Shown here: positions 1 to 61,220 of the stretch, one piece after another
How the letters are laid out: each line of letters starts with the position of its first letter
How positions within the stretch are numbered: position 1 is the first letter of the stretch
Assembly: GCA_947588985.1 (NCBI GenBank)
Contig: CANQBG010000006.1
Location: 1 to 61,220, forward strand
Direction: 5' to 3'
Length of the DNA stretch: 61,220 nt
From: an uncultured Clostridia bacterium
Lineage (GTDB): Bacteria > Bacillota > Clostridia > Christensenellales > Borkfalkiaceae
Made by a program: the position numbers and the translations under genes
Notes under the pieces: model-generated
Told to the model about the DNA's origin: nothing
Database searches by the model: none
The model's input: the letters and a program-made list of their open reading frames with translations, nothing else

Positions 1-738
1 GCGCACGGCTATCGTAACGAGCGCGGCGTGGCACAGGGAATAGAAGACAGCGGCGTTCCCCGCGAGGAAATTTGGCTTACCGACAAATTATGGCCCAGCG
101 AGTATGCAAATGCGGAAGCCGCGATAGACGCTATGCTCGACCGCCTCGGCGTGGACTATATCGACCTACTGTATCTCCATCACCCCGCAGGTCCGATTTC
201 AACGATCGAAAGCGCATGGCGGGCAATGGAAAAAGCCTACCGTGAGGGCAAGATCCGCGCCCTCGGCATTTCCAACTTCGATAACCGTCCGCAGGCGTAT
301 GACGCGATCATGGACGAGGAAATCAAACCGCAGGTCATGCAGATCGAGTGCCACCCCCTCGCTCAAAGAAAGGAAACGCGGGAGCTTGCGGCGCGTGACA
401 ATATCCAAGTGGAGTGTTGGTATCCCTTAAAACACGCCGATCCCTCGCTTCTCGGAGATACAACTCTCGACGATATTGCCGAAGCGCATAATAAAAGCGT
501 CGTGCAGATCATTATCCGTTGGCACATTCAGGAAGGATTTTCGGTGATCCCCGGCTCTACCAACCCAGACCACATTGCCGAGAATATCGACGTATTTGAT
601 TTTGAACTCACGGAGGACGAAATGAACCGCATCCGTGCGCTCGATATGGGTGACAGCGGTCGTTCCTTCCGAATGGGATATAGCGACAGTTTGAGCTTTT
701 TCGGCACGAACCCGCCCGATTGGAACGGTACATTTTGA
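1..738 (+). CDS. Aldo/keto reductase, 5' end outside window
   Basis: The frame is open from base 1, so the true start lies upstream; about 245 residues are visible. The protein is a class AKR NAD(P)H-dependent carbonyl reductase. The visible part begins at the GYRNERGVAQGI stretch that holds the catalytic Tyr, then has TDKLWPSEY (catalytic Lys) and DLLYLHHPAG (His), and ends with the cofactor-side IPGSTNPDHI segment, so only the first strand and the catalytic Asp are missing. It lies 43 bases before a second reductase of the same fold, suggesting co-transcription and a tandem duplication. The substrate cannot be told from sequence. Confidence 0.9.
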   Translation, partial: AHGYRNERGVAQGIEDSGVPREEIWLTDKLWPSEYANAEAAIDAMLDRLGVDYIDLLYLHHPAGPISTIESAWRAMEKAYREGKIRALGISNFDNRPQAYDAIMDEEIKPQVMQIECHPLAQRKETRELAARDNIQVECWYPLKHADPSLLGDTTLDDIAEAHNKSVVQIIIRWHIQEGFSVIPGSTNPDHIAENIDVFDFELTEDEMNRIRALDMGDSGRSFRMGYSDSLSFFGTNPPDWNGTF

Positions 739-781
739 TAGAATTTCGGCAGCCTTCGGTTTTTCGTCATAAGGAGGAACT

Positions 782-1639
782 ATGGAATTTCGGACATTGG
801 GAGGCGGAGCGCAGATCCCTTGCCTCGGCATCGGCACTTTCCGTATCCGTCCCGAAGATTGCGAGATCTCGGTCCCCGCGGCAATCGAGGCGGGTTATCG
901 GCTCATCGACACGGCAAACGTATATCTCAACGAGAAAGCGGTCGGGCGCGGCATCAAAAAAGCGGGCGTCCCCCGCGAAGAACTCATTTTGACCACAAAA
1001 TTGTGGCCGACCGAGTTCAAATACCAAAAGGCAAAGGCGCAAATCGACGCCACGCTCAAACGGCTCGGCACCGACTATATCGACATCATGCTTTTGCACC
1101 AACAATACGGCGACGTCCTCGGCGCGTGGAAAGCGCTCGAGGAAGGCGTACGCGAGGGCAAGATCAAAACGCTCGGCGTCTCCAACTTCGATGAAAAGCA
1201 CCTTATAAAGCTGCTTGCGAATTGCACCGTAAAGCCTGCGATCATGCAGGTCGAATGCCATCCTTACTATCAGCAGACCGCCCTTCGCGAGCGACTGAAA
1301 AAGGAAAACATTGTATTGGAATCGTGGTATCCGCTCGGCAGCGGCAACAGCGGTCTCTTGGGCGAGGAAACCGTAAGAAATCTTGCCGAAAAGCATGGAA
1401 AAACGGCGGTACAGATCCTGTTGAGATGGCACGTGCAGGAGGGGTTCGTTGTGATCCCGGGATCGAAAAATCCTTTGCATATCAAAGAAAATGCGGATAT
1501 TTTCGACTTCGAACTTGACGAGGACGACATGAAGCTGATGCGCGCTCTCGACAAAAATAAGCGGTTCTTCAAGGTGCCGAAGGTTTTGCAGAGAATCATG
1601 TTCCCTCTCGGCAAGATCGATTTCGAAAAACAGCCTTAA
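782..1639 (+). CDS. Aldo/keto reductase
   Basis: This 285-residue protein is a complete AKR-fold TIM-barrel reductase of the 2,5-diketo-D-gluconate reductase type (cytosolic, NADPH-dependent carbonyl to alcohol). The full tetrad is visible: Asp43 and Tyr48 in IDTANVY, Lys73 in TTKLWP, His106 in LLHQQ. The cofactor-binding IPGSKNPLHIKEN motif is near residue 225. The start is fixed by an AAGGAGG site at 771-777. It is a paralogue of the upstream partial gene and is followed 27 bases later by a secreted flavodoxin, so the set may be a small redox operon. The physiological substrate is unknown. Confidence 0.93.
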   Translation: MEFRTLGGGAQIPCLGIGTFRIRPEDCEISVPAAIEAGYRLIDTANVYLNEKAVGRGIKKAGVPREELILTTKLWPTEFKYQKAKAQIDATLKRLGTDYIDIMLLHQQYGDVLGAWKALEEGVREGKIKTLGVSNFDEKHLIKLLANCTVKPAIMQVECHPYYQQTALRERLKKENIVLESWYPLGSGNSGLLGEETVRNLAEKHGKTAVQILLRWHVQEGFVVIPGSKNPLHIKENADIFDFELDEDDMKLMRALDKNKRFFKVPKVLQRIMFPLGKIDFEKQP

Positions 1640-1666
1640 AATGCGATAAAATTTCAGGAGGACGTT

Positions 1667-2239
1667 ATGAAAAAAATCCTAACAACATTGGCGGCGGTTT
1701 TGCTTTCTCTGTGCTTGTGCGTCGGACTTGCCGCTTGCGGCGGGGACAGCACGGTAACGCCGTCGGGTGATGTACTTGTCGTCTACTTTTCGGCAAGCGG
1801 CAATACGGGAAGAATCGCAAACTATATTGCGGAAATTACAGGCGGAACGACATTCGAGATCGAACCCGTTGTACCTTATACTTCCGCCGATTTGAGGTGG
1901 ACGGACAGCAGCAGCTGCGTCGTGCAAGAGCATAACGATCCAAACCGTAACGTAGAGCTTACCACAACGCAAGTGGAAAATTGGGACAGTTACGAAACGG
2001 TATTTATCGGCTATCCCATCTGGTGGCAAGAGGCCTCGTGGGTGGTAGATAATTTCGTCAAAGACAATGATTTTACGGGAAAGACGGTGATCCCGTTCTG
2101 CACGTCGTCAAGTTCGGGGCTCGGTAAAAGCGGCGAGCTTCTTGCGGAAATGGCGGGAACGGGCGATTGGAAAGAGGGCAAAAGATTTTCCTCGTCCGCG
2201 TCGAAAAGCGACGTCGAGGAATGGATCGCTCTCAAATGA
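1667..2239 (+). CDS. Flavodoxin-like lipoprotein
   Basis: The 190-residue protein has a lipoprotein signal (MKK, hydrophobic stretch, lipobox LAAC with Cys24), a short linker, then a flavodoxin domain: VVYFSASGNTGRIA is the FMN phosphate-binding loop and FIGYPIWWQEA the isoalloxazine loop. It should sit on the outer face of the membrane and carry electrons with FMN. Secreted flavodoxins of this kind are common in gut Clostridia beside aldo/keto reductases. The signal peptide is nearly the same as that of the next gene, at DNA level too. GGAGG precedes the ATG. The partner reductase is not identifiable here. Confidence 0.88.
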   Translation: MKKILTTLAAVLLSLCLCVGLAACGGDSTVTPSGDVLVVYFSASGNTGRIANYIAEITGGTTFEIEPVVPYTSADLRWTDSSSCVVQEHNDPNRNVELTTTQVENWDSYETVFIGYPIWWQEASWVVDNFVKDNDFTGKTVIPFCTSSSSGLGKSGELLAEMAGTGDWKEGKRFSSSASKSDVEEWIALK

Positions 2240-2288
2240 TCGGAATTCCCCACAGAACGTTTTATAAAAAATCAGGAGGATAACCCTT

Positions 2289-4223
2289 ATGAAAAAATTT
2301 ATATCTACCATTACAGCGGTATTGCTTTCCCTGTGCCTTTGCATCGGACTTGCCGCTTGCGGCGGCGGTGGTACCCATGAGGGCGATCATAATACCGACA
2401 ACCCTTACGAGAGTACGGGCGAATATCACACCGTGACGTTCGACAGTCAGGGTGGAAGCGAGGTCGAGGCGCAGACCGTTCTCGACGGCGACTACGCGCG
2501 GCAGCCGAGCCGTCCAGAAAAGGAAGGTTCCTACTTCCTACATTGGTCGGAGGAGATCGAAGGCGAACGGTTCGTGTTCACTTCCCGTATCATCACGAAG
2601 GATATGACCCTCTATGCCGTTTGGGGCGAGGCGTACACCGTGACGTTCGACACGCAGGGCGGAAGCGAGATCCCTTCGCAGTACGTTTCTCCGAATACGT
2701 CCGCCCGCAACCCCGACTCGCCCACCAAAGAGGGCTTCCACTTCCTCGGTTGGTACACTGAGGCGGAGGGCGGCGATGAGTGGAAATGGAACGACCCCGT
2801 AACGGGGAATATTACCGTCTACGCGCATTGGGAATCGGACGGCGAAACAGGCGCGACCGAAAGCCTTGAATTTTCGTTCAATAGCAGTCTTGGCGGCTAC
2901 GTCGTGACGGGCGTCGGGCAGGAATCCGATCTTCGCATTCCCGACACCAATCAAGGCAGCCCCGTCGTCGGGATCGGCAATCGGGCGTTCTACAACAAGC
3001 GCATTTCGTCCGTACAGCTTCCCGCCTCGCTTGTTTCTATCGGCACGAATGCGTTTACGCGGACAGACCTCACTTCCGTGACGATCCCCGCCTCCGTTAC
3101 GTCGCTCGGCAACTATGCGTTCAGCGAATGCAAGTCTCTCACTTCGGTAACGTTTGAAGCGGGAAGTCAGCTCGAATCCATCGGTCAACGCGCCTTTGCG
3201 GACGATTCCGCGCTTACGGAACTCACGATTCCCGCGAATGTTACGAGTATCGGAAATCGACTGATTTATAACAGCGGCGTTGCGACTATCCACTTCCTCG
3301 GAACGCGTGCGGCATGGGACGCGATCAACAAAGCGGAGAATTGGAACTACGGAAACACCGACGTCGAGGTCATTTGCTCGGACGATTCTTCGACTTCCGA
3401 ACCCACCGAACCTACTGAACCTATGGACCCCGAACCTACCGACCCAGAGCCTCAACCTACATCCACCCTTGTCTATGAGTTGAACGAGGCACAAACGGGC
3501 TATATCGTCACAGGCGACAACGGACAGAGCGAGAGGATCGTCATACCGAGTAAGCACAATGATCTCCCCGTTGTACAGATCGCAAACGACGCATTCGCCT
3601 ATTCCGTGCATCGCAGCAATATCACTTATGTGTTCATTCCGGACTCCGTGACGGAGATCGGCAGAAACGCATTCTATTCAAGACAGAGCGATCTTGTCAC
3701 CGTTGAAATAGGGCAGAATAGTCAACTCCAAAAGATAGGTGCAAACGCATTTTCGGGGGCGCGGCTTCTTGAAAGCATCTATATTCCCGCATCTGTTACG
3801 GAAATCGGCGATTCCGCTTTCAATAACTGCGGCTCGCTGGAAGAGATCGTTGTCGCAAGCGACAATGCCGTGTATTCGGGCGAGAACGGGCACCTCATTG
3901 AGAAGTCGAGCGGCACGTTGATAAGAGGCGGCTCCGATCCCGTCATTCCGAACGGCGTCAAAGTAATCGGCGAAGCGGCGTTCAGCTATGGCAAGCAGAC
4001 GACGCTTACCATTCCCGCGTCCGTTGAGTCGATCGAGAGCCGCGCCATAGCAAACAGCGAAATCAAGTCAATAACTTTCATGGGGACAGAGGCACAATGG
4101 CAGGCGATCATCGCAGCAAGTTCAAGATCGTGGGACTTCTCAAACAGAAACTTACCTGTAACTTGTGAAAACGGAGCAGCGGCTCCCACCGCTCTGCTCT
4201 CGGATCGGAAGGAGCTTGCCTGA
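2289..4223 (+). CDS. Surface lipoprotein with InlB B-repeats and BspA-type leucine-rich repeats
   Basis: This 644-residue protein has a lipobox (LAAC, Cys24), two InlB B-repeat (Flg_new) units at about residues 46-115 and 115-182 (pattern TVTFDxQGGSE ... LYAVW / VYAHW), a first LRR_5/BspA block at about 190-335 (repeats of the type VTSIGxxAFxxC, SLTSVTIPASV), a Pro/Thr/Glu-rich linker near 370-392, and a second LRR_5 block to about residue 625. It is expected on the cell surface and such proteins usually mediate binding. There is no LPXTG or other C-terminal anchor, so the lipid is the anchor. The ligand is unknown. Confidence 0.9.
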   Translation: MKKFISTITAVLLSLCLCIGLAACGGGGTHEGDHNTDNPYESTGEYHTVTFDSQGGSEVEAQTVLDGDYARQPSRPEKEGSYFLHWSEEIEGERFVFTSRIITKDMTLYAVWGEAYTVTFDTQGGSEIPSQYVSPNTSARNPDSPTKEGFHFLGWYTEAEGGDEWKWNDPVTGNITVYAHWESDGETGATESLEFSFNSSLGGYVVTGVGQESDLRIPDTNQGSPVVGIGNRAFYNKRISSVQLPASLVSIGTNAFTRTDLTSVTIPASVTSLGNYAFSECKSLTSVTFEAGSQLESIGQRAFADDSALTELTIPANVTSIGNRLIYNSGVATIHFLGTRAAWDAINKAENWNYGNTDVEVICSDDSSTSEPTEPTEPMDPEPTDPEPQPTSTLVYELNEAQTGYIVTGDNGQSERIVIPSKHNDLPVVQIANDAFAYSVHRSNITYVFIPDSVTEIGRNAFYSRQSDLVTVEIGQNSQLQKIGANAFSGARLLESIYIPASVTEIGDSAFNNCGSLEEIVVASDNAVYSGENGHLIEKSSGTLIRGGSDPVIPNGVKVIGEAAFSYGKQTTLTIPASVESIESRAIANSEIKSITFMGTEAQWQAIIAASSRSWDFSNRNLPVTCENGAAAPTALLSDRKELA

Positions 4224-4243
4224 CTGCAGACAAAGATTTCAAA

Positions 4244-5128
4244 ATGAAACGAGTTTTTGCAATACTTATTCTCCTTTTGATAGCCCTGCTTGCGGGCTGC
4301 TCTATATCGGGCGGCTCGCAAGGCGTACCCCCGCAAACGGAGAATGTGCCCTCGGACAATACCACGCCTACGATTCCCGAAGAAAAAGACGACCTCGTGA
4401 CCTACGGGACGGAAAGTTATCGCGGATTTCTCCTCGATAACGTCTATCATTCTCCGTCGGACGGCGAAATTCACTTCAATGTCTACATTCCCGCAAGCTA
4501 CACGGGAAGCGAGCCTTACGCGCTCTACTTTACGCTCCCCGGCTACGAAGGGCTGTATTTTCAGGGGGTAGGCGTCAATCTCCGTGCCGAAGGCTACGGA
4601 TTCGAGGCGCAGAAGTACAACGACAAAATGATCATCGTCGCGCCCCAGCTCTCCGATTGGGGCATGACTTCCGCGCGGCAGACGGTAGATCTCGTCCGCT
4701 ACTTCCTCTCGGCATATAATATCGACGGGACGAAAGTGTATGCAAACGGCTATTCGGGCGGCGGAGAAACCATGTCGCAGGTAATGGGGCTCGCTCCCGA
4801 ACTCTTTACGGCGTATCTGCATTGCAGCGCCCAGTGGAACGGCGATTTGAATGTTTTGGCACAAGCGAAAACGCCCGTCTATATGGCGATCGGGCGAAAT
4901 GACGAATACTACGGCTCGGCGCGGTTGATTTCTTCCTATGAACAGCTCGTTTCCATATACAGGGAACAAGGGCTCAAAGACGAGGAGATCGCAAAGCTCG
5001 CCCGATTGGACGTCAAAGAAGCGGACTATTTCTCCGGACACGGGATTTCAAATCAACATGGCGGAGGCGGATATTTTGCCTACGACGGCGAACTCATGGG
5101 CTGGCTGTTCGGGCAAATCAAGGAGTAA
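4244..5128 (+). CDS. Alpha/beta-hydrolase (esterase/peptidase-like) lipoprotein
   Basis: The 294-residue secreted lipoprotein (lipobox LLAGC, Cys19) has an alpha/beta-hydrolase domain resembling prolyl-oligopeptidase-like/PHB-depolymerase-like esterases. The likely nucleophile is Ser171 in NGYSGGGE; Asp220 (IGRNDEYY) and His272 (SNQHGGGGY) fit the other triad positions. A beta-rich N-terminal segment (residues 50-100) precedes it. It lies 21 bases after the leucine-rich-repeat gene and its stop abuts the next start, so the two esterases are probably co-expressed. The substrate is not shown; acylated plant polysaccharide is a guess. Confidence 0.82.
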   Translation: MKRVFAILILLLIALLAGCSISGGSQGVPPQTENVPSDNTTPTIPEEKDDLVTYGTESYRGFLLDNVYHSPSDGEIHFNVYIPASYTGSEPYALYFTLPGYEGLYFQGVGVNLRAEGYGFEAQKYNDKMIIVAPQLSDWGMTSARQTVDLVRYFLSAYNIDGTKVYANGYSGGGETMSQVMGLAPELFTAYLHCSAQWNGDLNVLAQAKTPVYMAIGRNDEYYGSARLISSYEQLVSIYREQGLKDEEIAKLARLDVKEADYFSGHGISNQHGGGGYFAYDGELMGWLFGQIKE

Positions 5129-7021
5129 ATGATGAAAAAAGTGATACTTGCGGCATTTGCAATTCTTCTATCCCTCGCGCTGTTTGCGGGCTGTTCCCCA
5201 AATGGTACGACCACCGGCGGCGGTTCGGGAGGTTCGGGGAGCGATCAAAACGAACAGGGCGGAACTATGAACGACCATGAGATCAATATCCCGCAAACGG
5301 GGTGGACGACGCTCGTCCCGAACGACTATAAAACCGCGGCAAGCGAAAAGGGTTCGGTTGCGCGGCTCGACTATGCCTCGAAGGACTATGTACGCGGCGG
5401 CGGAAACATCACAAAGACCGCCTATGTCTACACGCCTTACGGCTATGACGGAAACGCCGACACCCGTTACAACATTCTCTACCTCATGCACGGTTGGGGC
5501 GGTCGCGCGGGCGAATACTTCGATTTTGCATCGACGAAGAATATGTTCGACCACCTCATTGAAAACGGCGACATCGAGCCGATCATCATCGTTTCGGCAA
5601 CGTTCTATAACGAAAACAGCAGCACCGATTTTTCAAGCTCGATTCGGGAATTTCGTCAGTTTCACCGCGACTTCGAGGAAAACCTCATGCCCGCGGTGGA
5701 GGGGAGGTATCGCACCTTTGCGGCATCCACTTCCTCGGAAGATTTGAAGGCTTCCCGCGACCACCGCGCATTCGGCGGATTCTCGCTTGGGTCCGTCACC
5801 ACTTGGCTGCAATTCTGCTATGACTACGACTATATCCGCTACTTTCTCCCGATGAGCGGATCGTGCTGGTATTACGGCACCTACGGCGATTTTCAAATCG
5901 AAAACAACGTGGACTTTATCGAACAGCTCGTGAAAGACAACGACTTGGACGAGCGCGGCTATTTCATCTATCACGCCGTCGGAACGCAGGACGCGGTCAA
6001 AAGCCAAAGTATCGACATGGCGGAAGAAATGCTGACAAGGGATATTTTTACACCGGGGCACTATGTTTTCTACCAAAAGGACGGAGGTTTCCACGACTTC
6101 AACGCCGTGCAGGAATACCTCTATAACGCGCTCCCGCTGTTCTTCCCCAAAGCGGCAGAGCCCTACACGAGGGGCACAAGCATTTCCGACGTGATAAACG
6201 ATCCCGTTTTTGGGAACTACGGACGGTTGATTTTTCCCGTAAACAGCGGCTATATGAGCGGCAATACGCTCGGCGATCTGCGCCTGACTTGGTATAACTA
6301 TATCAACGCCGACAAGACGGTGGAGATCTGCAATTATATGAAGGCGCAGGCAAGCGCGGGCGAGCAGATCTTCTACGATATTTATTCGGACGAGGAGAAA
6401 GCCGCCGACCCCGCGAAAAACAACACGGGCCTCTTTTTCTTTCGCGGAAACGAAGGCGCGAAATTTGCCGTGACCTGCGCGGGCGGAGGTTGGGCGTATG
6501 TCGGCGCCATGCACGACAGTTTTCCTCACGCGCTTGAACTTTCCAAACTCGGCTACAACGCCTTTGCCATCATCTATCGCCCCGGCGAGCAGACCGCCTG
6601 CGAAGACTTGGCGCGGGCTATTACGTTCATCTTCGACCACGCGGAAGAACTCGGCGTCGAAACAAGCGGCTATTCCCTGTGGGGCGGAAGCGCGGGCGGA
6701 AGAATGGCGGCACGGCTCGGCTCCCGCGGCGCGGCAGCTTACGGCGGCGACGATCTCGAAAGACCCGCTACTTGCGTCATTCAATACACGGGGTATTCGG
6801 ACGTCGGAAACGATCCTCCGACGTACTCCTGCGTCGGCACGAGCGACGGAATCGCAAACTACCGCACCATGCAAAACAGAATTACCGCAATCAAGGCGGC
6901 GGGAACGGACGCGGAGATCGAAGTGTTTCAAGGACTTCCGCACGGCTTCGGCTTGGGGCAAGGCACCGTAGCTGAAGGCTGGCTCTCCCGCGCCGTCGCC
7001 TTTTGGGAACGCAATATGTAG
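5129..7021 (+). CDS. Two-domain secreted esterase lipoprotein (CE1-like + second alpha/beta hydrolase)
   Basis: This 630-residue lipoprotein (lipobox LFAGC, Cys22; Gly/Ser linker to about 45) carries two hydrolase domains. Residues 85-345 resemble feruloyl-esterase/CE1 enzymes: LYLMHGWGG (120s), nucleophile Ser219 in GGFSLGS, probable His322 in GGFHDF. Residues 365-630 form another alpha/beta hydrolase with an oxyanion-type segment near 450, nucleophile Ser521 in WGGSAGGR, Asp573 region, and His605 in LPHGFG. Both active sites look intact, unlike in many fusions with one dead domain. Two start codons are adjacent (5129, 5132) after AAGGAG. It ends in TAG, and the same frame continues open for 62 codons (see next entry). 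Confidence 0.87.
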   Translation: MMKKVILAAFAILLSLALFAGCSPNGTTTGGGSGGSGSDQNEQGGTMNDHEINIPQTGWTTLVPNDYKTAASEKGSVARLDYASKDYVRGGGNITKTAYVYTPYGYDGNADTRYNILYLMHGWGGRAGEYFDFASTKNMFDHLIENGDIEPIIIVSATFYNENSSTDFSSSIREFRQFHRDFEENLMPAVEGRYRTFAASTSSEDLKASRDHRAFGGFSLGSVTTWLQFCYDYDYIRYFLPMSGSCWYYGTYGDFQIENNVDFIEQLVKDNDLDERGYFIYHAVGTQDAVKSQSIDMAEEMLTRDIFTPGHYVFYQKDGGFHDFNAVQEYLYNALPLFFPKAAEPYTRGTSISDVINDPVFGNYGRLIFPVNSGYMSGNTLGDLRLTWYNYINADKTVEICNYMKAQASAGEQIFYDIYSDEEKAADPAKNNTGLFFFRGNEGAKFAVTCAGGGWAYVGAMHDSFPHALELSKLGYNAFAIIYRPGEQTACEDLARAITFIFDHAEELGVETSGYSLWGGSAGGRMAARLGSRGAAAYGGDDLERPATCVIQYTGYSDVGNDPPTYSCVGTSDGIANYRTMQNRITAIKAAGTDAEIEVFQGLPHGFGLGQGTVAEGWLSRAVAFWERNM

Positions 7022-7210
7022 ACGAGAAAGGAAATAAAACTGTATGCAGCATGTCCTATATGCGGTTATAAATTATGCAAAGGAGCCGCGGGCTCCGATG
7101 TAGATATTTTATGCCCTCGTTGCGGTCGGCCGGTACGAATTATCATTACCGTAAGCGGAGCAAAAACGGAGATCATAGATTCCACGAAAAAACCAAAAGA
7201 CAGTTTATAA
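7022..7210 (+). pseudogene. Zinc-ribbon (Com-like) reading frame without a normal start
   Basis: The 62 codons after the TAG of the esterase gene, in the same frame, encode a zinc-ribbon-like pattern: CPICGYKLCKG ... DILCPRCGRPVRI, i.e. two Cys-X-X-Cys pairs 18 residues apart. This resembles the small Com-family translational regulator peptides often found in prophages and mobile elements. There is no ATG, GTG or TTG at the expected place; the only candidates are ATA at 7034 or CTG at 7040, the latter 7 bases after AAAGGA. It may be a decayed remnant, a gene with a rare start, or a readthrough extension of the esterase. I cannot decide which. Confidence 0.45.
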
Positions 7211-7225
7211 TTTATCTTTTAATAA

Positions 7226-7408
7226 TTTGTCCTATGTTTGGAAACGCGGATCGTATAGACCGTGTCCGCAAAGTAATCTTGCTTTTTTGCGGATTTTACA
7301 CCCGATGATTTACACCCGCATTACAGCACGAGCGGCAACGCCGCGAAGTATTCCCGTTCTTCGCCTACGGCGCGTGAGTCGCTTTCATTTGTCCGATGTT
7401 TGGAGACG
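7226..7408 (+). repeat. Imperfect direct repeat pair in a gene-free stretch
   Basis: TTTGTCCTATGTTTGGAAAC (7226-7245) and TTTGTCCGATGTTTGGAGAC (7388-7407) match at 18 of 20 positions and are 162 bases apart. The 140 bases between them show no convincing gene; they contain a GC-rich hairpin-prone piece with CTTCGCCTACGGC, a 13-mer also present (reverse strand) beside tRNA-Thr at 33.85 kb. The second copy lies just upstream of the malic enzyme promoter. This may mark the edge of an inserted segment. Confidence 0.5.
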
Positions 7409-7426
7409 AAAATAGCCGGATACCGC

Positions 7427-7455
7427 TTGACCTTTTGGGAAAAAATTGCTATAAT
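7427..7455 (+). promoter_or_regulatory. SigmaA-type promoter for malic enzyme
   Basis: TTGACC (7427-7432), 17 bases, TATAAT (7450-7455), preceded by TTGC. It is about 24 bases upstream of the malic enzyme start codon. Confidence 0.85.
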
Positions 7456-7478
7456 ATGGTCAGAAAAGGAGAAAGGCT

Positions 7479-8654
7479 ATGAATTACAGAGAAGAATCGC
7501 TCAAAAAGCACGGAGAATGGAAGGGGAAGATCGAAGTCAAGGCGCGCGTGCCCGTCGGCAGCCGCGAGGAGCTTTCGCTCGCATATACGCCCGGGGTCGC
7601 GGAGCCCTGCCTCGCCATTCAAAGCGATCCGGAGAAGAGTTTCGAACTCACCCGCCGCTGGAACACCGTCCCCGTCATCACCGATGGGACGGCCGTTTTG
7701 GGGCTCGGGGACATCGGTCCCGAGGCAGGCATGCCCGTGATGGAGGGCAAGTGCGCCCTCTTTAAGGCCTACGGCGATGTGGACGCCTTCCCGCTCTGCA
7801 TCCGCTCCAAAGACCCCGATGAGATCGTGCGCACCATCGAACTTCTCGCGGGCTCCTTCGGCGGTATCAACCTCGAGGACATCGCCGCGCCGCGGTGCTT
7901 CGAGATCGAACAGCGCCTCATTCGCGACCTCGATATCCCCGTCTTTCACGACGACCAGCACGGCACGGCCGTCGTCACCGCCGCAGCTCTTCTGAACGCC
8001 CTCAAACTCGTGAAAAAGCAGATCGGCTCGGTGCACGTCGTCATCAACGGGGCGGGCGCCGCGGGGACGGCGATCGCGAAATTCCTGCTCAGAATGGGGG
8101 TGGGGGACATCGTCCTCTGCGACCGGCAGGGCATCCTCTGCGCCGGGGACCGGCAGCTTTCGGGCGCCAAGGCGGAGATCGCGGGCCTCACCAATCGCGC
8201 CTTAAAGACCGGTACGCTCGCAGACGCCATGCGGGGCGCAGACGTGTTTATCGGCGTCTCCGGCCCCAACTGCGTCACGAAGGAGATGGTGCGCTCGATG
8301 AAGCAAGACGCCATCGTGTTCGCCTGCGCCAATCCGACCCCCGAAATTTCCTATGAGGACGCATTGGAGGCGGGAGCGGCCGTCGTGGGGACGGGTTCCT
8401 CCGAGAAGCCCAACCAGATCAACAACGTCCTCGTGTTCCCCGGGCTCTTCCGCGGTGCGCTCGACGTCCGCGCGACGAAGATCAACTTCGAAATGATGAT
8501 GGCGGCCGCCACGGCCATCGCCGCGTGCGTTCCCGAGGATGCGCTCACCCCCGGCCACATCCTTCCCTTTGCCTATGAGAAGGCCGCCCACACGGCCGTA
8601 TCCAAAGCGGTCTCCGCCGCAGCCGCTCATAGCGGCGTCGCCAAGCGTCCGTAA
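7479..8654 (+). CDS. NAD(P)-dependent malic enzyme (oxaloacetate-decarboxylating)
   Basis: The 391-residue cytosolic enzyme converts malate to pyruvate and CO2 with reduction of NAD(P). It has the short bacterial form: AYTPGVAEPC (catalytic Tyr, about residue 36), MEGKCALFK (catalytic Lys near 90), INLEDIAAPRCFEIE and PVFHDDQHGT (metal ligands, about 135-165), then the Rossmann motif INGAGAAGTA near 190. Length is normal for the family. The start follows AAGGAG. It is monocistronic, with its own promoter at 7427 and a terminator directly after. Cofactor preference cannot be set by eye. Confidence 0.95.
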   Translation: MNYREESLKKHGEWKGKIEVKARVPVGSREELSLAYTPGVAEPCLAIQSDPEKSFELTRRWNTVPVITDGTAVLGLGDIGPEAGMPVMEGKCALFKAYGDVDAFPLCIRSKDPDEIVRTIELLAGSFGGINLEDIAAPRCFEIEQRLIRDLDIPVFHDDQHGTAVVTAAALLNALKLVKKQIGSVHVVINGAGAAGTAIAKFLLRMGVGDIVLCDRQGILCAGDRQLSGAKAEIAGLTNRALKTGTLADAMRGADVFIGVSGPNCVTKEMVRSMKQDAIVFACANPTPEISYEDALEAGAAVVGTGSSEKPNQINNVLVFPGLFRGALDVRATKINFEMMMAAATAIAACVPEDALTPGHILPFAYEKAAHTAVSKAVSAAAAHSGVAKRP

Positions 8655-8670
8655 GAAAATACAAAAATAA

Positions 8671-8705
8671 AACGCCGTACCTCGGACATGGGTGCGGCGT
8701 TTTTG
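8671..8705 (+). terminator. Intrinsic terminator after malic enzyme
   Basis: ACGCCGTACC pairs with GGTGCGGCGT (10 bp, one G-T) around an 8-base loop, followed by a run of five T. An A-rich stretch on the other side may let it also serve the converging lipoprotein operon. Confidence 0.85.
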
Positions 8706-8745
8706 CTCTGTAAGGGAATAAATTTCTTAAAATGCGAAATATGTT

Positions 8746-10689
8746 TCAGGCGTCGGAGACGAGCGGCCAATCGGAGAGGTTGAGGACGGGGCGGGAAAAA
8801 TTCCCAAGGCAGACGGCGTCGCAATAGGCCGAGAGGAGCTGAGAAGCCTCGACTTCCACCCTCCGCGTCTCGTGCGTCACCGTCGTCCCGTAGGCCTCAT
8901 ACGCGGCGTCGAACGCGATGGTCTCGAGATAGGAACAGCGCACATAGAGCGCGTAGTCGCTTGCATAGATGCGCACGGGGACGGCCTCGGAGCGGGGCGT
9001 GAGCGAGAGGAGCTCGGAGAGACGCAAATATTCGTCTACAAGCTGTATGCCGAACACGATGCCGATGGGGTCCGCAAGGTCGAGCTCCGCGGTGAAGAGG
9101 TGGCCGTCGCGCGACCAGTGCGAGGCCGGGGGCGCAACGGTGTAGGTTTTCCCGTCCGCCGCGATGTCGTACCCGAAGGGCAGGCCCTGCTCGTTTTCAT
9201 AGACGCCCGGCTCGACTTCGATGCAGGGGAGGACGAGCCCGTACCCCCGAAAGCGCGGCATCACCGTCGCCCCCGTGAGGGGAACGCCGCCTTTTGAGAG
9301 TTTGACGCGATACTGCGCATGCCCGCGGCAGGTGAACACGCGCAGATACTCCGCCTCGTCGCAGAGATAGTAGCCGCGGTCGGTGACGGGGAGCAGACTT
9401 CCCTCCTTCACGAACAGCGCGCCGCCCCCCTCGAGGAGGTCCTCCCGCCAAGGGAAGGGGCCGCCGTTCCCCGTGAGGAGCTCCTGCCCCGCCTCCGTCT
9501 GCAGGACGATGTTGCCCGCATACGGCTCCAGCGTCACCTCGTCGAGCACGATGCCAAACTGCGGTTTCGTTTGGATCCCGCCCTCCTGCAAGGTCCCGCC
9601 TTTGAGGACGTCGTCTCCCCGCGCAAAGTCCCGAGACGGGGTGATCGTGACGGCCGTCTCCCCGAAGGGATCGTTGATGAAGAGCCGGCGCAGCGTCTCG
9701 CGGCGGTTGTAAGTCACCTTGATGAGGTTGGTATTCCCCTCCCGCTCAATGCTATAGGAGGAGTCGGGGAGAGCGGGGAGGGGGCAGAGGAGGGCGTCCG
9801 TCTCCACCCAGAGGTGGGCAACGGGGAGATCGTTCCACGAATCCAAATAGAGCGCGAAGGCGTCGTAGTCGATGCTGAAAAACGCACTGTCTGTTCCTTT
9901 TCCCGTCAGGGTGTAGAAATTGCCGTAGGCGGCCGTATCCCGCGCCTCGATCGCGTAGAAGTCGTCCTCGCTCACGGGGTAGAGGGGGCGGAAAAAGACT
10001 TTCCCCACATACGATTGGGGGACGGTGACGCGCCATTTGAGGCCGTTGAGACTGCTCATCTCCGTGCAGGGGAGGAGGTTGCCCGCCTCGTCCAAGGCGA
10101 AGAGGGAATCCCTCCGCCCCGGGAAGTCGATCTCGAGGAGCTTGGTCCCCGCGGCCGTCAGAGAGACGGCGCGTTCGAGGAAGGTGCGCTCGAGTTCCTC
10201 CTCGGAAAAGAAGATGGGGAAGGGCTCGGCGCCGTCCGCCGTTACGATGACGCCCTGCCGCATCTCGTCCTCGGTGACGAGCCCCGTAAAGGCGCCGTCC
10301 CGGAAGGAGAAGGAGATCTCGCCGCAGCTGACGGCGGGATGGGGGAAGCCGCCCTCCACGGAGACGGTCACTTCATGCGTGCGCTTGCGGCGGAGCGTCG
10401 CCGTCCGCTCCACGTCGCCCGCGAGGAGCTCCTCCACGGAGATGGGGATGTTGACGGTGGAATATCCCTCGGCGCTGACCGTGATGAGGAGGTCGCGAAG
10501 GTCGGGAAGGCGCACGGTGTATGCGTCGCCCGCCCCCTCGATCTCGCCGTAGGAGGCCGAAACGGTATACTGCGCGGCGTCCGTTTCCACGGTGAGATGC
10601 ACGGACGCGCCGCTGAGGAGGGTACGGCGGCATCCCGCAAGGCCAAAGACGCAGAGGATACACAGAAAGATGGAAATAGCACGTTTCAT
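8746..10689 (-). CDS. Large lipoprotein of an ABC (FtsX/MacB-like) operon
   Basis: The 647-residue protein starts MKRAISIFLCILCVFGLAGC, a clear lipoprotein signal with Cys20. The rest is all-beta in character with several carboxypeptidase-regulatory/Ig-like stretches (for example DLLITVSAEGYSTVNIPI near residue 70, and VSVEGGFPHPAVSCGE). No enzymatic motif was recognised. Its start overlaps the stop of the upstream permease by ATGA, so it is translationally coupled and is the last gene of the ATPase-permease-permease-lipoprotein operon. It is probably the extracytoplasmic partner of that transporter. No named family is recognised. Confidence 0.8.
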   Translation of the reverse strand: MKRAISIFLCILCVFGLAGCRRTLLSGASVHLTVETDAAQYTVSASYGEIEGAGDAYTVRLPDLRDLLITVSAEGYSTVNIPISVEELLAGDVERTATLRRKRTHEVTVSVEGGFPHPAVSCGEISFSFRDGAFTGLVTEDEMRQGVIVTADGAEPFPIFFSEEELERTFLERAVSLTAAGTKLLEIDFPGRRDSLFALDEAGNLLPCTEMSSLNGLKWRVTVPQSYVGKVFFRPLYPVSEDDFYAIEARDTAAYGNFYTLTGKGTDSAFFSIDYDAFALYLDSWNDLPVAHLWVETDALLCPLPALPDSSYSIEREGNTNLIKVTYNRRETLRRLFINDPFGETAVTITPSRDFARGDDVLKGGTLQEGGIQTKPQFGIVLDEVTLEPYAGNIVLQTEAGQELLTGNGGPFPWREDLLEGGGALFVKEGSLLPVTDRGYYLCDEAEYLRVFTCRGHAQYRVKLSKGGVPLTGATVMPRFRGYGLVLPCIEVEPGVYENEQGLPFGYDIAADGKTYTVAPPASHWSRDGHLFTAELDLADPIGIVFGIQLVDEYLRLSELLSLTPRSEAVPVRIYASDYALYVRCSYLETIAFDAAYEAYGTTVTHETRRVEVEASQLLSAYCDAVCLGNFSRPVLNLSDWPLVSDA

Positions 10690-12335
10690 TGCGATTGCTC
10701 CGTTGCAAGCGATTGCACGATATCTTTTTTGATGGCGCCCCGGCATGCCGCCGCGGAGAAGAGGAGGGAGACGGCGAGCGCGAAGAGGAATACGATGGCG
10801 AGCGCGAGGAAGAACCAGCCGAAGTCGAGGGAGACGGAGGCCGTAAAGACGACGGCTGCGGCCTGTCCCTCCGCGGTCGTGAAGAAGTAGTCCACCAACC
10901 ATTTTGCACCGTAGGAGAGCCCCGCGCCCAAGAGGGACGCCCACGGGAGGGCGAGCGCAAAGATGAGGAGGACCTCGAAGAAGCACAGCCGCGGGACGAC
11001 GCTCTCTTTCGCCCCCACGGCCTGCAACATGCCGAAGTAATATTTGCGCTTTTGCACCGAATAATTGACGGAGTTAAAGAGATTGAGGAGCGTCGCAAGC
11101 AGGACGGTCCCCCCGAAGGCGAACATCACGACCATGATATAGTTGCATACGGTGTTGAAGATGCGGAGGTTGGTGAAGCCGAGGACGGCGACGCCGAGCT
11201 CTTCGTTGAGGTCGATATCGGGCTCGGCGGCGCGGACGAACTGCTCATAGGCGGCGTAGACCTGCGTCGCCCCGTTGAAATCGCGGCACTGCACATAGGC
11301 CGTCTTGATGGGCGCTTCGTGGGCGAGCCCCGTCTTATCGGGGTCCTGCGTGTCGTGGCGCACAAAGCAGACGGCGGGCACGGCCGGGAGGAACTTGCCG
11401 CGCGTATCGATCTCGTTGATCTCCGCAAAATCGAAGGGATAGGTGACGATACTGCGGCCGTCGCGGATGCGGACGGTGGGCGGCGCGAGCGCGGAGGCGC
11501 TCGAAAGCCAGATGTGAGCATCTTGCAGGGTGAGCGAGTTGCACGCGTAGTAGTCCTCGTCGATGATGCCGCACACGGTGAAATCGCGGAAGAGGTCGGC
11601 GGTAAACGCCCGCTGCGCCACGCCGTGGGGGACGAACGCGTCGTCGGGATCGGTGTTGTTGTCGAGATAGTAGGCTCCCCCCATGCCGCGCGTTGCGAGC
11701 GTGGCCGTCGCGGTGAGGGTGAATTTCTGCCCGACGACCTCTTCGGGGTCCATTCCCCATGCGCGCACGAAGGGCTCCGAAAGGAGAATTTCCCCCTCGC
11801 CATCGGTGAAGCCTTCTCCGTATTTGAGCAAAGACGTGCCACCCATGTCCGCGATCGACCCGTTCGGAACGAGCTTCCCGCCGCTTTTTTCCGTGTCGAT
11901 GACCTTGAGCACGGGGCGGAAGGGGATGCGGAATATCCCGCCCATGGTGAAATAGGGCGTGGAGTAATCGGAAAAGACAGGCGTGCCGTTCAGCGAAAAT
12001 TGATAGGATTGGGCGCTGTAGAGGGAGTAGAGTTCGGCGGAGACGACCTCGCTCACGGCGGGCATTGCGGCGATTTTCAGGAAGTCCTCCTCGCCCATGG
12101 CAAAGGAAGAGCCCGTCCCGCTGCGCGTCTGCGTGTAGGGGAGAAAGAGGGTGCTCATCGCGCGGTTGTCGTTTACGGTAAAGACGAGATCGGCATAGAA
12201 GGCGAGGGTGAAAAAGAGGACGGGAATGAGCACGGCAAGGCCGAAGGCGATGCCGAACACAGTGTTGCGTGTGGATTTTTTGCGGCTCTTCACGCCGATG
12301 CGGGCGAGCCGAAGGTAGTCGGAAATGCGCATCAT
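10686..12335 (-). CDS. FtsX-like ABC transporter permease (second)
   Basis: The 549-residue membrane protein has one N-terminal transmembrane segment (residues about 24-48), a large extracytoplasmic MacB-like periplasmic-type domain (about 50-385) and three C-terminal segments, the first after NTVCNYIMVVMFAFGGTVLL. This is the MacB/FtsX topology of mechanotransmission ABC systems. The loop between segments holds the conserved-type SVNYSVQKRKYYFGMLQAVGA coupling region. It overlaps both neighbours by 4 bases. It likely forms a heterodimer with the other permease and works with the ATPase at 13719-14411. Confidence 0.9.
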   Translation of the reverse strand: MMRISDYLRLARIGVKSRKKSTRNTVFGIAFGLAVLIPVLFFTLAFYADLVFTVNDNRAMSTLFLPYTQTRSGTGSSFAMGEEDFLKIAAMPAVSEVVSAELYSLYSAQSYQFSLNGTPVFSDYSTPYFTMGGIFRIPFRPVLKVIDTEKSGGKLVPNGSIADMGGTSLLKYGEGFTDGEGEILLSEPFVRAWGMDPEEVVGQKFTLTATATLATRGMGGAYYLDNNTDPDDAFVPHGVAQRAFTADLFRDFTVCGIIDEDYYACNSLTLQDAHIWLSSASALAPPTVRIRDGRSIVTYPFDFAEINEIDTRGKFLPAVPAVCFVRHDTQDPDKTGLAHEAPIKTAYVQCRDFNGATQVYAAYEQFVRAAEPDIDLNEELGVAVLGFTNLRIFNTVCNYIMVVMFAFGGTVLLATLLNLFNSVNYSVQKRKYYFGMLQAVGAKESVVPRLCFFEVLLIFALALPWASLLGAGLSYGAKWLVDYFFTTAEGQAAAVVFTASVSLDFGWFFLALAIVFLFALAVSLLFSAAACRGAIKKDIVQSLATEQSQ

Positions 12336-13708
12336 TCCACCTCCGAGAGCGTGGCCATCACGTCTTGTGTGGCGATCTTTTGGATGCTCCCCCGCGAAAA
12401 CAGCATGGTGAGAAGCAAGAAGAAGGCGATCGTGGCGAGGGGGACCCAGAAGGGAAGCGTCACCCTCGTCACATAGGCAATGGCGGAATTTGTGAAGGAA
12501 GAGATCGAGCCGAGCAGGTAAGAAAAGAGCGACGCGATGATGGCGGAAAGTAGGGGCGTGAGCGCAAACAGGATACCCATGCCCAAGATCACCCCCACAA
12601 AAACGATGAGAAGCAGCTCAATGTAGACGATGGCGCGCGTCCCCTTCGCGTCGAGCCCGACGGCCTTTAACATGCCGAAAAACTTTCGGTTTTTATCCAC
12701 GGAAATGACGACGCTGTTCGCCACACTGCTCACCGAGAGGAGGAGCACGGCGAGCGCGAGCAGGAAGAACACGGCGACGACGATGGAGCTCAAAATGTTG
12801 AGAACGGACATCGCGTCCGCAAAGTCACAGGTAAATCGCGCCGCGCTGCCGCCGAAGAGGTCGTAGAAGGGGCGAAGTTCGGGGTAATCCTCCAAGAAGG
12901 TGTCCGGCTGCGTGAGCCCGGCGTTGGTGGCCTTCGTGAGGGCGCGCATGTGGTCGTAGAGCGAATTAAAGTCGTAGGCGGCGTCCACGGGGCGGAGCTT
13001 CATCTCGATGAGGTCCACGCGGATGGAAAATCCGGGGTCCTCCGCGAGGGAGAAGAACTCGTCGATCCCGAGGATGCACGCGGCCTCGTCTCCGCAGGAG
13101 AAGATCCCCGCCACGGTGTAGCGGCGGACCTCCCCGATCCCGCACAGGCAGACCTCCTCCCCCGCATGGAGGGTGTGCCCCGTCTGCTTCTCCACGTACT
13201 GCGTCAGCGTGCGCGAGAGGAAGAGATTGCGGCTCGCACTGTCGGCGGGCGTCCACACCCGTCCCTCATAAAAGACGACGTCCGCGGGGACGCTCGCAAA
13301 GCTCTTGCCGGCGAGGTCCCGTAGGGCGTAGCTCCACGCGGGCGACGCGGATCCGCCGTCTGCGGAGCGGAGGGTGAGGGCGGCGTCGATGGAACCGGAG
13401 GCGAGATCGTCCCCGCGCGCGTCGGGGTATTTTTCGGCATTGGCGCGGTAGACCTCGTATTCCTCCCGTGAGAGCTCGCCCGTGCCGCCGTACGCGGGAT
13501 CGAGGGGGCGGAGGGCATAATTGGCGCCGTGATCGTTGAAGTAGACGAGCGAGGCGCGCGTGAGGTTGTCGTGGAAGGAGAGGCCGAGCGCCATGAGGAA
13601 CATCACGAGCCCCGAGACGACGGTGACGATGAGGACGGTGAGAAGGGTCCGGCCGGGGTTGTGGCGGATATTGTGGACGGCGATCGACGCCGCGTCGGGA
13701 AAGCGCAT
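12332..13708 (-). CDS. FtsX-like ABC transporter permease (first)
   Basis: The 458-residue permease has an N-terminal segment (RTLLTVLIVTVVSGLVMFLM, about 20-40), an extracytoplasmic domain to about residue 315, and three C-terminal segments. The coupling loop after the second segment (VDKNRKFFGMLKAVGLDAKG) matches that of the partner permease, so the two are diverged paralogues. It begins 10 bases after the ATPase gene ends and overlaps the next permease start by ATGA. Role inferred: transport or force transmission to an extracellular lipoprotein, driven by ATP hydrolysis. Confidence 0.9.
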   Translation of the reverse strand: MRFPDAASIAVHNIRHNPGRTLLTVLIVTVVSGLVMFLMALGLSFHDNLTRASLVYFNDHGANYALRPLDPAYGGTGELSREEYEVYRANAEKYPDARGDDLASGSIDAALTLRSADGGSASPAWSYALRDLAGKSFASVPADVVFYEGRVWTPADSASRNLFLSRTLTQYVEKQTGHTLHAGEEVCLCGIGEVRRYTVAGIFSCGDEAACILGIDEFFSLAEDPGFSIRVDLIEMKLRPVDAAYDFNSLYDHMRALTKATNAGLTQPDTFLEDYPELRPFYDLFGGSAARFTCDFADAMSVLNILSSIVVAVFFLLALAVLLLSVSSVANSVVISVDKNRKFFGMLKAVGLDAKGTRAIVYIELLLIVFVGVILGMGILFALTPLLSAIIASLFSYLLGSISSFTNSAIAYVTRVTLPFWVPLATIAFFLLLTMLFSRGSIQKIATQDVMATLSEVE

Positions 13709-13718
13709 TTCGACCTCC

Positions 13719-14411
13719 TCAAAAGACCTCGTCCTCGAGGATGCGGCCGCGCGTGGTGGCGACGCCGTCCGCGAGAAGAATGACGTCCTCCGCGCACTTG
13801 GCGTCCTCCCGGTTGTGGGTGACGAGCACCACCGATCTCCCTTCCTCCGCGACGGCCGTGAGCAGTTCCATCACCTCTCTCCCGTTCTTGGAATCGAGGT
13901 TGCCCGTGGGCTCGTCGGCCAAAATGAGGGAGGGCCCGTGGACGAGGGCGCGCGCAATGGAGACGCGCTGTTTTTGCCCGCCCGAGAGCTCGCCCGCCCG
14001 CTTTTTGATCTTGTCTCCGAGGCCGAGTTTTTCGAGGATGTCCGCGGCCTTCTCCTCGCGCTCCTTGCGCTTCATGCCCGCGATGATGAGGGGCATGGCG
14101 ACGTTGTCGAGCACGGTAAACGTCGGCTCCAGATAGAAGGACTGAAAGACGAACCCCGTCGTCTTGTTGCGGTAGGCGGCGAGCTCGTTTTTGGAGAGCT
14201 TTCCGAGTAGCTTCCCCGCCGACCATACCTCGCCCGAAGTGGGGGAATCGAGCCCCCCGATGATGTTCATGAGGGTGGATTTCCCGCTTCCGCTCTTGCC
14301 GAGAATGGCGGTGAAGGTCCCGTCGCGGATGGTGAGGCTCACGTCTTTGAGGGCATGGACGGCTCCCTCGCCCTTGCCGTAAATTTTATCGACATGCTTA
14401 AGCTCGATCAT
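13719..14411 (-). CDS. ABC transporter ATP-binding protein (MacB/LolD type)
   Basis: The 230-residue ATPase has Walker [10 protein letters not shown] (about 38-46), Q-loop [12 protein letters not shown], signature LSGGQKQR (about 142-149), Walker [13 protein letters not shown], and H-loop VLVTHNRED. The [12 protein letters not shown] and [11 protein letters not shown] features place it in the LolD/MacB/FtsE group. The start follows GGAGGCG by 7 bases and is the first gene of the four-gene minus-strand operon driven by the promoter at 14444-14472. No drug or peptide substrate is indicated, and no adjacent two-component sensor is present as in bacitracin-type systems. Confidence 0.95.
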
Positions 14412-14443
14412 GAGATCGCCTCCTTCGCGTTCCGTTTATCCAT

Positions 14444-14472
14444 TTCATAGCATATTCGCGGGGATTTGTCAA
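14444..14472 (-). promoter_or_regulatory. Promoter of the FtsX-type ABC operon
   Basis: On the minus strand TTGACA (14472-14467), 17 bases, TATGAA (14449-14444), preceded by ATGC. It is 33 bases upstream of the ATPase start. Confidence 0.8.
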
Positions 14473-14581
14473 TCGTTTGGAAAAAATTTCAAAAAAATTT
14501 TCTTATGCGGCGCGGCGCGGGCCGCTTTCGCCCTTTTCGGAAAATCTTGGGCGGCAATCGCAAAAATCCCCCCCGAAACAT

Positions 14582-14610
14582 TTGACGAACGCCGCAAAAA
14601 TCATTACAAT
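14582..14610 (+). promoter_or_regulatory. Promoter of prs
   Basis: TTGACG (14582-14587), 17 bases, TACAAT (14605-14610), 40 bases before the prs start. It is divergent from the ABC operon promoter about 110 bases away. Confidence 0.82.
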
Positions 14611-14649
14611 AAAAGTGCGCGGGATAACGTGCGACACATCGGAGGAATC

Positions 14650-15597
14650 ATGATCACCCACGGCAACGAAATCAAGCTGTTTGCAGGTAACTCCAACCGT
14701 CCGCTCGCGGAAGCCATTGCGAGAAAACTCAACACGAGCCTCGGGGAAGTGGAGGCCACGAAGTTTTCGGATGGGGAGACGTCCGTTCACATCGGGGAAA
14801 CCGTCCGCGGCCGCGACCTCTTCATCATCCAATCGACTTCGGCCCCCGTCAACGACAACCTCATGGAACTGCTCATCATGATCGATGCGGCCAAGCGCGC
14901 CTCGGCCGGGCGCGTGACCGCCGTCATGCCCTACTTCGGGTATGCGCGGCAAGATCGCAAGGCCCGCTCGCGCGACCCCATCACCGCCAAGCTCGTCGCG
15001 GATCTTCTCACGAGCGCGGGCGCAGACCGGGTGCTTACCATGGATCTTCACGCCGCCCAGATCCAGGGGTTCTTCAATATCCCCGTGGACAACCTCTTGG
15101 GCGGTCCCACCCTCTATAACTACTATGCCGATCGGCTCGACGACGACTTCATCGTGGTCTCGCCCGACGTCGGGAGCGTCAACCGCTCGCGCAAAGTGGC
15201 CGAGCGCCTCGGCTGCCCGATGGCCATCATCGATAAGCGCCGTCCGCGCGCAAACGTGATGGAAGTCATGAACATCATCGGAAGCGTCGCGGGCAAGAAG
15301 TGCCTCCTCGTAGACGACATGATCGATACGGCCGGCACCATCGTGCAGGGCGCGGAGGCCCTCGTGGAAGCGGGCGCCAAGGAGATCAAGGCCTGCTGCA
15401 CGCACGCCGTTCTCTCCGGTCCCGCCGTGGAACGCCTCAAAAATTCGCCCATCTCCGAGCTCGTCATGCTCGATACCATTCAGCTTCCCCCCGAAAAGAT
15501 GCTCGATAAGATCCGGATCCTGAGCGTGGCGGATATCTTCGCCGCGGCCATCGAAAACGTCTACCTCGATCGGCCCATCAGCAAGATCTACGATTGA
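14650..15597 (+). CDS. prs: Ribose-phosphate pyrophosphokinase
   Basis: This 315-residue enzyme makes PRPP from ribose 5-phosphate and ATP, feeding nucleotide, histidine and tryptophan synthesis. It shows the class I landmarks: [16 protein letters not shown] at the N-terminus, [10 protein letters not shown] (ATP-binding), [11 protein letters not shown], the flexible region [13 protein letters not shown], and the PRPP loop [12 protein letters not shown] near residue 220. The start at 14650 is set by GGAGGAA immediately upstream; further upstream in-frame codons cross the promoter. A hairpin separates it from pth, though the pair is commonly adjacent in Firmicutes. Confidence 0.97.
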
Positions 15598-15617
15598 TCG
15601 CAACCTTTCATCGCGCC

Positions 15618-15642
15618 GAAAGCCGCTCGCCGCGGCTTTTCT
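15618..15642 (+). terminator. Hairpin with T-run after prs
   Basis: AAGCCGC and GCGGCTT (with TTTTC following) flank a short loop 21 bases after the prs stop. It may partly terminate before pth. Confidence 0.65.
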
Positions 15643-15663
15643 TATGAGGCTTACGGAGGGCCC

Positions 15664-16227
15664 ATGTTTCTCATTGTCGGCCTCGGGAACCCCGAGGAAA
15701 AATATGCCAAGACGTTTCACAACCTCGGCTTTTTGGCCGCGGCCGATTGCGCCGAACTTCTCCACGCCAAATTCAAGAAGAAGGAGTGCGAGGCGAGCGT
15801 CGCGGAGACCAATTATAAGGGGGAGAAGCTCGTCATCGCCCGCCCCACGACGTATATGAACGCCTCGGGCCGCGCCGTAAAACAGCTCCTCGCAAAATAT
15901 AAACTCGGTCCCAAGGAACTCGTCGTCATCTACGATGATTACGATCTCCCCAAGGGGCATGTCCGCGTTCGGCCTTCGGGAAGCGCGGGAACGCACAACG
16001 GCATGCGCTCGATCATCGCGGAGACGGGGCTCACCGATTTTGCCCGCATCCGCATCGGCATCCGTGCGCCGGAGAGCGAGATCCCGCTCATCGATTACGT
16101 CCTCTCGGACATCCGCAAGGAGGATTACGACCTCTTCTCCGCGGCGACGCACCGCGCCGCAGAGGCCGCGCTCGCCATCGCGGCGGGGGAGAATTTCGAC
16201 GTCGTCATGACCAAATATAACGGATGA
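15664..16227 (+). CDS. pth: Peptidyl-tRNA hydrolase
   Basis: The 187-residue cytosolic enzyme frees tRNA from peptidyl-tRNA dropped by ribosomes. Family features are complete: VGLGNPEEKYAKTFHNLGF with catalytic His20, RPTTYMNASGRAV, YDDYDLPKGHVRVRPSGSAGTHNGMRS (split here: catalytic Asp in YDDYDLP, substrate-binding GTHNGMRS), and RIRIGI. GGAGGGCCC precedes the ATG. Its last four bases overlap the mfd start (ATGA), which matches the conserved pth-mfd order in Firmicutes. Confidence 0.97.
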   Translation: MFLIVGLGNPEEKYAKTFHNLGFLAAADCAELLHAKFKKKECEASVAETNYKGEKLVIARPTTYMNASGRAVKQLLAKYKLGPKELVVIYDDYDLPKGHVRVRPSGSAGTHNGMRSIIAETGLTDFARIRIGIRAPESEIPLIDYVLSDIRKEDYDLFSAATHRAAEAALAIAAGENFDVVMTKYNG

Positions 16228-19200
16228 ACTTCTTTTCCTTCGAACAAATGGGAGGGGACTATCCCCTTCTCGGCGGGGACCTGCGCTCGGGCATGCCCGT
16301 CGCCGCATTCGGCCTTGCCGATCCCCAGAAATATCTCATCGCCGCGCTCGCCGCAAGGCGGGCGATTTATATCACGGCGGACGCCCTCACCGCACAGCGC
16401 GCGGCGGGGGATATCGCCGCGCTCTCCAAAAAGCGCGTGGCCCTGCTCGCCGCCAAAGACGAGGTCCTAACGTATCGCAAAGCGGGCTCGAAGGAGGCCC
16501 TCTTCCGCCGTCTCACCGCCCTCTATGAGTGGCAGCGGGGGGCGGATGTGCTTGTGGCGGACGTCGAGGCGCTCATCCAGCTCGTTCCCGCCCGGCTCCC
16601 CGTCTTTTGCCTGCGGGTGGGGGAGAAGTGCGAGATGCGCGCCCTCGTCGATTCCCTCATCGGGGCGGGCTACACCCGCGAATACACCATCGAGGGCCGC
16701 GGCGCCTTTTGCGTCCACGGCGACATCCTCGATATCTGGCCCATCAATCTTCCCCACCCCGTCCGCATCGACTTCTTCGACGACGAGGTGGAAGCCGTCA
16801 AACCCTACGACGAGACGACGGGCGAGCGCTATCCCCGCGTAGACGACGTGGAGATCGTCGCGGCGACGGACGTCGTGCTCCGCGCGGGAGAGGAGGAGCG
16901 GCTGGCGGCCCGGCTGAAAGAGGAGGTGCGCGCATCCGGTAGCGCCGGGGCGTATGCGCGCCTCTCCAAGATCGCAGACGACATCGCGCTCGACGGCTAC
17001 CGTTCCGACTTCCTTCTTCCCATCCTCGAAAACTCCACGGGGCTCTTAAAGACGCTCTCGCCCGATACCATGATCGTGTTCGACGAGAGCAAACTCATCC
17101 GCGACAAGCTCAAGGGGCTCTACAGCGAGCACTTCGAACGCTTCGCCGTCCTCGAGGAGGGGGGGGAATGCGCGCGCTTTTCCAAGGACCAATATGTCCC
17201 CGCGGCGGAGATGGAGAAGTTCTCCGGGCACCCGCTCGTCGCCCTCCAGACCTTCTCGGGCGACGTAGGCTTCTTCGCCCCCATGAAGCTCTACACCTTC
17301 CACTCCTCGCCCGCGAGAAGATATCTGAATTCCATGCCGGACTTTCTCACCGATATCCGCGCATGGCGCACGACGGGCTATCGCGTGCTCGTCTTTGCGG
17401 GCTCCTCCGAGCGCGCGGATAAGCTGAGAGACGTGCTTTACGACGAGGGGATCCAAGACATGGTATGCCCCGATTCGCTCAACGCCCTTCGCGGCGTCTC
17501 CGTCATCGAGGCGGAACTTTCGAGCGGATTTCTGCTGCACGAATGCAAACTCGCCGTCATCGGCACGGGCGATCTCTTCACCAAATCGCCCATGAAGGGC
17601 CGCGTCAAACGGCGGCGGGGAGACTTCTTCGTCGCGCCCGAAGTGGGGGATTTCGCCGTCCACGAGACGTACGGCATCGGCCGCATCACGGGGACCAAAA
17701 AGATCGAGACGACGGACGGCGTGAAGGAATACATCGCCCTCGAATACAAGGGGGGAGATACCCTCTATGTCCCCGTCGAGCAGATGGACATCCTCTCCAA
17801 GTACATGGGGGAGGACTGTCCCACCCTCTCCAAGATCGGCGGCGGGGAGTTCGAACGCATCAAGGCGCGCGTCAAGGCCTCCCTCAAGAAGATGGCCTTC
17901 GACCTCAAGGCCCTCTATGCCGAGCGGCAGGAGAAGAAGGGGTACGCCTTCCCGCCCTTTTCGGAGGAGATGGAGGAGTTCGAGGCGGCATTCCCCTACG
18001 AGGAGACCCCCGACCAGCTGCAATCCATCGAGGAGATCAAGGCGGACATGTGCTCGGGGAAGGTGATGGACCGCCTCCTCTGCGGCGACGTGGGCTTCGG
18101 CAAGACGGAAGTCGCCCTCCGCGCCGCCTATCTCTGTATCCTCGCGGGAAGGCAAGCCGCCCTCATGTGCCCGAGCACCGTCCTCTCGGAGCAGCACTTC
18201 CGCACGGCCTGCGAGCGCATGGATAGCTTTGGCGTGCGCGTGGCCAGCCTCAACCGCTTCCGCTCGGAAGGGGAGGTGCGGCGCATCCTCAAGGACCTCG
18301 CGGCGGGCAAGATCGATCTCGTCATCGGGACGCACCGCCTGCTCTCCGACGACGTGAAATTCCGCGATCTCGGCCTTCTCATCCTCGATGAAGAGCAGCG
18401 CTTCGGCGTCGAACATAAGGAAAAGCTCAAAAACATCAAGCGCGACGTAGACTGCCTCACCATGACGGCGACGCCCATCCCGCGCACCCTGCACCTCTCC
18501 CTCTCGGGCATCCGCGATATCTCCACCATCCGCACGCCTCCCAATGCCCGTCTGCCCGTCCAGACCTATGTTGCCGAGGAGACGGAGACGCTCCTGCGCG
18601 ACGCCTGTATCCGCGAACTTGCACGGAAGGGGCAGCTCTTTGTGCTCTACAACCGCGTGGAGACCATCCGCACCTTTGCCGAGCGGCTCTCCGCCATCGT
18701 CCCCGAGGCGCGGATCGCCGTCGCCCACGGCCGCATGGATAAGCTCACCCTCGAGCGCAACGTGTTCGGCTTCTACCGCGGGGATTCGGACATCCTCGTC
18801 ACGACGACCATCATCGAAAACGGCATCGACCTTCCCAATGCCAACACCCTCATCGTCATCGACGCCGACCGTCTCGGCATCTCCCAGCTCTATCAGCTGC
18901 GCGGAAGGGTGGGGCGGGGCAAGCGTCTCGCCCACGCCTACTTCACCTACAAACCCGAGCGCGTCATGACGGAGACGGCCGCCGAGCGCCTCAAGGCCAT
19001 CATGCAGTTCACCGAGCTCGGCTCGGGCTTCCGCATCGCCATGCGCGACCTCGAGATCCGCGGCGCGGGCAACGTCCTCGGCGCCGAACAGCACGGCCAT
19101 CTCGAGAAGGTGGGCTACGAGCTGTATTCCAAGATCCTCCGCGAGGAGATCACGGGGGAGCACACCGAGCTCGTCGATCTCGAGATCAAGGCCACGGCCT

Positions 19201-19613
19201 TCCTCCCCGAGGAATACATCGAATCCAACGCCGGCCGCATGGACTGCTACAAGCAGATCGCGGAGATCGGCAGCGCGGCCGATTATAAGCGCGTCTGCCT
19301 CTCCATGGAGGAGATCTACGGCCCCATCCCCGCCCCCGCCCTCAATCTTCTCATCATCGCCCTCATGAAGAGCTACGCCTCCCGCCTCGGCGTGAAGAAG
19401 ATCTCCGTCGGGCCCAAGGGCGGTGGGCTCGAGCTCAAAGAACTCGCCGTGCTCTCTTCCCCGGCCTTTCAGGCGGCCTTGGAGAAGTATGCCGATTTTT
19501 GCGGCCTCGAGATGACGAGCGCGCCCGTCATTCGGTTCAAACCGATGGGGGGAAGCGAGAAACTCATGACGCTCATGACGAAATTTCTCAAATTTACGTC
19601 AACTTTTCACTGA
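16224..19613 (+). CDS. mfd: Transcription-repair coupling factor
   Basis: The 1129-residue ATP-dependent translocase removes stalled RNA polymerase and recruits UvrA. Domains in order: UvrB-like N-terminal module (1-330), RNA-polymerase-interacting domain (about 472-535, VGDFAVHETYGIGRI), RecG-like helicase with Walker A GDVGFGKTE near residue 620 and DEEQ near 721, motif VI region QLRGRVGRG near 890, and the C-terminal TRCF domain from about 985. The TRG hairpin region (LGAEQHGHLEKVGYELY) is present. It is translationally coupled to pth. No defects seen. Confidence 0.97.
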   Translation: MNFFSFEQMGGDYPLLGGDLRSGMPVAAFGLADPQKYLIAALAARRAIYITADALTAQRAAGDIAALSKKRVALLAAKDEVLTYRKAGSKEALFRRLTALYEWQRGADVLVADVEALIQLVPARLPVFCLRVGEKCEMRALVDSLIGAGYTREYTIEGRGAFCVHGDILDIWPINLPHPVRIDFFDDEVEAVKPYDETTGERYPRVDDVEIVAATDVVLRAGEEERLAARLKEEVRASGSAGAYARLSKIADDIALDGYRSDFLLPILENSTGLLKTLSPDTMIVFDESKLIRDKLKGLYSEHFERFAVLEEGGECARFSKDQYVPAAEMEKFSGHPLVALQTFSGDVGFFAPMKLYTFHSSPARRYLNSMPDFLTDIRAWRTTGYRVLVFAGSSERADKLRDVLYDEGIQDMVCPDSLNALRGVSVIEAELSSGFLLHECKLAVIGTGDLFTKSPMKGRVKRRRGDFFVAPEVGDFAVHETYGIGRITGTKKIETTDGVKEYIALEYKGGDTLYVPVEQMDILSKYMGEDCPTLSKIGGGEFERIKARVKASLKKMAFDLKALYAERQEKKGYAFPPFSEEMEEFEAAFPYEETPDQLQSIEEIKADMCSGKVMDRLLCGDVGFGKTEVALRAAYLCILAGRQAALMCPSTVLSEQHFRTACERMDSFGVRVASLNRFRSEGEVRRILKDLAAGKIDLVIGTHRLLSDDVKFRDLGLLILDEEQRFGVEHKEKLKNIKRDVDCLTMTATPIPRTLHLSLSGIRDISTIRTPPNARLPVQTYVAEETETLLRDACIRELARKGQLFVLYNRVETIRTFAERLSAIVPEARIAVAHGRMDKLTLERNVFGFYRGDSDILVTTTIIENGIDLPNANTLIVIDADRLGISQLYQLRGRVGRGKRLAHAYFTYKPERVMTETAAERLKAIMQFTELGSGFRIAMRDLEIRGAGNVLGAEQHGHLEKVGYELYSKILREEITGEHTELVDLEIKATAFLPEEYIESNAGRMDCYKQIAEIGSAADYKRVCLSMEEIYGPIPAPALNLLIIALMKSYASRLGVKKISVGPKGGGLELKELAVLSSPAFQAALEKYADFCGLEMTSAPVIRFKPMGGSEKLMTLMTKFLKFTSTFH

Positions 19614-19630
19614 ATTCCCCCAAGAATGAT

Positions 19631-19659
19631 TTGCACAATTTTCGCAAATAGGTTATAAT
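19631..19659 (+). promoter_or_regulatory. Promoter of the foldase-like gene
   Basis: TTGCAC (19631-19636), 17 bases, TATAAT (19654-19659), about 95 bases before the start codon. The intervening leader has no obvious riboswitch; it contains a GGGGG/CCCCC-like short hairpin (CCCCCGCGGGGG type) at about 19711-19722. Confidence 0.8.
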
Positions 19660-19754
19660 AGAGAAAGATGCGGGTGTCGCGCGCCCTTGTGCGCGTACGC
19701 CCGGAGCTTCCCCCGCGGGGGATGAAATCGGAAATTCATGATTGGAGTACAGCT

Positions 19755-21965
19755 ATGAACAGGAAACAGAAGGCGGCCGCCGTTGCGATTGCCGCAGTTA
19801 TGGCGACGGGGGCGCTCGCGGGGTGCGACGCGCTTACCACCACGGACATCTCCAAGGACTACGCACAGGTGATCGCGGAAGTCGATCTCACGCGCAGTGA
19901 AGAATTCAAACCCGGGACGCAGTATCACGACCTCGTCTCCGGCACCGTCGAGATCACCAAGCGCGATATGGTCGCGAGCTATGTCGCGAGCGGCTACTCG
20001 CTCCAACAGCAATACGGTTGGACGTATGCCGATACCTTCACGCAGATCGCGGAGTCCCTCGTCAGCCGGCAAGTCTTTGTGCAGTATGCCAAGGTCTACC
20101 TTGCCGAAAACGGCGACGCCGACGGGAACACCTACACCGTGGAGGCCTATAAGAGCTACGTCGAGGACTTCAAGACGAAGAATCCCAATGCCTCGGCAGA
20201 CGCCGTCGAAGCGGCCGGCATCGAGTATTTCCTCACCGACGCCGAAAAGTATCAGGCGCAATACGACTTGATGTCCTCCTTCAACAGCTCGCTTGATTCC
20301 CTCGAGGAGGAGCTCATTGCCCTCGAGGAGGACGATCACAACCACACCGCCGATTCCGACGTGCGCACCCGTCCCACGGGCGCCGAGACGGAGAGCGAGG
20401 ACTACTATCCCGCCGTCGTCAACGGCAAGATGAACTACGGCATCTATACGGGCCGCGAATCCGCAGCCGATCTCGGGGAATACGAGAAGGTGGAGGGTAG
20501 CCGCGTCTCCACGCGGAAGAAGGCGTATGTCGGCTATCTCGCCAACCTGCGCGCCAACGAGCTCGTCGATAAGGGCGAGGATACCACCAACGTCTACAGT
20601 CTCAACTATTATCAGCTGCAGCTCCGCTCCTCCTATGAGGCGGCGCTCATCTCGAAGCTCTCCGATAAACTCGAAAAGGAGGCCGAGGCCGCGCTCGATA
20701 AGGCGTGGTCGGATAAACAGTTCGCCATCGACCTCGAGAACCAAAAGACGAGCTACTCCCGCGATCGGTCCGCCTTCGAATCCGCGCTCGACGGGATGAG
20801 CGATTCCTCCTTCGTCCTCTCCCCCAACGACAGCGGCTACGGCTTTGTCCTCAACATCCTGCTTCCCTTCTCCGATCTGCAGACCCAGCAGCTCGATGAG
20901 GCCTCGAGTGACTTCGGGGATGAGAACGGCAACAAATTCACCGCGCGTGCCAACCTCCTCCGCCAAATCAAGGCGACCGACCAGCGCGACACGTGGTTCA
21001 CGGGGCACGACGACTTCTCCTATGAGGCCGGGGCCGACGCTTTCCGCGGCGCGGACAACGATCCCGAGAGAACGTATCTCTTCTTCGAGAACAGCTTCTC
21101 CGCAGAGGCGGAGGACGGCGCTCCCGCCAAATACGAGAAACTCAAGAATTACTACGGGCAGTATACCTTCAACGGCGTCGTCGAAAAGACGGAAGATGAG
21201 GATGGCGACGTGGAATACACCATCACCCCCAACGACGTCACCATCGACGGCTTCCTCGCGGAGATGAAGGCCTATCTCGGCAAGGCCGGCCTTGAAGTCA
21301 CCTCCGATCCCGCTTACACCGACGACTACAAGACGCAGTACTTTGCTAACGAGAACTATTACTACGACGCCGACGTCACCGATCCCGACGGCACGGAACA
21401 CAAGGCGGGCGCCGTAGACTATTCCAAGTTCATCTATGAGATGGGCAAGGTCTCCTCCTTCAACGGCAGCGAAGTGTTCACCGCGTCCAATCCCTACAAT
21501 GCCAATGAGATCTTCCTCGAAAATACCGCAGAGAATACGGCGTTCTCCGTCATAAACGAGCTCTCCTTCGCATACAATACGGATACAGCGGGTCTCAACA
21601 GCTACCTCGGCTACTCCGTCTCGCCCTTCAAGACGAGCTACATGTCCGAGTTCGAGTACGCGGCCCAGCTCGCCGTAAAGAACGGCGCGGGGACGTATGT
21701 CGTCGTTCCCACCGACTACGGTTGGCACATCATCTATTGCACCTTCTCCTTCGCGGACGCCAAGGAAGGCAACGCCTTCACCTTCGACTTCGATCAGAGG
21801 GATGTGGAGGGCACGTTCTCCTACAACTATTATGAAACGCTCAAAGCCACGGCGGTCAGCCAGGCCGCTTCGGCAATGCAGACGGAGATGATCAACACCT
21901 ATGTGGACGCCTGCTCCACCATCTATGAGAGCAGGTTTGCCGACCTCATGAACCTCGGGAACTGA
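19755..21965 (+). CDS. PrsA/SurA-like foldase lipoprotein
   Basis: The 736-residue lipoprotein (GALAGC lipobox, Cys25) is predicted to sit outside the membrane. A SurA_N-like helical segment (ITKRDMVASYVASGYSLQQQ ... LVSRQVFVQYAK, residues 65-120) and a C-terminal parvulin-like piece ending VVVPTDYGWHIIYCTFSF (about 650-670) suggest a PrsA-type peptidyl-prolyl isomerase/foldase. It is twice the usual PrsA length, has an acidic insertion (EEDDHNHTADSD near 200), and the parvulin core is weak, so catalytic activity is uncertain. Location after mfd fits a pattern seen in Clostridia. The start at 19755 gives a full signal peptide. Confidence 0.75.
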   Translation: MNRKQKAAAVAIAAVMATGALAGCDALTTTDISKDYAQVIAEVDLTRSEEFKPGTQYHDLVSGTVEITKRDMVASYVASGYSLQQQYGWTYADTFTQIAESLVSRQVFVQYAKVYLAENGDADGNTYTVEAYKSYVEDFKTKNPNASADAVEAAGIEYFLTDAEKYQAQYDLMSSFNSSLDSLEEELIALEEDDHNHTADSDVRTRPTGAETESEDYYPAVVNGKMNYGIYTGRESAADLGEYEKVEGSRVSTRKKAYVGYLANLRANELVDKGEDTTNVYSLNYYQLQLRSSYEAALISKLSDKLEKEAEAALDKAWSDKQFAIDLENQKTSYSRDRSAFESALDGMSDSSFVLSPNDSGYGFVLNILLPFSDLQTQQLDEASSDFGDENGNKFTARANLLRQIKATDQRDTWFTGHDDFSYEAGADAFRGADNDPERTYLFFENSFSAEAEDGAPAKYEKLKNYYGQYTFNGVVEKTEDEDGDVEYTITPNDVTIDGFLAEMKAYLGKAGLEVTSDPAYTDDYKTQYFANENYYYDADVTDPDGTEHKAGAVDYSKFIYEMGKVSSFNGSEVFTASNPYNANEIFLENTAENTAFSVINELSFAYNTDTAGLNSYLGYSVSPFKTSYMSEFEYAAQLAVKNGAGTYVVVPTDYGWHIIYCTFSFADAKEGNAFTFDFDQRDVEGTFSYNYYETLKATAVSQAASAMQTEMINTYVDACSTIYESRFADLMNLGN

Positions 21966-21987
21966 GTTCCCGAAGCCGCGAGGCTGC

Positions 21988-22797
21988 ATGGAACTTTGGG
22001 AAATCATCTGGAAAAGTTTTTTACTCGGGACGGTGCAGGGACTCACGGAGTTCCTGCCCGTTTCTTCAAGCGGACACTTGCTCCTTTTGGAGCGCGTCCT
22101 CGGATTTACCATCGGCGGGAGCGCCACCTTCCTCAACGTCATGTTGCATCTCGGCACGCTCATCGCCGTCGTCATCGTCTTTCGGCGCGATCTTTTCTCG
22201 CTCTTCAAGCGGCCCCTCCGGCCGCTTTTTCTGCTGGGATTCGCCACCCTTCCCGCCGCGCTCACGGGGCTCTTTCTCGGGGACGCGATCGACGCGCTCT
22301 TCGCAGGGGAGGGGGGACTTCTCCTGCTCGCCCTCTGCTTCGGGGTCACGGCGATCTTGCTCACGGCGTGTGAATACGTCGCCCGGCACCGCAAAAAACG
22401 GGCCCCGTTCGGCGCAAAGAGCGCGCTCTCGATGGGCTTCATGCAGGCCGTCGCGGTGCTCCCCGGCCTCTCGCGCAGCGGCTCGACCATCGCCATGGGG
22501 GTGCTTACGGGCGCGAGCGTGGAGGAGGCCTCCCGCTTCTCCTTTCTCATGAGTGTTCCCATTATTTTGGGAAGCGTCGTCGTGAGCGGGTGGAAGCTTC
22601 TCGGCGCGCCCGTGGCGGGCATGGGTGCGGCGGAAGCGGTGGGGCTCCTCGTCGGGATCGTCTCCGCGGCCGTCTCGGGGCTGTTTGCGATCAAGGCGAT
22701 GCTGCGGATCGTCCGCCGCGCCTCCTATCGGGGCTTTGCGCTGTATCTCTTCGTGCTCGCGCTCTTCACGCTGTGGCTCGACCTTCGCATCCTCTGA
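21988..22797 (+). CDS. uppP: Undecaprenyl-diphosphatase
   Basis: The 269-residue integral membrane phosphatase (BacA/UppP family) recycles undecaprenyl pyrophosphate for peptidoglycan synthesis. It has both family motifs: QGLTEFLPVSSSGHLLL (residues 19-35, with the conserved Glu and Ser-rich box) and VLPGLSRSGSTIAMG (about 160-174). About eight hydrophobic segments are visible. It begins 22 bases after the foldase gene and likely shares its promoter. Some members confer bacitracin tolerance. Confidence 0.96.
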   Translation: MELWEIIWKSFLLGTVQGLTEFLPVSSSGHLLLLERVLGFTIGGSATFLNVMLHLGTLIAVVIVFRRDLFSLFKRPLRPLFLLGFATLPAALTGLFLGDAIDALFAGEGGLLLLALCFGVTAILLTACEYVARHRKKRAPFGAKSALSMGFMQAVAVLPGLSRSGSTIAMGVLTGASVEEASRFSFLMSVPIILGSVVVSGWKLLGAPVAGMGAAEAVGLLVGIVSAAVSGLFAIKAMLRIVRRASYRGFALYLFVLALFTLWLDLRIL

Positions 22798-22856
22798 ACG
22801 TGGGGGAAGGGTATAATTTCCCCTGCGCGGGGCAAACTGAGCTTCGGAGGTGCAAG

Positions 22857-23009
22857 ATGAAACTCAGCTGCGGCGATATCTGCCCCAAGACGGGCGCATA
22901 CAAAGTCATCGACGGGAACGGCCACGTCCTCAACACGATCTACATCGCGGAGGGCGAGACGATGCCGCCCACCCAAAGTTCCGGCTGCCATTACGAATCG
23001 GAGTCGTAA
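22857..23009 (+). CDS. Small YjzC-like protein
   Basis: A 50-residue protein with a good GGAGGTG site 7 bases before the ATG and a TATAAT at 22812. The pattern PKTGAYKVID ... GETMPPTQSSGCHY is reminiscent of the Bacillus YjzC family (short proteins with PxxG ... GxxFPPT ... Y). Cysteines are at 5, 9 and 44. Its function is unknown. It is separated from the converging reductase gene by a strong palindromic terminator. Confidence 0.7.
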   Translation: MKLSCGDICPKTGAYKVIDGNGHVLNTIYIAEGETMPPTQSSGCHYESES

Positions 23010-23064
23010 AATTTGCGCATGCGTACGGAGGCCCCGACGGCCGGAAGTACGAAGAAAACAAAGG

Positions 23065-23091
23065 GGCGCCGCGGCAATTTGCCGCGGCGCC
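23065..23091. terminator. Bidirectional terminator
   Basis: A 13-bp perfect stem (GGCGCCGCGGCAA / TTGCCGCGGCGCC, one-base loop) lies between two converging genes. Confidence 0.8.
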
Positions 23092-23112
23092 TTACGCAAA
23101 TACGGATAAGAT

Positions 23113-24177
23113 TCAATCCTTGCAGATGGCTTCGATCGCCGCAAGTTCCTCCTCGGTGAAGGTGGGATCGACCTTGATGTTTTCGAGGATCTGCGCGGAA
23201 GAGGACGCGCCGATGATGACGGACGAGACGGCCCGGTCCTTGAGCACCCACGAGAGGGCGAGTTCGGGGAGGGTCTGCCCGCGCGCGGCCGCAATGGCGC
23301 GGAGGCCTTCGAGTTTTGCAAGAAGGGCGGGCGTGAGGCGGTCCTCCTTGAGAGTAAAGCTCTTGCGCATGCGGCTGTCCTCGGGGACGCCCTGCTTATA
23401 TTTGTCGGTAAGCAGCCCCTGCGCGAGCGGGGAGTAGACGATGAGCCCGAAGCCCTGCTCCGCGGCATACTCCTTGAGCCCGTCCTCCTCGATGCGGCGG
23501 TCGAGCAAGTTGTAGCAGACTTGGTTGAGGATGAAGGGGGTCTTGAGCTCGCGGAACACGGCGACGGCGGCCTCCGTCTGTTCCCTGTTGTAGTTGGAAA
23601 TGCCGATATAGAGGGCCTTGCCCTGCTCCACGAGGCGGTGGAGCGCATAGCACGTCTCCTCGATGGGGGTCTCGGGGGCGGGACGGTGGTGGTAGAAGAT
23701 GTCCACGTATTCAAGCCCGAGCCGGCGGAGGCTCTGATCGAGGGAGGCGGTGAGATACTTCTTGCTCCCGCCGTCGCCGTAGGGGCCCTTCCACATGCCG
23801 AAGCCCGCCTTGGTCGAGATGCACATCTCGTCGCGGTAGGAGGAAAAATTCTCCCGCAGGATGCGGCCGAAGTTCTCCTCGGCAGACCCGCCGCGGGGGC
23901 CGTAGTTATTGGCGATGTCGAAGTGGCAGACGCCGTTGTCGAAGGCGGTGAAGATCATGTCCCGCATGATTTCGAAATTGTCCGTGCTGCCGAAGTTGTG
24001 CCAGAGCCCGAGGGAGACCTCGGGGAGCTTGAGCCCGCTCCTGCCCGCACGGCGGTAGTGCATGGCTTCCTTTTTATAGCGCATGGGATCGGGCGTGCGC
24101 TCCTTGTTTTGCATGAGCCGCTTGAAGGTGGAATCGTCCATCCAGCGGCCACCGATAAAGAATTTCTTTTCTTCCAT
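23113..24177 (-). CDS. Aldo/keto reductase, L-glyceraldehyde-3-phosphate reductase type
   Basis: The 354-residue NADPH-dependent reductase is of the YghZ/Kv-beta subgroup: RAGRSGLKLPEVSLGLWHNFG, then FDIANNYGP with catalytic Asp and Tyr (about 95-102), STKAGFGMWKGPYGDGGSKKYL with Lys, YHHRP with His, GISNYN, and SPLAQGLLTDKY. A 40-residue basic N-terminal extension (FFIGGRWMDDSTFKRLMQNKERTPD) is unusual for this group. I chose the ATG at 24177 because the promoter -10 box (24204-24209) would lie inside any longer version. It is a single-gene unit. Confidence 0.92.
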   Translation of the reverse strand: MEEKKFFIGGRWMDDSTFKRLMQNKERTPDPMRYKKEAMHYRRAGRSGLKLPEVSLGLWHNFGSTDNFEIMRDMIFTAFDNGVCHFDIANNYGPRGGSAEENFGRILRENFSSYRDEMCISTKAGFGMWKGPYGDGGSKKYLTASLDQSLRRLGLEYVDIFYHHRPAPETPIEETCYALHRLVEQGKALYIGISNYNREQTEAAVAVFRELKTPFILNQVCYNLLDRRIEEDGLKEYAAEQGFGLIVYSPLAQGLLTDKYKQGVPEDSRMRKSFTLKEDRLTPALLAKLEGLRAIAAARGQTLPELALSWVLKDRAVSSVIIGASSSAQILENIKVDPTFTEEELAAIEAICKD

Positions 24178-24203
24178 GGCTGTGCCCCGTTGTTTTTTCT
24201 CCC

Positions 24204-24232
24204 ATGATAGCACAGTTCCACCAAAAAATCAA
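24204..24232 (-). promoter_or_regulatory. Promoter of the aldo/keto reductase
   Basis: Minus strand TTGATT (24232-24227), 17 bases, TATCAT (24209-24204), preceded by TGTGC. It fixes the downstream ATG at 24177. Confidence 0.78.
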
Positions 24233-24330
24233 GCGTTCGAAAAGGGTTTTTTCCCGAATTTTCCTCTCCCCCGGAACCAAATGCGATCGCCCCGCATACC
24301 ATGGTAAAAAACCGATATCGGGAGACGGAT

Positions 24331-24795
24331 ATGCTCAAAGTTCAGGAACACAAGGCCGCAAACGCGGCGCTGCTTCGCATGCTTTCCCCTGTCTACGCCG
24401 GGCGGGGCGGACTGCTCACGGCCGCCCTGCAATATGTCTATCAGACGGTGCGAATGGGGCCGCACGACGTCGCGCTCGCGCGCAAATTCGAGGCGTTTGC
24501 GGGCGAAAAACTGCGCGACTTCGAGGAGCTCGGCTCCCTGCTCGTCTCCCTCGGGGCCGACCCCGTCTTTACCGCGTGTCCGCCCTATCCCGTCTCCTAC
24601 CATTCTTGCGCGGGCGTGGATTACGCCGCGGACCCGGCCGCCATGATCGAAGCGGACATCCGCCTCGAGACGGCGCTTTTGGAGCAGTTTGAAAAGATCG
24701 CCGCAGCGGCGGCGGAGGAGCGCGTCCTTCGGTGGAAGGCGCACGCCCAAAAAAATCTCGCCGCACTCGGGGAAATGCGCGCCCTCATCCCTTGA
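24331..24795 (+). CDS. Ferritin-like helical protein, metal ligands apparently altered
   Basis: The 154-residue all-helical protein resembles ferritin-like proteins (bacterioferritin/Mn-catalase superfamily): an N-terminal pair QEHKAANAALLRML and LTAALQYVYQT, then AGEKLRDFEELGSLLVSLGADP, which mirrors the usual ExxH...LG...LG.DP segment, and two more helices. In that segment the usual iron-binding His is Asp, and the Glu expected in helix 1 is missing, so it may not bind a di-iron centre. The start at 24331 follows GGAG; the ATG at 24301 lacks a ribosome site. Its end overlaps the converging gene by 11 bases. Function unknown. Confidence 0.6.
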   Translation: MLKVQEHKAANAALLRMLSPVYAGRGGLLTAALQYVYQTVRMGPHDVALARKFEAFAGEKLRDFEELGSLLVSLGADPVFTACPPYPVSYHSCAGVDYAADPAAMIEADIRLETALLEQFEKIAAAAAEERVLRWKAHAQKNLAALGEMRALIP

Positions 24796-25507
24796 ATTCG
24801 GGCATGAATTTCCAATAGCGCACGGGCATGTACCCCCGCATCTGTTTGAGCCGCTCCCGCGAGGGAATGTTCACGTCCCGATAGTAATTGCTCCACAGCT
24901 TCTGCCACGCCGCCTCATTCGCGGAGAGCACGATCTCCGCCCGCTCGAGGGGGGCGAGAAAGGTGTTTGCGCCGTCGTAGACGGCGGCCTTTTTTCTTCC
25001 CACGTCGTGAATGACGAAGGGATAGGCGGGAAGGCGCGCGCGGAAGTGGGGGACGAGCAGATCCGCGATGTCGTTGTCGGGAGAGATGGGGGCATAGAGC
25101 GCGCCGCTCGCGCTCTCCATGAATCGCAAAAATCCGTGAAACCGGTGGACCTCAAAGGAGACGCGCCTCAGCTCGTCCACGGCCGCCGAGACGGCGTCGT
25201 CCGCCAGCATATTCCGCACGGGTCCGCCATGCGATGCGATGCACTTGAAGTAATTGAGGGCTACCATGTCCTTATCGGAGGCTCCGCTTCTCAATAAAGT
25301 GGATAGCTCGTCGAGGCACTGCGGGTCGAGTTCCCGAAGGCGCGCCTCCGCTTTTTTTGCCCGCGCGGGGTCGGCATTTACAAACCGCGTCTTTTGCCCG
25401 AGCGAGAGCTGGGCTCTCCCCGAAGTGAGCACGGCCTCGTCGTCTTTGAAGGCGAGAAGCAGGGCGGTGAGGAAGGCCTCCTGCGAGCCGTCGTAAAAAT
25501 AGATCAT
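24785..25507 (-). CDS. TIGR03915-type putative DNA repair protein (DUF4130)
   Basis: The 240-residue protein starts MIYFYDGSQEAFLTALLLAF and contains RFHGFLRFMESASGALYAPISPDNDI, hallmarks of the TIGR03915/DUF4130 family, which always sits beside a TIGR03916 radical SAM protein. The family is annotated as SAM-dependent DNA repair but its chemistry is not established. The C-terminus (WQKLWSNYYRDVNIPSRERLKQMRGYMPVRYW) resembles a uracil-DNA-glycosylase-associated tail and is conserved. It overlaps the upstream partner by 4 bases, showing tight coupling. Confidence 0.9.
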   Translation of the reverse strand: MIYFYDGSQEAFLTALLLAFKDDEAVLTSGRAQLSLGQKTRFVNADPARAKKAEARLRELDPQCLDELSTLLRSGASDKDMVALNYFKCIASHGGPVRNMLADDAVSAAVDELRRVSFEVHRFHGFLRFMESASGALYAPISPDNDIADLLVPHFRARLPAYPFVIHDVGRKKAAVYDGANTFLAPLERAEIVLSANEAAWQKLWSNYYRDVNIPSRERLKQMRGYMPVRYWKFMPEFKG

Positions 25508-26754
25508 AGCTCCCCCGTGAGGGCCGAGCGCACGGTCTCCGTATCCGAAAACATGCTCATCTGCACCGCCCTCTCTCTTTCTTCTCCCGCGCCGAGATAG
25601 CCGCGGATGGCCTGTACGTTCTTTTCGCCGCAAAATTTCCCGTTTGCGGTGATGAAATGTCGCGCCCGCTTTAAGACGACGCGCATCTTCGCGAGATCGA
25701 CGAAATCCAAGCGGGTAAATTTCCGCGCCTCGAGGATCTTATAGGCGCTCCGCGCGCCGATCCCGGGGACGCGCAGAAGCGTTTCAAGCGGGGCACGGTT
25801 GACCTCCACGGGAAAGAGGCCGAGATGGCGCATCGCCCACGCGCACTTGGGGTCGAGCTCGAGGGAGAGGTTGCCGTCCTCCTCCACGATCTCCTCGGCC
25901 GAAAACCCATAGAAGCGGAGCAGCCAATCGGCTTGATAGAGACGGTGCTCCCGCCGTTCGCCCGTAGGAATATCGGGGAGCAGGGGATCGCGCACCACGG
26001 GCACATAGGAGGAATAGTAGACGCGCTTGAGCCCCGCCGCGCGGTAGAGGCTCTGCGTGAGGCGCAGGATCTGCCCGTCCGGCTCGGGGGAAGCCCCCAC
26101 GATCATCTGCGTCGTCTGCCCCGCGGGGAGGAAATGCCCCTTGCGCTTTTCTTCCTTGAAGATCTCCTTCTCGCGCCGAAGCTGTTTCATCGGGAGGAGC
26201 AGGCAATCCTTGCTCTTTTGGGGTGCGAGAAGTTTGAGGCTGCGCTCGGAGGGGAGCTCGATGTTGTAGCTCATGCGGTCGGCATAGAGCGCGGCCTCGC
26301 GGACAAGCCTTGCGTCTGCCCGCGGAATGCCCTTCACATGGATATAGCCGTGGAAGCCGTATTCCGTCCGCAGTTTTTTCACGGTGAGAAGCAGCTGCTC
26401 CATCGCATAGTCGGGCGAGATGTGCACGGCGGAGGAGAGGAAGAGCCCCTCGATGTAGTTGCGCTTATAGAAGTCGATGACGAGCTCGCAGATCTCCTCG
26501 GGGGTGGCCGTAGCGCGGGGGACGTCGGAATCGGCGCGGGACATGCAGTATTTGCAACCGAAGATGCAGTCATTGGAGAGGAGGATCTTGAGCAGAGAGA
26601 TGCACCGGCCGTCGGGCGTGAAGGAATGGCAGCACCCCGCGGCGTACCCGTTCCCGATGCCGCCCTCGTTTTTGCGTTTACTGCCCGAGGAGGAGCACGA
26701 AACATCGAATTTCGCGCTCTCCGTCAAAATTTTGAGTTTTTCTTCGGAAATCAT
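25504..26754 (-). CDS. TIGR03916-type DNA modification/repair radical SAM protein
   Basis: The 416-residue protein has an N-terminal Cys cluster, a radical SAM core with CIFGCKYC (about residues 64-71, binding the 4Fe-4S cluster), and near residue 325 a helix-hairpin-helix LLRVPGIGARSAYKILEAR, a DNA-binding module. This layout is that of the TIGR03916 family, paired with TIGR03915. The expected role is radical-based repair or modification of DNA, by analogy to spore photoproduct lyase; the substrate is unknown. The start at 26754 gives MISEEKLKIL, as in homologues. It is divergent from the response regulator. Confidence 0.92.
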   Translation of the reverse strand: MISEEKLKILTESAKFDVSCSSSGSKRKNEGGIGNGYAAGCCHSFTPDGRCISLLKILLSNDCIFGCKYCMSRADSDVPRATATPEEICELVIDFYKRNYIEGLFLSSAVHISPDYAMEQLLLTVKKLRTEYGFHGYIHVKGIPRADARLVREAALYADRMSYNIELPSERSLKLLAPQKSKDCLLLPMKQLRREKEIFKEEKRKGHFLPAGQTTQMIVGASPEPDGQILRLTQSLYRAAGLKRVYYSSYVPVVRDPLLPDIPTGERREHRLYQADWLLRFYGFSAEEIVEEDGNLSLELDPKCAWAMRHLGLFPVEVNRAPLETLLRVPGIGARSAYKILEARKFTRLDFVDLAKMRVVLKRARHFITANGKFCGEKNVQAIRGYLGAGEERERAVQMSMFSDTETVRSALTGEL

Positions 26755-26870
26755 CGTATTCCCCGCGCCGAGGCGCCCTCCCTGCGATCTGCTTCCATTA
26801 TACCGCATCCGCGGCGATTTGTCAAACGTTTGTTCCGTATTTTCCGACCTTTTGTTTGGAAAATTTTTTC

Positions 26871-26899
26871 TTGCAAGCGGGAAAAGAGTGTGCTATAAT
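26871..26899 (+). promoter_or_regulatory. Promoter of the two-component system
   Basis: TTGCAA (26871-26876), 17 bases, TATAAT (26894-26899), preceded by TGTGC. About 85 bases of leader precede the start; it holds a second TATAAT-like box (26960-26965) without a good -35. Confidence 0.8.
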
Positions 26900-26984
26900 A
26901 GAGAAGGACATTTCACACGATTTTCACGCGCCGATAAAGGGAATGTTATTTACAGACAGTATAATAAAGAATAAGGAGCGAGCC

Positions 26985-27650
26985 ATGAAGATTTTGATCG
27001 TAGACGACGAGGAGATGATCCGCAACGTCCTCCGCGAATATGTGGAGTTCGAGGGCGGGGAGGCCGACGAGGCGCAGGACGGTATGGAGGCCGTGAAGAA
27101 GTGCCGCGAGACGGAATACGACGTCGTGCTCATGGACATCATGATGCCCAAGCTCGACGGCTATTCTGCCGTCAAGGAGATCCGCAAGTTTTCCGCGGTG
27201 CCCGTCATCATGCTCTCCGCGCGCGGGGAGGAATACGATAAGCTCTTCGGCTTCGAGATCGGCTCGGACGACTATGTCACCAAGCCCTTCTCGCCCAAGG
27301 AAGTGATGGCGCGCATCCATGCCGTCACCCGCCGCGGCAAACAGCAGTCGGCGGGGAGCGAGATCTATGAGTTCGAGGGCCTCAGGATCGATATCACGGG
27401 GCGCAACGTCTATGTGGACGGCGAGAAGATCGAGCTCACGCCCAAGGAATACGAGCTTCTCTTTTACTTTGTCCAGAATGCCGGCGTCGCGCTCACCCGC
27501 GAACGCCTTTTGAGCAAGGTGTGGGGGTATGATTTTTACGGGGACGACCGCACGGTGGATACCCACGTCAAGATGCTCCGCGGGAACTTGAAGGAATATC
27601 GGAAGTTCATCGTCACCCTGCGCGGTCTCGGCTATAAATTTGAAGTTTGA
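26985..27650 (+). CDS. OmpR/PhoB-family response regulator
   Basis: The 221-residue cytosolic regulator has a receiver domain with Asp7-Asp8, phospho-acceptor Asp51 (VLMDIMMP) and Lys100 (YVTKPF), then a winged-helix DNA-binding domain from about 128 (ELTPKEYELLFYFV, WGYDFYGDDRTVDTHVKMLR). AAGGAG precedes the ATG. The cognate kinase follows 103 bases later. The target genes are unknown, but the exported protein at 29255 is the obvious local candidate for a signalling partner. Confidence 0.95.
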   Translation: MKILIVDDEEMIRNVLREYVEFEGGEADEAQDGMEAVKKCRETEYDVVLMDIMMPKLDGYSAVKEIRKFSAVPVIMLSARGEEYDKLFGFEIGSDDYVTKPFSPKEVMARIHAVTRRGKQQSAGSEIYEFEGLRIDITGRNVYVDGEKIELTPKEYELLFYFVQNAGVALTRERLLSKVWGYDFYGDDRTVDTHVKMLRGNLKEYRKFIVTLRGLGYKFEV

Positions 27651-27753
27651 CGCAAAACGGGCATACCATGTCCGAAAGATAGCGTTCGATTTTTAGAACC
27701 TCGCCATATTTTGCGGCGGGGGAGAGAGCCCGGATGCGGGCGGGAGAGAGAAT

Positions 27754-29214
27754 TTGAAGAATGCAGCAAAACCCAAAAAGACGGGGACGGGCAGGAGCCT
27801 GAACCTCCTTTTATGGTTTTCCTTTTCGGTGTTTGCGCTCGTCATCGTCGTCATCTTCATGACGGTGCAGAGCCTCTTGGTGGGCGCGCAATACCGCGAG
27901 CAGACGCTCGAACTCATGAAAACGGCGTGTAAAGAGATGCAGGCCGTTTTGGGGGACGCTGAGGAGGAAATTTCCCTCTCCGTATGGCGCCGCCTCCGCG
28001 ATATCTCCGAGGAGTACGACGTCAACGTCCATCTCCTCTATCCCGACGGGCGGAGCGTCTTTTCCGACGGCGTGGAGGAGGAGACCTACCCCGAGATCGC
28101 AGACAGCATCAAACAGCACCTGCACGCAGACGCCGCCGAAGTCGTCATCAGCGAGGGCCACATCCTCGCCTATGCCGTCCATATCACCTTGAGCGGCTCC
28201 TCCCAGCCCTGTTTTCTCTACTTTTCGAGCTCGCTCGCCCGCCTCGATTCTCTCGAGAGCAGTCTGCGTTGGCTCACGCTCGCCACGGCGCTCTTCTCCG
28301 TCGTGCTCGCCTTCGTCGCCAGCGGCTTCGTGGCCATGCTCATCACCAAGCCCGTCACTGAAGTCACCGAGCGCGCCAAGGAACTCGCGCGCGGCCGCTA
28401 CGATCCCGCCTTCCGCCGCGACTACTTCTGCCGCGAGATCTCCGAGCTCTCCGACGCGCTCGACTACGCCTGCCGGGAGATCTCCCGCGTGGATACCATG
28501 CAGAAGGAGCTCATCGCAAACGTCTCCCACGACTTCAAGACGCCGCTTACCATGATCAAGGCCTACGCCTCCATGATCCGCGAGATCTCGGGGGACAATA
28601 AGCAAAAACGGGATACCCATGTCCAAATCATCATTGATGAAACCGACCGTCTCACCGAACTCGTCAACGACGTTTTGGACCTCTCCAAACTGCGCGCGGG
28701 CGGGCTTTCGGAGCCTCCCGTCGCCTTCAATCTCTCCGAACTCGTCTATCAGATCGCGGGCCGCTTCACCTATCTCAAGGAGACCAAGGGCTACCGCATC
28801 GAGACGGAGATCGAGGACGAGCTCTATGCCTATGCCGTGCGCGGCCGGGTAGAGCAGGTCGTCTACAACCTCATCGGGAACGCCGTCAACTACACGGGCG
28901 AGGACAAAGTCGTCCGCATCCGGCTCTTTCGGACCGGCGAAGGACTGCGCTTCGAAGTGGAGGATACGGGCAAGGGCATCCCCGAGAGCGAGCTCGACAG
29001 TATCTGGGACCGCTACACCCGCGGCGCGGAGACGCACACGCGTCCGGTGCGCGGCACGGGGCTGGGGCTCTCCATCGTCAAGGGCATCCTGCTCGCGCAG
29101 GGCTGTCCCTTCGGCGTGCGCTCCGAATGCGGAAAGGGGAGCGTATTCTGGGCGGAATTTTCGCCGCCCCCGGAGGATGAGAAGGAACCGTCGCATGCAA
29201 TTTCCAAGGAATAA
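27754..29214 (+). CDS. Sensor histidine kinase
   Basis: The 486-residue kinase starts at TTG (27754), 8 bases after GGGAG. It has a first transmembrane segment (about 18-42), an extracytoplasmic sensor of about 120 residues, a second segment (about 170-195), a HAMP linker, HisKA with the phospho-His in ANVSHDFKTPLTM near residue 260, and HATPase_c with N box LIGNAVNY, G1 VEDTGKGIP and G2 GTGLGLSIVKG. It phosphorylates the upstream response regulator. The signal is unknown. The 103-base gap between the two holds one copy of the ATACCATGTC motif. Confidence 0.93.
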   Translation: MKNAAKPKKTGTGRSLNLLLWFSFSVFALVIVVIFMTVQSLLVGAQYREQTLELMKTACKEMQAVLGDAEEEISLSVWRRLRDISEEYDVNVHLLYPDGRSVFSDGVEEETYPEIADSIKQHLHADAAEVVISEGHILAYAVHITLSGSSQPCFLYFSSSLARLDSLESSLRWLTLATALFSVVLAFVASGFVAMLITKPVTEVTERAKELARGRYDPAFRRDYFCREISELSDALDYACREISRVDTMQKELIANVSHDFKTPLTMIKAYASMIREISGDNKQKRDTHVQIIIDETDRLTELVNDVLDLSKLRAGGLSEPPVAFNLSELVYQIAGRFTYLKETKGYRIETEIEDELYAYAVRGRVEQVVYNLIGNAVNYTGEDKVVRIRLFRTGEGLRFEVEDTGKGIPESELDSIWDRYTRGAETHTRPVRGTGLGLSIVKGILLAQGCPFGVRSECGKGSVFWAEFSPPPEDEKEPSHAISKE

Positions 29215-29254
29215 ATTCAAACAAAATGCCCCTCGGGGGCAAGGAGGCCGATCC

Positions 29255-30649
29255 ATGAAGCGATTGGGCGCGCTCTTTCTCGCGATCCCGCTTTCCGGCA
29301 TGGGGATCTTGGGCATGCCCCCGCTCTCCGCTGCGGCGGCAGAGCCGGAATGCTATGAGGGGACCTTCCTCTCGGGCGCGATCCCGTGCGGGGAGTCGCC
29401 GCTTATTCTCGAAAAACAGCAAGTCACCCTCTCCATCGGGGAGTTCCCCGAAGTGGGGGGAGGCGCGGTATATCCCAATGTGCCCGCCGCGATGCAGTGC
29501 GCATATACCTTTTCCAACCCTACGGAGGAGGCGGCGTCCGTCGAACTGCTTCTCCCGTGCGTGCCGGCGCCCCTCTATGCGGTGGCCGACTCCGCAAACG
29601 GCACGCAGGTCATCGGCGCAGACGCCGAGGATCGCACCGTCCGCTATAGCTACGCGGGCTATTTCAGCCGCTCTTACGATTTAAGCGCCGGGATCAAGCA
29701 GCTCTCTTCCCCCGCGGACGACGACTTCTATGCGCAGGAGGGGCTCACCGTCACCGAATATCGCTTCCGCGTCGATCTCTCCGCCCAATCGCTGCGGGAG
29801 GTCAACCGGAAATACGTCGCCTTCGTGCTCACCTTCGAATGCAATCCCATGCTCTCCCGCGTCATCTCGCGGAAGATGTACACCGAGATCGTCAACGGGA
29901 AATTGCAGGCGAGCTTCGATGTGGAGGCGGGCGAGAGCGAGATCCTCCTCACTGTGGTGGGGGAGGACATCGTCAACCTCCATTACGGGCTGTATGTAGA
30001 CCGGTATCTCACCAAGGAGCTCGAGATCGGGTCTTTGAGCTATCAGAAGGACGCCATGCCCTTTGCCGACTACGCCCTCCAATTCCGCCCCGAAGATTCG
30101 GAGATCTCCGCGCGCGATTGGCTCGCGGGCTTCATCTATATGTTGAATAAGAGCACGACGAACCGCTCCGTCATCTATGCGTTCCCCGAACTCATCCGCG
30201 AGGAGGCCTTTTTGAAGTGGTACGACTACCGCTTCACCGTCCCCCCGAAGAGCAAGGCGGTGCATACGGTGGAGAGCCTCGTCTATCCCACGGTGGAGGG
30301 GGAACGCTACGAATACGCCCTGCTGCTCAGGCCCCAGCTCGCGTGGAAGCAGGGGGGGATCGACATCGAGATCCGCACGCCCTATGTGCTCGCCTACAGT
30401 ACGTTGGACTTTGCCGAGACGTCCTCCGGCTACGCCCTCTCGCGCGACCGACTGCCGATGGACGACCTCATGTTCACCCTCGTGCGCTCAAACAGCGCCA
30501 TGGGGACGACGCAATCGGGAGCGACCTCCGCGCCCATCTCCCCGAGTATGCGCCTCGCGCTCATCCTGCTCGGCGTTCTCGGCGGTGCGGCGCTCCTCGG
30601 CGGCGGGATCGCGGCCGTCGTCCTCGCCGCAAAGAAAAAGAAGAGATAA
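29255..30649 (+). CDS. Exported membrane-anchored protein of unknown function
   Basis: The 464-residue protein has a signal peptide (cleavage likely after SAAAAE, about residue 30), a long extracytoplasmic beta-rich region and a C-terminal anchor (ALILLGVLGGAALLGGGIAAVVLAA) followed by a basic KKKKR tail, i.e. a type I membrane protein. It follows the kinase gene by 40 bases behind a strong AAGGAGG and ends at a terminator, so it is probably in the same operon and could modulate the sensor or be its target. No known domain was recognised. Confidence 0.78.
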   Translation: MKRLGALFLAIPLSGMGILGMPPLSAAAAEPECYEGTFLSGAIPCGESPLILEKQQVTLSIGEFPEVGGGAVYPNVPAAMQCAYTFSNPTEEAASVELLLPCVPAPLYAVADSANGTQVIGADAEDRTVRYSYAGYFSRSYDLSAGIKQLSSPADDDFYAQEGLTVTEYRFRVDLSAQSLREVNRKYVAFVLTFECNPMLSRVISRKMYTEIVNGKLQASFDVEAGESEILLTVVGEDIVNLHYGLYVDRYLTKELEIGSLSYQKDAMPFADYALQFRPEDSEISARDWLAGFIYMLNKSTTNRSVIYAFPELIREEAFLKWYDYRFTVPPKSKAVHTVESLVYPTVEGERYEYALLLRPQLAWKQGGIDIEIRTPYVLAYSTLDFAETSSGYALSRDRLPMDDLMFTLVRSNSAMGTTQSGATSAPISPSMRLALILLGVLGGAALLGGGIAAVVLAAKKKKR

Positions 30650-30652
30650 GGA

Positions 30653-30685
30653 AAGCGCCTTGCCAAGTGGACAAGGCGCCTTCTC
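30653..30685 (+). terminator. Terminator of the two-component operon
   Basis: AAGCGCCTTG pairs with CAAGGCGCCTT around a 9-base loop, followed by CTTCTCT rather than a pure T-run. Confidence 0.6.
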
Positions 30686-30825
30686 TAACTTTTGCAGCAT
30701 TTCCGCTCCCCAATGCGGGCATGCCGATTTCTCCGACGGAACATTCTCATTATACATCATCGCGGCGGCAATGTCAAGTCCGATCGCAAAAAAAATTTTC
30801 TTTTGGAGAAAATCTTTGATACCGC

Positions 30826-30854
30826 TTGCATTTCCCGCGGGAATGTGCTATACT
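30826..30854 (+). promoter_or_regulatory. Promoter of the TM1266/ABC importer operon
   Basis: TTGCAT (30826-30831), 17 bases, TATACT (30849-30854), preceded by TGTGC. Between here and 30650 nothing but AT-rich spacer is seen. Confidence 0.8.
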
Positions 30855-30963
30855 CAAACCACCTGAGTGGAAAGAAAGTCTGACTGCGAAGGGCAAAGGT
30901 ATCATCTGCAAAGCGGCGCGTCCGCATTTGCCTCCTTTTGCTCTGCGCAAAGGGAGGTTTTTT
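30855..30963 (+). promoter_or_regulatory. Structured leader with terminator that also hides the ribosome site; possible riboswitch
   Basis: The leader of about 100 bases contains CCAC/GTGG (30859-30870 hairpin), a GGCAAA ... TTTGCC pairing that encloses a GCGG/CCGC hairpin, and then an 11-bp terminator stem CCTCCTTTTGC / GCAAAGGGAGG (30931-30957) followed by six T, with the ATG directly after. The GGGAGG ribosome site is the 3' arm of that stem. I do not recognise it as a TPP, SAM, cobalamin, fluoride, guanidine-I or lysine aptamer; GGGCAAAG and TGCAAAGC recall parts of the c-di-GMP-I fold but the middle hairpin is absent. Confidence 0.6.
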
Positions 30964-31218
30964 ATGTCCGAACAAGCGGAGGAGACCCGGCTCGCCGTGC
31001 TCTCCATCCTCGTGGAGGCGCGGGAGAGCGCTTCGGCCGTCAACGCCTATCTTTCGGAATACGGCGCATACATTGTGGGAAGAATGGGCATTCCTTATCG
31101 TGAGAAGGGAGTCTCCGTCATCTCCGTCGTGCTCGACGCCCCCCTCGGCGCCATCAACGCGCTTTCGGGCAAGCTTGGGAAGCTTCCCGGCGTCTCCGCC
31201 AAGTCCCTGTTCCGCTGA
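30964..31218 (+). CDS. TM1266-family ACT-like protein
   Basis: An 84-residue protein (ETRLAVLSILVEARESASAVNAYLSEYGAYIVGRMGIPYREKG, read in pieces: ILVEAR, LSEYGAYIVGRMGIPY, VSVISVVLDA) matching the TM1266 family, small ACT/NikR-C-like proteins annotated as putative regulators of the iron-only hydrogenase system. Its biochemical role is unproven. Being first in an ABC importer operon, it may sense the imported ligand. Its start sits right after the T-run of the attenuator. Confidence 0.85.
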   Translation: MSEQAEETRLAVLSILVEARESASAVNAYLSEYGAYIVGRMGIPYREKGVSVISVVLDAPLGAINALSGKLGKLPGVSAKSLFR

Positions 31219-31273
31219 TGGGGCCGCGCGGCCGATTTTTCCGCCAAAAAATTTTTTCAGGAGCTACGATATT

Positions 31274-32347
31274 ATGAAACACATTCTCAAAGTGACTCTT
31301 GCCGCCGTACTCTGCGGCGCTGCCATCCTCGGCGCCTCCGCCTGCGCCTACGATGCCGACCTGTCCCCGTCGCCCGCGCCCGGCGCGCGCTGCTTCGATA
31401 TCGCGGGCAGCCTTCAAGCGCTTTACGGCACGAACGGCTATCCGCAGGCCGTGCTCGTCGCCAAGAATTCCGTCATCGAAGGAGACCCTGCCGCCGTCGC
31501 CGCCATGATCTCCTATATGGAAGGGGCGGATGAGTATCTCGCCTCCGCCGATCCCGCGGCCGTCGTCTCGGGGCTTACGGGCTGCTACGCCGAGGGTCTC
31601 ACTCCGTCGCTCAACGCCAAGAACCTCACGAAAGAGGTCATCAAGAACTGCTCGGTGAAGTTCACCCCCGCCAAGGAGGCCAAGGAGACGGTGGACGCCT
31701 TCCTCGCAAAGCTCATCGCCGTCGATGAGACCTTCACCTCCGCCGCCGACGCGTCCTTCTACTACGAGGGCGGCGCCCAAGCGGGGACGATCGCGGGCAA
31801 ATATGCGGTGTACGCGCCCGACGGCGCGCCCGCCCTCGCCCTCGCCTATGCCGTCTCCGAGACGGAAGGGGAGGCCTTCACCTATCACGTCGTCGCGGCA
31901 AACACCATCGCCGCGCAGGTGACGGGGGAGACGCCCAAGGCCGACTTCTGCGTGCTTCCCGTCAACGCCGCCGCGAAGCTCCTCGGCAAGGGGACGAGCT
32001 ATAAGATGCTCGGCGTCGTCACCAACGGCAATATGTACTTCATCCGCTCGCACAACGACCTCGGAAACGTCGAAAAGGGGAGCCTTGCCAAGCTCAAGGG
32101 GCTGACGATCGGCGTCGTCCAGCTCAACAACGTCCCCGGCCTCACGCTGCAGGCCGTCTTGAAGGAGGCGGGCGTGGACTATCAGATCATCGACAGCAAC
32201 GCTCTTCCCGCCGAGGATAAGGTCAACCTCATCGCCTTTGCCGACGCCTCCACCGTGGGCCCCGCCGCAGGGTGCGATTACTACCTCTGCCCCGAACCCG
32301 CCGCAACGGCCAAGGTGACGGCGTTCCAAGCCCAACAATCCAAGTGA
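31274..32347 (+). CDS. ABC importer substrate-binding lipoprotein with swapped halves
   Basis: The 357-residue lipoprotein (ASAC lipobox, Cys24) belongs to the type 2 NMT1/SsuA-like binding proteins commonly found after TM1266-type genes. In those proteins the mature N-terminus begins with a YxPDGAPALALA motif, followed by DLKGKTVGV-like and PEPAA motifs in the middle, then GxLQALYGxxGYPQAVLVAK and a C-terminal FYY. Here GSLQALYGTNGYPQAVLVAK comes first (45-64) and SFYY at 161-164, then YAPDGAPALALA (180-191), LAKLKGLTIGV (271-281) and PEPAA (340-344) at the end. This order implies a circular permutation. All motifs look intact. The ligand is unknown. Confidence 0.85.
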   Translation: MKHILKVTLAAVLCGAAILGASACAYDADLSPSPAPGARCFDIAGSLQALYGTNGYPQAVLVAKNSVIEGDPAAVAAMISYMEGADEYLASADPAAVVSGLTGCYAEGLTPSLNAKNLTKEVIKNCSVKFTPAKEAKETVDAFLAKLIAVDETFTSAADASFYYEGGAQAGTIAGKYAVYAPDGAPALALAYAVSETEGEAFTYHVVAANTIAAQVTGETPKADFCVLPVNAAAKLLGKGTSYKMLGVVTNGNMYFIRSHNDLGNVEKGSLAKLKGLTIGVVQLNNVPGLTLQAVLKEAGVDYQIIDSNALPAEDKVNLIAFADASTVGPAAGCDYYLCPEPAATAKVTAFQAQQSK

Positions 32348-33087
32348 AGAAGAACCTCCTCTTTTCCGTGCTCGCCATCGCCGCGATGTGGCTTCTATGG
32401 CTCGTCGCCTATGCGATCGTGGGCAACGACTACCTCCTTCCCTCCTTCTGGGAGATGTGCAGGGAGCTCGGGCGGCAGCTTTCGGATGCCGCCTTTTGGC
32501 GCGCCTTCGGGGGAACGCTTCTCCGCACGCTCACGGCCTTCGCGCTCGCCTTCGTCTTGGCTATTTTCTTGGCTTCGTGCGCCTCTCTTTCAGACATGGT
32601 ACGGGCCTTTCTCGCCCCGATCGTCTCCGTCCTCCGCACTGTACCCACGATGGCGATCATTCTCATCCTGCTTTTGTGGACGTCTCACGCCGCCGCGCCC
32701 GTGCTCGTCTCCCTCCTCGTGCTCCTGCCCGCGCAGTATGCCGCGATGCTCGCGAGCCTCGATGAGGTCAAGGGAAATTACGGCCTTCTGTGCCGCGCCT
32801 TCAAGGTGAACGCCGCGCGGAAGATCTTCAAGCTGTATCTCCCCCTTGCCGCGCCCTCCGTCCTCGCGCAGGTGGGGCCCATCCTCTCGATGGGGCTCAA
32901 GATCACCGTCTCGGGCGAGGTGCTCGCGCAGACCTTCCAAAGCCTCGGCGGCGCCATGCAGGATGCCCAGCTCAGCCTCGAGATCCCCACGCTCTTCGCG
33001 CTCACCGTCCTCGTCGTGTTGCTCGGATTCCTACTCGAGGGGCTGTGCCTTCTCGTCTCCAAACTTCTCGTGAGGTGGCGGACATGA
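32344..33087 (+). CDS. ABC importer permease (SsuC/ThiX type)
   Basis: The 247-residue membrane protein starts at GTG overlapping the binding-protein stop (GTGA). It has about six hydrophobic segments and the EAA-type coupling segment, here CRAFKVNAARKIFKLYLPLAAPSVLAQ in the region of residue 155-180, with the family-typical GLKITVSGEVLAQ after it. It resembles permeases of sulfonate/taurine/thiamine-precursor importers. It is sandwiched between and coupled to the binding protein and ATPase genes. Confidence 0.92.
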   Translation: MKKNLLFSVLAIAAMWLLWLVAYAIVGNDYLLPSFWEMCRELGRQLSDAAFWRAFGGTLLRTLTAFALAFVLAIFLASCASLSDMVRAFLAPIVSVLRTVPTMAIILILLLWTSHAAAPVLVSLLVLLPAQYAAMLASLDEVKGNYGLLCRAFKVNAARKIFKLYLPLAAPSVLAQVGPILSMGLKITVSGEVLAQTFQSLGGAMQDAQLSLEIPTLFALTVLVVLLGFLLEGLCLLVSKLLVRWRT

Positions 33088-33752
33088 CGCTCGACCACGT
33101 CACAAAAAAATACGGCGATCGCGCCGTCCTCAACGACGTCTCCCTCACCCTCGCGGAGGGGAAGATCACGGCCGTGCTCGGGGAGAGCGGGGCGGGCAAG
33201 ACGACCCTCCTCAATATCCTCGCGGGCCTGACGACGTGCGAGGGCACCGTGAAGGGGAGGGGAGCGGTCTCCTACCTCTTTCAAAACGACTGCCTCCTGC
33301 CGCACCTTTCGGCGGAGAGCAACCTGAAATTCGTCCTCCCCAAAAAAACATGGGGGGAGATCGGGGAGATGCTCGTCCGCGTCGGCCTCAAGGGCAAGGA
33401 AAAGCGGCTCCCCGGCGCACTCTCTGGGGGGGAACGCCGGCGCGTCGCCATCGCCCGTGCCTTCCTCTACCCGCACGACTTCTTGCTCCTCGATGAACCC
33501 TTCTCCTCCCTCGACCTCGCCTTAAAATCCAAGCTCATCGAGCTCGTGGCGCACCTGCATGCGGAGCGGGGCGGGACGGTCGTCTTTGTCACGCACGACG
33601 TCCACGAGGCCGCCATGCTCTCTCATCGCGCCCTCGTCTTAAAGGGCGGGAAGCTCGTCTGTGACCTTGCAAACGACGGCGCGCTCCCCCGCGACTTCCT
33701 CTCCCATCCTCCCCTCGAGGACGAGCTGATCCGCGTCCTCATGGGCCCATGA
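33084..33752 (+). CDS. ABC importer ATP-binding protein (SsuB/ThiY type)
   Basis: The 222-residue ATPase has Walker A GESGAGKTT (about 33-41), Q-loop YLFQNDCLLPH, signature ALSGGERRR, Walker B FLLLDEPFSSLD and H-loop VFVTHDVHEA. It overlaps the permease by ATGA and ends at the terminator at 33773. It energises the same importer. It is slightly short (usual 240-260) because the C-terminus lacks extra segments. Confidence 0.94.
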   Translation: MTLDHVTKKYGDRAVLNDVSLTLAEGKITAVLGESGAGKTTLLNILAGLTTCEGTVKGRGAVSYLFQNDCLLPHLSAESNLKFVLPKKTWGEIGEMLVRVGLKGKEKRLPGALSGGERRRVAIARAFLYPHDFLLLDEPFSSLDLALKSKLIELVAHLHAERGGTVVFVTHDVHEAAMLSHRALVLKGGKLVCDLANDGALPRDFLSHPPLEDELIRVLMGP

Positions 33753-33772
33753 ACGGTATTTTTATGAAAAAG

Positions 33773-33801
33773 AAAAAACTCCCGACAAGGGAGTTTTTTT
33801 G
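33773..33801. terminator. Bidirectional terminator after the ABC importer operon
   Basis: AAAAAACTCCC / GGGAGTTTTTTT with a 5-base loop; symmetric A and T tracts allow use from both sides. Confidence 0.85.
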
Positions 33802-33892
33802 GAGCTGATGCCCCGCCCGCAGTTCGATTACAATCTAAGGGCGGCACAAGCCGTAGGCGAAGTAGCGGACGTAGAACGCGAAGAAGCGAAAG

Positions 33893-33919
33893 AAAAAACT
33901 CCCAACAAGGGAGTTTTTT
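33893..33919 (-). terminator. Terminator of tRNA-Thr
   Basis: Same hairpin as at 33773 (CTCCC / GGGAG with A6/T7 flanks), immediately after the tRNA CCA on the minus strand. Confidence 0.85.
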
Positions 33920-33995
<76 letters not shown>

Positions 33996-34005
33996 ACACC
34001 CTTAT

Positions 34006-34034
34006 AGTATAGTAGAATTCGCGGCGTTCGTCAA
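34006..34034 (-). promoter_or_regulatory. Promoter of tRNA-Thr
   Basis: Minus strand TTGACG (34034-34029), 17 bases, TATACT (34011-34006), 10 bases upstream of the mature tRNA. Confidence 0.8.
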
Positions 34035-34077
34035 GCAATAATGCAGCGATTTCGAAAAGAAAAGTAAAAGAATTTTT

Positions 34078-34827
34078 TTATACCGTCAGATCGGAGAGGA
34101 AATCGTCCATCTTATAGAGCCCGGGCGCGCGGCCGATCAGCCAATGCGCGGCGCGGAGCGCACCGGTGGCAAACACGCGGCGGCTGCGTGCGGAGTGGGC
34201 GAGGGTGACGACTTCATCCTCCCCCGCAAACATCACTTCGTGCTCTCCGATGAGGTTTCCTCCCCGCACGGAATGAATGCCGATCTCGCGCGGGTCACGC
34301 GGTCCGACCATACCATGTCTTGAATACACCCTCTCCTTTTCCTGCGCGGAGGCCTGTTCGATGCTGCTCGCGAGCATGAGCGCCGTCCCGGAAGGGGCGT
34401 CCTTTTTTTGGTTATGATGCCGCTCGATGATCTCGGCGTCGAAGCCCTCGAGAATGCGGGCCGCCTCGCGCACGAGCCGTTCGAGCAGGTTGATGCCGAT
34501 GGAGTAGTTCCCCGAATGAAAGATGGGGATGCGCGCGGAAAATTCCCGGATGCACGCGAGCGCTTCCTCGGAAAAGCCCGTCGTGCCGAGAAGGACGGGG
34601 AGGCCGCGGTCTGCGGCGAAGCGAAGCCGATCCGCGATCCCGTCCGGAGAGGAGAAATCGATGAGAACGTCGGCCTCGGGCGCCTCGGAGCAGTCCGCCG
34701 CGATGGGGTAGGGGGCGGGTTTTTGCACGAGATCGACGCCAAAGACGATCGTATCTCCCCGTTCCGCCGCGACCGCTCCGATCATGCCGCCCATGCGCCC
34801 GCACGCCCCACAGAGGATGATCTTCAT
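34078..34827 (-). CDS. dapB: 4-hydroxy-tetrahydrodipicolinate reductase
   Basis: The 249-residue enzyme reduces hydroxytetrahydrodipicolinate with NAD(P)H in the lysine/diaminopimelate pathway, which also supplies dipicolinate. It has the Rossmann motif CGACGRMGGMI, GTTGF, the catalytic EIIERHHNQKKDAPSGTAL segment (His pair and Lys) and HSVRGGN. The start at 34827 gives MKIILCG and overlaps the dapA stop by ATGA. It is last in the asd-dapA-dapB operon. Confidence 0.96.
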   Translation of the reverse strand: MKIILCGACGRMGGMIGAVAAERGDTIVFGVDLVQKPAPYPIAADCSEAPEADVLIDFSSPDGIADRLRFAADRGLPVLLGTTGFSEEALACIREFSARIPIFHSGNYSIGINLLERLVREAARILEGFDAEIIERHHNQKKDAPSGTALMLASSIEQASAQEKERVYSRHGMVGPRDPREIGIHSVRGGNLIGEHEVMFAGEDEVVTLAHSARSRRVFATGALRAAHWLIGRAPGLYKMDDFLSDLTV

Positions 34828-35714
34828 GCCGTCACCTCGCATCCGCAGGCGAGGAGGGCCTCTTTGAGCAGTTCCCTGTGCTGCGGTTCAAGCGGCGTGA
34901 GCGGGGGACGGGGCGTTCCCGCGCGGAAGCCGAGGAGGTTCATCCCCTCCTTCACGGGGATGGGGTTGACCTCGCAGAAGCAGGCTTGCGCCAAGGGGAA
35001 GAGCTTGTCGGAGAGCTTATTCGCCATCATCATGCGACGCTCCATCGCGGACATGGTCATCTCCTTTACCGTCTTAGGCACCAAATTGGAGACGACGGAG
35101 ATGACGCCCGCGCCGCCCGCGCAGAGGATGGGAAGATTGAGCGCGTCCTCTCCGGAAAAGACGTCGAGCCTCCCACGGACGCGCCGCAAGACGTCGAGCA
35201 CCTGCACCATATTGCCGCTCGCCTCCTTGATCCCCGCCAGATTCTCGATCTCCGCGAGCGCCTCCGCCGTCTCGGGCAGGAGGTTGACCCCGGTGCGGGA
35301 GGGGACGTTGTAGGCGATCACGGGGATGCGCACGGCCCCCGCCACGGTGCGATAGTAGGCGATGAGCCCGCTCTGCGTGCACTTGTTATAATAGGGGGTC
35401 ACGGCGAGAACGCCGTCCGCCCCGAGCGCCTCCGCACGGGTGGCCATTTTTACGGCTTTTTGGGGATCGTTGCTCCCCGCCCCGACGATGATCTTGAGGC
35501 GTCCCGCGGCCGCTTCCACCGCACACTCAATGGTTTTCTCACGCTCCGATTCGGACATGGTAGCGGGCTCGCCCGTCGTACCGAGGACGACGAGCGCATC
35601 CGTTCCTCCCGCGATCTGATATTCGATCATCGCGCGGAAGCTCTCTAAATCGACGCCCGTCTCGGTGAACGGGGTGATCATCGCCGTGGCGACGCCCTTC
35701 AAAAATCCTGTCAT
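34824..35714 (-). CDS. dapA: 4-hydroxy-tetrahydrodipicolinate synthase
   Basis: The 296-residue TIM-barrel aldolase joins aspartate semialdehyde and pyruvate. It shows GTTGEPATM (active site entry), the Tyr motif VIAYNVPSRTG with catalytic Tyr, and the Schiff-base Lys in LAGIKEASGN. TPYYNKCTQSGL is also conserved. Length is normal. It follows asd by 42 bases and is coupled to dapB. Expression is governed by the lysine riboswitch upstream of asd. Confidence 0.97.
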   Translation of the reverse strand: MTGFLKGVATAMITPFTETGVDLESFRAMIEYQIAGGTDALVVLGTTGEPATMSESEREKTIECAVEAAAGRLKIIVGAGSNDPQKAVKMATRAEALGADGVLAVTPYYNKCTQSGLIAYYRTVAGAVRIPVIAYNVPSRTGVNLLPETAEALAEIENLAGIKEASGNMVQVLDVLRRVRGRLDVFSGEDALNLPILCAGGAGVISVVSNLVPKTVKEMTMSAMERRMMMANKLSDKLFPLAQACFCEVNPIPVKEGMNLLGFRAGTPRPPLTPLEPQHRELLKEALLACGCEVTA

Positions 35715-35756
35715 ATGATCCCTCCGAAATGAATTTTTTGGAAAACGGCCGGCCCC

Positions 35757-36833
35757 TCAATCGAGGTAGCCCTTGGCCGCAAGCAGTTCCGCGAGCAGCA
35801 CCGCGCCCCCGGCCGCGCCCCGCAGGGTATTGTGCGAACAGCCGATGAACTTCCAATCGAACACGCTGTCCTCGCGCAGTCTCCCCGCCGCCACGGCCAT
35901 GCCGCCCTCCGTGAGCCTGTCGAGCTTGGGCTGCGGACGGTCGGCCTCTTCGCGGTAATGGATGAATTTTTTGGGCGCGGAGGGGAGGCCGAGCCGCTGC
36001 GGTTCGCCCGCAAAGCTCTCCCATGCCGCAAGGATCTCCTCGCGCGTGGGTTTTTTGGTAAATTTTACCGAGACGGCCGCCGTATGACCGTCGCTGACGG
36101 GCACGCGCAGGCACTGCGCCGAGATGCGCGGCGCGGCGGCGTTTTGAATGACGCCGCCCGTGCACGTCCCCCAGAGTTTCAGGGGTTCGCACTCGCTCTT
36201 TTCCTCCTCGCCGGCGATGTAGGGGAGGACGTTATCTATGATCTCGGGCATGGTCGCGAAGGTCTTTCCCGCGCCCGAGATGGCCTGATAGGTGCACACG
36301 GAGACGGCTTCGAGCCCGAAGGCGCGCAGGGGGTGGAGAAGGGGGACGTAGCTCTGCAGGGAGCAGTTGCTCTTCACCGCGAGAAAGCCCCGCTTCGTCC
36401 CGAGCCGCTTTCTTTGCGCGGGGATGACGGCGAGATGTTCGGGATTGATCTCGGGGATGACCATGGGCACGTCGGGTGTTCCGCGGTGGGCGGACGTGTT
36501 GGAGACGACGGGCAGTTCGCATTTCGCATAGGCCTCCTCGAGCGCGATGAGCTCCGCCTTGGGCATGTTGACGGCGAAAAAGACGACGTCGGTATCCCCC
36601 GCGATCGCGCGGGGATCGGCCGCGTCGCACACGGGCATGCGGCGCACGCATTCCGGGATGGGGCTCTCAAGGGCCCAACGGCCGGAAACTGCCTCCTCAT
36701 AGGGTTTTCCCGCGCTCCGGCTACTCGCGAGCAGATGGGTGAGGGTGAAGAAGGGATGTTCGGCAAGCAGAGTAACAAACCGCTGCCCAACCATACCCGT
36801 TGCGCCGACGACGGCGGCACGATAGCATTTCAT
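35757..36833 (-). CDS. asd: Aspartate-semialdehyde dehydrogenase
   Basis: The 358-residue enzyme makes aspartate semialdehyde for lysine, methionine and threonine. It has VVGATGMVGQRFV (nucleotide-binding), and SNCSLQSYV with the catalytic Cys near residue 155, plus the C-terminal half with SDGHTAAVSVKF. LLASSRSAGKPYEEAV and the C-terminal LDRLTEGGMAV resemble the archaeal/fungal-type branch rather than the Bacillus type. It is the first gene after the riboswitch, with GGAGGA before the ATG. Confidence 0.95.
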   Translation of the reverse strand: MKCYRAAVVGATGMVGQRFVTLLAEHPFFTLTHLLASSRSAGKPYEEAVSGRWALESPIPECVRRMPVCDAADPRAIAGDTDVVFFAVNMPKAELIALEEAYAKCELPVVSNTSAHRGTPDVPMVIPEINPEHLAVIPAQRKRLGTKRGFLAVKSNCSLQSYVPLLHPLRAFGLEAVSVCTYQAISGAGKTFATMPEIIDNVLPYIAGEEEKSECEPLKLWGTCTGGVIQNAAAPRISAQCLRVPVSDGHTAAVSVKFTKKPTREEILAAWESFAGEPQRLGLPSAPKKFIHYREEADRPQPKLDRLTEGGMAVAAGRLREDSVFDWKFIGCSHNTLRGAAGGAVLLAELLAAKGYLD

Positions 36834-36847
36834 AGGATCCTCCTCCG

Positions 36848-36882
36848 AAAAAGAAAAGCGGGACGCGCCGCCCCGCCGCTTC
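36848..36882 (-). terminator. Riboswitch-controlled terminator
   Basis: On the minus strand a GC-rich stem (AGCGGCGGGG ... CCCGCT) is followed by TTTTCTTTTT, 15 bases before the asd start. It is the expression platform of the L-box. Confidence 0.8.
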
Positions 36883-36899
36883 TCATCATCGGAAACATC

Positions 36900-37066
36900 G
36901 GAAAAAGCGCTTCACAGGTGCTGTGACAGAACGCGGAGTATTGACTTCGCATCCCAACGCACGGCCGGGCCTCCGTACATTTCGGCGGCGACGCCCTTTC
37001 CCCTGCGCTCCGTGGGATCGCCCATCCCTCCCGCAGGCTACTCTTGCTCGGCCGCTCCTCTTTTTC
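36900..37066 (-). promoter_or_regulatory. Lysine riboswitch (L-box)
   Basis: Reading the minus strand, the leader contains AGAGGAGCGGC, AAGAGTAGCC, GGGAGGG, GGGGAAAGGGCG, CGCCGCCGAAA, GGAGGCCCGGCC, GTTGGGATG and CTGTCACAG in the order expected for the lysine aptamer with its five-helix junction. A terminator follows. Lysine binding should stop transcription of asd-dapA-dapB, giving end-product control. Confidence 0.88.
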
Positions 37067-37072
37067 ACGATA

Positions 37073-37101
37073 ATTTTATCATAGCGCGTGGGAAAAGTCA
37101 A
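37073..37101 (-). promoter_or_regulatory. Promoter of asd-dapA-dapB
   Basis: Minus strand TTGACT (37101-37096), 17 bases, TAAAAT (37078-37073); transcription would start just before the L-box. Confidence 0.78.
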
Positions 37102-37120
37102 AGAATTTACCTGATTTTCA

Positions 37121-37149
37121 TTGAAATTTTTCCCGAAACATGGTATAAT
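37121..37149 (+). promoter_or_regulatory. Promoter of the YesL-like gene
   Basis: TTGAAA (37121-37126), 17 bases, TATAAT (37144-37149). The -10 region includes ACATGGTAT, close to the dispersed GACATGGTAT motif. Confidence 0.78.
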
Positions 37150-37201
37150 GGGAAAAGTGATTGTCCGCAGTCGCGGCAGTGAATGAATTCGGAGTGAAAA
37201 A

Positions 37202-38521
37202 ATGTCGGAAAGAGAACATAAAGGGCTGGTGGCCCGTTGGCTGGAAGGAAAGGAACGGGATGAGGATTATGCGCGCAGCACCCTCCCCACAAACCGTTGG
37301 AGCTTATTCTGGGACATTCTGAAGGGCCGCTTCGGGAGACTGATGCTCGTCAATCTCCTCATGCTGCTCACCTTCTTGCCGCTCATCGCGCTCATCGTGT
37401 TCCGCTACCTTTGGTCGGTCTCGCAGAGCGTGATGGGGCCGTTCAGCGCCGGTCTCACCGTCAATCCCATGTGGATCCCCAATATCGACGGAACGGCGGA
37501 ATACATGGTATTCCAATACGATCTCATCTTCTTTGCGCTCATCCTTCCCTGCCTCGCCGTCGCGGCCGTGGGCGTCTCGGGCGGAGCTTACATCATCCGA
37601 AACCTCATTTGGACGGAGGGCATCTTCGTCGCGAACGACTTCGTCCGCGGCATCCGCCGCAACTATTGGAACGTCTTGGAGGCTCTCCTCATCTTCGGCG
37701 TCGTCCTGTGGGTAGCCCGCACGATGGGCAATCTTGCCGACTTCTATGTGGCGATCGGCTCCGATCTGCAGGGGTGGATGATCGCCTCCAAGGTCATCGG
37801 CTACTTCATCGTGGCGCTCGCGATCCTCATCTGCCTGTGGATGGTCTCCCTCGGGATCAACTATACGCAGGGCCCGTGGGCGCTCTTCCGCAACGCGCTC
37901 GTCATGACGTTCGGCACCTTCCCGCAGACAATTTTCTTCGCCGCGCTCGCCGCGATCCCCGTCTTGCTCGCCCTGCTCGGCGGAGGATTTTTGGCCGCGC
38001 TCGGCATCATCATCCTGCTCCTCTTCGGCTTCTCATATGCCTTCCTCGTGTGGATGGACTATAGCCAGTGGGCATTCGATCGGTTCGTCAATCCCAATAT
38101 CGGCGTCGCCGTGGGGCGGGGCCTCTATAATAAGGAAAAGGGCAAGCAGCAGGGCAAGTCGGCGGAGCCCTCGGAGGACGAGAGCGCCGCTATGCGCGAG
38201 TATCGCCGGATGATCGTGGCGCAGGGCAAATCCACCCTCGTCTCCCGTCCCATCAAGCCCATCGACGACGACGTCGAACTCTACCAGCTCCCCGAGTCCT
38301 TCTCCCGTGAGGACCTTCAGAAACTCCGCGAGAGCAAGCAGTTCATGGAGGACGACGTGAAGGCCTACGAGGAGGCGCATAAAAACGACCCCGAATTCGT
38401 GGAATACAACAAGCAGTTCGAGGAACGCGAGCGCGCCCTCGAATCGGAGGAGAAGGGCGGCAAGAACAAGAAAAAGAAGCCGCCCAAGCCCCCCAAGATG
38501 CTCACGAAGAAGGATCGGTGA
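37202..38521 (+). CDS. YesL-like (DUF624) multi-pass membrane protein with charged tail
   Basis: The 439-residue protein has about six hydrophobic segments in residues 45-300 with the DUF624/YesL-like pattern (NRWSLFWDILKGRFGRLMLVN at the start of the domain). After about residue 315 the tail is cytoplasmic, highly charged and coiled (REDLQKLRESKQFMEDDVKAYEEAHK), ending in a very basic KKKKPPKPPKMLTKKDR-like stretch. Function is unknown. The basic tail suggests nucleic acid, membrane or ribosome contact. Its stop overlaps the methyltransferase start. Confidence 0.7.
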   Translation: MSEREHKGLVARWLEGKERDEDYARSTLPTNRWSLFWDILKGRFGRLMLVNLLMLLTFLPLIALIVFRYLWSVSQSVMGPFSAGLTVNPMWIPNIDGTAEYMVFQYDLIFFALILPCLAVAAVGVSGGAYIIRNLIWTEGIFVANDFVRGIRRNYWNVLEALLIFGVVLWVARTMGNLADFYVAIGSDLQGWMIASKVIGYFIVALAILICLWMVSLGINYTQGPWALFRNALVMTFGTFPQTIFFAALAAIPVLLALLGGGFLAALGIIILLLFGFSYAFLVWMDYSQWAFDRFVNPNIGVAVGRGLYNKEKGKQQGKSAEPSEDESAAMREYRRMIVAQGKSTLVSRPIKPIDDDVELYQLPESFSREDLQKLRESKQFMEDDVKAYEEAHKNDPEFVEYNKQFEERERALESEEKGGKNKKKKPPKPPKMLTKKDR

Positions 38522-39258
38522 TGCGCGCCATGCCGGCCTACGATGCGCTTGCGGAATGGTTTGAAGTTTTGAACGACGACTGCGACTACCCCGCGTGGTC
38601 GCAGTATTTTATGCGCGGGCTCCGTCGCTTCGGCGCGGGGGGAAGGGGGCTCGAACTCGGGTGCGGCAGCGGGGCATTTTCCCGTATCCTCACCAAAAAC
38701 GGCTATACCATGTCCGCGGGGGACCTCTCCGAAGCCATGCTCTCCAAGGGGATCCGCCTTGCGCGGGAGGAGGGGTGCGGGATCGAATTTCTCCGCCTCG
38801 ACGCGCGCAATTTCAAGGTGCTTTCGCCCTTCGATTTTCTGCTCGCGCCCAATGATTGCTATAACTATGTCGCGCCCGAGGCCCTCGGAAAGGCCTTCCG
38901 TGCCGCCCATGCGGCCATACGGCGCGGCGGGATCTTCTGGTTCGACGTGAGCTCCCCGCGCAAACTTCGCGAGAAGGTTGCAAATACTGTGATGGCAGAC
39001 GATCGGGAGGAGGTGACGTATCTCTCCTTCAATCGGTTGGCGGGGCAGGCCGTCGAGATGGACGTCACGCTGTTTATCCGGGGTGCGGACGGGCGGTTCG
39101 ACCGCTTCGACGAACTCCATATCCAATATATTCATGAGGAGGAGGCCGTGCTCGCCGCCCTGCAGGCCGCGGGGTTCGAAGTCCTCTCCGTCGAGGGGCA
39201 CCTCGGGGAGGAGAAGGCTTCGAGCGACAGGCTCAACTTCATATGCCGAAGAATGTGA
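38521..39258 (+). CDS. Class I SAM-dependent methyltransferase
   Basis: The 245-residue protein has motif I LELGCGSGAFS (about 42-52), the acidic residue in SAGDLSEAML, and LLAPNDCYNYV as motif IV-like. The fold is that of small-molecule/tRNA cmo-like methyltransferases; the substrate is not evident. Its first codon overlaps the upstream stop (TGATG). Its end overlaps the hslO start by 16 bases, so the YesL-like, methyltransferase, hslO and TPR genes form one tight operon. Confidence 0.9.
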   Translation: MRAMPAYDALAEWFEVLNDDCDYPAWSQYFMRGLRRFGAGGRGLELGCGSGAFSRILTKNGYTMSAGDLSEAMLSKGIRLAREEGCGIEFLRLDARNFKVLSPFDFLLAPNDCYNYVAPEALGKAFRAAHAAIRRGGIFWFDVSSPRKLREKVANTVMADDREEVTYLSFNRLAGQAVEMDVTLFIRGADGRFDRFDELHIQYIHEEEAVLAALQAAGFEVLSVEGHLGEEKASSDRLNFICRRM

Positions 39259-40118
39259 TCTACAAAACGTTGATCCGCGGCGGGAGCGTCTCCCTCGCCG
39301 TCCTCGATACCACCGCGCTCGTCAACGAGGCGATTTTGCGCCATGCGCTCACGCCCGTCGCGGCCGCGGCCCTCGGCCGCACCATGACGGCCACCGCGTA
39401 TCTTTGCAGTTGGCTCAAAGACGAGAAGAGCTCGCTCTCCGTGACGATCCGCGGAGACGGCGTCGGCGGGAAGATCTGCGTCGCCGGAGACGGCGCGCTG
39501 TGCCTCCGCGGCTTTGCGGAGCACCCCGATGCCGACCTTCCTCCCCGCCCCGATGGCAAGCTCGATGTGGGCCGCTTCACGGGCATGGGTACCATGACCG
39601 TCATCCGGGACGATGGCGACGGCATTCCCTTCGTGGGGACGAGCGAGCTCGTCTCGGGCGAGATCGCGGAGGATTTTTCTGCATACTTTTTACGGAGCGA
39701 ACAGCGCCCCACGGCCTTTGCGCTCGGGGTGAAGATCGGCACGGACGGCAAATGTATCGCCGCCGGCGGGCTCATTTTGCAGCCCCTTCCGGGTGCGGAC
39801 GAGGAGACGTTCGACTTTGTCGAACGCGAAGCCGCCAAATATTCCAACCTCTCCACTCTGCTCGAGGAGCGGGGCGCGGCGGGGCTGCTTTCGGACTATG
39901 CCGAGCCCTCCGCCTGCGATGCGCGGGAGATCTTCTTCCGCTGTCATTGCTCGCGGGAGCGGGTCGCAGACGTCATCCGTTCCCTCGGCCTAAAGGAGGC
40001 GCGGGCGATCGTGCGGGACGAAGGGCGCATCTCGGTCTATTGTCACTACTGCAACACCACATATGATTTCAACGGCGAGGAGGCGGAAGCCCTCTTTGCA
40101 GACGGCGGAGAAACATGA
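39243..40118 (+). CDS. hslO: Hsp33 redox-regulated chaperone
   Basis: The 291-residue cytosolic holdase is activated by oxidation. It has the N-terminal domain with GRTMTATAYL and GDGVGGKICVAGDG, FTGMGTMTVI, and the C-terminal zinc centre with CHC (FRCHCSRERV) and CHYC (VYCHYCNTTYDF), i.e. all four zinc-binding cysteines in the family's CXC...CXXC spacing. Gene end overlaps the next start by ATGA. Confidence 0.97.
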   Translation: MPKNVIYKTLIRGGSVSLAVLDTTALVNEAILRHALTPVAAAALGRTMTATAYLCSWLKDEKSSLSVTIRGDGVGGKICVAGDGALCLRGFAEHPDADLPPRPDGKLDVGRFTGMGTMTVIRDDGDGIPFVGTSELVSGEIAEDFSAYFLRSEQRPTAFALGVKIGTDGKCIAAGGLILQPLPGADEETFDFVEREAAKYSNLSTLLEERGAAGLLSDYAEPSACDAREIFFRCHCSRERVADVIRSLGLKEARAIVRDEGRISVYCHYCNTTYDFNGEEAEALFADGGET

Positions 40119-41755
40119 ACGGCGGAGATATCAAGCTGACTTTTGACGATGATTTCCTCCTCGACAGCGCGCAGAAGCGCTATGAAGAGGGGGATTATTT
40201 CGGCGCGCTCCGCATTCTCAACAAGCGGGAGTTCCGCAACGCGCCGCTGGCCGACGCCTATGAGCTCTATGCCGAGATCTACGATGCGCTCGGGCTCTGG
40301 CAGGGGTGCGTGGACGCGTGGTTCCGCTTCCTCGATACCTGCGCCCGCGAGGAGTTTTACGAGGGCTTCGAAGGACTCGCGGCCGCCTACCTCAACATGG
40401 GGAACGAGCTGAGGTCCACCTTCTATTATGGCCTCGCGCTCACCTTCAACGAGGACGCCCCCGAGCTCCCCGAGGAGACCCCTTCGCGCCCCGCCCTGCA
40501 CCTCGTGCACGACGCGGACGAGGCGGAGACGAGCCCCGAGATGCTTGCCGAGGGCCTCGCGCTTCTGAAGGCGGGCCAGCTTGAGGAGGCGCGCGACGTC
40601 TTTTCGGACATCCCCGAAAGGAGCACGGATTATCCCTCGGGCGCCGGCCTTGCCGCCATGTGCTCGCTCATGCTCGGGGAGGAAGAGGAGGCCGAATGCA
40701 CCTCCCTCCGCCTCATGGAGCAGTATCCCGAAAACGTGCAGGTCCTCACCACCTATTGCGCCGTCCTCGGCGCCACCGACAAGAAGGAGGAAGCCCGCCG
40801 CGTCGCCAAAAAGCTCTATGAGCTCCCCGCGACGGCCACGGACGACCTCTACCGCGTCGCCACGGCGCTCTGCGAAACGGGCCTCGACGCGGAGGCGAAA
40901 GAACGCCTCGAGGACCTCATGAAGGCGCTCCCTTATGATGAGAACGTCTTGTGGTTTCACGCCGTTGCGGCATACCATGTCCGAGATATCGACGCAGCAA
41001 TTCAGTCTCTTGAAACATTGACGACCCTTCGGCCGCGCAAGGCCGTGGCGAAATGGTACCTCGCCCGCCTGCGGGAGGCCAAGGAGACGGGGGAGCCCGT
41101 GCCGCTCACCTATTACTACCGTCTGCCCGAGGAGCAGTATCGCGTGCTCGCCTCCGAGCTGTTGGAATACAGCCGCACGAACACGGCGCCCGGCCCGCCG
41201 GAGGAGCGCGATACCTTTTCCGATAACTTCCGCCTCGCCTTCGATGAGATGGAGGGGCACGATGAGAAGCTCCAGCTGCTTGCCGCCAAGGTGGCTCTCC
41301 ATGCGCGTGCCGACGCCCTCATCCGCGAGGTTCTGCTCGATAGCGAGGGCAACGACATCGTCAAACTCTCCATTCTGCACGATCTCGTCTGCCGCAACGA
41401 GGAGGAGTCGTATGGCGTCGTCCTCTGCGATCTCTACCGGGAGATGTTTCTGTGCCGACTGGATATCGGGGAGCGCGGGAGCGAGCAGTTCCTCACGGCC
41501 TTTGCCGACGTCTATGCCAAATTCGCCATCTTCGGGGAGTCGAACGCCGAGAAGCTCTGTTCGGCCGCCGAGGACCTCTATGATACGGTCGCGCGGTACG
41601 GGGCGTGGGAATGCTTTGCGCGTCGCTCCGAGATCGCCGCCGTGATCTACAGGGAGGCGCGCCTCAAGCACGGCGTGCGTTCCTTAAAAGAAATTTGTGA
41701 ACTGTTCGGCGCGGACGAGCGGATCACACAGCAGATCTTAAATTTGATGATGTGA
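40115..41755 (+). CDS. TPR-repeat protein
   Basis: The 546-residue protein begins with a TPR-like pair (LLDSAQKRYEEGDYFGALRIL, residues 14-34) and has more degenerate helical repeats (LLKAGQLEEARDVFSDIPE near 150; ENVQVLTTYCAVLGATDKKEEARRVAKKLYEL near 210; DAAIQSLETLTTLRP near 290). The C-terminal third is acidic and helical. It probably serves as a scaffold; no partner is known. It is coupled to hslO and followed 7 bases later by another repeat protein. Confidence 0.75.
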   Translation: MNGGDIKLTFDDDFLLDSAQKRYEEGDYFGALRILNKREFRNAPLADAYELYAEIYDALGLWQGCVDAWFRFLDTCAREEFYEGFEGLAAAYLNMGNELRSTFYYGLALTFNEDAPELPEETPSRPALHLVHDADEAETSPEMLAEGLALLKAGQLEEARDVFSDIPERSTDYPSGAGLAAMCSLMLGEEEEAECTSLRLMEQYPENVQVLTTYCAVLGATDKKEEARRVAKKLYELPATATDDLYRVATALCETGLDAEAKERLEDLMKALPYDENVLWFHAVAAYHVRDIDAAIQSLETLTTLRPRKAVAKWYLARLREAKETGEPVPLTYYYRLPEEQYRVLASELLEYSRTNTAPGPPEERDTFSDNFRLAFDEMEGHDEKLQLLAAKVALHARADALIREVLLDSEGNDIVKLSILHDLVCRNEEESYGVVLCDLYREMFLCRLDIGERGSEQFLTAFADVYAKFAIFGESNAEKLCSAAEDLYDTVARYGAWECFARRSEIAAVIYREARLKHGVRSLKEICELFGADERITQQILNLMM

Positions 41756-41762
41756 GGGGAAG

Positions 41763-42605
41763 ATGAAACAACTCATTGATTTCGACGGCCTCTTCGATGA
41801 GAAATTGGCCGAATATATGCAGCTGAATCAGGGGAAATATACGGAAAAACAGTGGGAGAGCATCATCCCCAAGCTCTACCGCAAATTCGGGGATACCTTC
41901 ATCCCCAAGGCGGGCAACACGCCCAAGGGGTACTATGCCGCGATGTCCGGCGAGGAACTCGTGGAGACCCTCGTCCGCCACGTCAAGGAGGGGGTGCCCG
42001 TCTCCGACTTCCTCTGCGGCGAGTTGGAGGCGCGCCGGCCCTCTTCCTTGGTGACGTTGCTCTCGCAGGACGATCCCGAGCTCCTCACGCTCGCCGTCAA
42101 CCTCTTGGGCGACGATCCGCGCGCGTTCGACGGCTATTTCGCCCTTCTCGGGCGGGAGGAGACCGATGAAAACGTGGTGGAGGCCGTCTGCGAACAGCTC
42201 AAAATGGGGGCGGACGCGGCCAAGGACCGCGCGCTCGCGTGCTACGAGCGGGGCGTGCGCCCCGAGCTCATGCTCGAGATCCTCTCTCGCGTGAAATCGC
42301 GCGACGAGCATGTATTCGAGATCTTGCTCACGGCCTTCCGCACGGCGGGGGACGAGGAACTTCCCATGCGGGCGAGCTATCTCGCGGCCTACGGCGACGC
42401 GCGCGCCCTGCCCGTATTGCTCGAATTCATCGATCGCGACGACATCAACTTCCTCGAGTTCCGTGAACTCAAATACGCCATCGAGGCCTTGGGCGGGGAG
42501 TATACCCGTCCGCGCGACTTCTCGGAGGATCCCTATTTTCAGGAGCTCCTCTCCCAGCAGCAAGACGCCGTCGATCTCATGTCCCCCAAAAAATCCGACG
42601 CCTGA
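41763..42605 (+). CDS. Helical (HEAT-like) repeat protein of unknown function
   Basis: The 280-residue protein opens MKQLIDFDGLFDEKLAEYM and contains helical repeat-like segments (SLVTLLSQDDPELLTLAVNLL, DENVVEAVCEQLKMG, MRASYLAAYGDARALPVLLEFI). The C-terminus is acidic. It is a frequent neighbour of TPR proteins in Clostridia in my recollection but I cannot name the family. It is the last gene of the operon, before tandem REP-like repeats. Confidence 0.7.
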   Translation: MKQLIDFDGLFDEKLAEYMQLNQGKYTEKQWESIIPKLYRKFGDTFIPKAGNTPKGYYAAMSGEELVETLVRHVKEGVPVSDFLCGELEARRPSSLVTLLSQDDPELLTLAVNLLGDDPRAFDGYFALLGREETDENVVEAVCEQLKMGADAAKDRALACYERGVRPELMLEILSRVKSRDEHVFEILLTAFRTAGDEELPMRASYLAAYGDARALPVLLEFIDRDDINFLEFRELKYAIEALGGEYTRPRDFSEDPYFQELLSQQQDAVDLMSPKKSDA

Positions 42606-42613
42606 TCGCCCCC

Positions 42614-42767
42614 CCTCATTCCGAGGGCGTGCCGTTCCTCCTCATTCCGAGGGCGCAGCCCGAGTGAATCTTCCCCAATCCTCCACGGCACCGAGGCCCG
42701 AATCCCACTCCCTCATTCCGAGGGCGTGCCGTTCCTCCTCATTCCGAGGGCGTAGCCCGAGTGAATC
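42614..42767. repeat. Tandem REP-like repeat (two 57-bp units)
   Basis: Units at 42614-42670 and 42711-42767 match at 56 of 57 bases, 97 apart. Each unit holds two copies of CTCATTCCGAGGGCG; the second is followed by AGCCCGAGTGAATC, so GGGC/GCCC and ATTC...GAAT pairing is possible. The sequence resembles the TCATTCCGAGCG...GAATC family of dispersed intergenic palindromes known from many bacteria. Confidence 0.85.
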
Positions 42768-42793
42768 CGGGGAAGTCCGCATAGGTAGAATCC

Positions 42794-42820
42794 AAAAGCC
42801 GCTTCGGGCGGCTTTTGTCA
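42794..42820 (+). terminator. Intrinsic terminator before spoIVA
   Basis: AAAAGCCGC / GCGGCTTTT with a TTCGG loop, followed by GTCATATTTT. It ends the upstream operon and, by its A-rich left arm, can act in both directions. Confidence 0.8.
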
Positions 42821-42870
42821 TATTTTCCTCCCTGCGGACATAAGGTAACGTAGCAAGCATGGAGGCGGTT

Positions 42871-44337
42871 ATGGAAACATTCAATGTCTACGAGGACGTC
42901 GCGACCCGCACGGGAGGCGATATCTTCATCGGCGTCGTGGGACCCGTGCGAACGGGCAAATCGACGTTCATCAAAAAATTCATGGAGGCGCTCGTCTTGC
43001 CCTCCGTCGAGGGCGCGAAAAAACAGCGCTACACCGACGAGCTCCCCCAATCCGCGGCGGGCAAGACGGTGATGACCACCGAGCCCAAGTTCGTCCCCGA
43101 GGAGGCGGCCGAGATCAAAGTGAAAGACGCCGTCGCGCGGGTGCGGCTCATCGACTGTGTGGGCTTCCCCGTGGAGGGCGCCGCGGGCTTCGAGGAGGAG
43201 GGCGCCCCCCGGCTCGTCAAGACGCCTTGGAACGACCGCCCCGTCCCCTTTGAGGAGGCGGCCGAGGAGGGGACGCGTCGCGTCGTAAGGGAGCATGCGA
43301 CCATCGGCATCCTCGTCACGACGGACGGCTCCATCGCGGGGCTTTCGCGCAGCGCCTATGAAAAGGCCGAGCAAAAAGCCGTGGAAGAGCTCAAGAAAAT
43401 CGGCAAGCCGTTTGTCATTCTCATCAATTGTGTGGATACCATGTCCGCGATGGACCTCTCCGCAAGCCTTCAAGCGAAGTACGAAGCTCCCGCGCTCGCC
43501 GTCAATTTGGAGGCCCTCGACGAGGCGAAGATCACGGAGATCTTAGAGCGCGTGCTCTATGAATTCCCCGTCGTCTCCATCGACGTAGACATCCCCGATT
43601 GGATGCGCATCCTCGAGGCGGATAGCCCCGTCATCTCCGAGCTTCTTTCGGGGATCCGCGCCGTCGCGCCCAAGATCTCCAAGCTCTCCGACTGCGCCTT
43701 GCTCGACGAGATGTTCGCGGAGAGCGACCGCCTGAAACCGCCCGTATCCATGCGGATCGACGCGGCGACGGGGGTGTGCGCCTGCCGGGTAGAGCCGCAG
43801 GAGGGGACCTTCCTCAAAGTGCTCGGAGAGGAATGCGGCGAAGAGCTCGAGGACGAGTTTGCCCTCATGCGCTATGCCGTCAAGCTCTCCGAGGCCAAGA
43901 AGGTCTACGACCGCGTGGGCAAGGCCTTTGCAGACGCCAAGGAATACGGCTACGGCATCGTCCCGCCCGAGCCTTTGGAGATGAGCCTCTCCGAGCCCAA
44001 ACTCACCAAGCGCAACGGCCGCGTCGATGTCAATCTCCACGCCGACGCGCCGAGCTACCACATCATCCGCGTGGACGTGAGCGGGGAGGTCCATCCCGCC
44101 ATCGGGACGATGGAACAGAGCGAGGCCTTCGTGAAGTCGCTCTCGGAGAGCATGGCGACGGAGCCCGAGCAGGCATGGAACACGAGCATGTTCGGCCGCA
44201 CCTTGAAGGAGATGCTCGGGGAGGAACTCTCCGTCAAAAACCGTTCGATGCGGGAAAACGTGCAGAGCAAGATGCGGCGCACCGTCACGCGGATCGTCAA
44301 CGAGGGGAAGGGCGGCGTCATCTGTATCCTTCTTTGA
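42871..44337 (+). CDS. spoIVA: Stage IV sporulation protein A (spore coat ATPase)
   Basis: The 488-residue ATPase polymerises on the forespore surface as the base of the coat. It closely follows the known protein: TGGDIFIGVVGPVRTGKST (Walker A at about 24-32), DELPQSAAGKTVMTTEPKFVP (read in parts: DELPQSAAGK, TTEPKFVP), LIDCVGFPV, HATIGILVTTDGS, KPFVILINCVD, and C-terminal IWN-like WNTSMFGRTL and ending GGVICILL. The start at 42871 is set by GGAGG 5 bases upstream. In Bacillus the gene is under sigmaE; no clear sigmaA promoter is visible here. It strongly suggests the organism or its lineage forms endospores. Confidence 0.97.
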   Translation: METFNVYEDVATRTGGDIFIGVVGPVRTGKSTFIKKFMEALVLPSVEGAKKQRYTDELPQSAAGKTVMTTEPKFVPEEAAEIKVKDAVARVRLIDCVGFPVEGAAGFEEEGAPRLVKTPWNDRPVPFEEAAEEGTRRVVREHATIGILVTTDGSIAGLSRSAYEKAEQKAVEELKKIGKPFVILINCVDTMSAMDLSASLQAKYEAPALAVNLEALDEAKITEILERVLYEFPVVSIDVDIPDWMRILEADSPVISELLSGIRAVAPKISKLSDCALLDEMFAESDRLKPPVSMRIDAATGVCACRVEPQEGTFLKVLGEECGEELEDEFALMRYAVKLSEAKKVYDRVGKAFADAKEYGYGIVPPEPLEMSLSEPKLTKRNGRVDVNLHADAPSYHIIRVDVSGEVHPAIGTMEQSEAFVKSLSESMATEPEQAWNTSMFGRTLKEMLGEELSVKNRSMRENVQSKMRRTVTRIVNEGKGGVICILL

Positions 44338-44342
44338 GCCAT

Positions 44343-44377
44343 GAAAAAATACGCCCTGCGGATGCGCGGGGCGTATT
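44343..44377 (-). terminator. Terminator of the TSCPD/DUF4364 genes
   Basis: AATACGCCC pairs with GGGCGTATT; the T-run lies on the minus strand, so it ends the minus-strand transcript. Confidence 0.78.
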
Positions 44378-44390
44378 GCGATGGAAAGGG

Positions 44391-44645
44391 TCAGGCGTCC
44401 TTCTTCTTCATGTGGGGCTCGAGGGCCTGTGCGAGCTGGTCGGGGCAGGACGTATTCTGCTTGCAGCGGATGCCCTTGAGGAGGGGGACGATCTCGTCGG
44501 GCGTCTTGCCCTCTACGAGCCGGCTGATGCCCTGCAGGTTGCCGCTGCACCCGCCGATGAATTTGAGGTTGTGGATCCTGTTTTCTTCATCGAGATCGAA
44601 GATGATCTGCTTGGAACAAATGCCTTTGGGCGAAAAGGTGATCAT
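44391..44645 (-). CDS. TSCPD-domain protein
   Basis: The 84-residue protein contains IHNLKFIGGCSGNLQGISRLV and the name-giving CKQNTSCPDQLAQAL. TSCPD domains also occur at the C-terminus of B12-dependent ribonucleotide reductases, and free-standing copies (TIGR03905 type) are common in Clostridia; function is unknown. Conserved Cys residues (GGCSGN, IRCKQNTSCPD) suggest metal or redox chemistry. It follows the DUF4364 gene on the same strand by 24 bases. Confidence 0.92.
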   Translation of the reverse strand: MITFSPKGICSKQIIFDLDEENRIHNLKFIGGCSGNLQGISRLVEGKTPDEIVPLLKGIRCKQNTSCPDQLAQALEPHMKKKDA

Positions 44646-44669
44646 GGTGGTTTACCTCCGCGGAAGGGA

Positions 44670-45194
44670 TCAGTCTACGAGCGTCTCATACACGACGGAA
44701 TAGAGCTCGGAGGCCTTGTCCTCCCATTTTTTATTGATGCGATTGGCCGTTTTCCTGTCCGGAACGACGAATTTGAGCTCGAGCATGGGCTGAACGGGGG
44801 CGAGGATCTTCAAAAATACGGTAAACGATCCGTCCTTATTCTGATAGTAATCGGATTTACATTCTTGCCGCATGCGGAACTTCGCGCTGTTGGCCTTCAC
44901 GAAGCGCGCGATCTCCTCGCGGACGCTGAGCGGAATGGTGATGTAGAAGTTGGCGAGGGAATCCCGCCCTTCGGGCGTGATCATATAGAGCGGATCGTCG
45001 CCGCCAGGGATCTCGCAGATGAACCCGTCCGAGAGGAGCTTGGGGAGCAGCACACGGCAGTCCATATAGTTGATCCACTTATTGGACGACGTACACATGT
45101 CGAGAATGGTCCGCTCGGAAAGAGGGCTCTCCATCTTGTCAAAGACAAAGAGCAAAATAAGTTTATTGACAGATGTTTCGCCTTTGATCTGCAT
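44670..45194 (-). CDS. DUF4364 family protein
   Basis: The 174-residue protein has a winged-helix-like N-terminal half (KLILLFVFDKMESPLSERTILDM, LPKLLSDGFI, YMITPEGRDSLANF) and a beta-rich C-terminal half, as in the DUF4364 family of Clostridia. It may be a transcription regulator, but no target is known. The start at 45194 is chosen because AGGA lies 6 bases upstream; the longer form from 45227 has no site and runs into the terminator of the HPr-like gene. Confidence 0.9.
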   Translation of the reverse strand: MQIKGETSVNKLILLFVFDKMESPLSERTILDMCTSSNKWINYMDCRVLLPKLLSDGFICEIPGGDDPLYMITPEGRDSLANFYITIPLSVREEIARFVKANSAKFRMRQECKSDYYQNKDGSFTVFLKILAPVQPMLELKFVVPDRKTANRINKKWEDKASELYSVVYETLVD

Positions 45195-45221
45195 GAATAT
45201 CCTTTGTGGCCGATCCGATAA

Positions 45222-45256
45222 AAGCAAATAAGCCGCTTAAGAATTTAAGCGACTTG
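45222..45256 (-). terminator. Terminator of the HPr-like gene
   Basis: CGCTTAA / TTAAGCG with a GAAT loop; the T-rich side (CTTATTTGCTTTT) is on the minus strand. Confidence 0.7.
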
Positions 45257-45294
45257 CCTTCGCCGTTGCGCCGCACATTGTGCGGCTCTGCCCG

Positions 45295-45522
45295 TTACGC
45301 CGCGAACTTCTGAAGTTTGTCGAGAAGATCCTGGCAGTCGTCGCTATAGATTTCGACGGTAAGGGGCTTGGCGGTGTCGAGGCTGAAGAGACCGAGGATG
45401 GACTTCGCGTCGACGACGTAGTGGCCGCTCTTGATAACGATTTCGTAGTCATAGCTCTGCGTGATGTTGACGAATTCCTTCACGCTGCTCGACATTTCGA
45501 GAGAAATGGTAATAGATTTCAT
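45295..45522 (-). CDS. HPr-like protein lacking the phospho-histidine
   Basis: The 75-residue protein aligns with HPr: the second-site region DAKSILGLFSLD (regulatory Ser at about 41) is well preserved, but the active-site GLHARPA is replaced by SSSVKEFV, so His15 is absent. It therefore cannot carry phosphate in the PTS in the usual way and may be a regulatory relative. GGGAGG is 11 bases upstream of the ATG. It is monocistronic. Confidence 0.85.
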   Translation of the reverse strand: MKSITISLEMSSSVKEFVNITQSYDYEIVIKSGHYVVDAKSILGLFSLDTAKPLTVEIYSDDCQDLLDKLQKFAA

Positions 45523-45615
45523 AAAAAACTTGCCTCCCTTGAAGTTGGTTACACTTATTATACATGAAAGAGGGGAGAAAAGTCAATACTTTCAGGAAAA
45601 ATTTCTTTCTTATTT

Positions 45616-45644
45616 TTTACAAATGTGCTATAATGTGATATAAT
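45616..45644 (+). promoter_or_regulatory. Promoter of the 234-residue unknown gene
   Basis: TTTACA (45616-45621), 17 bases, TATAAT (45639-45644); a second TATAAT at 45629-45634 lacks a properly spaced -35. Confidence 0.72.
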
Positions 45645-45692
45645 GGATACAGAAAAGATCCGGACGGCCGCTTTCGTCCGGCGGAGGAACGC

Positions 45693-46397
45693 ATGTTAAA
45701 AGATCAACGGTCTGTGGAAAAATTTCTCGGCACGCTCACCGAGCTCGTGGAGAGCAAATACAGCGCGGCCGAAGGGCTCATCCGGAGGGCGCTCGAAGAG
45801 CTGGCGGAGAGCCCCGACCTTCGGGAGGCGATGGAAGCCGTCACGCGCGATTTCGACTACCCCGTGGCCCGCGCGCGCTACCTGCGCTACCCCGCGTCCA
45901 AGGGCGCACTGCACGGCGCGGCCTATCTTCCCGTGGAACGGAGCGAGATCGTCGCCTTCGTCTTTTGTCTTTTGATGGACCTCGACGGCGGAACGTTCGT
46001 GCTCGCGGATTTCTTGCCCAAGTACTTCTATGTGGACGGCAGCTACACGGCCGCCTACCAGCGCTTTGCCGACCGCATGCTGCGCCCCTTCCGCGATATT
46101 TTGCGGGACGCCTTCTCGGGCGAGCAGGAGGGCCCGGCGGCTGCGGGCGCGCAAGAGCCGTATAGCGGCTTTCTCTCCATGCTCTCCGCGGAATCCGAGC
46201 GGCTTGCGACTTTCTCGCTTCGCGAGGAGGAGCGGCGGGCGGCGGGGGTGCTGGTAGACGGCATGCACGCCGCCGCGACGGGGCGAGACGCCGCCATGCT
46301 CCGTGCCCTTGCCGAGGGCTATCGCTACTTCTTGCGCTATTTCGGCGGAGAGGACGAGCGGAGCGAGGCCTTTTTCCGCTACGTCGCGTCGCTCTGA
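45693..46397 (+). CDS. Hypothetical protein
   Basis: I do not recognise this 234-residue protein. It is acidic, mostly helical, with no signal peptide; a hydrophobic patch (EIVAFVFCLLMDLDGGTFVLADFLPKYFY, residues about 90-115) is not clearly a membrane helix. GGAGG precedes the ATG. The NUDIX gene follows 9 bases later, so they are likely co-transcribed. Confidence 0.75.
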   Translation: MLKDQRSVEKFLGTLTELVESKYSAAEGLIRRALEELAESPDLREAMEAVTRDFDYPVARARYLRYPASKGALHGAAYLPVERSEIVAFVFCLLMDLDGGTFVLADFLPKYFYVDGSYTAAYQRFADRMLRPFRDILRDAFSGEQEGPAAAGAQEPYSGFLSMLSAESERLATFSLREEERRAAGVLVDGMHAAATGRDAAMLRALAEGYRYFLRYFGGEDERSEAFFRYVASL

Positions 46398-46406
46398 GGT
46401 GAAAGC

Positions 46407-46946
46407 ATGAAACTCGGAGAACAGACGGTCCGCAAACAATATGTCTTTCGCGGGAAGCTCATTCGGGTCCGCTGCGACGACGCCGTGCTTCCCGACGGCC
46501 GGCCGTGCACACGGGAAGTGGTGGAGCATCCCGGCGGGGCGTGCGTCCTCGCCGTCCTCGAAGGGAACGTCGCGCTCGTGCGGCAGTTCCGCTATGCCTA
46601 CGGGGAGGAACTTCTCGAGATCCCCGCGGGCAAACTCGAGCCGGGGGAGGACCCCGCCGTGGCCGCCCTTCGCGAACTCGGAGAGGAGACTGGCCTCCTC
46701 GCAGAGAAGCTCGTTCTCCGCTTCACCCTCTATCCCACTCCGGGATATACCGACGAGAAGATCTACGTCTATGAGGCGGAAGGTTTGCGGCGCGGAAACA
46801 GCCATCCCGACGAGGGGGAATTCCTCGATACCGTCTGGATCCCGCTCGCGGAGGCCTATGCGATGGTCGCGGACGGCCGCATTCGCGACGCCAAGACGAT
46901 CGTCGCCCTGCAAGCTCTGCAACTTGCGGCGCGGAAGGGGGAATAA
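46407..46946 (+). CDS. NUDIX hydrolase, ADP-ribose pyrophosphatase type
   Basis: The 179-residue enzyme hydrolyses ADP-ribose-like nucleoside diphosphates. The Nudix box is visible at about residues 77-99 (GKLEPGEDPAVAALRELGEETG), read as G-x5-E-x7-REL-x2-E-x-G, and a downstream PTPGYTDEKIYVY pattern is typical of the NudF/YqkG group. It ends near a bidirectional terminator. Confidence 0.94.
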   Translation: MKLGEQTVRKQYVFRGKLIRVRCDDAVLPDGRPCTREVVEHPGGACVLAVLEGNVALVRQFRYAYGEELLEIPAGKLEPGEDPAVAALRELGEETGLLAEKLVLRFTLYPTPGYTDEKIYVYEAEGLRRGNSHPDEGEFLDTVWIPLAEAYAMVADGRIRDAKTIVALQALQLAARKGE

Positions 46947-46992
46947 GCCCCCGCGCTGTCCCGCTTCATTTCGCGCTATCCCCTTAAAATCG

Positions 46993-47030
46993 AAAAACGA
47001 TCCCCGCACGCAAAGTACGGGGATCTTTTC
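46993..47030. terminator. Bidirectional terminator
   Basis: GATCCCCG / CGGGGATC with an 11-base loop, A5 on the left and T4 on the right, between converging genes. Confidence 0.82.
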
Positions 47031-47046
47031 AGAGTCGGGTAAAACC

Positions 47047-47250
47047 TCAGCCGTTGCAGCCGCAGTCGCCGCCGTTTGTGAGTGTGCCGAGGATCCTCGA
47101 CAAGGTGCCGTTCTTATACAGGCAATAGGTGAGCGCAATGAGAAACGGCCATCCGCAGCCGGTGAGCGTTCTCGAGCTAAGGCCGTTGGTGCCGAGAATG
47201 AGCGCAAGGATGAGTAGCCAAAGGCCGCCGTTGCCATTGAGACAATTCAT
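47047..47250 (-). CDS. Small hydrophobic protein
   Basis: The 67-residue protein (start 47250, GGAGG 5 bases upstream) has a central hydrophobic stretch (LWLLILALILGTNGL) and an FLIALTYCLYK stretch, with Gly/Cys-rich ends (NGGDCGCNG). It may be a small membrane or spore-associated peptide. No family is recognised, but a clean ribosome site and terminator support it as a gene. Confidence 0.6.
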   Translation of the reverse strand: MNCLNGNGGLWLLILALILGTNGLSSRTLTGCGWPFLIALTYCLYKNGTLSRILGTLTNGGDCGCNG

Positions 47251-47360
47251 GTTTTCCTCCTTCACTTGCCGCAGAGTATGTAATCGGTTGGTTCTGCGGT
47301 GTTCTATGATATCATATGGAAGGGGCGGGGAAAAATGTTCCGCAAAACTCGTTCATTTGG

Positions 47361-47389
47361 TTGCCAAACGCAAATTTGTCTGCTATAAT
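47361..47389 (+). promoter_or_regulatory. Promoter of the ECF-coaX-hom operon
   Basis: TTGCCA (47361-47366), 17 bases, TATAAT (47384-47389), preceded by CTGC. Confidence 0.8.
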
Positions 47390-47396
47390 AGGGAAT

Positions 47397-47461
47397 GGAC
47401 GGGGCTTGGAAACGGCACTTCGGGCCGTATTCCTCCGAGGCCTCATCCAAAATCTTTTTTC
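47397..47461 (+). promoter_or_regulatory. Long leader hairpin with T-run (attenuator-like)
   Basis: Starting a few bases from the expected transcript start, GGACGGGGCTT pairs imperfectly with AGGCCTCATCC around an inner ACGGC/GCCGT hairpin, followed by TTTTTTC (47455-47461). It is 45 bases ahead of the ECF gene start. It is not a recognised aptamer. Confidence 0.5.
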
Positions 47462-47505
47462 TGCGGATACCCGGGGACCGGGATCCGATGGAGGTACAAT
47501 TTTAT

Positions 47506-48192
47506 ATGAACAGCAAGTTCTTCTCCGCGAAGAACATCGCCTACACGGCGGTGCTCCTCGCCCTTGTCGTCGTGTTGCAGGCGTTCGGCGGAACGATCTC
47601 GATCGGCGTGGTGCAGCTCAACTTCACCCTCATTCCCATCGTCTTGGGCGCCATTCTCTTCGGCCCCGCCGTGGGCGCGCTGTTGGGGTTTGCGTGCGGC
47701 GTCGTCGTGCTCGTGCAAGTCGTCATGGGCCTCTCCCCGTTTTATACGGTCATCTGGGCAGAAAGCCCCGTCGTCACCGTCTTTACCTGCATCGTCAAGA
47801 CGACGGTAGCCGGGCTCGTCGCGGGGTGGCTCTACCGTCTCATCGCAAAGCGCAGTCAAATCGCCGCCGTCTTTGTCGCGGCGGGCGTCGTCCCCGTCAT
47901 CAACACGGGTCTCTTCATCCTCGGGTGTCTCTGCATGAACGGCGCCATCTCGGCCTTTCAGGGCTCCATTGAGATGGGCGGCATGAACATATTCGTGTTC
48001 ATCGTCGTCGTGCTCGTCACGTGGAACTTCTTCATCGAGTTTGCCATCAACCTCGTGCTGGCTCCCGCCATCTACCGCGTGGTCGTCGTCACGGAGAGAT
48101 ATCTTCTGAAAAAATACAAGGGGAAGGGGAAAGCGGAAGCGGAGACCCAAGAGAACGCCGCCGAGGCGCAGCCCTCCGAGAGACAGTCATGA
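47506..48192 (+). CDS. ECF transporter S component, possibly pantothenate-specific
   Basis: The 228-residue membrane protein has about six hydrophobic segments and the S-component pattern: AYTAVLLALVVVLQAFGG, then IVLGAILFGPAVGALLGFACGVV. The C-terminus is a charged tail. The start at 47506 follows GGAGG by 11 bases. Because its stop overlaps the type III pantothenate kinase start (ATGA), pantothenate is the likely ligand (PanT-like), an inference from context only. The energising EcfAAT module is not in the window. Confidence 0.85.
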   Translation: MNSKFFSAKNIAYTAVLLALVVVLQAFGGTISIGVVQLNFTLIPIVLGAILFGPAVGALLGFACGVVVLVQVVMGLSPFYTVIWAESPVVTVFTCIVKTTVAGLVAGWLYRLIAKRSQIAAVFVAAGVVPVINTGLFILGCLCMNGAISAFQGSIEMGGMNIFVFIVVVLVTWNFFIEFAINLVLAPAIYRVVVVTERYLLKKYKGKGKAEAETQENAAEAQPSERQS

Positions 48193-48971
48193 TCATCTGC
48201 ATCGACATCGGAAACACCAATATCAAATACGCCGTCTTTGCGGGGGACGCGCCCCGGATCACCTTCCGCGTGGCGACCGACCTCAAAAAGACTTCGGATG
48301 AATACGGCGCCCAACTCCTCACGATGTTGCAGGCGGCGGAGATCGCCCCCAAGGAGGTCACGGGGGGCATCCTCTCCTCCGTCGTCCCGTCGCTCGACTA
48401 TACCATGGCGCACATGCTCGCCGTCTATCTCGGGATCAAGCCCCTCGAGATCGGCCCGGGGATCAAGACGGGTCTCAAAATTATGGCGGACAACGCCAAA
48501 GAGGTGGGGGCGGACCGCGTGGTCAACAACGTCGCCGCCATCAAGAAATACGGCAACGCCCGTCCGCTCATCATCGTGGACTTCGGCACGGCGACGACGT
48601 TCAACGTCGTAAAAGACGGCGCCTTCATCGGCGGGGTCATCGCGCCCGGCATCAAGGGCTCGCTCGATAGTCTCGTGGGCGGCACGGCCAAGCTCCCGCG
48701 CGTGGAGATCGAGGCCCCCCCGAGCGTGATTGCGACAAATACCGTCACAAATATGCAAGCCGGCATCGTATTCGGCTTCGCGGGGCTCGTAGAATATCTT
48801 GTGAAGAAGATCAAGAAAGAGCTTGGCGCGAGCGAGGCGCTCACCGTGGCGACGGGCGGCTTTTCCGACGTCATGGCGCACGAGACGAAGTGTATCGACG
48901 TCGTCGATAAGATGCTCACGCTCAACGGTCTCAAATATTTATATGATCTCAATTCGGAGGAAGGGAAATGA
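48189..48971 (+). CDS. coaX: Type III pantothenate kinase
   Basis: The 260-residue enzyme does the first step of CoA synthesis. It has the N-terminal CIDIGNTNIKYAVF (phosphate 1), GADRVVNN, and IVDFGTATTFNVV, plus GGVIAPGIKGSLDSL and TGGFSDV. All fit the CoaX acetate-kinase-like fold with catalytic Asp near residue 100-120. Coupled to the upstream transporter and overlapping hom by 4 bases. Confidence 0.96.
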   Translation: MIICIDIGNTNIKYAVFAGDAPRITFRVATDLKKTSDEYGAQLLTMLQAAEIAPKEVTGGILSSVVPSLDYTMAHMLAVYLGIKPLEIGPGIKTGLKIMADNAKEVGADRVVNNVAAIKKYGNARPLIIVDFGTATTFNVVKDGAFIGGVIAPGIKGSLDSLVGGTAKLPRVEIEAPPSVIATNTVTNMQAGIVFGFAGLVEYLVKKIKKELGASEALTVATGGFSDVMAHETKCIDVVDKMLTLNGLKYLYDLNSEEGK

Positions 48972-50239
48972 AAAAGGTGGGGGTATCCATCCTCGGGCTG
49001 GGCACAGTCGGAGGGGGGACGTATCAGATCCTGACGAAAGAGCGGGAATTTTACAAGGAGACGCAGCATGTCGAGGTCTCCGTCGAGAGCGTACTCGAAC
49101 CCGATGAGGAAAAACTCCGCGCGCTCGGCGTTCCCGAAACTTGCGTCGCGCACAACATCGCGGAGGTCGCGCTCGATCCCGACGTCCACATCGTCGTCGA
49201 ATGTCTCGACTGCGCCGACGTCGCGAAGGAATACGTGTTAGACGCGCTCAAAGCGGGCAAGACCGTCGTCCTCTCCAATCGGGAGCTCTACGCAAAGCAT
49301 GCGCAAGAGCTCGAGCGGGCGGCGCGGCGGTACAACGCGGGCCTCTTCTTCGAGGCGAGTTGCGCGGGCGGCGTCCCCGTCATCCGGGCCCTCCTCGACG
49401 GCCTGCAATCCAGCCGCATCTGCGCGATTTCCGGCCTCTTCGGCGGCGCGGAGCGCGAACTTCTCACCGAGATGACGGAGGGGCGCGTTTGCTACGAGGA
49501 GGCGCTGTGCCGGGCAAAGGCGCGCGGGCTCTCCCTCGCATCCGACGCCGTCGGCCTCGACGCTGCCTATCAGCTCTCCATCCTCGCCTCCCTCGCCTTC
49601 CACGCCAAGGTACCCTATGCCGCGGTGGTGCGGGAGGGCGTCGCGGGGATCACCCCGGAGGATGTCGCGGCCGGCGATGTGCTCGGCTACGTCCTCCGCT
49701 ACGTCGCCGTGGCGAAGCAGTCCTCCGCGGGCGTGGAGGCGCGCGTACACCCCGCCTTCGTGCGGAAGGACGGCCCTCTCGCCTCCGTCCAATGCGGCTG
49801 CGACGCCGTTCTCGTCCAAGGCGACGTCGTGGGCGAAGTCCTGCTCTCGGGCATGGGTACGGGCGCGCTTCCCGTGGGGAGCGCCGTCGTCTCGGATATC
49901 CTCTATGCCGCCGCGCACGGCGACCTGCGCGATCCATCCTTCAAAATTACGGCCGAAGCCGAACCCGCCCTTCCCTTCACCGCCGATTTCAAGAGCGCCT
50001 ACTGCCTCCGTCTCACGGTGGACGACGACCCGGGCGCGCTCTCCAAGATCGCGGCCGCCTTCGGCAAGAACAATATCTCGCTTGCGGAAGTCAGCGTGCG
50101 TCCGGCGGAGGAAGCGGGCAAATGCACCTTCCTGCTCGTCACCCACGAGACGCACGAGGAGGCCGTGAAGGGCGCGTTGAAGAAACTCGAAGGGGCGGGG
50201 CTCGCCAAGGCGAAGTCGGTGCTCCGCGTCATCGGATAA
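48968..50239 (+). CDS. hom: Homoserine dehydrogenase
   Basis: The 423-residue NAD(P)-dependent enzyme makes homoserine for threonine and methionine. It has GLGTVGGGTYQIL at the N-terminus, the catalytic domain with FEASCAGGVPVI and ISGLFGG, and a C-terminal ACT domain (about 345-423, YCLRLTVDDDPGALSKIAAAFG) for feedback control. It lies in the coaX operon, away from asd-dapA-dapB, and ends at a terminator. Confidence 0.96.
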   Translation: MKKVGVSILGLGTVGGGTYQILTKEREFYKETQHVEVSVESVLEPDEEKLRALGVPETCVAHNIAEVALDPDVHIVVECLDCADVAKEYVLDALKAGKTVVLSNRELYAKHAQELERAARRYNAGLFFEASCAGGVPVIRALLDGLQSSRICAISGLFGGAERELLTEMTEGRVCYEEALCRAKARGLSLASDAVGLDAAYQLSILASLAFHAKVPYAAVVREGVAGITPEDVAAGDVLGYVLRYVAVAKQSSAGVEARVHPAFVRKDGPLASVQCGCDAVLVQGDVVGEVLLSGMGTGALPVGSAVVSDILYAAAHGDLRDPSFKITAEAEPALPFTADFKSAYCLRLTVDDDPGALSKIAAAFGKNNISLAEVSVRPAEEAGKCTFLLVTHETHEEAVKGALKKLEGAGLAKAKSVLRVIG

Positions 50240-50245
50240 GAAACG

Positions 50246-50268
50246 AGAGGGCCGCGGGCCCTCTTTTG
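50246..50268 (+). terminator. Terminator after hom
   Basis: AGAGGGCC / GGCCCTCT with a 3-base loop, then TTTTGTTT, only 13 bases before the next start. Confidence 0.85.
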
Positions 50269-50280
50269 TTTGGAGGAAGC

Positions 50281-51156
50281 ATGAAAGCGGTCATGTTGCT
50301 CAATCCCTATCTGCGGGAGGAGAGCGAATACTATCAACCGAGACGCCTCTACCGCGCCTTGGAGGATCGCGGCGTCAAGGTCCGCGTCACCCCCAATGCG
50401 TGGACGGTGCACCTCGGCCGCTATGGGATCGCGGAGGAATTTTCCGCGCTCTATGATTTTTGCGTCTATCTCGATAAAGATCGGTACACCGCCCGCCTCC
50501 TCGAGAGCCGGAACCTTCGGCTCTTCAACTGCGCCGAGGCCATCGAACTGTGCGACGACAAGATGCTTACCCACATCGCGCTTGCGGGCAAGGTCCCCAT
50601 GCCCAAGACGTACTTCGCCCCGTTGTGCTATAAGGAGGGGGCGGAAGCCGAGAGCGCGGAGCGCATTGCCGAGCAGCTCGGTTATCCCGTCGTGGTGAAG
50701 GAGTGCTATGGCTCGCTCGGGGAGCAGGTCTATCTCGCCCACAGTGCGGAGGAAGTCCGCGCGCTCGCCGCGAAATTGCAAATGCGCCCGCACCTTCTGC
50801 AGGAATACATCGCAGAGAGCGCGGGGAGAGATCTGCGCGTCATCGCGATCGGAGGGGAGGTCGTCGCCTGTATGCAGCGCATGTCGGCGGGGGACTTCCG
50901 CTCCAACCTCGCCCGCGGCGGGAAGGGGGAACCCTATGCGCCGACGGAGGAGATCCGCCGTCTCACCGAGGAGGTTATGCGCCTTCTGCACCTCGATTAC
51001 TGCGGCATCGACTTGCTCTTCGGAAGGGAGGGGCTGCTCCTGTGCGAGGTCAATTCCAATGCCTTCTTCGGCGGGATCGAGCAGGTGACGGGGAAGGACA
51101 TCGCCGGGGCCTATGCCGACTACATGTTGCGCGAAGTGGCCAAAAAAGCCGAATAA
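50281..51156 (+). CDS. RimK-like ATP-grasp ligase
   Basis: The 291-residue protein has the RimK/LysX-type ATP-grasp pattern: DDKMLTHIALAGKVPMPKT, GYPVVVKECYGSLGEQVYL (ATP-binding Lys), LLQEYIAESAGRDLRVIAIGG, and LLCEVNSNAFFGGIE (metal-binding Glu and Asn). Such enzymes add amino acids to carboxylates or protein C-termini. The substrate is not evident. GGAGG is upstream of the ATG, and it begins just after the hom terminator. Confidence 0.9.
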   Translation: MKAVMLLNPYLREESEYYQPRRLYRALEDRGVKVRVTPNAWTVHLGRYGIAEEFSALYDFCVYLDKDRYTARLLESRNLRLFNCAEAIELCDDKMLTHIALAGKVPMPKTYFAPLCYKEGAEAESAERIAEQLGYPVVVKECYGSLGEQVYLAHSAEEVRALAAKLQMRPHLLQEYIAESAGRDLRVIAIGGEVVACMQRMSAGDFRSNLARGGKGEPYAPTEEIRRLTEEVMRLLHLDYCGIDLLFGREGLLLCEVNSNAFFGGIEQVTGKDIAGAYADYMLREVAKKAE

Positions 51157-51164
51157 CGGCCCAA

Positions 51165-51215
51165 AATCCGCCATTTTCGCAGTATTCTGCGAGACATAGT
51201 ACTCTGAAACCGCAT
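51165..51215. repeat. Dispersed palindromic element, copy 1
   Basis: CGCAG/CTGCG hairpin followed by TGCGAGACATAGTACT (51188-51203), which matches 15 of 16 bases with 55582-55597. It is followed in both places by GCAT-rich flanks and TTTTCGCC / TTTTGCGCC. Confidence 0.6.
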
Positions 51216-51225
51216 ATTTTCGCCA

Positions 51226-51256
51226 TCAAAAAGCGCCGCCTCAAAGGGCGGCGCTT
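51226..51256 (-). terminator. Terminator of the unknown gene at 51268
   Basis: AAGCGCCGCC / GGCGGCGCTT with loop TCAAAG; T-run on the minus strand. Confidence 0.82.
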
Positions 51257-51267
51257 CGCAATTGGGA

Positions 51268-51993
51268 TCACCACTCGCGCAACACTTTTTCGAGCAGGGC
51301 GGAGACGATCTCTCCCTCCTCGATCTCGTAGTCCGAGACGAGGGAGCGGATCTCGTAGCGGAGCTCGTGCAGCTCGGCGGGCGCATTTTCGGAAAGGTCG
51401 CAGTCGAAGTCCCCGACGTCCGTTTTCACGCAGTCCTCCGCGATCGCGATCTCGGTAGGTTTCTCCCGCTCGGGCGCGATGGCCTTCATGAGTTTGAAAT
51501 AGTCGTTGACCACCGTCGCAAAGGCGATCTTCCGCGATTCGCTGTCGTCCATCTCGCAGTATTTGAGGAAGCCGTCCACGAGGAAGAAGAGGTCCATCTT
51601 CTCCTCGGGCTCGAGCTCGAACCGCGCCGTTTTCATGGGGATGCAGAGGGGCTCGCTCTCCTCCATGAACCGCCCGTCGTGCTCCTTGAAGAAGTCGGAA
51701 ATTTCTGTGACGGCGTTCATGCCGCCCTCCTTGCCTCCGATCCCGGAGGCGACGGCGGGCACATCCTCGAGCGCGGGGAAGGAGGATGCGAGCAGTTCCA
51801 TCAGGGGGGCGGGGCAGCCGCCGTCCTCCTCGTGCGTAAAGATCCACACCCCGTTGAGGCCGCCCGGAATGGGCTCTCCGGGCTGATGCCATAGGATGTC
51901 CGCGTCTTTGCCGATGAGTTTTTGCGCCTCGGCGGCGAGCTTTCGCTCGGGGGAATTTTTACCCTCGTCTCCGAGGAGAAATAAGAGTTTCAT
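51268..51993 (-). CDS. Hypothetical protein
   Basis: I do not recognise this 241-residue acidic protein; the start MKLLFLLGDEGKN at 51993 is preferred over GTG at 52017, though neither has a strong ribosome site. It begins immediately after leuS on the same strand and probably shares its transcript. The N-terminal half resembles a small flavodoxin/NADPH-like beta-alpha-beta layout (LLFLLGDEGK, GVWIFTHEEDGG). The C-terminal half is Glu-rich and helical. Confidence 0.72.
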   Translation of the reverse strand: MKLLFLLGDEGKNSPERKLAAEAQKLIGKDADILWHQPGEPIPGGLNGVWIFTHEEDGGCPAPLMELLASSFPALEDVPAVASGIGGKEGGMNAVTEISDFFKEHDGRFMEESEPLCIPMKTARFELEPEEKMDLFFLVDGFLKYCEMDDSESRKIAFATVVNDYFKLMKAIAPEREKPTEIAIAEDCVKTDVGDFDCDLSENAPAELHELRYEIRSLVSDYEIEEGEIVSALLEKVLREW

Positions 51994-52027
51994 GACGGAT
52001 GGAAGCGGGGCATGCACCCCGAAAATG

Positions 52028-54457
<2,430 letters not shown>

Positions 54458-54497
54458 AGAGCAACCTCAATCTTTTCCAATGGAACCGTTTTCTGTT

Positions 54498-54526
54498 ATT
54501 TTACTATATCTCGCGGCAAAAGTCAA
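54498..54526 (-). promoter_or_regulatory. Promoter of leuS
   Basis: Minus strand TTGACT (54526-54521), 17 bases, TAAAAT (54503-54498). The short leader leaves no space for a T-box. Confidence 0.75.
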
Positions 54527-54605
54527 GCAAGAAACCTCCCTCTTGAAAAAAAGGAGGGCGCGCCGCACATAAATAAAATACCGAACGGCGCATACAATAT
54601 ATAAC

Positions 54606-55298
54606 GTGGAAGAAATCACGGTATCGGAGGGGAGCGAGAGAAGCTCCTTCATCACCTATCTCTATAACGGCGTCATGAGCGAGACGCTCCGGCTCGGCGG
54701 GCGGGGCGAACTCATGTTTACGGAGGGGCGCGTCGCCATGCGGCTCACTCCGGGGCGGGACGAGGAGCGCCTCACCTTCCTCGTGCGGGAAAAACTCGCG
54801 GAGGTCGTGGCCGTGGGGTATAAATATTCCTTTCTCTCTTCGCGCCTTGCGGCCTGTCTTTCGCGGCGCGAGAAAAAACTGCTGCTCGCCGCCCTCATCG
54901 CCGCGGATTACGAGGGCGACGTCGCCTTCATCAAGGGGGAGATGCCGCCCCTCAACCATCTCTGCATCGACGGATTTTACAACTTCCGCCTCAAATCGCT
55001 GCGGGAGAAGTGGCGGCGCATCCTCGAATATATCCCCACGGCCTTTTCCTCGGAGGACTTGCAGCGCTTCTGCGACTTTCTGGTGGGGGAGAGCAAGCAC
55101 AAAATTTACGTCAAGGGAAACGCCGTGTTCGGGGAAAATCTCACCCCCCTCAAGCGCAGCCGGCTCACGGGCGAGGAGGACGTGGAGACGGAGATCATGC
55201 TCTCCGACGCGGGCTTCGTCTACTGCCTCGGGGAGGTGGAGGAATCGGTGGGAAAATTTCTGCAAAAATATTACGCCGAGCGGGCGATATTTTCTTGA
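54606..55298 (+). CDS. ytxC: YtxC-like sporulation-associated protein
   Basis: The 230-residue protein starts at GTG. It has SSRLAACLSRREKKLLLAALIA, GFYNFRLKSLREKWRRILEYI and KIYVKGNAVF patterns typical of YtxC proteins. In Bacillus and Clostridium ytxC sits directly before thrS, as here, which strengthens the call. Its function in sporulation is not established. Its stop codon TGA is inside the -35 box (TTGACA) of the thrS promoter. Confidence 0.85.
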   Translation: MEEITVSEGSERSSFITYLYNGVMSETLRLGGRGELMFTEGRVAMRLTPGRDEERLTFLVREKLAEVVAVGYKYSFLSSRLAACLSRREKKLLLAALIAADYEGDVAFIKGEMPPLNHLCIDGFYNFRLKSLREKWRRILEYIPTAFSSEDLQRFCDFLVGESKHKIYVKGNAVFGENLTPLKRSRLTGEEDVETEIMLSDAGFVYCLGEVEESVGKFLQKYYAERAIFS

Positions 55299-55323
55299 CA
55301 AATCGGGGAAAACGGCGTACAAT
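55295..55323 (+). promoter_or_regulatory. Promoter of the thrS T-box transcript
   Basis: TTGACA (55295-55300), 17 bases, TACAAT (55318-55323). The -35 contains the ytxC stop codon. Confidence 0.85.
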
Positions 55324-55329
55324 CAAACT

Positions 55330-55540
55330 TACTTAAAGACAAGTAGCGCCGTACCGCGCCTCCCCAGAGAGGGGGCCCTTGGGCTGAGAGGCTCCCGTCG
55401 CGCAGCGGACCGCGAAACCGCTTTATTTTACCAACCGAACATCAAATGAGCGGCCTTGCCATGGGGCAGGGCAATTAAGGTGGAACCGCGCGGCATGCGT
55501 CCTTAAACTTCCCAAAGAGGGGGATTTAAGGGCGTTTTTC
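55330..55540 (+). promoter_or_regulatory. T-box leader of thrS
   Basis: The conserved antiterminator sequence AATTAAGGTGGAACCGCG is at 55473-55490, preceded by stem I (with AGTA at about 55343 and a GCTGAGAGGCTCC distal region). A terminator (CGTCCTTAAA / TTTAAGGGCG, then TTTTT) lies at 55498-55539. An ACC triplet in the GCGGACCGCG stretch is a candidate threonine specifier; I am less sure of that assignment. Uncharged tRNA-Thr should allow readthrough; the tRNA-Thr(GGT) at 33920 is a likely ligand. Confidence 0.9.
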
Positions 55541-55554
55541 TTATTTTTCTGCGG

Positions 55555-55610
55555 TTTTGCACAGTACTATGCGTGGCATAATGCGTGACATAGTACTTCG
55601 CATTTCCGAA
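55555..55610. repeat. Dispersed palindromic element, copy 2
   Basis: AGTACTATG (55563-55571) and CATAGTACT (55589-55597) form a 9-bp inverted repeat around two tandem 12-mers ATGCGTGGCATA / ATGCGTGACATA. It lies between the T-box terminator and thrS. Confidence 0.7.
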
Positions 55611-55668
55611 TTTTGCGCCCCTTCCGCCATCCCAATGAAAACCAAATCCTATTTGTGAGGTGATTCTT

Positions 55669-57624
55669 ATGAACATTACGCTGAAAAACGGAGACGTGCT
55701 CGAGGTCGTCGAAGGCGCCACCGCGGAGGACGCCGCCCTCAAGATCTCCGAGGGGCTCGCCCGCGCCGCCGTCGCCGCCAAGGTAAACGGCGTCCTCTCC
55801 GATCTTAAGACCCCGCTCCACGAGGGGGACGCGCTCGAGATCGTCACGCTGAAAGAGGAGGAGGGGCTCGAGGTCTACCGTCACACCTGCGCCCATGTCC
55901 TTGCACAGGCCTTAAAGACGGTCTATCCCACCTGCAAGCTCGCCATCGGTCCCGTCATCGAAAACGGCTTCTACTACGACGTCGACTTTAAGACGCCCAT
56001 CACGATGGACGACTTCTCCAAGATCGAGGCCGAGATGAAGAAGATCATAAAGGCCAATCTTCCCATCTCCCGCTTCTCCCTTCCCCGCAGCGAGGCCGTC
56101 GCGCTGATGGCCGGCTATCACGAGAACTACAAAGTCGAGATCATCGAGGGCCTTCCCGAGGGCGAGGAGATCTCCTTCTATAAACAGGGCGCCTTCACCG
56201 ACCTCTGCCGCGGCCCGCACCTTCCCTCCACGGGCAAGATCAAGGCCTTCAAGCTCACCTCTCTCGCGGGGGCATATTGGCGGGGCGACGAGAAGAACAA
56301 GATGCTTACCCGCATCTATGGCACGGCCTTTGCCAAGAAGGAGGAGCTCGACGCCTACCTGCAAAGGCTCGAGGAGGCCAAAAAGCGCGACCACAACAAG
56401 CTCGGCCGCGACCTCGGCATCTTCATGACGAGCGACGTCGTAGGCCAAGGCCTGCCCATCCTCATGCCCAAGGGGGCGAAGATGCTGCAGATCCTCTCCC
56501 GCTTCGTGGAGGACGAGGAGGCAAAGCGCGGATTCATGATCACAAAGACGCCGAATATGGCCAAGTCCGATCTCTATAAGATCTCCGGCCACTGGGCGCA
56601 CTACCGCGACAAGATGTTCATCCTCGGGGAGATCGACGAAAACGGCGAGGCGGCCAATAAGGGGGAGGAGATCATGGCCCTCCGCCCGATGACCTGTCCC
56701 TTCCAATATCAGATCTATAAAAACGGCCTCAAATCCTACCGCGACCTTCCCTGCCGCTATTCGGAGACGGCGACGGAGTTCCGCAAGGAGGCCTCGGGCG
56801 AGATGCACGGCCTCATCCGCGTGCGGCAGTTCACCCTGTCCGACGGGCACATCATCTGCACCAAGGAACAGGTGGAAGGGGAGTTCAAGCGCTGCCTCGA
56901 TCTCTCCTACTATATCCTCGACTGCCTCGGCATGCGCGACGACGTCACCTTCCGCTTCTCCAAGCGCAAGAAGGGCTCGGATAAGTATATCGACGACGAC
57001 GAGGCATGGGACAACACCGAGGCGATGATGAAGGTCATTTTGGACGATTTAGGGCTCACCTATGTGGAGGCCGAGGACGAGGCCGCCTTCTACGGCCCCA
57101 AGCTCGACGTGCAGATCCGCAACGTATTCGGCAAGGAAGATACCCTCATCACCATTCAGATCGACTTCGCCGCCGGCCACTCCTTCCATATGGAATATGT
57201 AGACGCCGACGGGGTCAAAAAGACGCCTTACGTCATCCACAGGAGCTCCATCGGCTGCTACGAGCGCACCCTCGCCTTCCTCATCGAAAAGTACGCGGGC
57301 GCATTCCCGCTCTGGTTCGCGCCCGTGCAGGTCAAGGTGCTTCCCATCACCGACCGCGCCGCGGACTACGCCAATTCCATCGTAGACGGGCTTGCCCTGC
57401 TCGGCATCCGTGCGGAGGCTGACCTCCGCAACGAGAAGATCGGCAGGAAGATCCTCGACGCGGAGAACGAGAAGGTGCCCTATAAGCTCGTCGTCGGAGA
57501 CAAGGAGACGGAGGAGACGACGGTCTCCGTGCGGAAGCGCGGCGCAGGGGACATCGGCTCCATGAAGAAGGAGGACTTCTTCGCCCTCTGCAAGAAGGAA
57601 AACGACGAAAAGACCATCTTTTAA
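55669..57624 (+). CDS. thrS: Threonyl-tRNA synthetase
   Basis: The 651-residue class II enzyme has the N-terminal TGS domain (1-60), the editing/SAD domain with HTCAHVLAQAL and DLCRGPHLPSTG, the catalytic core with motif 2 (RYSETATEFRKEASGEMHGL, read as FRKE...) and zinc ligands, motif 3 GCYERTLAFLIE, and an anticodon-binding domain. The start at 55669 is chosen because GAGGTGA lies just upstream; the GTG at 55660 is inside that site. It is controlled by the T-box. Confidence 0.97.
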   Translation: MNITLKNGDVLEVVEGATAEDAALKISEGLARAAVAAKVNGVLSDLKTPLHEGDALEIVTLKEEEGLEVYRHTCAHVLAQALKTVYPTCKLAIGPVIENGFYYDVDFKTPITMDDFSKIEAEMKKIIKANLPISRFSLPRSEAVALMAGYHENYKVEIIEGLPEGEEISFYKQGAFTDLCRGPHLPSTGKIKAFKLTSLAGAYWRGDEKNKMLTRIYGTAFAKKEELDAYLQRLEEAKKRDHNKLGRDLGIFMTSDVVGQGLPILMPKGAKMLQILSRFVEDEEAKRGFMITKTPNMAKSDLYKISGHWAHYRDKMFILGEIDENGEAANKGEEIMALRPMTCPFQYQIYKNGLKSYRDLPCRYSETATEFRKEASGEMHGLIRVRQFTLSDGHIICTKEQVEGEFKRCLDLSYYILDCLGMRDDVTFRFSKRKKGSDKYIDDDEAWDNTEAMMKVILDDLGLTYVEAEDEAAFYGPKLDVQIRNVFGKEDTLITIQIDFAAGHSFHMEYVDADGVKKTPYVIHRSSIGCYERTLAFLIEKYAGAFPLWFAPVQVKVLPITDRAADYANSIVDGLALLGIRAEADLRNEKIGRKILDAENEKVPYKLVVGDKETEETTVSVRKRGAGDIGSMKKEDFFALCKKENDEKTIF

Positions 57625-57637
57625 GGAAAATCGACAT

Positions 57638-57662
57638 GCGCCCCGACGTCACGTCGGGGCGC
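57638..57662. terminator. Palindromic hairpin after thrS
   Basis: GCGCCCCGACGT / ACGTCGGGGCGC with a one-base loop, 13 bases after the thrS stop; no T-run follows. Confidence 0.6.
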
Positions 57663-57701
57663 AACCTTGATCAAGGGAAATGCTACGATCGAGACGCCAA
57701 A

Positions 57702-57748
57702 CGGCCCCCGGCAGAGCGCTCTGCCGGGGGCCGGTTTCTTGCTTTTTG
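57702..57748. terminator. 32-bp perfect palindrome, probable terminator
   Basis: The perfect palindrome spans 57702-57733 (CGGCCCCCGGCAGAGC and its complement) and is followed by TTTCTTGCTTTTT. It separates thrS from the converging lipoprotein gene. Confidence 0.78.
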
Positions 57749-57753
57749 GCTTC

Positions 57754-59406
57754 TTATTTGCCGGGATCGAGGATATAATCGAGCCCGCCGAATACGAGCG
57801 TCGCCTTGGCCTTCTTGGGCGCCGTGTAACTTTGCGCCTTCTCCAGCCTGTCGTTGACCTTCAGGATGAGCGCGTTGTCGAGGGTGACGTTCCGCTCGGT
57901 ATATTCGCCCGCGGTGGGGTTATATTTGATCTTGGTATCGAGCTCCATGGAGACGAGCTTGCCCTCCGTCATGACGACGGTAAATTGGGCGTCCTTCACG
58001 GTGTGGTCCGCTTTGTTGAAATAGTTCTCCACGGTGACGACCCCCTGCGCGGGATTGCTGTTTAGCATCCCCACGATGCCCTCCATCATCTCCACGACGG
58101 CTTCGTCGCTCAGATAGACGGTGTAGGTCTCCGTCGTTCCCTCCGTTTTCTTGCGGAGGCAGTCCGTCTTTTCCGCCGTGACGGCAAAGAGCTTCGTCAT
58201 GAAGTCGAACCGCGCCTCGGCGGTGACGCCTTCGGCATTCTCATAGGTATTGCCGCCCTTGCGGGAGACGAGATAGGTCTCAAACTCGTCGTCCGTCACG
58301 TTGCCGTAGGTATACTTATAGGTCTCCTTGCCGTCCGTCTCGTGATGGCTGTGGTATTCATAGGAATTGTTGAAATGGGTGAAGCCCGTCTCGTCGGTGT
58401 GCTTATAGAGGCGGGATTCATAGGTATCCTTGGTCGCGGTCACGTTCCAGCCGGGGTCCATCTCGTTGACGGCCTCGAGGTCGAGGGAATAGGCGGCCTC
58501 CTGTTTTACGGCCTTGAGCGCGCCGTCGATTTCGGAGAGCTCGGCCCCGATCTCCTCCTTGTCGGTGATAAATCCGGAGACGGCGGGGAGGGAGACGGCG
58601 GAACTTGCCGCCTTCCGCTCATAGGTGAGATCGAGCGTCACGCTCGCCGTCGATACGGGGATGGAGACGGAAGCGCCCACGGAGTAGTCCGAGATCGCAT
58701 TGTTCGCAAAGTGGAACCGGAAGTCGATGCCCGAGACGGGATTGGTGAATTGCACGCCCTTGAGGCTGATGCTCGTATCCATCTTGCCGAGGAGGCCGCA
58801 GATCTTGTTGAGAATGGCATTTTCGGCGGAGAGCTTGAGCTTCGCGGTGTACCCGCTCCCGTCCTTTGCGATCTCCGTGATCTCGTCCGCCGTGAGCGAC
58901 TCCACGAGCGATTGGAAGGGGAGGTTGATGAGCCGCAGCTCGGTGTCTTGATAGTCGGTGATGACCTTCTTCACCGTGCCCTCCTCGTTCATCTTCACGG
59001 TGACGCGGGAATCGCCCGAGGAATAGATGTATTCGGTGGAGTCATAGAGCAAGATGCCGCTCGTGACGCGCTTGAAACGGAGGTCTCCCGTCTCTTGGTT
59101 ATAGCGGTAGTTGCAGGTGTAGATCGCGTTGGCGTTGGGCGACGAGAACGCGCCCACGTTGACGCTTCCCGAGAGCTTCAACACGAAGTCATAGTTTTGC
59201 TCCGCCGCGTCCGCCTGCGTTTGAATGGCCGAGACGACGTCTGCCGCCGTCGGCGTCGTTGCGGGCGTGGGCGTGTTCGGATTGTCTCCCCCGGGCGTGG
59301 GTTCGCTCGGGGTCGGGTCGGAGCCTGCGCAGGCGCCCAAACAGAGGCCGAGCGCCATCGTCAGGCACAGGAGCATAGCGAAAATTGTGCGAAGGGTACG
59401 TTTCAT
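57754..59406 (-). CDS. Lipoprotein of unknown function
   Basis: The 550-residue protein has a lipoprotein signal (LCLGAC, Cys26) and a Pro/Thr-rich linker (residues 30-55), then a beta-rich body reminiscent of outer-surface beta-sheet lipoproteins (LppX/LolA-like style): repeated patterns such as YDFVLKLSGSVNVG and YTAKLKLSAENAIL. No named domain was recognised with confidence. It starts 19 bases after the HTH/membrane regulator gene and likely shares its transcript. Confidence 0.75.
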   Translation of the reverse strand: MKRTLRTIFAMLLCLTMALGLCLGACAGSDPTPSEPTPGGDNPNTPTPATTPTAADVVSAIQTQADAAEQNYDFVLKLSGSVNVGAFSSPNANAIYTCNYRYNQETGDLRFKRVTSGILLYDSTEYIYSSGDSRVTVKMNEEGTVKKVITDYQDTELRLINLPFQSLVESLTADEITEIAKDGSGYTAKLKLSAENAILNKICGLLGKMDTSISLKGVQFTNPVSGIDFRFHFANNAISDYSVGASVSIPVSTASVTLDLTYERKAASSAVSLPAVSGFITDKEEIGAELSEIDGALKAVKQEAAYSLDLEAVNEMDPGWNVTATKDTYESRLYKHTDETGFTHFNNSYEYHSHHETDGKETYKYTYGNVTDDEFETYLVSRKGGNTYENAEGVTAEARFDFMTKLFAVTAEKTDCLRKKTEGTTETYTVYLSDEAVVEMMEGIVGMLNSNPAQGVVTVENYFNKADHTVKDAQFTVVMTEGKLVSMELDTKIKYNPTAGEYTERNVTLDNALILKVNDRLEKAQSYTAPKKAKATLVFGGLDYILDPGK

Positions 59407-59425
59407 GATATCTCTCCTTTGAAAT

Positions 59426-60352
59426 TTATGAAAGCGATCGTTTCATTTCCTTTAATTTTTTGAGTTCGGCCGGGAGGCAGAAGGGGAAGGTGACGACGCC
59501 GACGACCATCGAGACGCACAGCCCCACGGCAAAGATCAACACGGAGAGCAGCCCCGTGAGCAGGGCGAAGAGCAGTTTTACGCAGATGAACCAGAGGATG
59601 CCGTCGAGATCGAGCGTGAAGATGAGCCCGGGGAGGCGGAAGGAACGGCAGAAGAAGAGCAAGAGGTCGAGCGCGTAACTCGTCCAGAAGCACTGCGCCA
59701 CAAAGAAAAAGAGGGCGGCGGCAACGGCGATGGAGACGAGATAGACGGGGTCCTCGGTCGCAACCGCGGTGATCACGCCGGCAAGGACGACGATCACGGC
59801 AACGAGGGTGGCCACGATCATGCTGCGGCGGAAGTTCTTGCGCTCCTCCTCATAGGCGGTCCGCTTTCTCCTCGCCTCGTCGCGCGCAAAGCACGCCTTG
59901 CACACGATCCGCTGCGCCTGTCCGCGCGTCGCGGGGTACACATGATAGGCGCTATTTTGCTCGATGGGCTTTTTACAGGCGTCGCAATATCCGATGTACA
60001 CGCGCGGATGCGGATCCGCCGTCGCGGGGGCCGCAGTCGCGAGAGCCGCCGTCGCGGGGGCGGAAGCCTGCGAAGCCGCGGGCTGTGAAGCCGCAACGGG
60101 GGCGGGAGGTTCCGGTTCTGCGGGCACGGGGCGAGCCTCGCTCGCCGCCGACTTCCCGCCGAAAAATTCCTCCACGCTGATCCCGAAGAGCTCGGTGAGC
60201 CGCTGAAGGGTGGCAAAGTCGGGTTCCGCGTTCCCGTTCTCCCATTTGGAGACGGCCTGTGCCGTCACGTTGAGCTTGGTTCCGAGCTCCGCTTGCGTCC
60301 ACCCGAGACGCTTTCTGTTGGCGGCGATCACTTTGCCGCATTCTGTTGTCAT
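59426..60352 (-). CDS. XRE-family HTH protein fused to zinc-ribbon and membrane segments
   Basis: The 308-residue protein (start 60352, GGAGGAA upstream) has an N-terminal HTH (residues 6-60: IAANRKRLGWTQAELGTKLNV, LTELFGISVEEFF), an Ala/Pro-rich linker (about 65-115), a zinc-ribbon-like CDACKKPI ... VCKACFARDE, and several hydrophobic segments (about 165-185, 190-215, 235-255, 265-290). This makes a membrane-bound DNA-binding protein. It could sense envelope state and control the downstream lipoprotein. The combination is uncommon. Confidence 0.82.
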   Translation of the reverse strand: MTTECGKVIAANRKRLGWTQAELGTKLNVTAQAVSKWENGNAEPDFATLQRLTELFGISVEEFFGGKSAASEARPVPAEPEPPAPVAASQPAASQASAPATAALATAAPATADPHPRVYIGYCDACKKPIEQNSAYHVYPATRGQAQRIVCKACFARDEARRKRTAYEEERKNFRRSMIVATLVAVIVVLAGVITAVATEDPVYLVSIAVAAALFFFVAQCFWTSYALDLLLFFCRSFRLPGLIFTLDLDGILWFICVKLLFALLTGLLSVLIFAVGLCVSMVVGVVTFPFCLPAELKKLKEMKRSLS

Positions 60353-60421
60353 AGAGATTCCTCCTGCGTTTTTGATAAAAAAATTATACCACACGGCGGC
60401 CCAAAAGGGGGCGCGAAGCGC

Positions 60422-60436
60422 TCAACCGTTGGTTGA
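60422..60436. promoter_or_regulatory. Perfect hyphenated palindrome, possible operator
   Basis: TCAACC-GTT-GGTTGA (6-3-6) lies about 35 bases upstream of a minus-strand TATAAT-like box (around 60383) of the HTH/membrane gene. Confidence 0.5.
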
Positions 60437-60499
60437 ATTCTGAGAAATTTCATTGAATGAGGGCGAAAATCTCATCCGCGGCGGCGTGCCCGTATGATT

Positions 60500-60564
60500 A
60501 GGTCAAAAGACCTATATACTGTAATTATATTAGGTTATTTGACCTATGTCAAGACTTTTGACCT
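60500..60564. promoter_or_regulatory. Three operator-like sites
   Basis: AGGTCAAAAGACCT (60500-60513), AGGTTATTTGACCT (60532-60545) and AAGACTTTTGACCT (60551-60564) share the half-site TTTGACCT. Centres are 32 and 19 bases apart, near whole helical turns. TTGACC (60539-60544) and TAAAAT (60564-60569), 19 apart, could be the promoter of the XRE gene and is embedded in the sites, implying autorepression. Confidence 0.65.
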
Positions 60565-60586
60565 AAAATTATGTAAAATTTTAACT

Positions 60587-60784
60587 ATGCCGTATGTGGA
60601 AGTGATTCGCCAATTGATGGAGGAGCAGGAGCTCAGCCAAGAGGAGCTCGCGAAGATTTTGGGGGTCAATCAAACGACTGTGAGCCAATGGCTCCTCGGG
60701 AGGAAGAAGCCGGGGTACGATAGTATCCGTCTGCTCTATGAGAAATTCGGCGTCACGCCCAATAGTCTGTTCGGGATCGACTGA
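60587..60784 (+). CDS. Small XRE-family transcription regulator
   Basis: The 65-residue protein is essentially one HTH_3 domain: VIRQLMEEQELSQEELAKIL, GVNQTTVSQWLLGRKKPGYDSI. The ATG at 60587 gives the complete domain; there is no ribosome binding site before it, and the predicted transcript start is very close, so translation may be leaderless. It probably binds the three operator-like sites just upstream. Neighbour infC is separately promoted. Confidence 0.85.
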   Translation: MPYVEVIRQLMEEQELSQEELAKILGVNQTTVSQWLLGRKKPGYDSIRLLYEKFGVTPNSLFGID

Positions 60785-60845
60785 CGGGCTTTTGCGCGCA
60801 GCGGAAAATTTTTGCAAAAATTGCCTCGTTTGCGGCGGAAAACAG

Positions 60846-60874
60846 TTGACAAGCGTGGAAAAATCTGTTACACT
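60846..60874 (+). promoter_or_regulatory. Promoter of infC
   Basis: TTGACA (60846-60851), 17 bases, TACACT (60869-60874). Confidence 0.85.
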
Positions 60875-60880
60875 TATTCG

Positions 60881-61013
60881 GTAAAGCAGAGGTCAACCCT
60901 TCTCCCCGCGTTCGCAAACTGTTGCGACGGGCCAAGAAACGAATGTAGGCGCAGGATATTGCGCTGTTTTCGGCGGGTTGCTTTCTGCAACCCGTCATTA
61001 TTTTTCGGAGGAA
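60881..61013 (+). promoter_or_regulatory. infC leader with terminator (probable L20 autoregulation)
   Basis: The leader has GC-rich pairing segments (GCAAACTGTTGCGACGGG; GGCGCAGGATATTGCGC) and then CGGGTTGC / GCAACCCG (60974-60994) followed by TCATTATTTTT, a terminator just before the GGAGG site. In Firmicutes infC-rpmI-rplT leaders are attenuated by ribosomal protein L20, which fits by position; I infer this without a structural match. Confidence 0.6.
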
Positions 61014-61014
61014 T

Positions 61015-61220
61015 ATGGCAGCAAAAAATCAACATCAGTTGAACGGTGAGATCCGCGACCGCGAAGTCAGGCTCATCTCCGCCACGGGCGAAATGCTCGG
61101 CGTGATGTCCTCGCGCGAGGCACAGCGCCTTGCCGAAGAGGAAGGGCTCGACCTCGTGAAGATCTCCCCCAATGCGATCCCGCCCGTCTGCAAGATCATG
61201 GACTACGGAAAGTTCAAGTT
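61015..61220 (+). CDS. infC: Translation initiation factor IF-3, 3' end outside window
   Basis: The first 68 residues are present (window ends inside the gene). They match the IF-3 N-terminal domain: [43 protein letters not shown] (read in pieces: [17 protein letters not shown]), and [19 protein letters not shown] precedes the ATG by 3-4 bases. IF-3 binds the 30S subunit and controls start codon choice; rpmI and rplT probably follow outside the window. Confidence 0.95.

Follow-up and report, generated by a model that had tools for sequence, protein, structure and literature searches.

Repeated relocation of protein ends in a TM1266-linked binding lipoprotein: a very probable natural circular permutant and its relatives

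Natural circular permutation has mostly been inferred from comparisons of distant proteins, which makes the way it starts, and any cost it has, hard to test. Among DNA methyltransferases, permutations are old splits at the level of classes. Permuted forms of these enzymes with documented duplication intermediates have been described (Jeltsch 1999 and Bujnicki 2002, cited in PMC3320104), and the parts of PMC3320104 drawn on here treat permutation by duplication and permutation by fission and fusion as accepted models alike. A permuted binding protein is already known as well, a precedent that goes beyond the preliminary description of the present locus: TpMglB-2 (Tp0684), the glucose-binding lipoprotein of Treponema pallidum, for which the class 'Type Ic / cluster Bc' was proposed, and whose homologues of the same topology occur in treponemes and in Gram-positives, many of them gut commensals (PMC4990184, sections used here).

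The window, meaning the whole stretch of 61,220 nucleotides analysed here, carries an operon in the order TM1266, binding protein, permease, ATPase. The second gene, an open reading frame at 31274-32347 (+), encodes a lipoprotein of 357 amino acids. We consider it very probable that this gene is a natural circular permutant in a TM1266-linked importer operon, and one of many relocations of the termini in the order. The features of the locus are as follows.

30964..31218, + strand: first operon gene, for a putative TM1266-family regulator of the iron-only hydrogenase system (TIGR03959, PF21699)
31274..31345, + strand: signal peptide and relaxed lipobox up to Cys24, residues 1-24 (by pattern only)
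31394..31765, + strand: block B, residues 41-164, the canonical C-terminal half, now first (BLASTP to L009; profile mapping)
31766..31801, + strand: peptide joining the former C- and N-termini, residues 165-176, EGGAQAGTIAGK (site-1 congeners)
31802..32323, + strand: block A, residues 177-350, the canonical N-terminal half, now last (BLASTP to L009; hhalign)
32324..32347, + strand: new C-terminal tail and stop, cut site 1 (junctions compared with congeners)
32344..33087, + strand: ABC permease (PF00528, 45.6 bits vs 26.4)
33084..33752, + strand: ABC ATPase (PF00005, 107.8 bits vs 25)

The TM1266 linkage asserted in the preliminary description holds: the TM1266 gene, its start codon picked by eye, lies directly upstream, and its product scores 102.9 bits with TIGR03959 (cut-off 60.8) and matches Pfam PF21699 at E 4.5e-29. 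The GTG start of the permease gene, whose product is nearest to SaoP, overlaps the stop of the binding-protein gene. The signal peptide, the lipobox (by a relaxed pattern only) and the adjoining permease and ATPase genes are those of an ABC-importer lipoprotein, and the role of the product is most likely ligand capture for the importer. The neighbourhood is shared by both forms of the gene in the order, where one locus from outside it, L366 (G506), is included in the counts: a permease gene lies directly downstream at 74/74 permuted loci with room for it and at 172/172 canonical loci, TM1266 upstream at 63/74 and 143/169, and the ATPase gene downstream at 16/20 and 53/55, respectively. Outside the order, the permease follows in 24/26 loci and TM1266 precedes, by this profile, in 5/25 only. 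No plasmid records encoding a relative were found, and the word TM1266 was absent among the matches listed in a literature search on TM1266 with hydrogenase and ABC transporter.

Several further elements flank the operon. A terminator-like hairpin with a T-run at 30930-30958 (+), just 5' of the TM1266 start (30964), might attenuate transcription of the importer genes, such sites being about as many in shuffled sequences. Two near-identical AAAAAACTCCCTTG...GGGAGTTTTTT hairpins (33773-33799 and 33893-33919) lie 120 bases apart, 3' of the ATPase gene. The segment 29177-30649 encodes a secreted-looking protein of 490 amino acids with no Pfam match at E 0.001, and directly upstream of it is a two-component system (26976-29211).

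From the N- to the C-terminus, the window protein consists of the signal peptide, Cys24, a short tether, block B, the joint peptide, block A and a short tail. The reading frame and the motifs on which the preliminary description had based the exchange are all found at their reported positions: LQALYGTNGYPQAVLVAK at residues 47-64, SFYY at 161-164, YAPDGAPALALA at 180-191 and PEPAA at 340-344, with the C-terminal end 13 residues beyond; LAKLKGLTIGV occupies residues 271-281. Both halves are present and each is intact, in swapped order. Comparison of 18 permuted proteins with the 12 nearest canonical congeners places the new termini within the canonical PEPAA...LQxLYG loop and revealed, by eye, no loss of a conserved segment at the cut. 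The cut is clean: the loop ...KLNATASSANPFKLAGSLQ... of the canonical protein L007 is the source of both new ends, and the permuted protein L004, with the C-terminus ...KVAATAGK and the N-terminus ...SSNAFRFAGDLQ, splits the loop seen in L007 between them. Direct repeats within the window gene gave no sign of a junction scar. Cys24 is invariant in 18/18 aligned permuted proteins of the genus, and the joint peptide is of similar length and partially conserved among site-1 congeners. A linker of about 12-15 residues connects the old termini, with the signal peptide and the lipobox remaining in front, and the proposal of a natural circular permutation that keeps both is borne out by the sequence and by its relatives.

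The two-block off-diagonal pattern suggested as a check in the preliminary description was obtained by BLASTP against L009, a canonical congener: residues 177-348 match 31-203 with 111/174 identical positions (64%), and a piece at 6-166, the real part of which is 36-166, ends at subject position 338 with 89/171 identical (52%). As follows from a permutation, only a single block of 183 columns was aligned by hhalign (probability 100%) between the profile of 18 permuted rows (A2) and that of 21 canonical rows (A3, one row of which is L227 from another genus). The gene was matched in 95/103 genomes of the window genus, and the window protein as a query was collinear, that is, found in its permuted order, in 18 of the 95 gene-bearing genomes among the matches listed; the remaining matches run from block A to block B, save a few contig-end fragments (G017, G103, G110). 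Close homologues thus display both orders, contrary to the possibility, raised at the outset, that all share a single one. The window protein shares 51-86% identity with the 17 further permuted proteins in the alignment. When the first 107 loci were sorted by their reading frames, 20 came out permuted, 85 canonical and 2 undetermined, in collections that share duplicates. The 77 loci fetched from the genus belong to the series Lapin, BRZ, Chicken, Sheep_Colon and others, and the permuted ones include L041 (Candidatus Gallimonas merdae). The order is probably Christensenellales, and Candidatus Gallimonas is classified by NCBI under Clostridia incertae sedis. Many species of the window genus carry the permuted gene, with a single copy per genome seen in the searches.

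When 396 genomes from the order, mostly draft assemblies, were searched, 203 had a match, and the matches listed include collinear permuted ones outside the window genus. Block profiles revealed that the cut points differ, and these were then placed by a doubled canonical profile. After the removal of identical rows and of eight low-coverage loci (L084, L102, L107, L136, L288, L289, L302, L328), 283 distinct proteins comprise 207 canonical ones, 23 cut at site 1, 47 at site 2, 4 at site 3 and 1 at site 5, together with L170 ('site 4'), in which the last strand is located at the N-terminus. The interior cuts fall at profile columns ~177 (site 1), ~133 (site 2), ~88 (site 3) and ~20 (site 5). 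The canonical count includes L306, L307 and L308 of genus g67, which have the canonical order and lack the last strand (FYY region). With a single-copy canonical profile, 207/207 canonical proteins give one full domain, and 23/23 site-1, 47/47 site-2 and 4/4 site-3 proteins give two, with their order swapped; the cases with small segments, sites 4 and 5, give one domain. Among residue-shuffled proteins, 0/1415 matched the doubled profile, which, with the recurrence in genomes of the genus, rules out a chance origin of the swapped order. Permutation has occurred repeatedly in the same orthologous gene across one order, at four interior loops and in one last-strand case, a result that extends the single exchange described earlier to other loops and to related genera and families.

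The permuted forms are unevenly distributed. With the doubled profile A1, site-2 coordinates were found in 37/90 matching genomes of genus g26, 36 loci of which were fetched, the 37th (G959) being cut by its contig; one of those fetched, L328 (G974), has an in-frame stop, a sign of decay or a sequence error. The same profile gave 10/59 permuted in family f32 (six at site 1 and four at site 3), four site-2 cases, one site-5 case and L170 among 41 in family f3, G342 and the contig-cut G980 among 33 in family f24, and 0/42 with permuted coordinates in family f6, where G474 is a partial match. In f1 (261 genomes, 239 with a match), permuted members of g28, g29 and g273 were found among the matches listed, and one permuted member of g27 among those listed in the order-wide search. 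One protein, L227 (G421, f3, g67), was labelled g1 in the scripts; with this corrected, the canonical rows number 66 in g1 and five in g67. Some apparent permutations proved spurious: in L009, L050, L250, L366 and others, signal peptides or upstream sequence were aligned to the end of block B, and all of these were classed as canonical on inspection or with the single-copy profile. In L366, a long Ala/Thr-rich stretch precedes the binding domain.

Outside the order, permuted coordinates were found in 0/134 genomes with a match, drawn from 49 genomes of the class and 88 of a phylum sample, three of them shared; 29 of the 134 were checked at the residue level and are all canonical, and the rest were judged by coordinates, some from partial matches. 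A few of these rows cross the copy boundary or jump between copies, keeping the canonical order. The canonical order is therefore very likely ancestral.

The cuts follow common rules. Among canonical members, the four cuts have a mean indel rate of 0.170, compared with 0.052 for random positions (p 0.0037), and lie at percentiles 98.7 (site 1), 93.2 (site 2), 77.6 (site 3) and 73.4 (site 5) of the indel rate; the canonical locus L366 from outside the order is counted here too. Columns 22-27, 90-96, 132-139, 175-182, 248-253 and the C-terminus make up the 40 positions with the highest indel rates, and 4/5 of the interior peaks are at a cut or a few columns from one. At the sequence level, the termini are relocated at or near indel-rich loops, with a joint peptide present. 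The length of the joint is about 14-15 residues whatever the cut: the medians are 14 for site 1 (range 0-15, the shortest value coming from the gappy row L039), 15 for site 2 (6-18) and 14.5 for site 3 (14-16), and the single site-5 case has 17. Signal peptide and relaxed lipobox pattern were found in 265/283 proteins, including 23/23 for site 1, 45/47 for site 2, 4/4 for site 3 and 1/1 for site 5; in L170 and the two site-2 proteins missed by the pattern, a signal peptide with a lipobox was seen by eye. Permuted genes are under purifying selection, with dN/dS of 0.08-0.36 in 8/8 pairs. Canonical and permuted proteins within one genus reach up to 76% identity, and 88% in the case of L170. Covariation in the rotated alignment (235 effective sequences) places couplings on both sides of site 1 (169-185, 163-186) and site 2 (130-142, 132-144), and no pair linking the first 40 to the last 39 columns ranks above 42nd; this lends the permutation weak support at most.

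We have little doubt that the product would still fold and work as a nutrient-binding lipoprotein. If the type II topology applies, the lipid anchor would have left the N-terminal lobe for the other one or for the hinge. Such a shift might itself have been selected, by improving the docking or the opening of the tethered protein. The restriction of permuted forms to one order speaks for this, as does the short distance from the cysteine to the fold in site-2 proteins (median of 3 residues against 10 in canonical ones), and anchoring is raised as a possible reason by the authors of the TpMglB-2 work (PMC4990184, sections used here). The anchor, however, ends up in different places with different cut sites, and both forms coexist within one genus, which leaves an adaptive relocation a tentative reading, somewhat doubtful as a general explanation.

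Permutation by duplication is the mechanism that fits best, and each permutation probably arose in this way. An in-frame tandem fusion would form by loss of the inner stop and of the second signal peptide; the first part of copy 1 would then be deleted behind the retained signal peptide, and copy 2 would subsequently be truncated. A candidate for an intermediate is found in genus g67. Its site-2 proteins have the strand SVYYD, then a peptide ending in GxGSG, then YVPDGAP; in L170, a strand and a joint peptide of this kind are found at the N-terminus, and the strand is missing from the C-terminus. The canonical L307, 88% identical to L170, lacks 60 bp at that place, lying exactly between two direct repeats. 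L170 looks like a half-resolved tandem fusion from which most of copy 1 would have been deleted, a single case in which the direction of change is read from the sequence. The alternative of fission and fusion, or of segment cut-and-paste, is unlikely. It is an accepted model just as duplication is, and no complete tandem fusion was found among the matches listed in the searches of genus, family, order, class and phylum genomes. Yet L170 has the form of a partial intermediate expected from duplication, and block profiles over the reading frames of 185 loci gave no split halves. Block A alone was seen in 4 loci and block B alone in 0; of the four, L102 is cut off by the end of its contig, and L132, L170 and L172 hold both blocks by a later profile. 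Two apparent split genes, G915 and G916 (f3), were set aside, as their two frames break at unknown bases of the assembly.

The number of origins was approached with trees of rotated proteins. A FastTree tree of all 283 proteins requires 18 state changes, and a protein tree of 108 rows requires 20, its well-supported branches implying at least 7 changes for site 2, at least 3 for site 1 and at least 2 for site 3. For each of the two commonest cut sites, the AU test rejects a single origin, both on the protein tree (site 1 p 1.6e-37, site 2 p 7.5e-11) and, independently, on the tree of the permease, a gene that is not permuted (104 of the 108 rows; site 1 p 0.0086, site 2 p 1.7e-57). The permease tree requires 26 state changes against 20 on the protein tree, and this greater scatter implies a part for transfer or for errors in the trees. 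Among the 62 rows of the window's family, a single site-2 clade is rejected (p 1.1e-4), and the supported branches of a careful tree force at least 6 site-2 changes and at least 8 changes between canonical and permuted overall; at least 7 of the latter kind are forced outside the family. In the window genus, the careful tree has two site-1 changes in 200/200 bootstrap trees because the canonical L007 nests inside, and a single site-1 clade is compatible with the AU test (p 0.8), the constrained tree being even better. The long branches of L171, L182 and L211 make their individual placements unsure.

It is improbable that this pattern goes back to a single old permutation for each cut site, later spread by horizontal transfer or masked by reversals. 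Canonical proteins are nested among permuted ones in g75, g87 and g1, as reversals would give, and the window genus taken alone agrees with one origin by the AU test. Some changes may therefore be reversals, which leaves the count of origins approximate; any reversal, however, is a further permutation. Beyond the rejected clades, the nearest canonical protein shares the genus label for all 40 permuted proteins listed, of 76; L169 (f24g64) is 62% identical to a canonical congener against 32% to the nearest protein of its own type; and family f6 and the genomes outside the order are devoid of permuted coordinates. The candidates for reversal are the canonical L298, L299 and L360 (g75) and L364 (g87), nested among permuted congeners. 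The N-terminus of L299 resembles that of site-3 proteins, perhaps a reversal scar.

Beyond recurrent permutation by duplication, a broader picture has about even chances of being correct, in which the chain ends drift freely in the order: tandem fusions would be frequent and resolved in different loops, members of the same genera would show canonical, four or five permuted, and re-permuted or reverted forms, and the anchor would be moved between lobes. That the permuted genes are decaying pseudogenes is very improbable; the in-frame stop in the one permuted relative, L328, stands against intact frames, the dN/dS values given above and the conservation of motifs and operon. A misassembly or chimeric contig with its junction near 31.8 kb, a concern of the preliminary description that a draft assembly of 69 contigs and 83.5% completeness does invite, is ruled out for practical purposes because the permuted order recurs in 18 genomes of the genus from at least three independent assembly series (Lapin, BRZ, Chicken), with 17 further proteins at the identities given above, open frames, an intact signal peptide and purifying selection.

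The assignment to NMT1/SsuA-like binding proteins in the preliminary description stands in part: canonical relatives show weak matches, to SsuA_fam in 5/21 (best E 3.3e-5), to SaoB in 3/21 and to NMT1_2 in 1/21, and the window protein itself reaches no Pfam or NCBIfam cut-off and fits no curated family. Profile annotation can thus miss permuted proteins. A relative of canonical order with a solved structure is PDB 3hn0 ('nitrate transport protein'): the canonical profile matches it collinearly (E 5.5e-9), and the permuted profile matches it weakly (E 0.0083) with the order swapped. The occurrence of canonical and permuted versions in the same genera, with several cut sites, provides a natural test of moving the ends of a protein, in which the number of events, the intermediates, the rule of joint length and the effect on a lipid-anchored transporter are measurable; if the chain ends do drift freely, it would be a natural terminus-scanning experiment. 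Among the matches listed in a search of open-licence literature, which included few subscription papers, none reports that a single orthologous binding protein was permuted repeatedly.

TpMglB-2 resembles the window protein in being a natural circular permutant and a lipidated binding protein of an ABC importer (PMC4990184, sections used here). No TpMglB-2 chain appeared among the matches listed in sequence searches of the PDB. The fold of TpMglB-2 is of type I (cluster B), a fourth hinge included, and the protein represents one permuted class (same source and sections), whereas the window family is weakly NMT1/SsuA-like and has had the same gene re-cut at several loops. The DNA methyltransferases are likewise a family with permuted forms (PMC3320104, parts drawn on here). 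In the family described here, unlike in the methyltransferases, the difference in order separates congeners and affects one orthologous gene.
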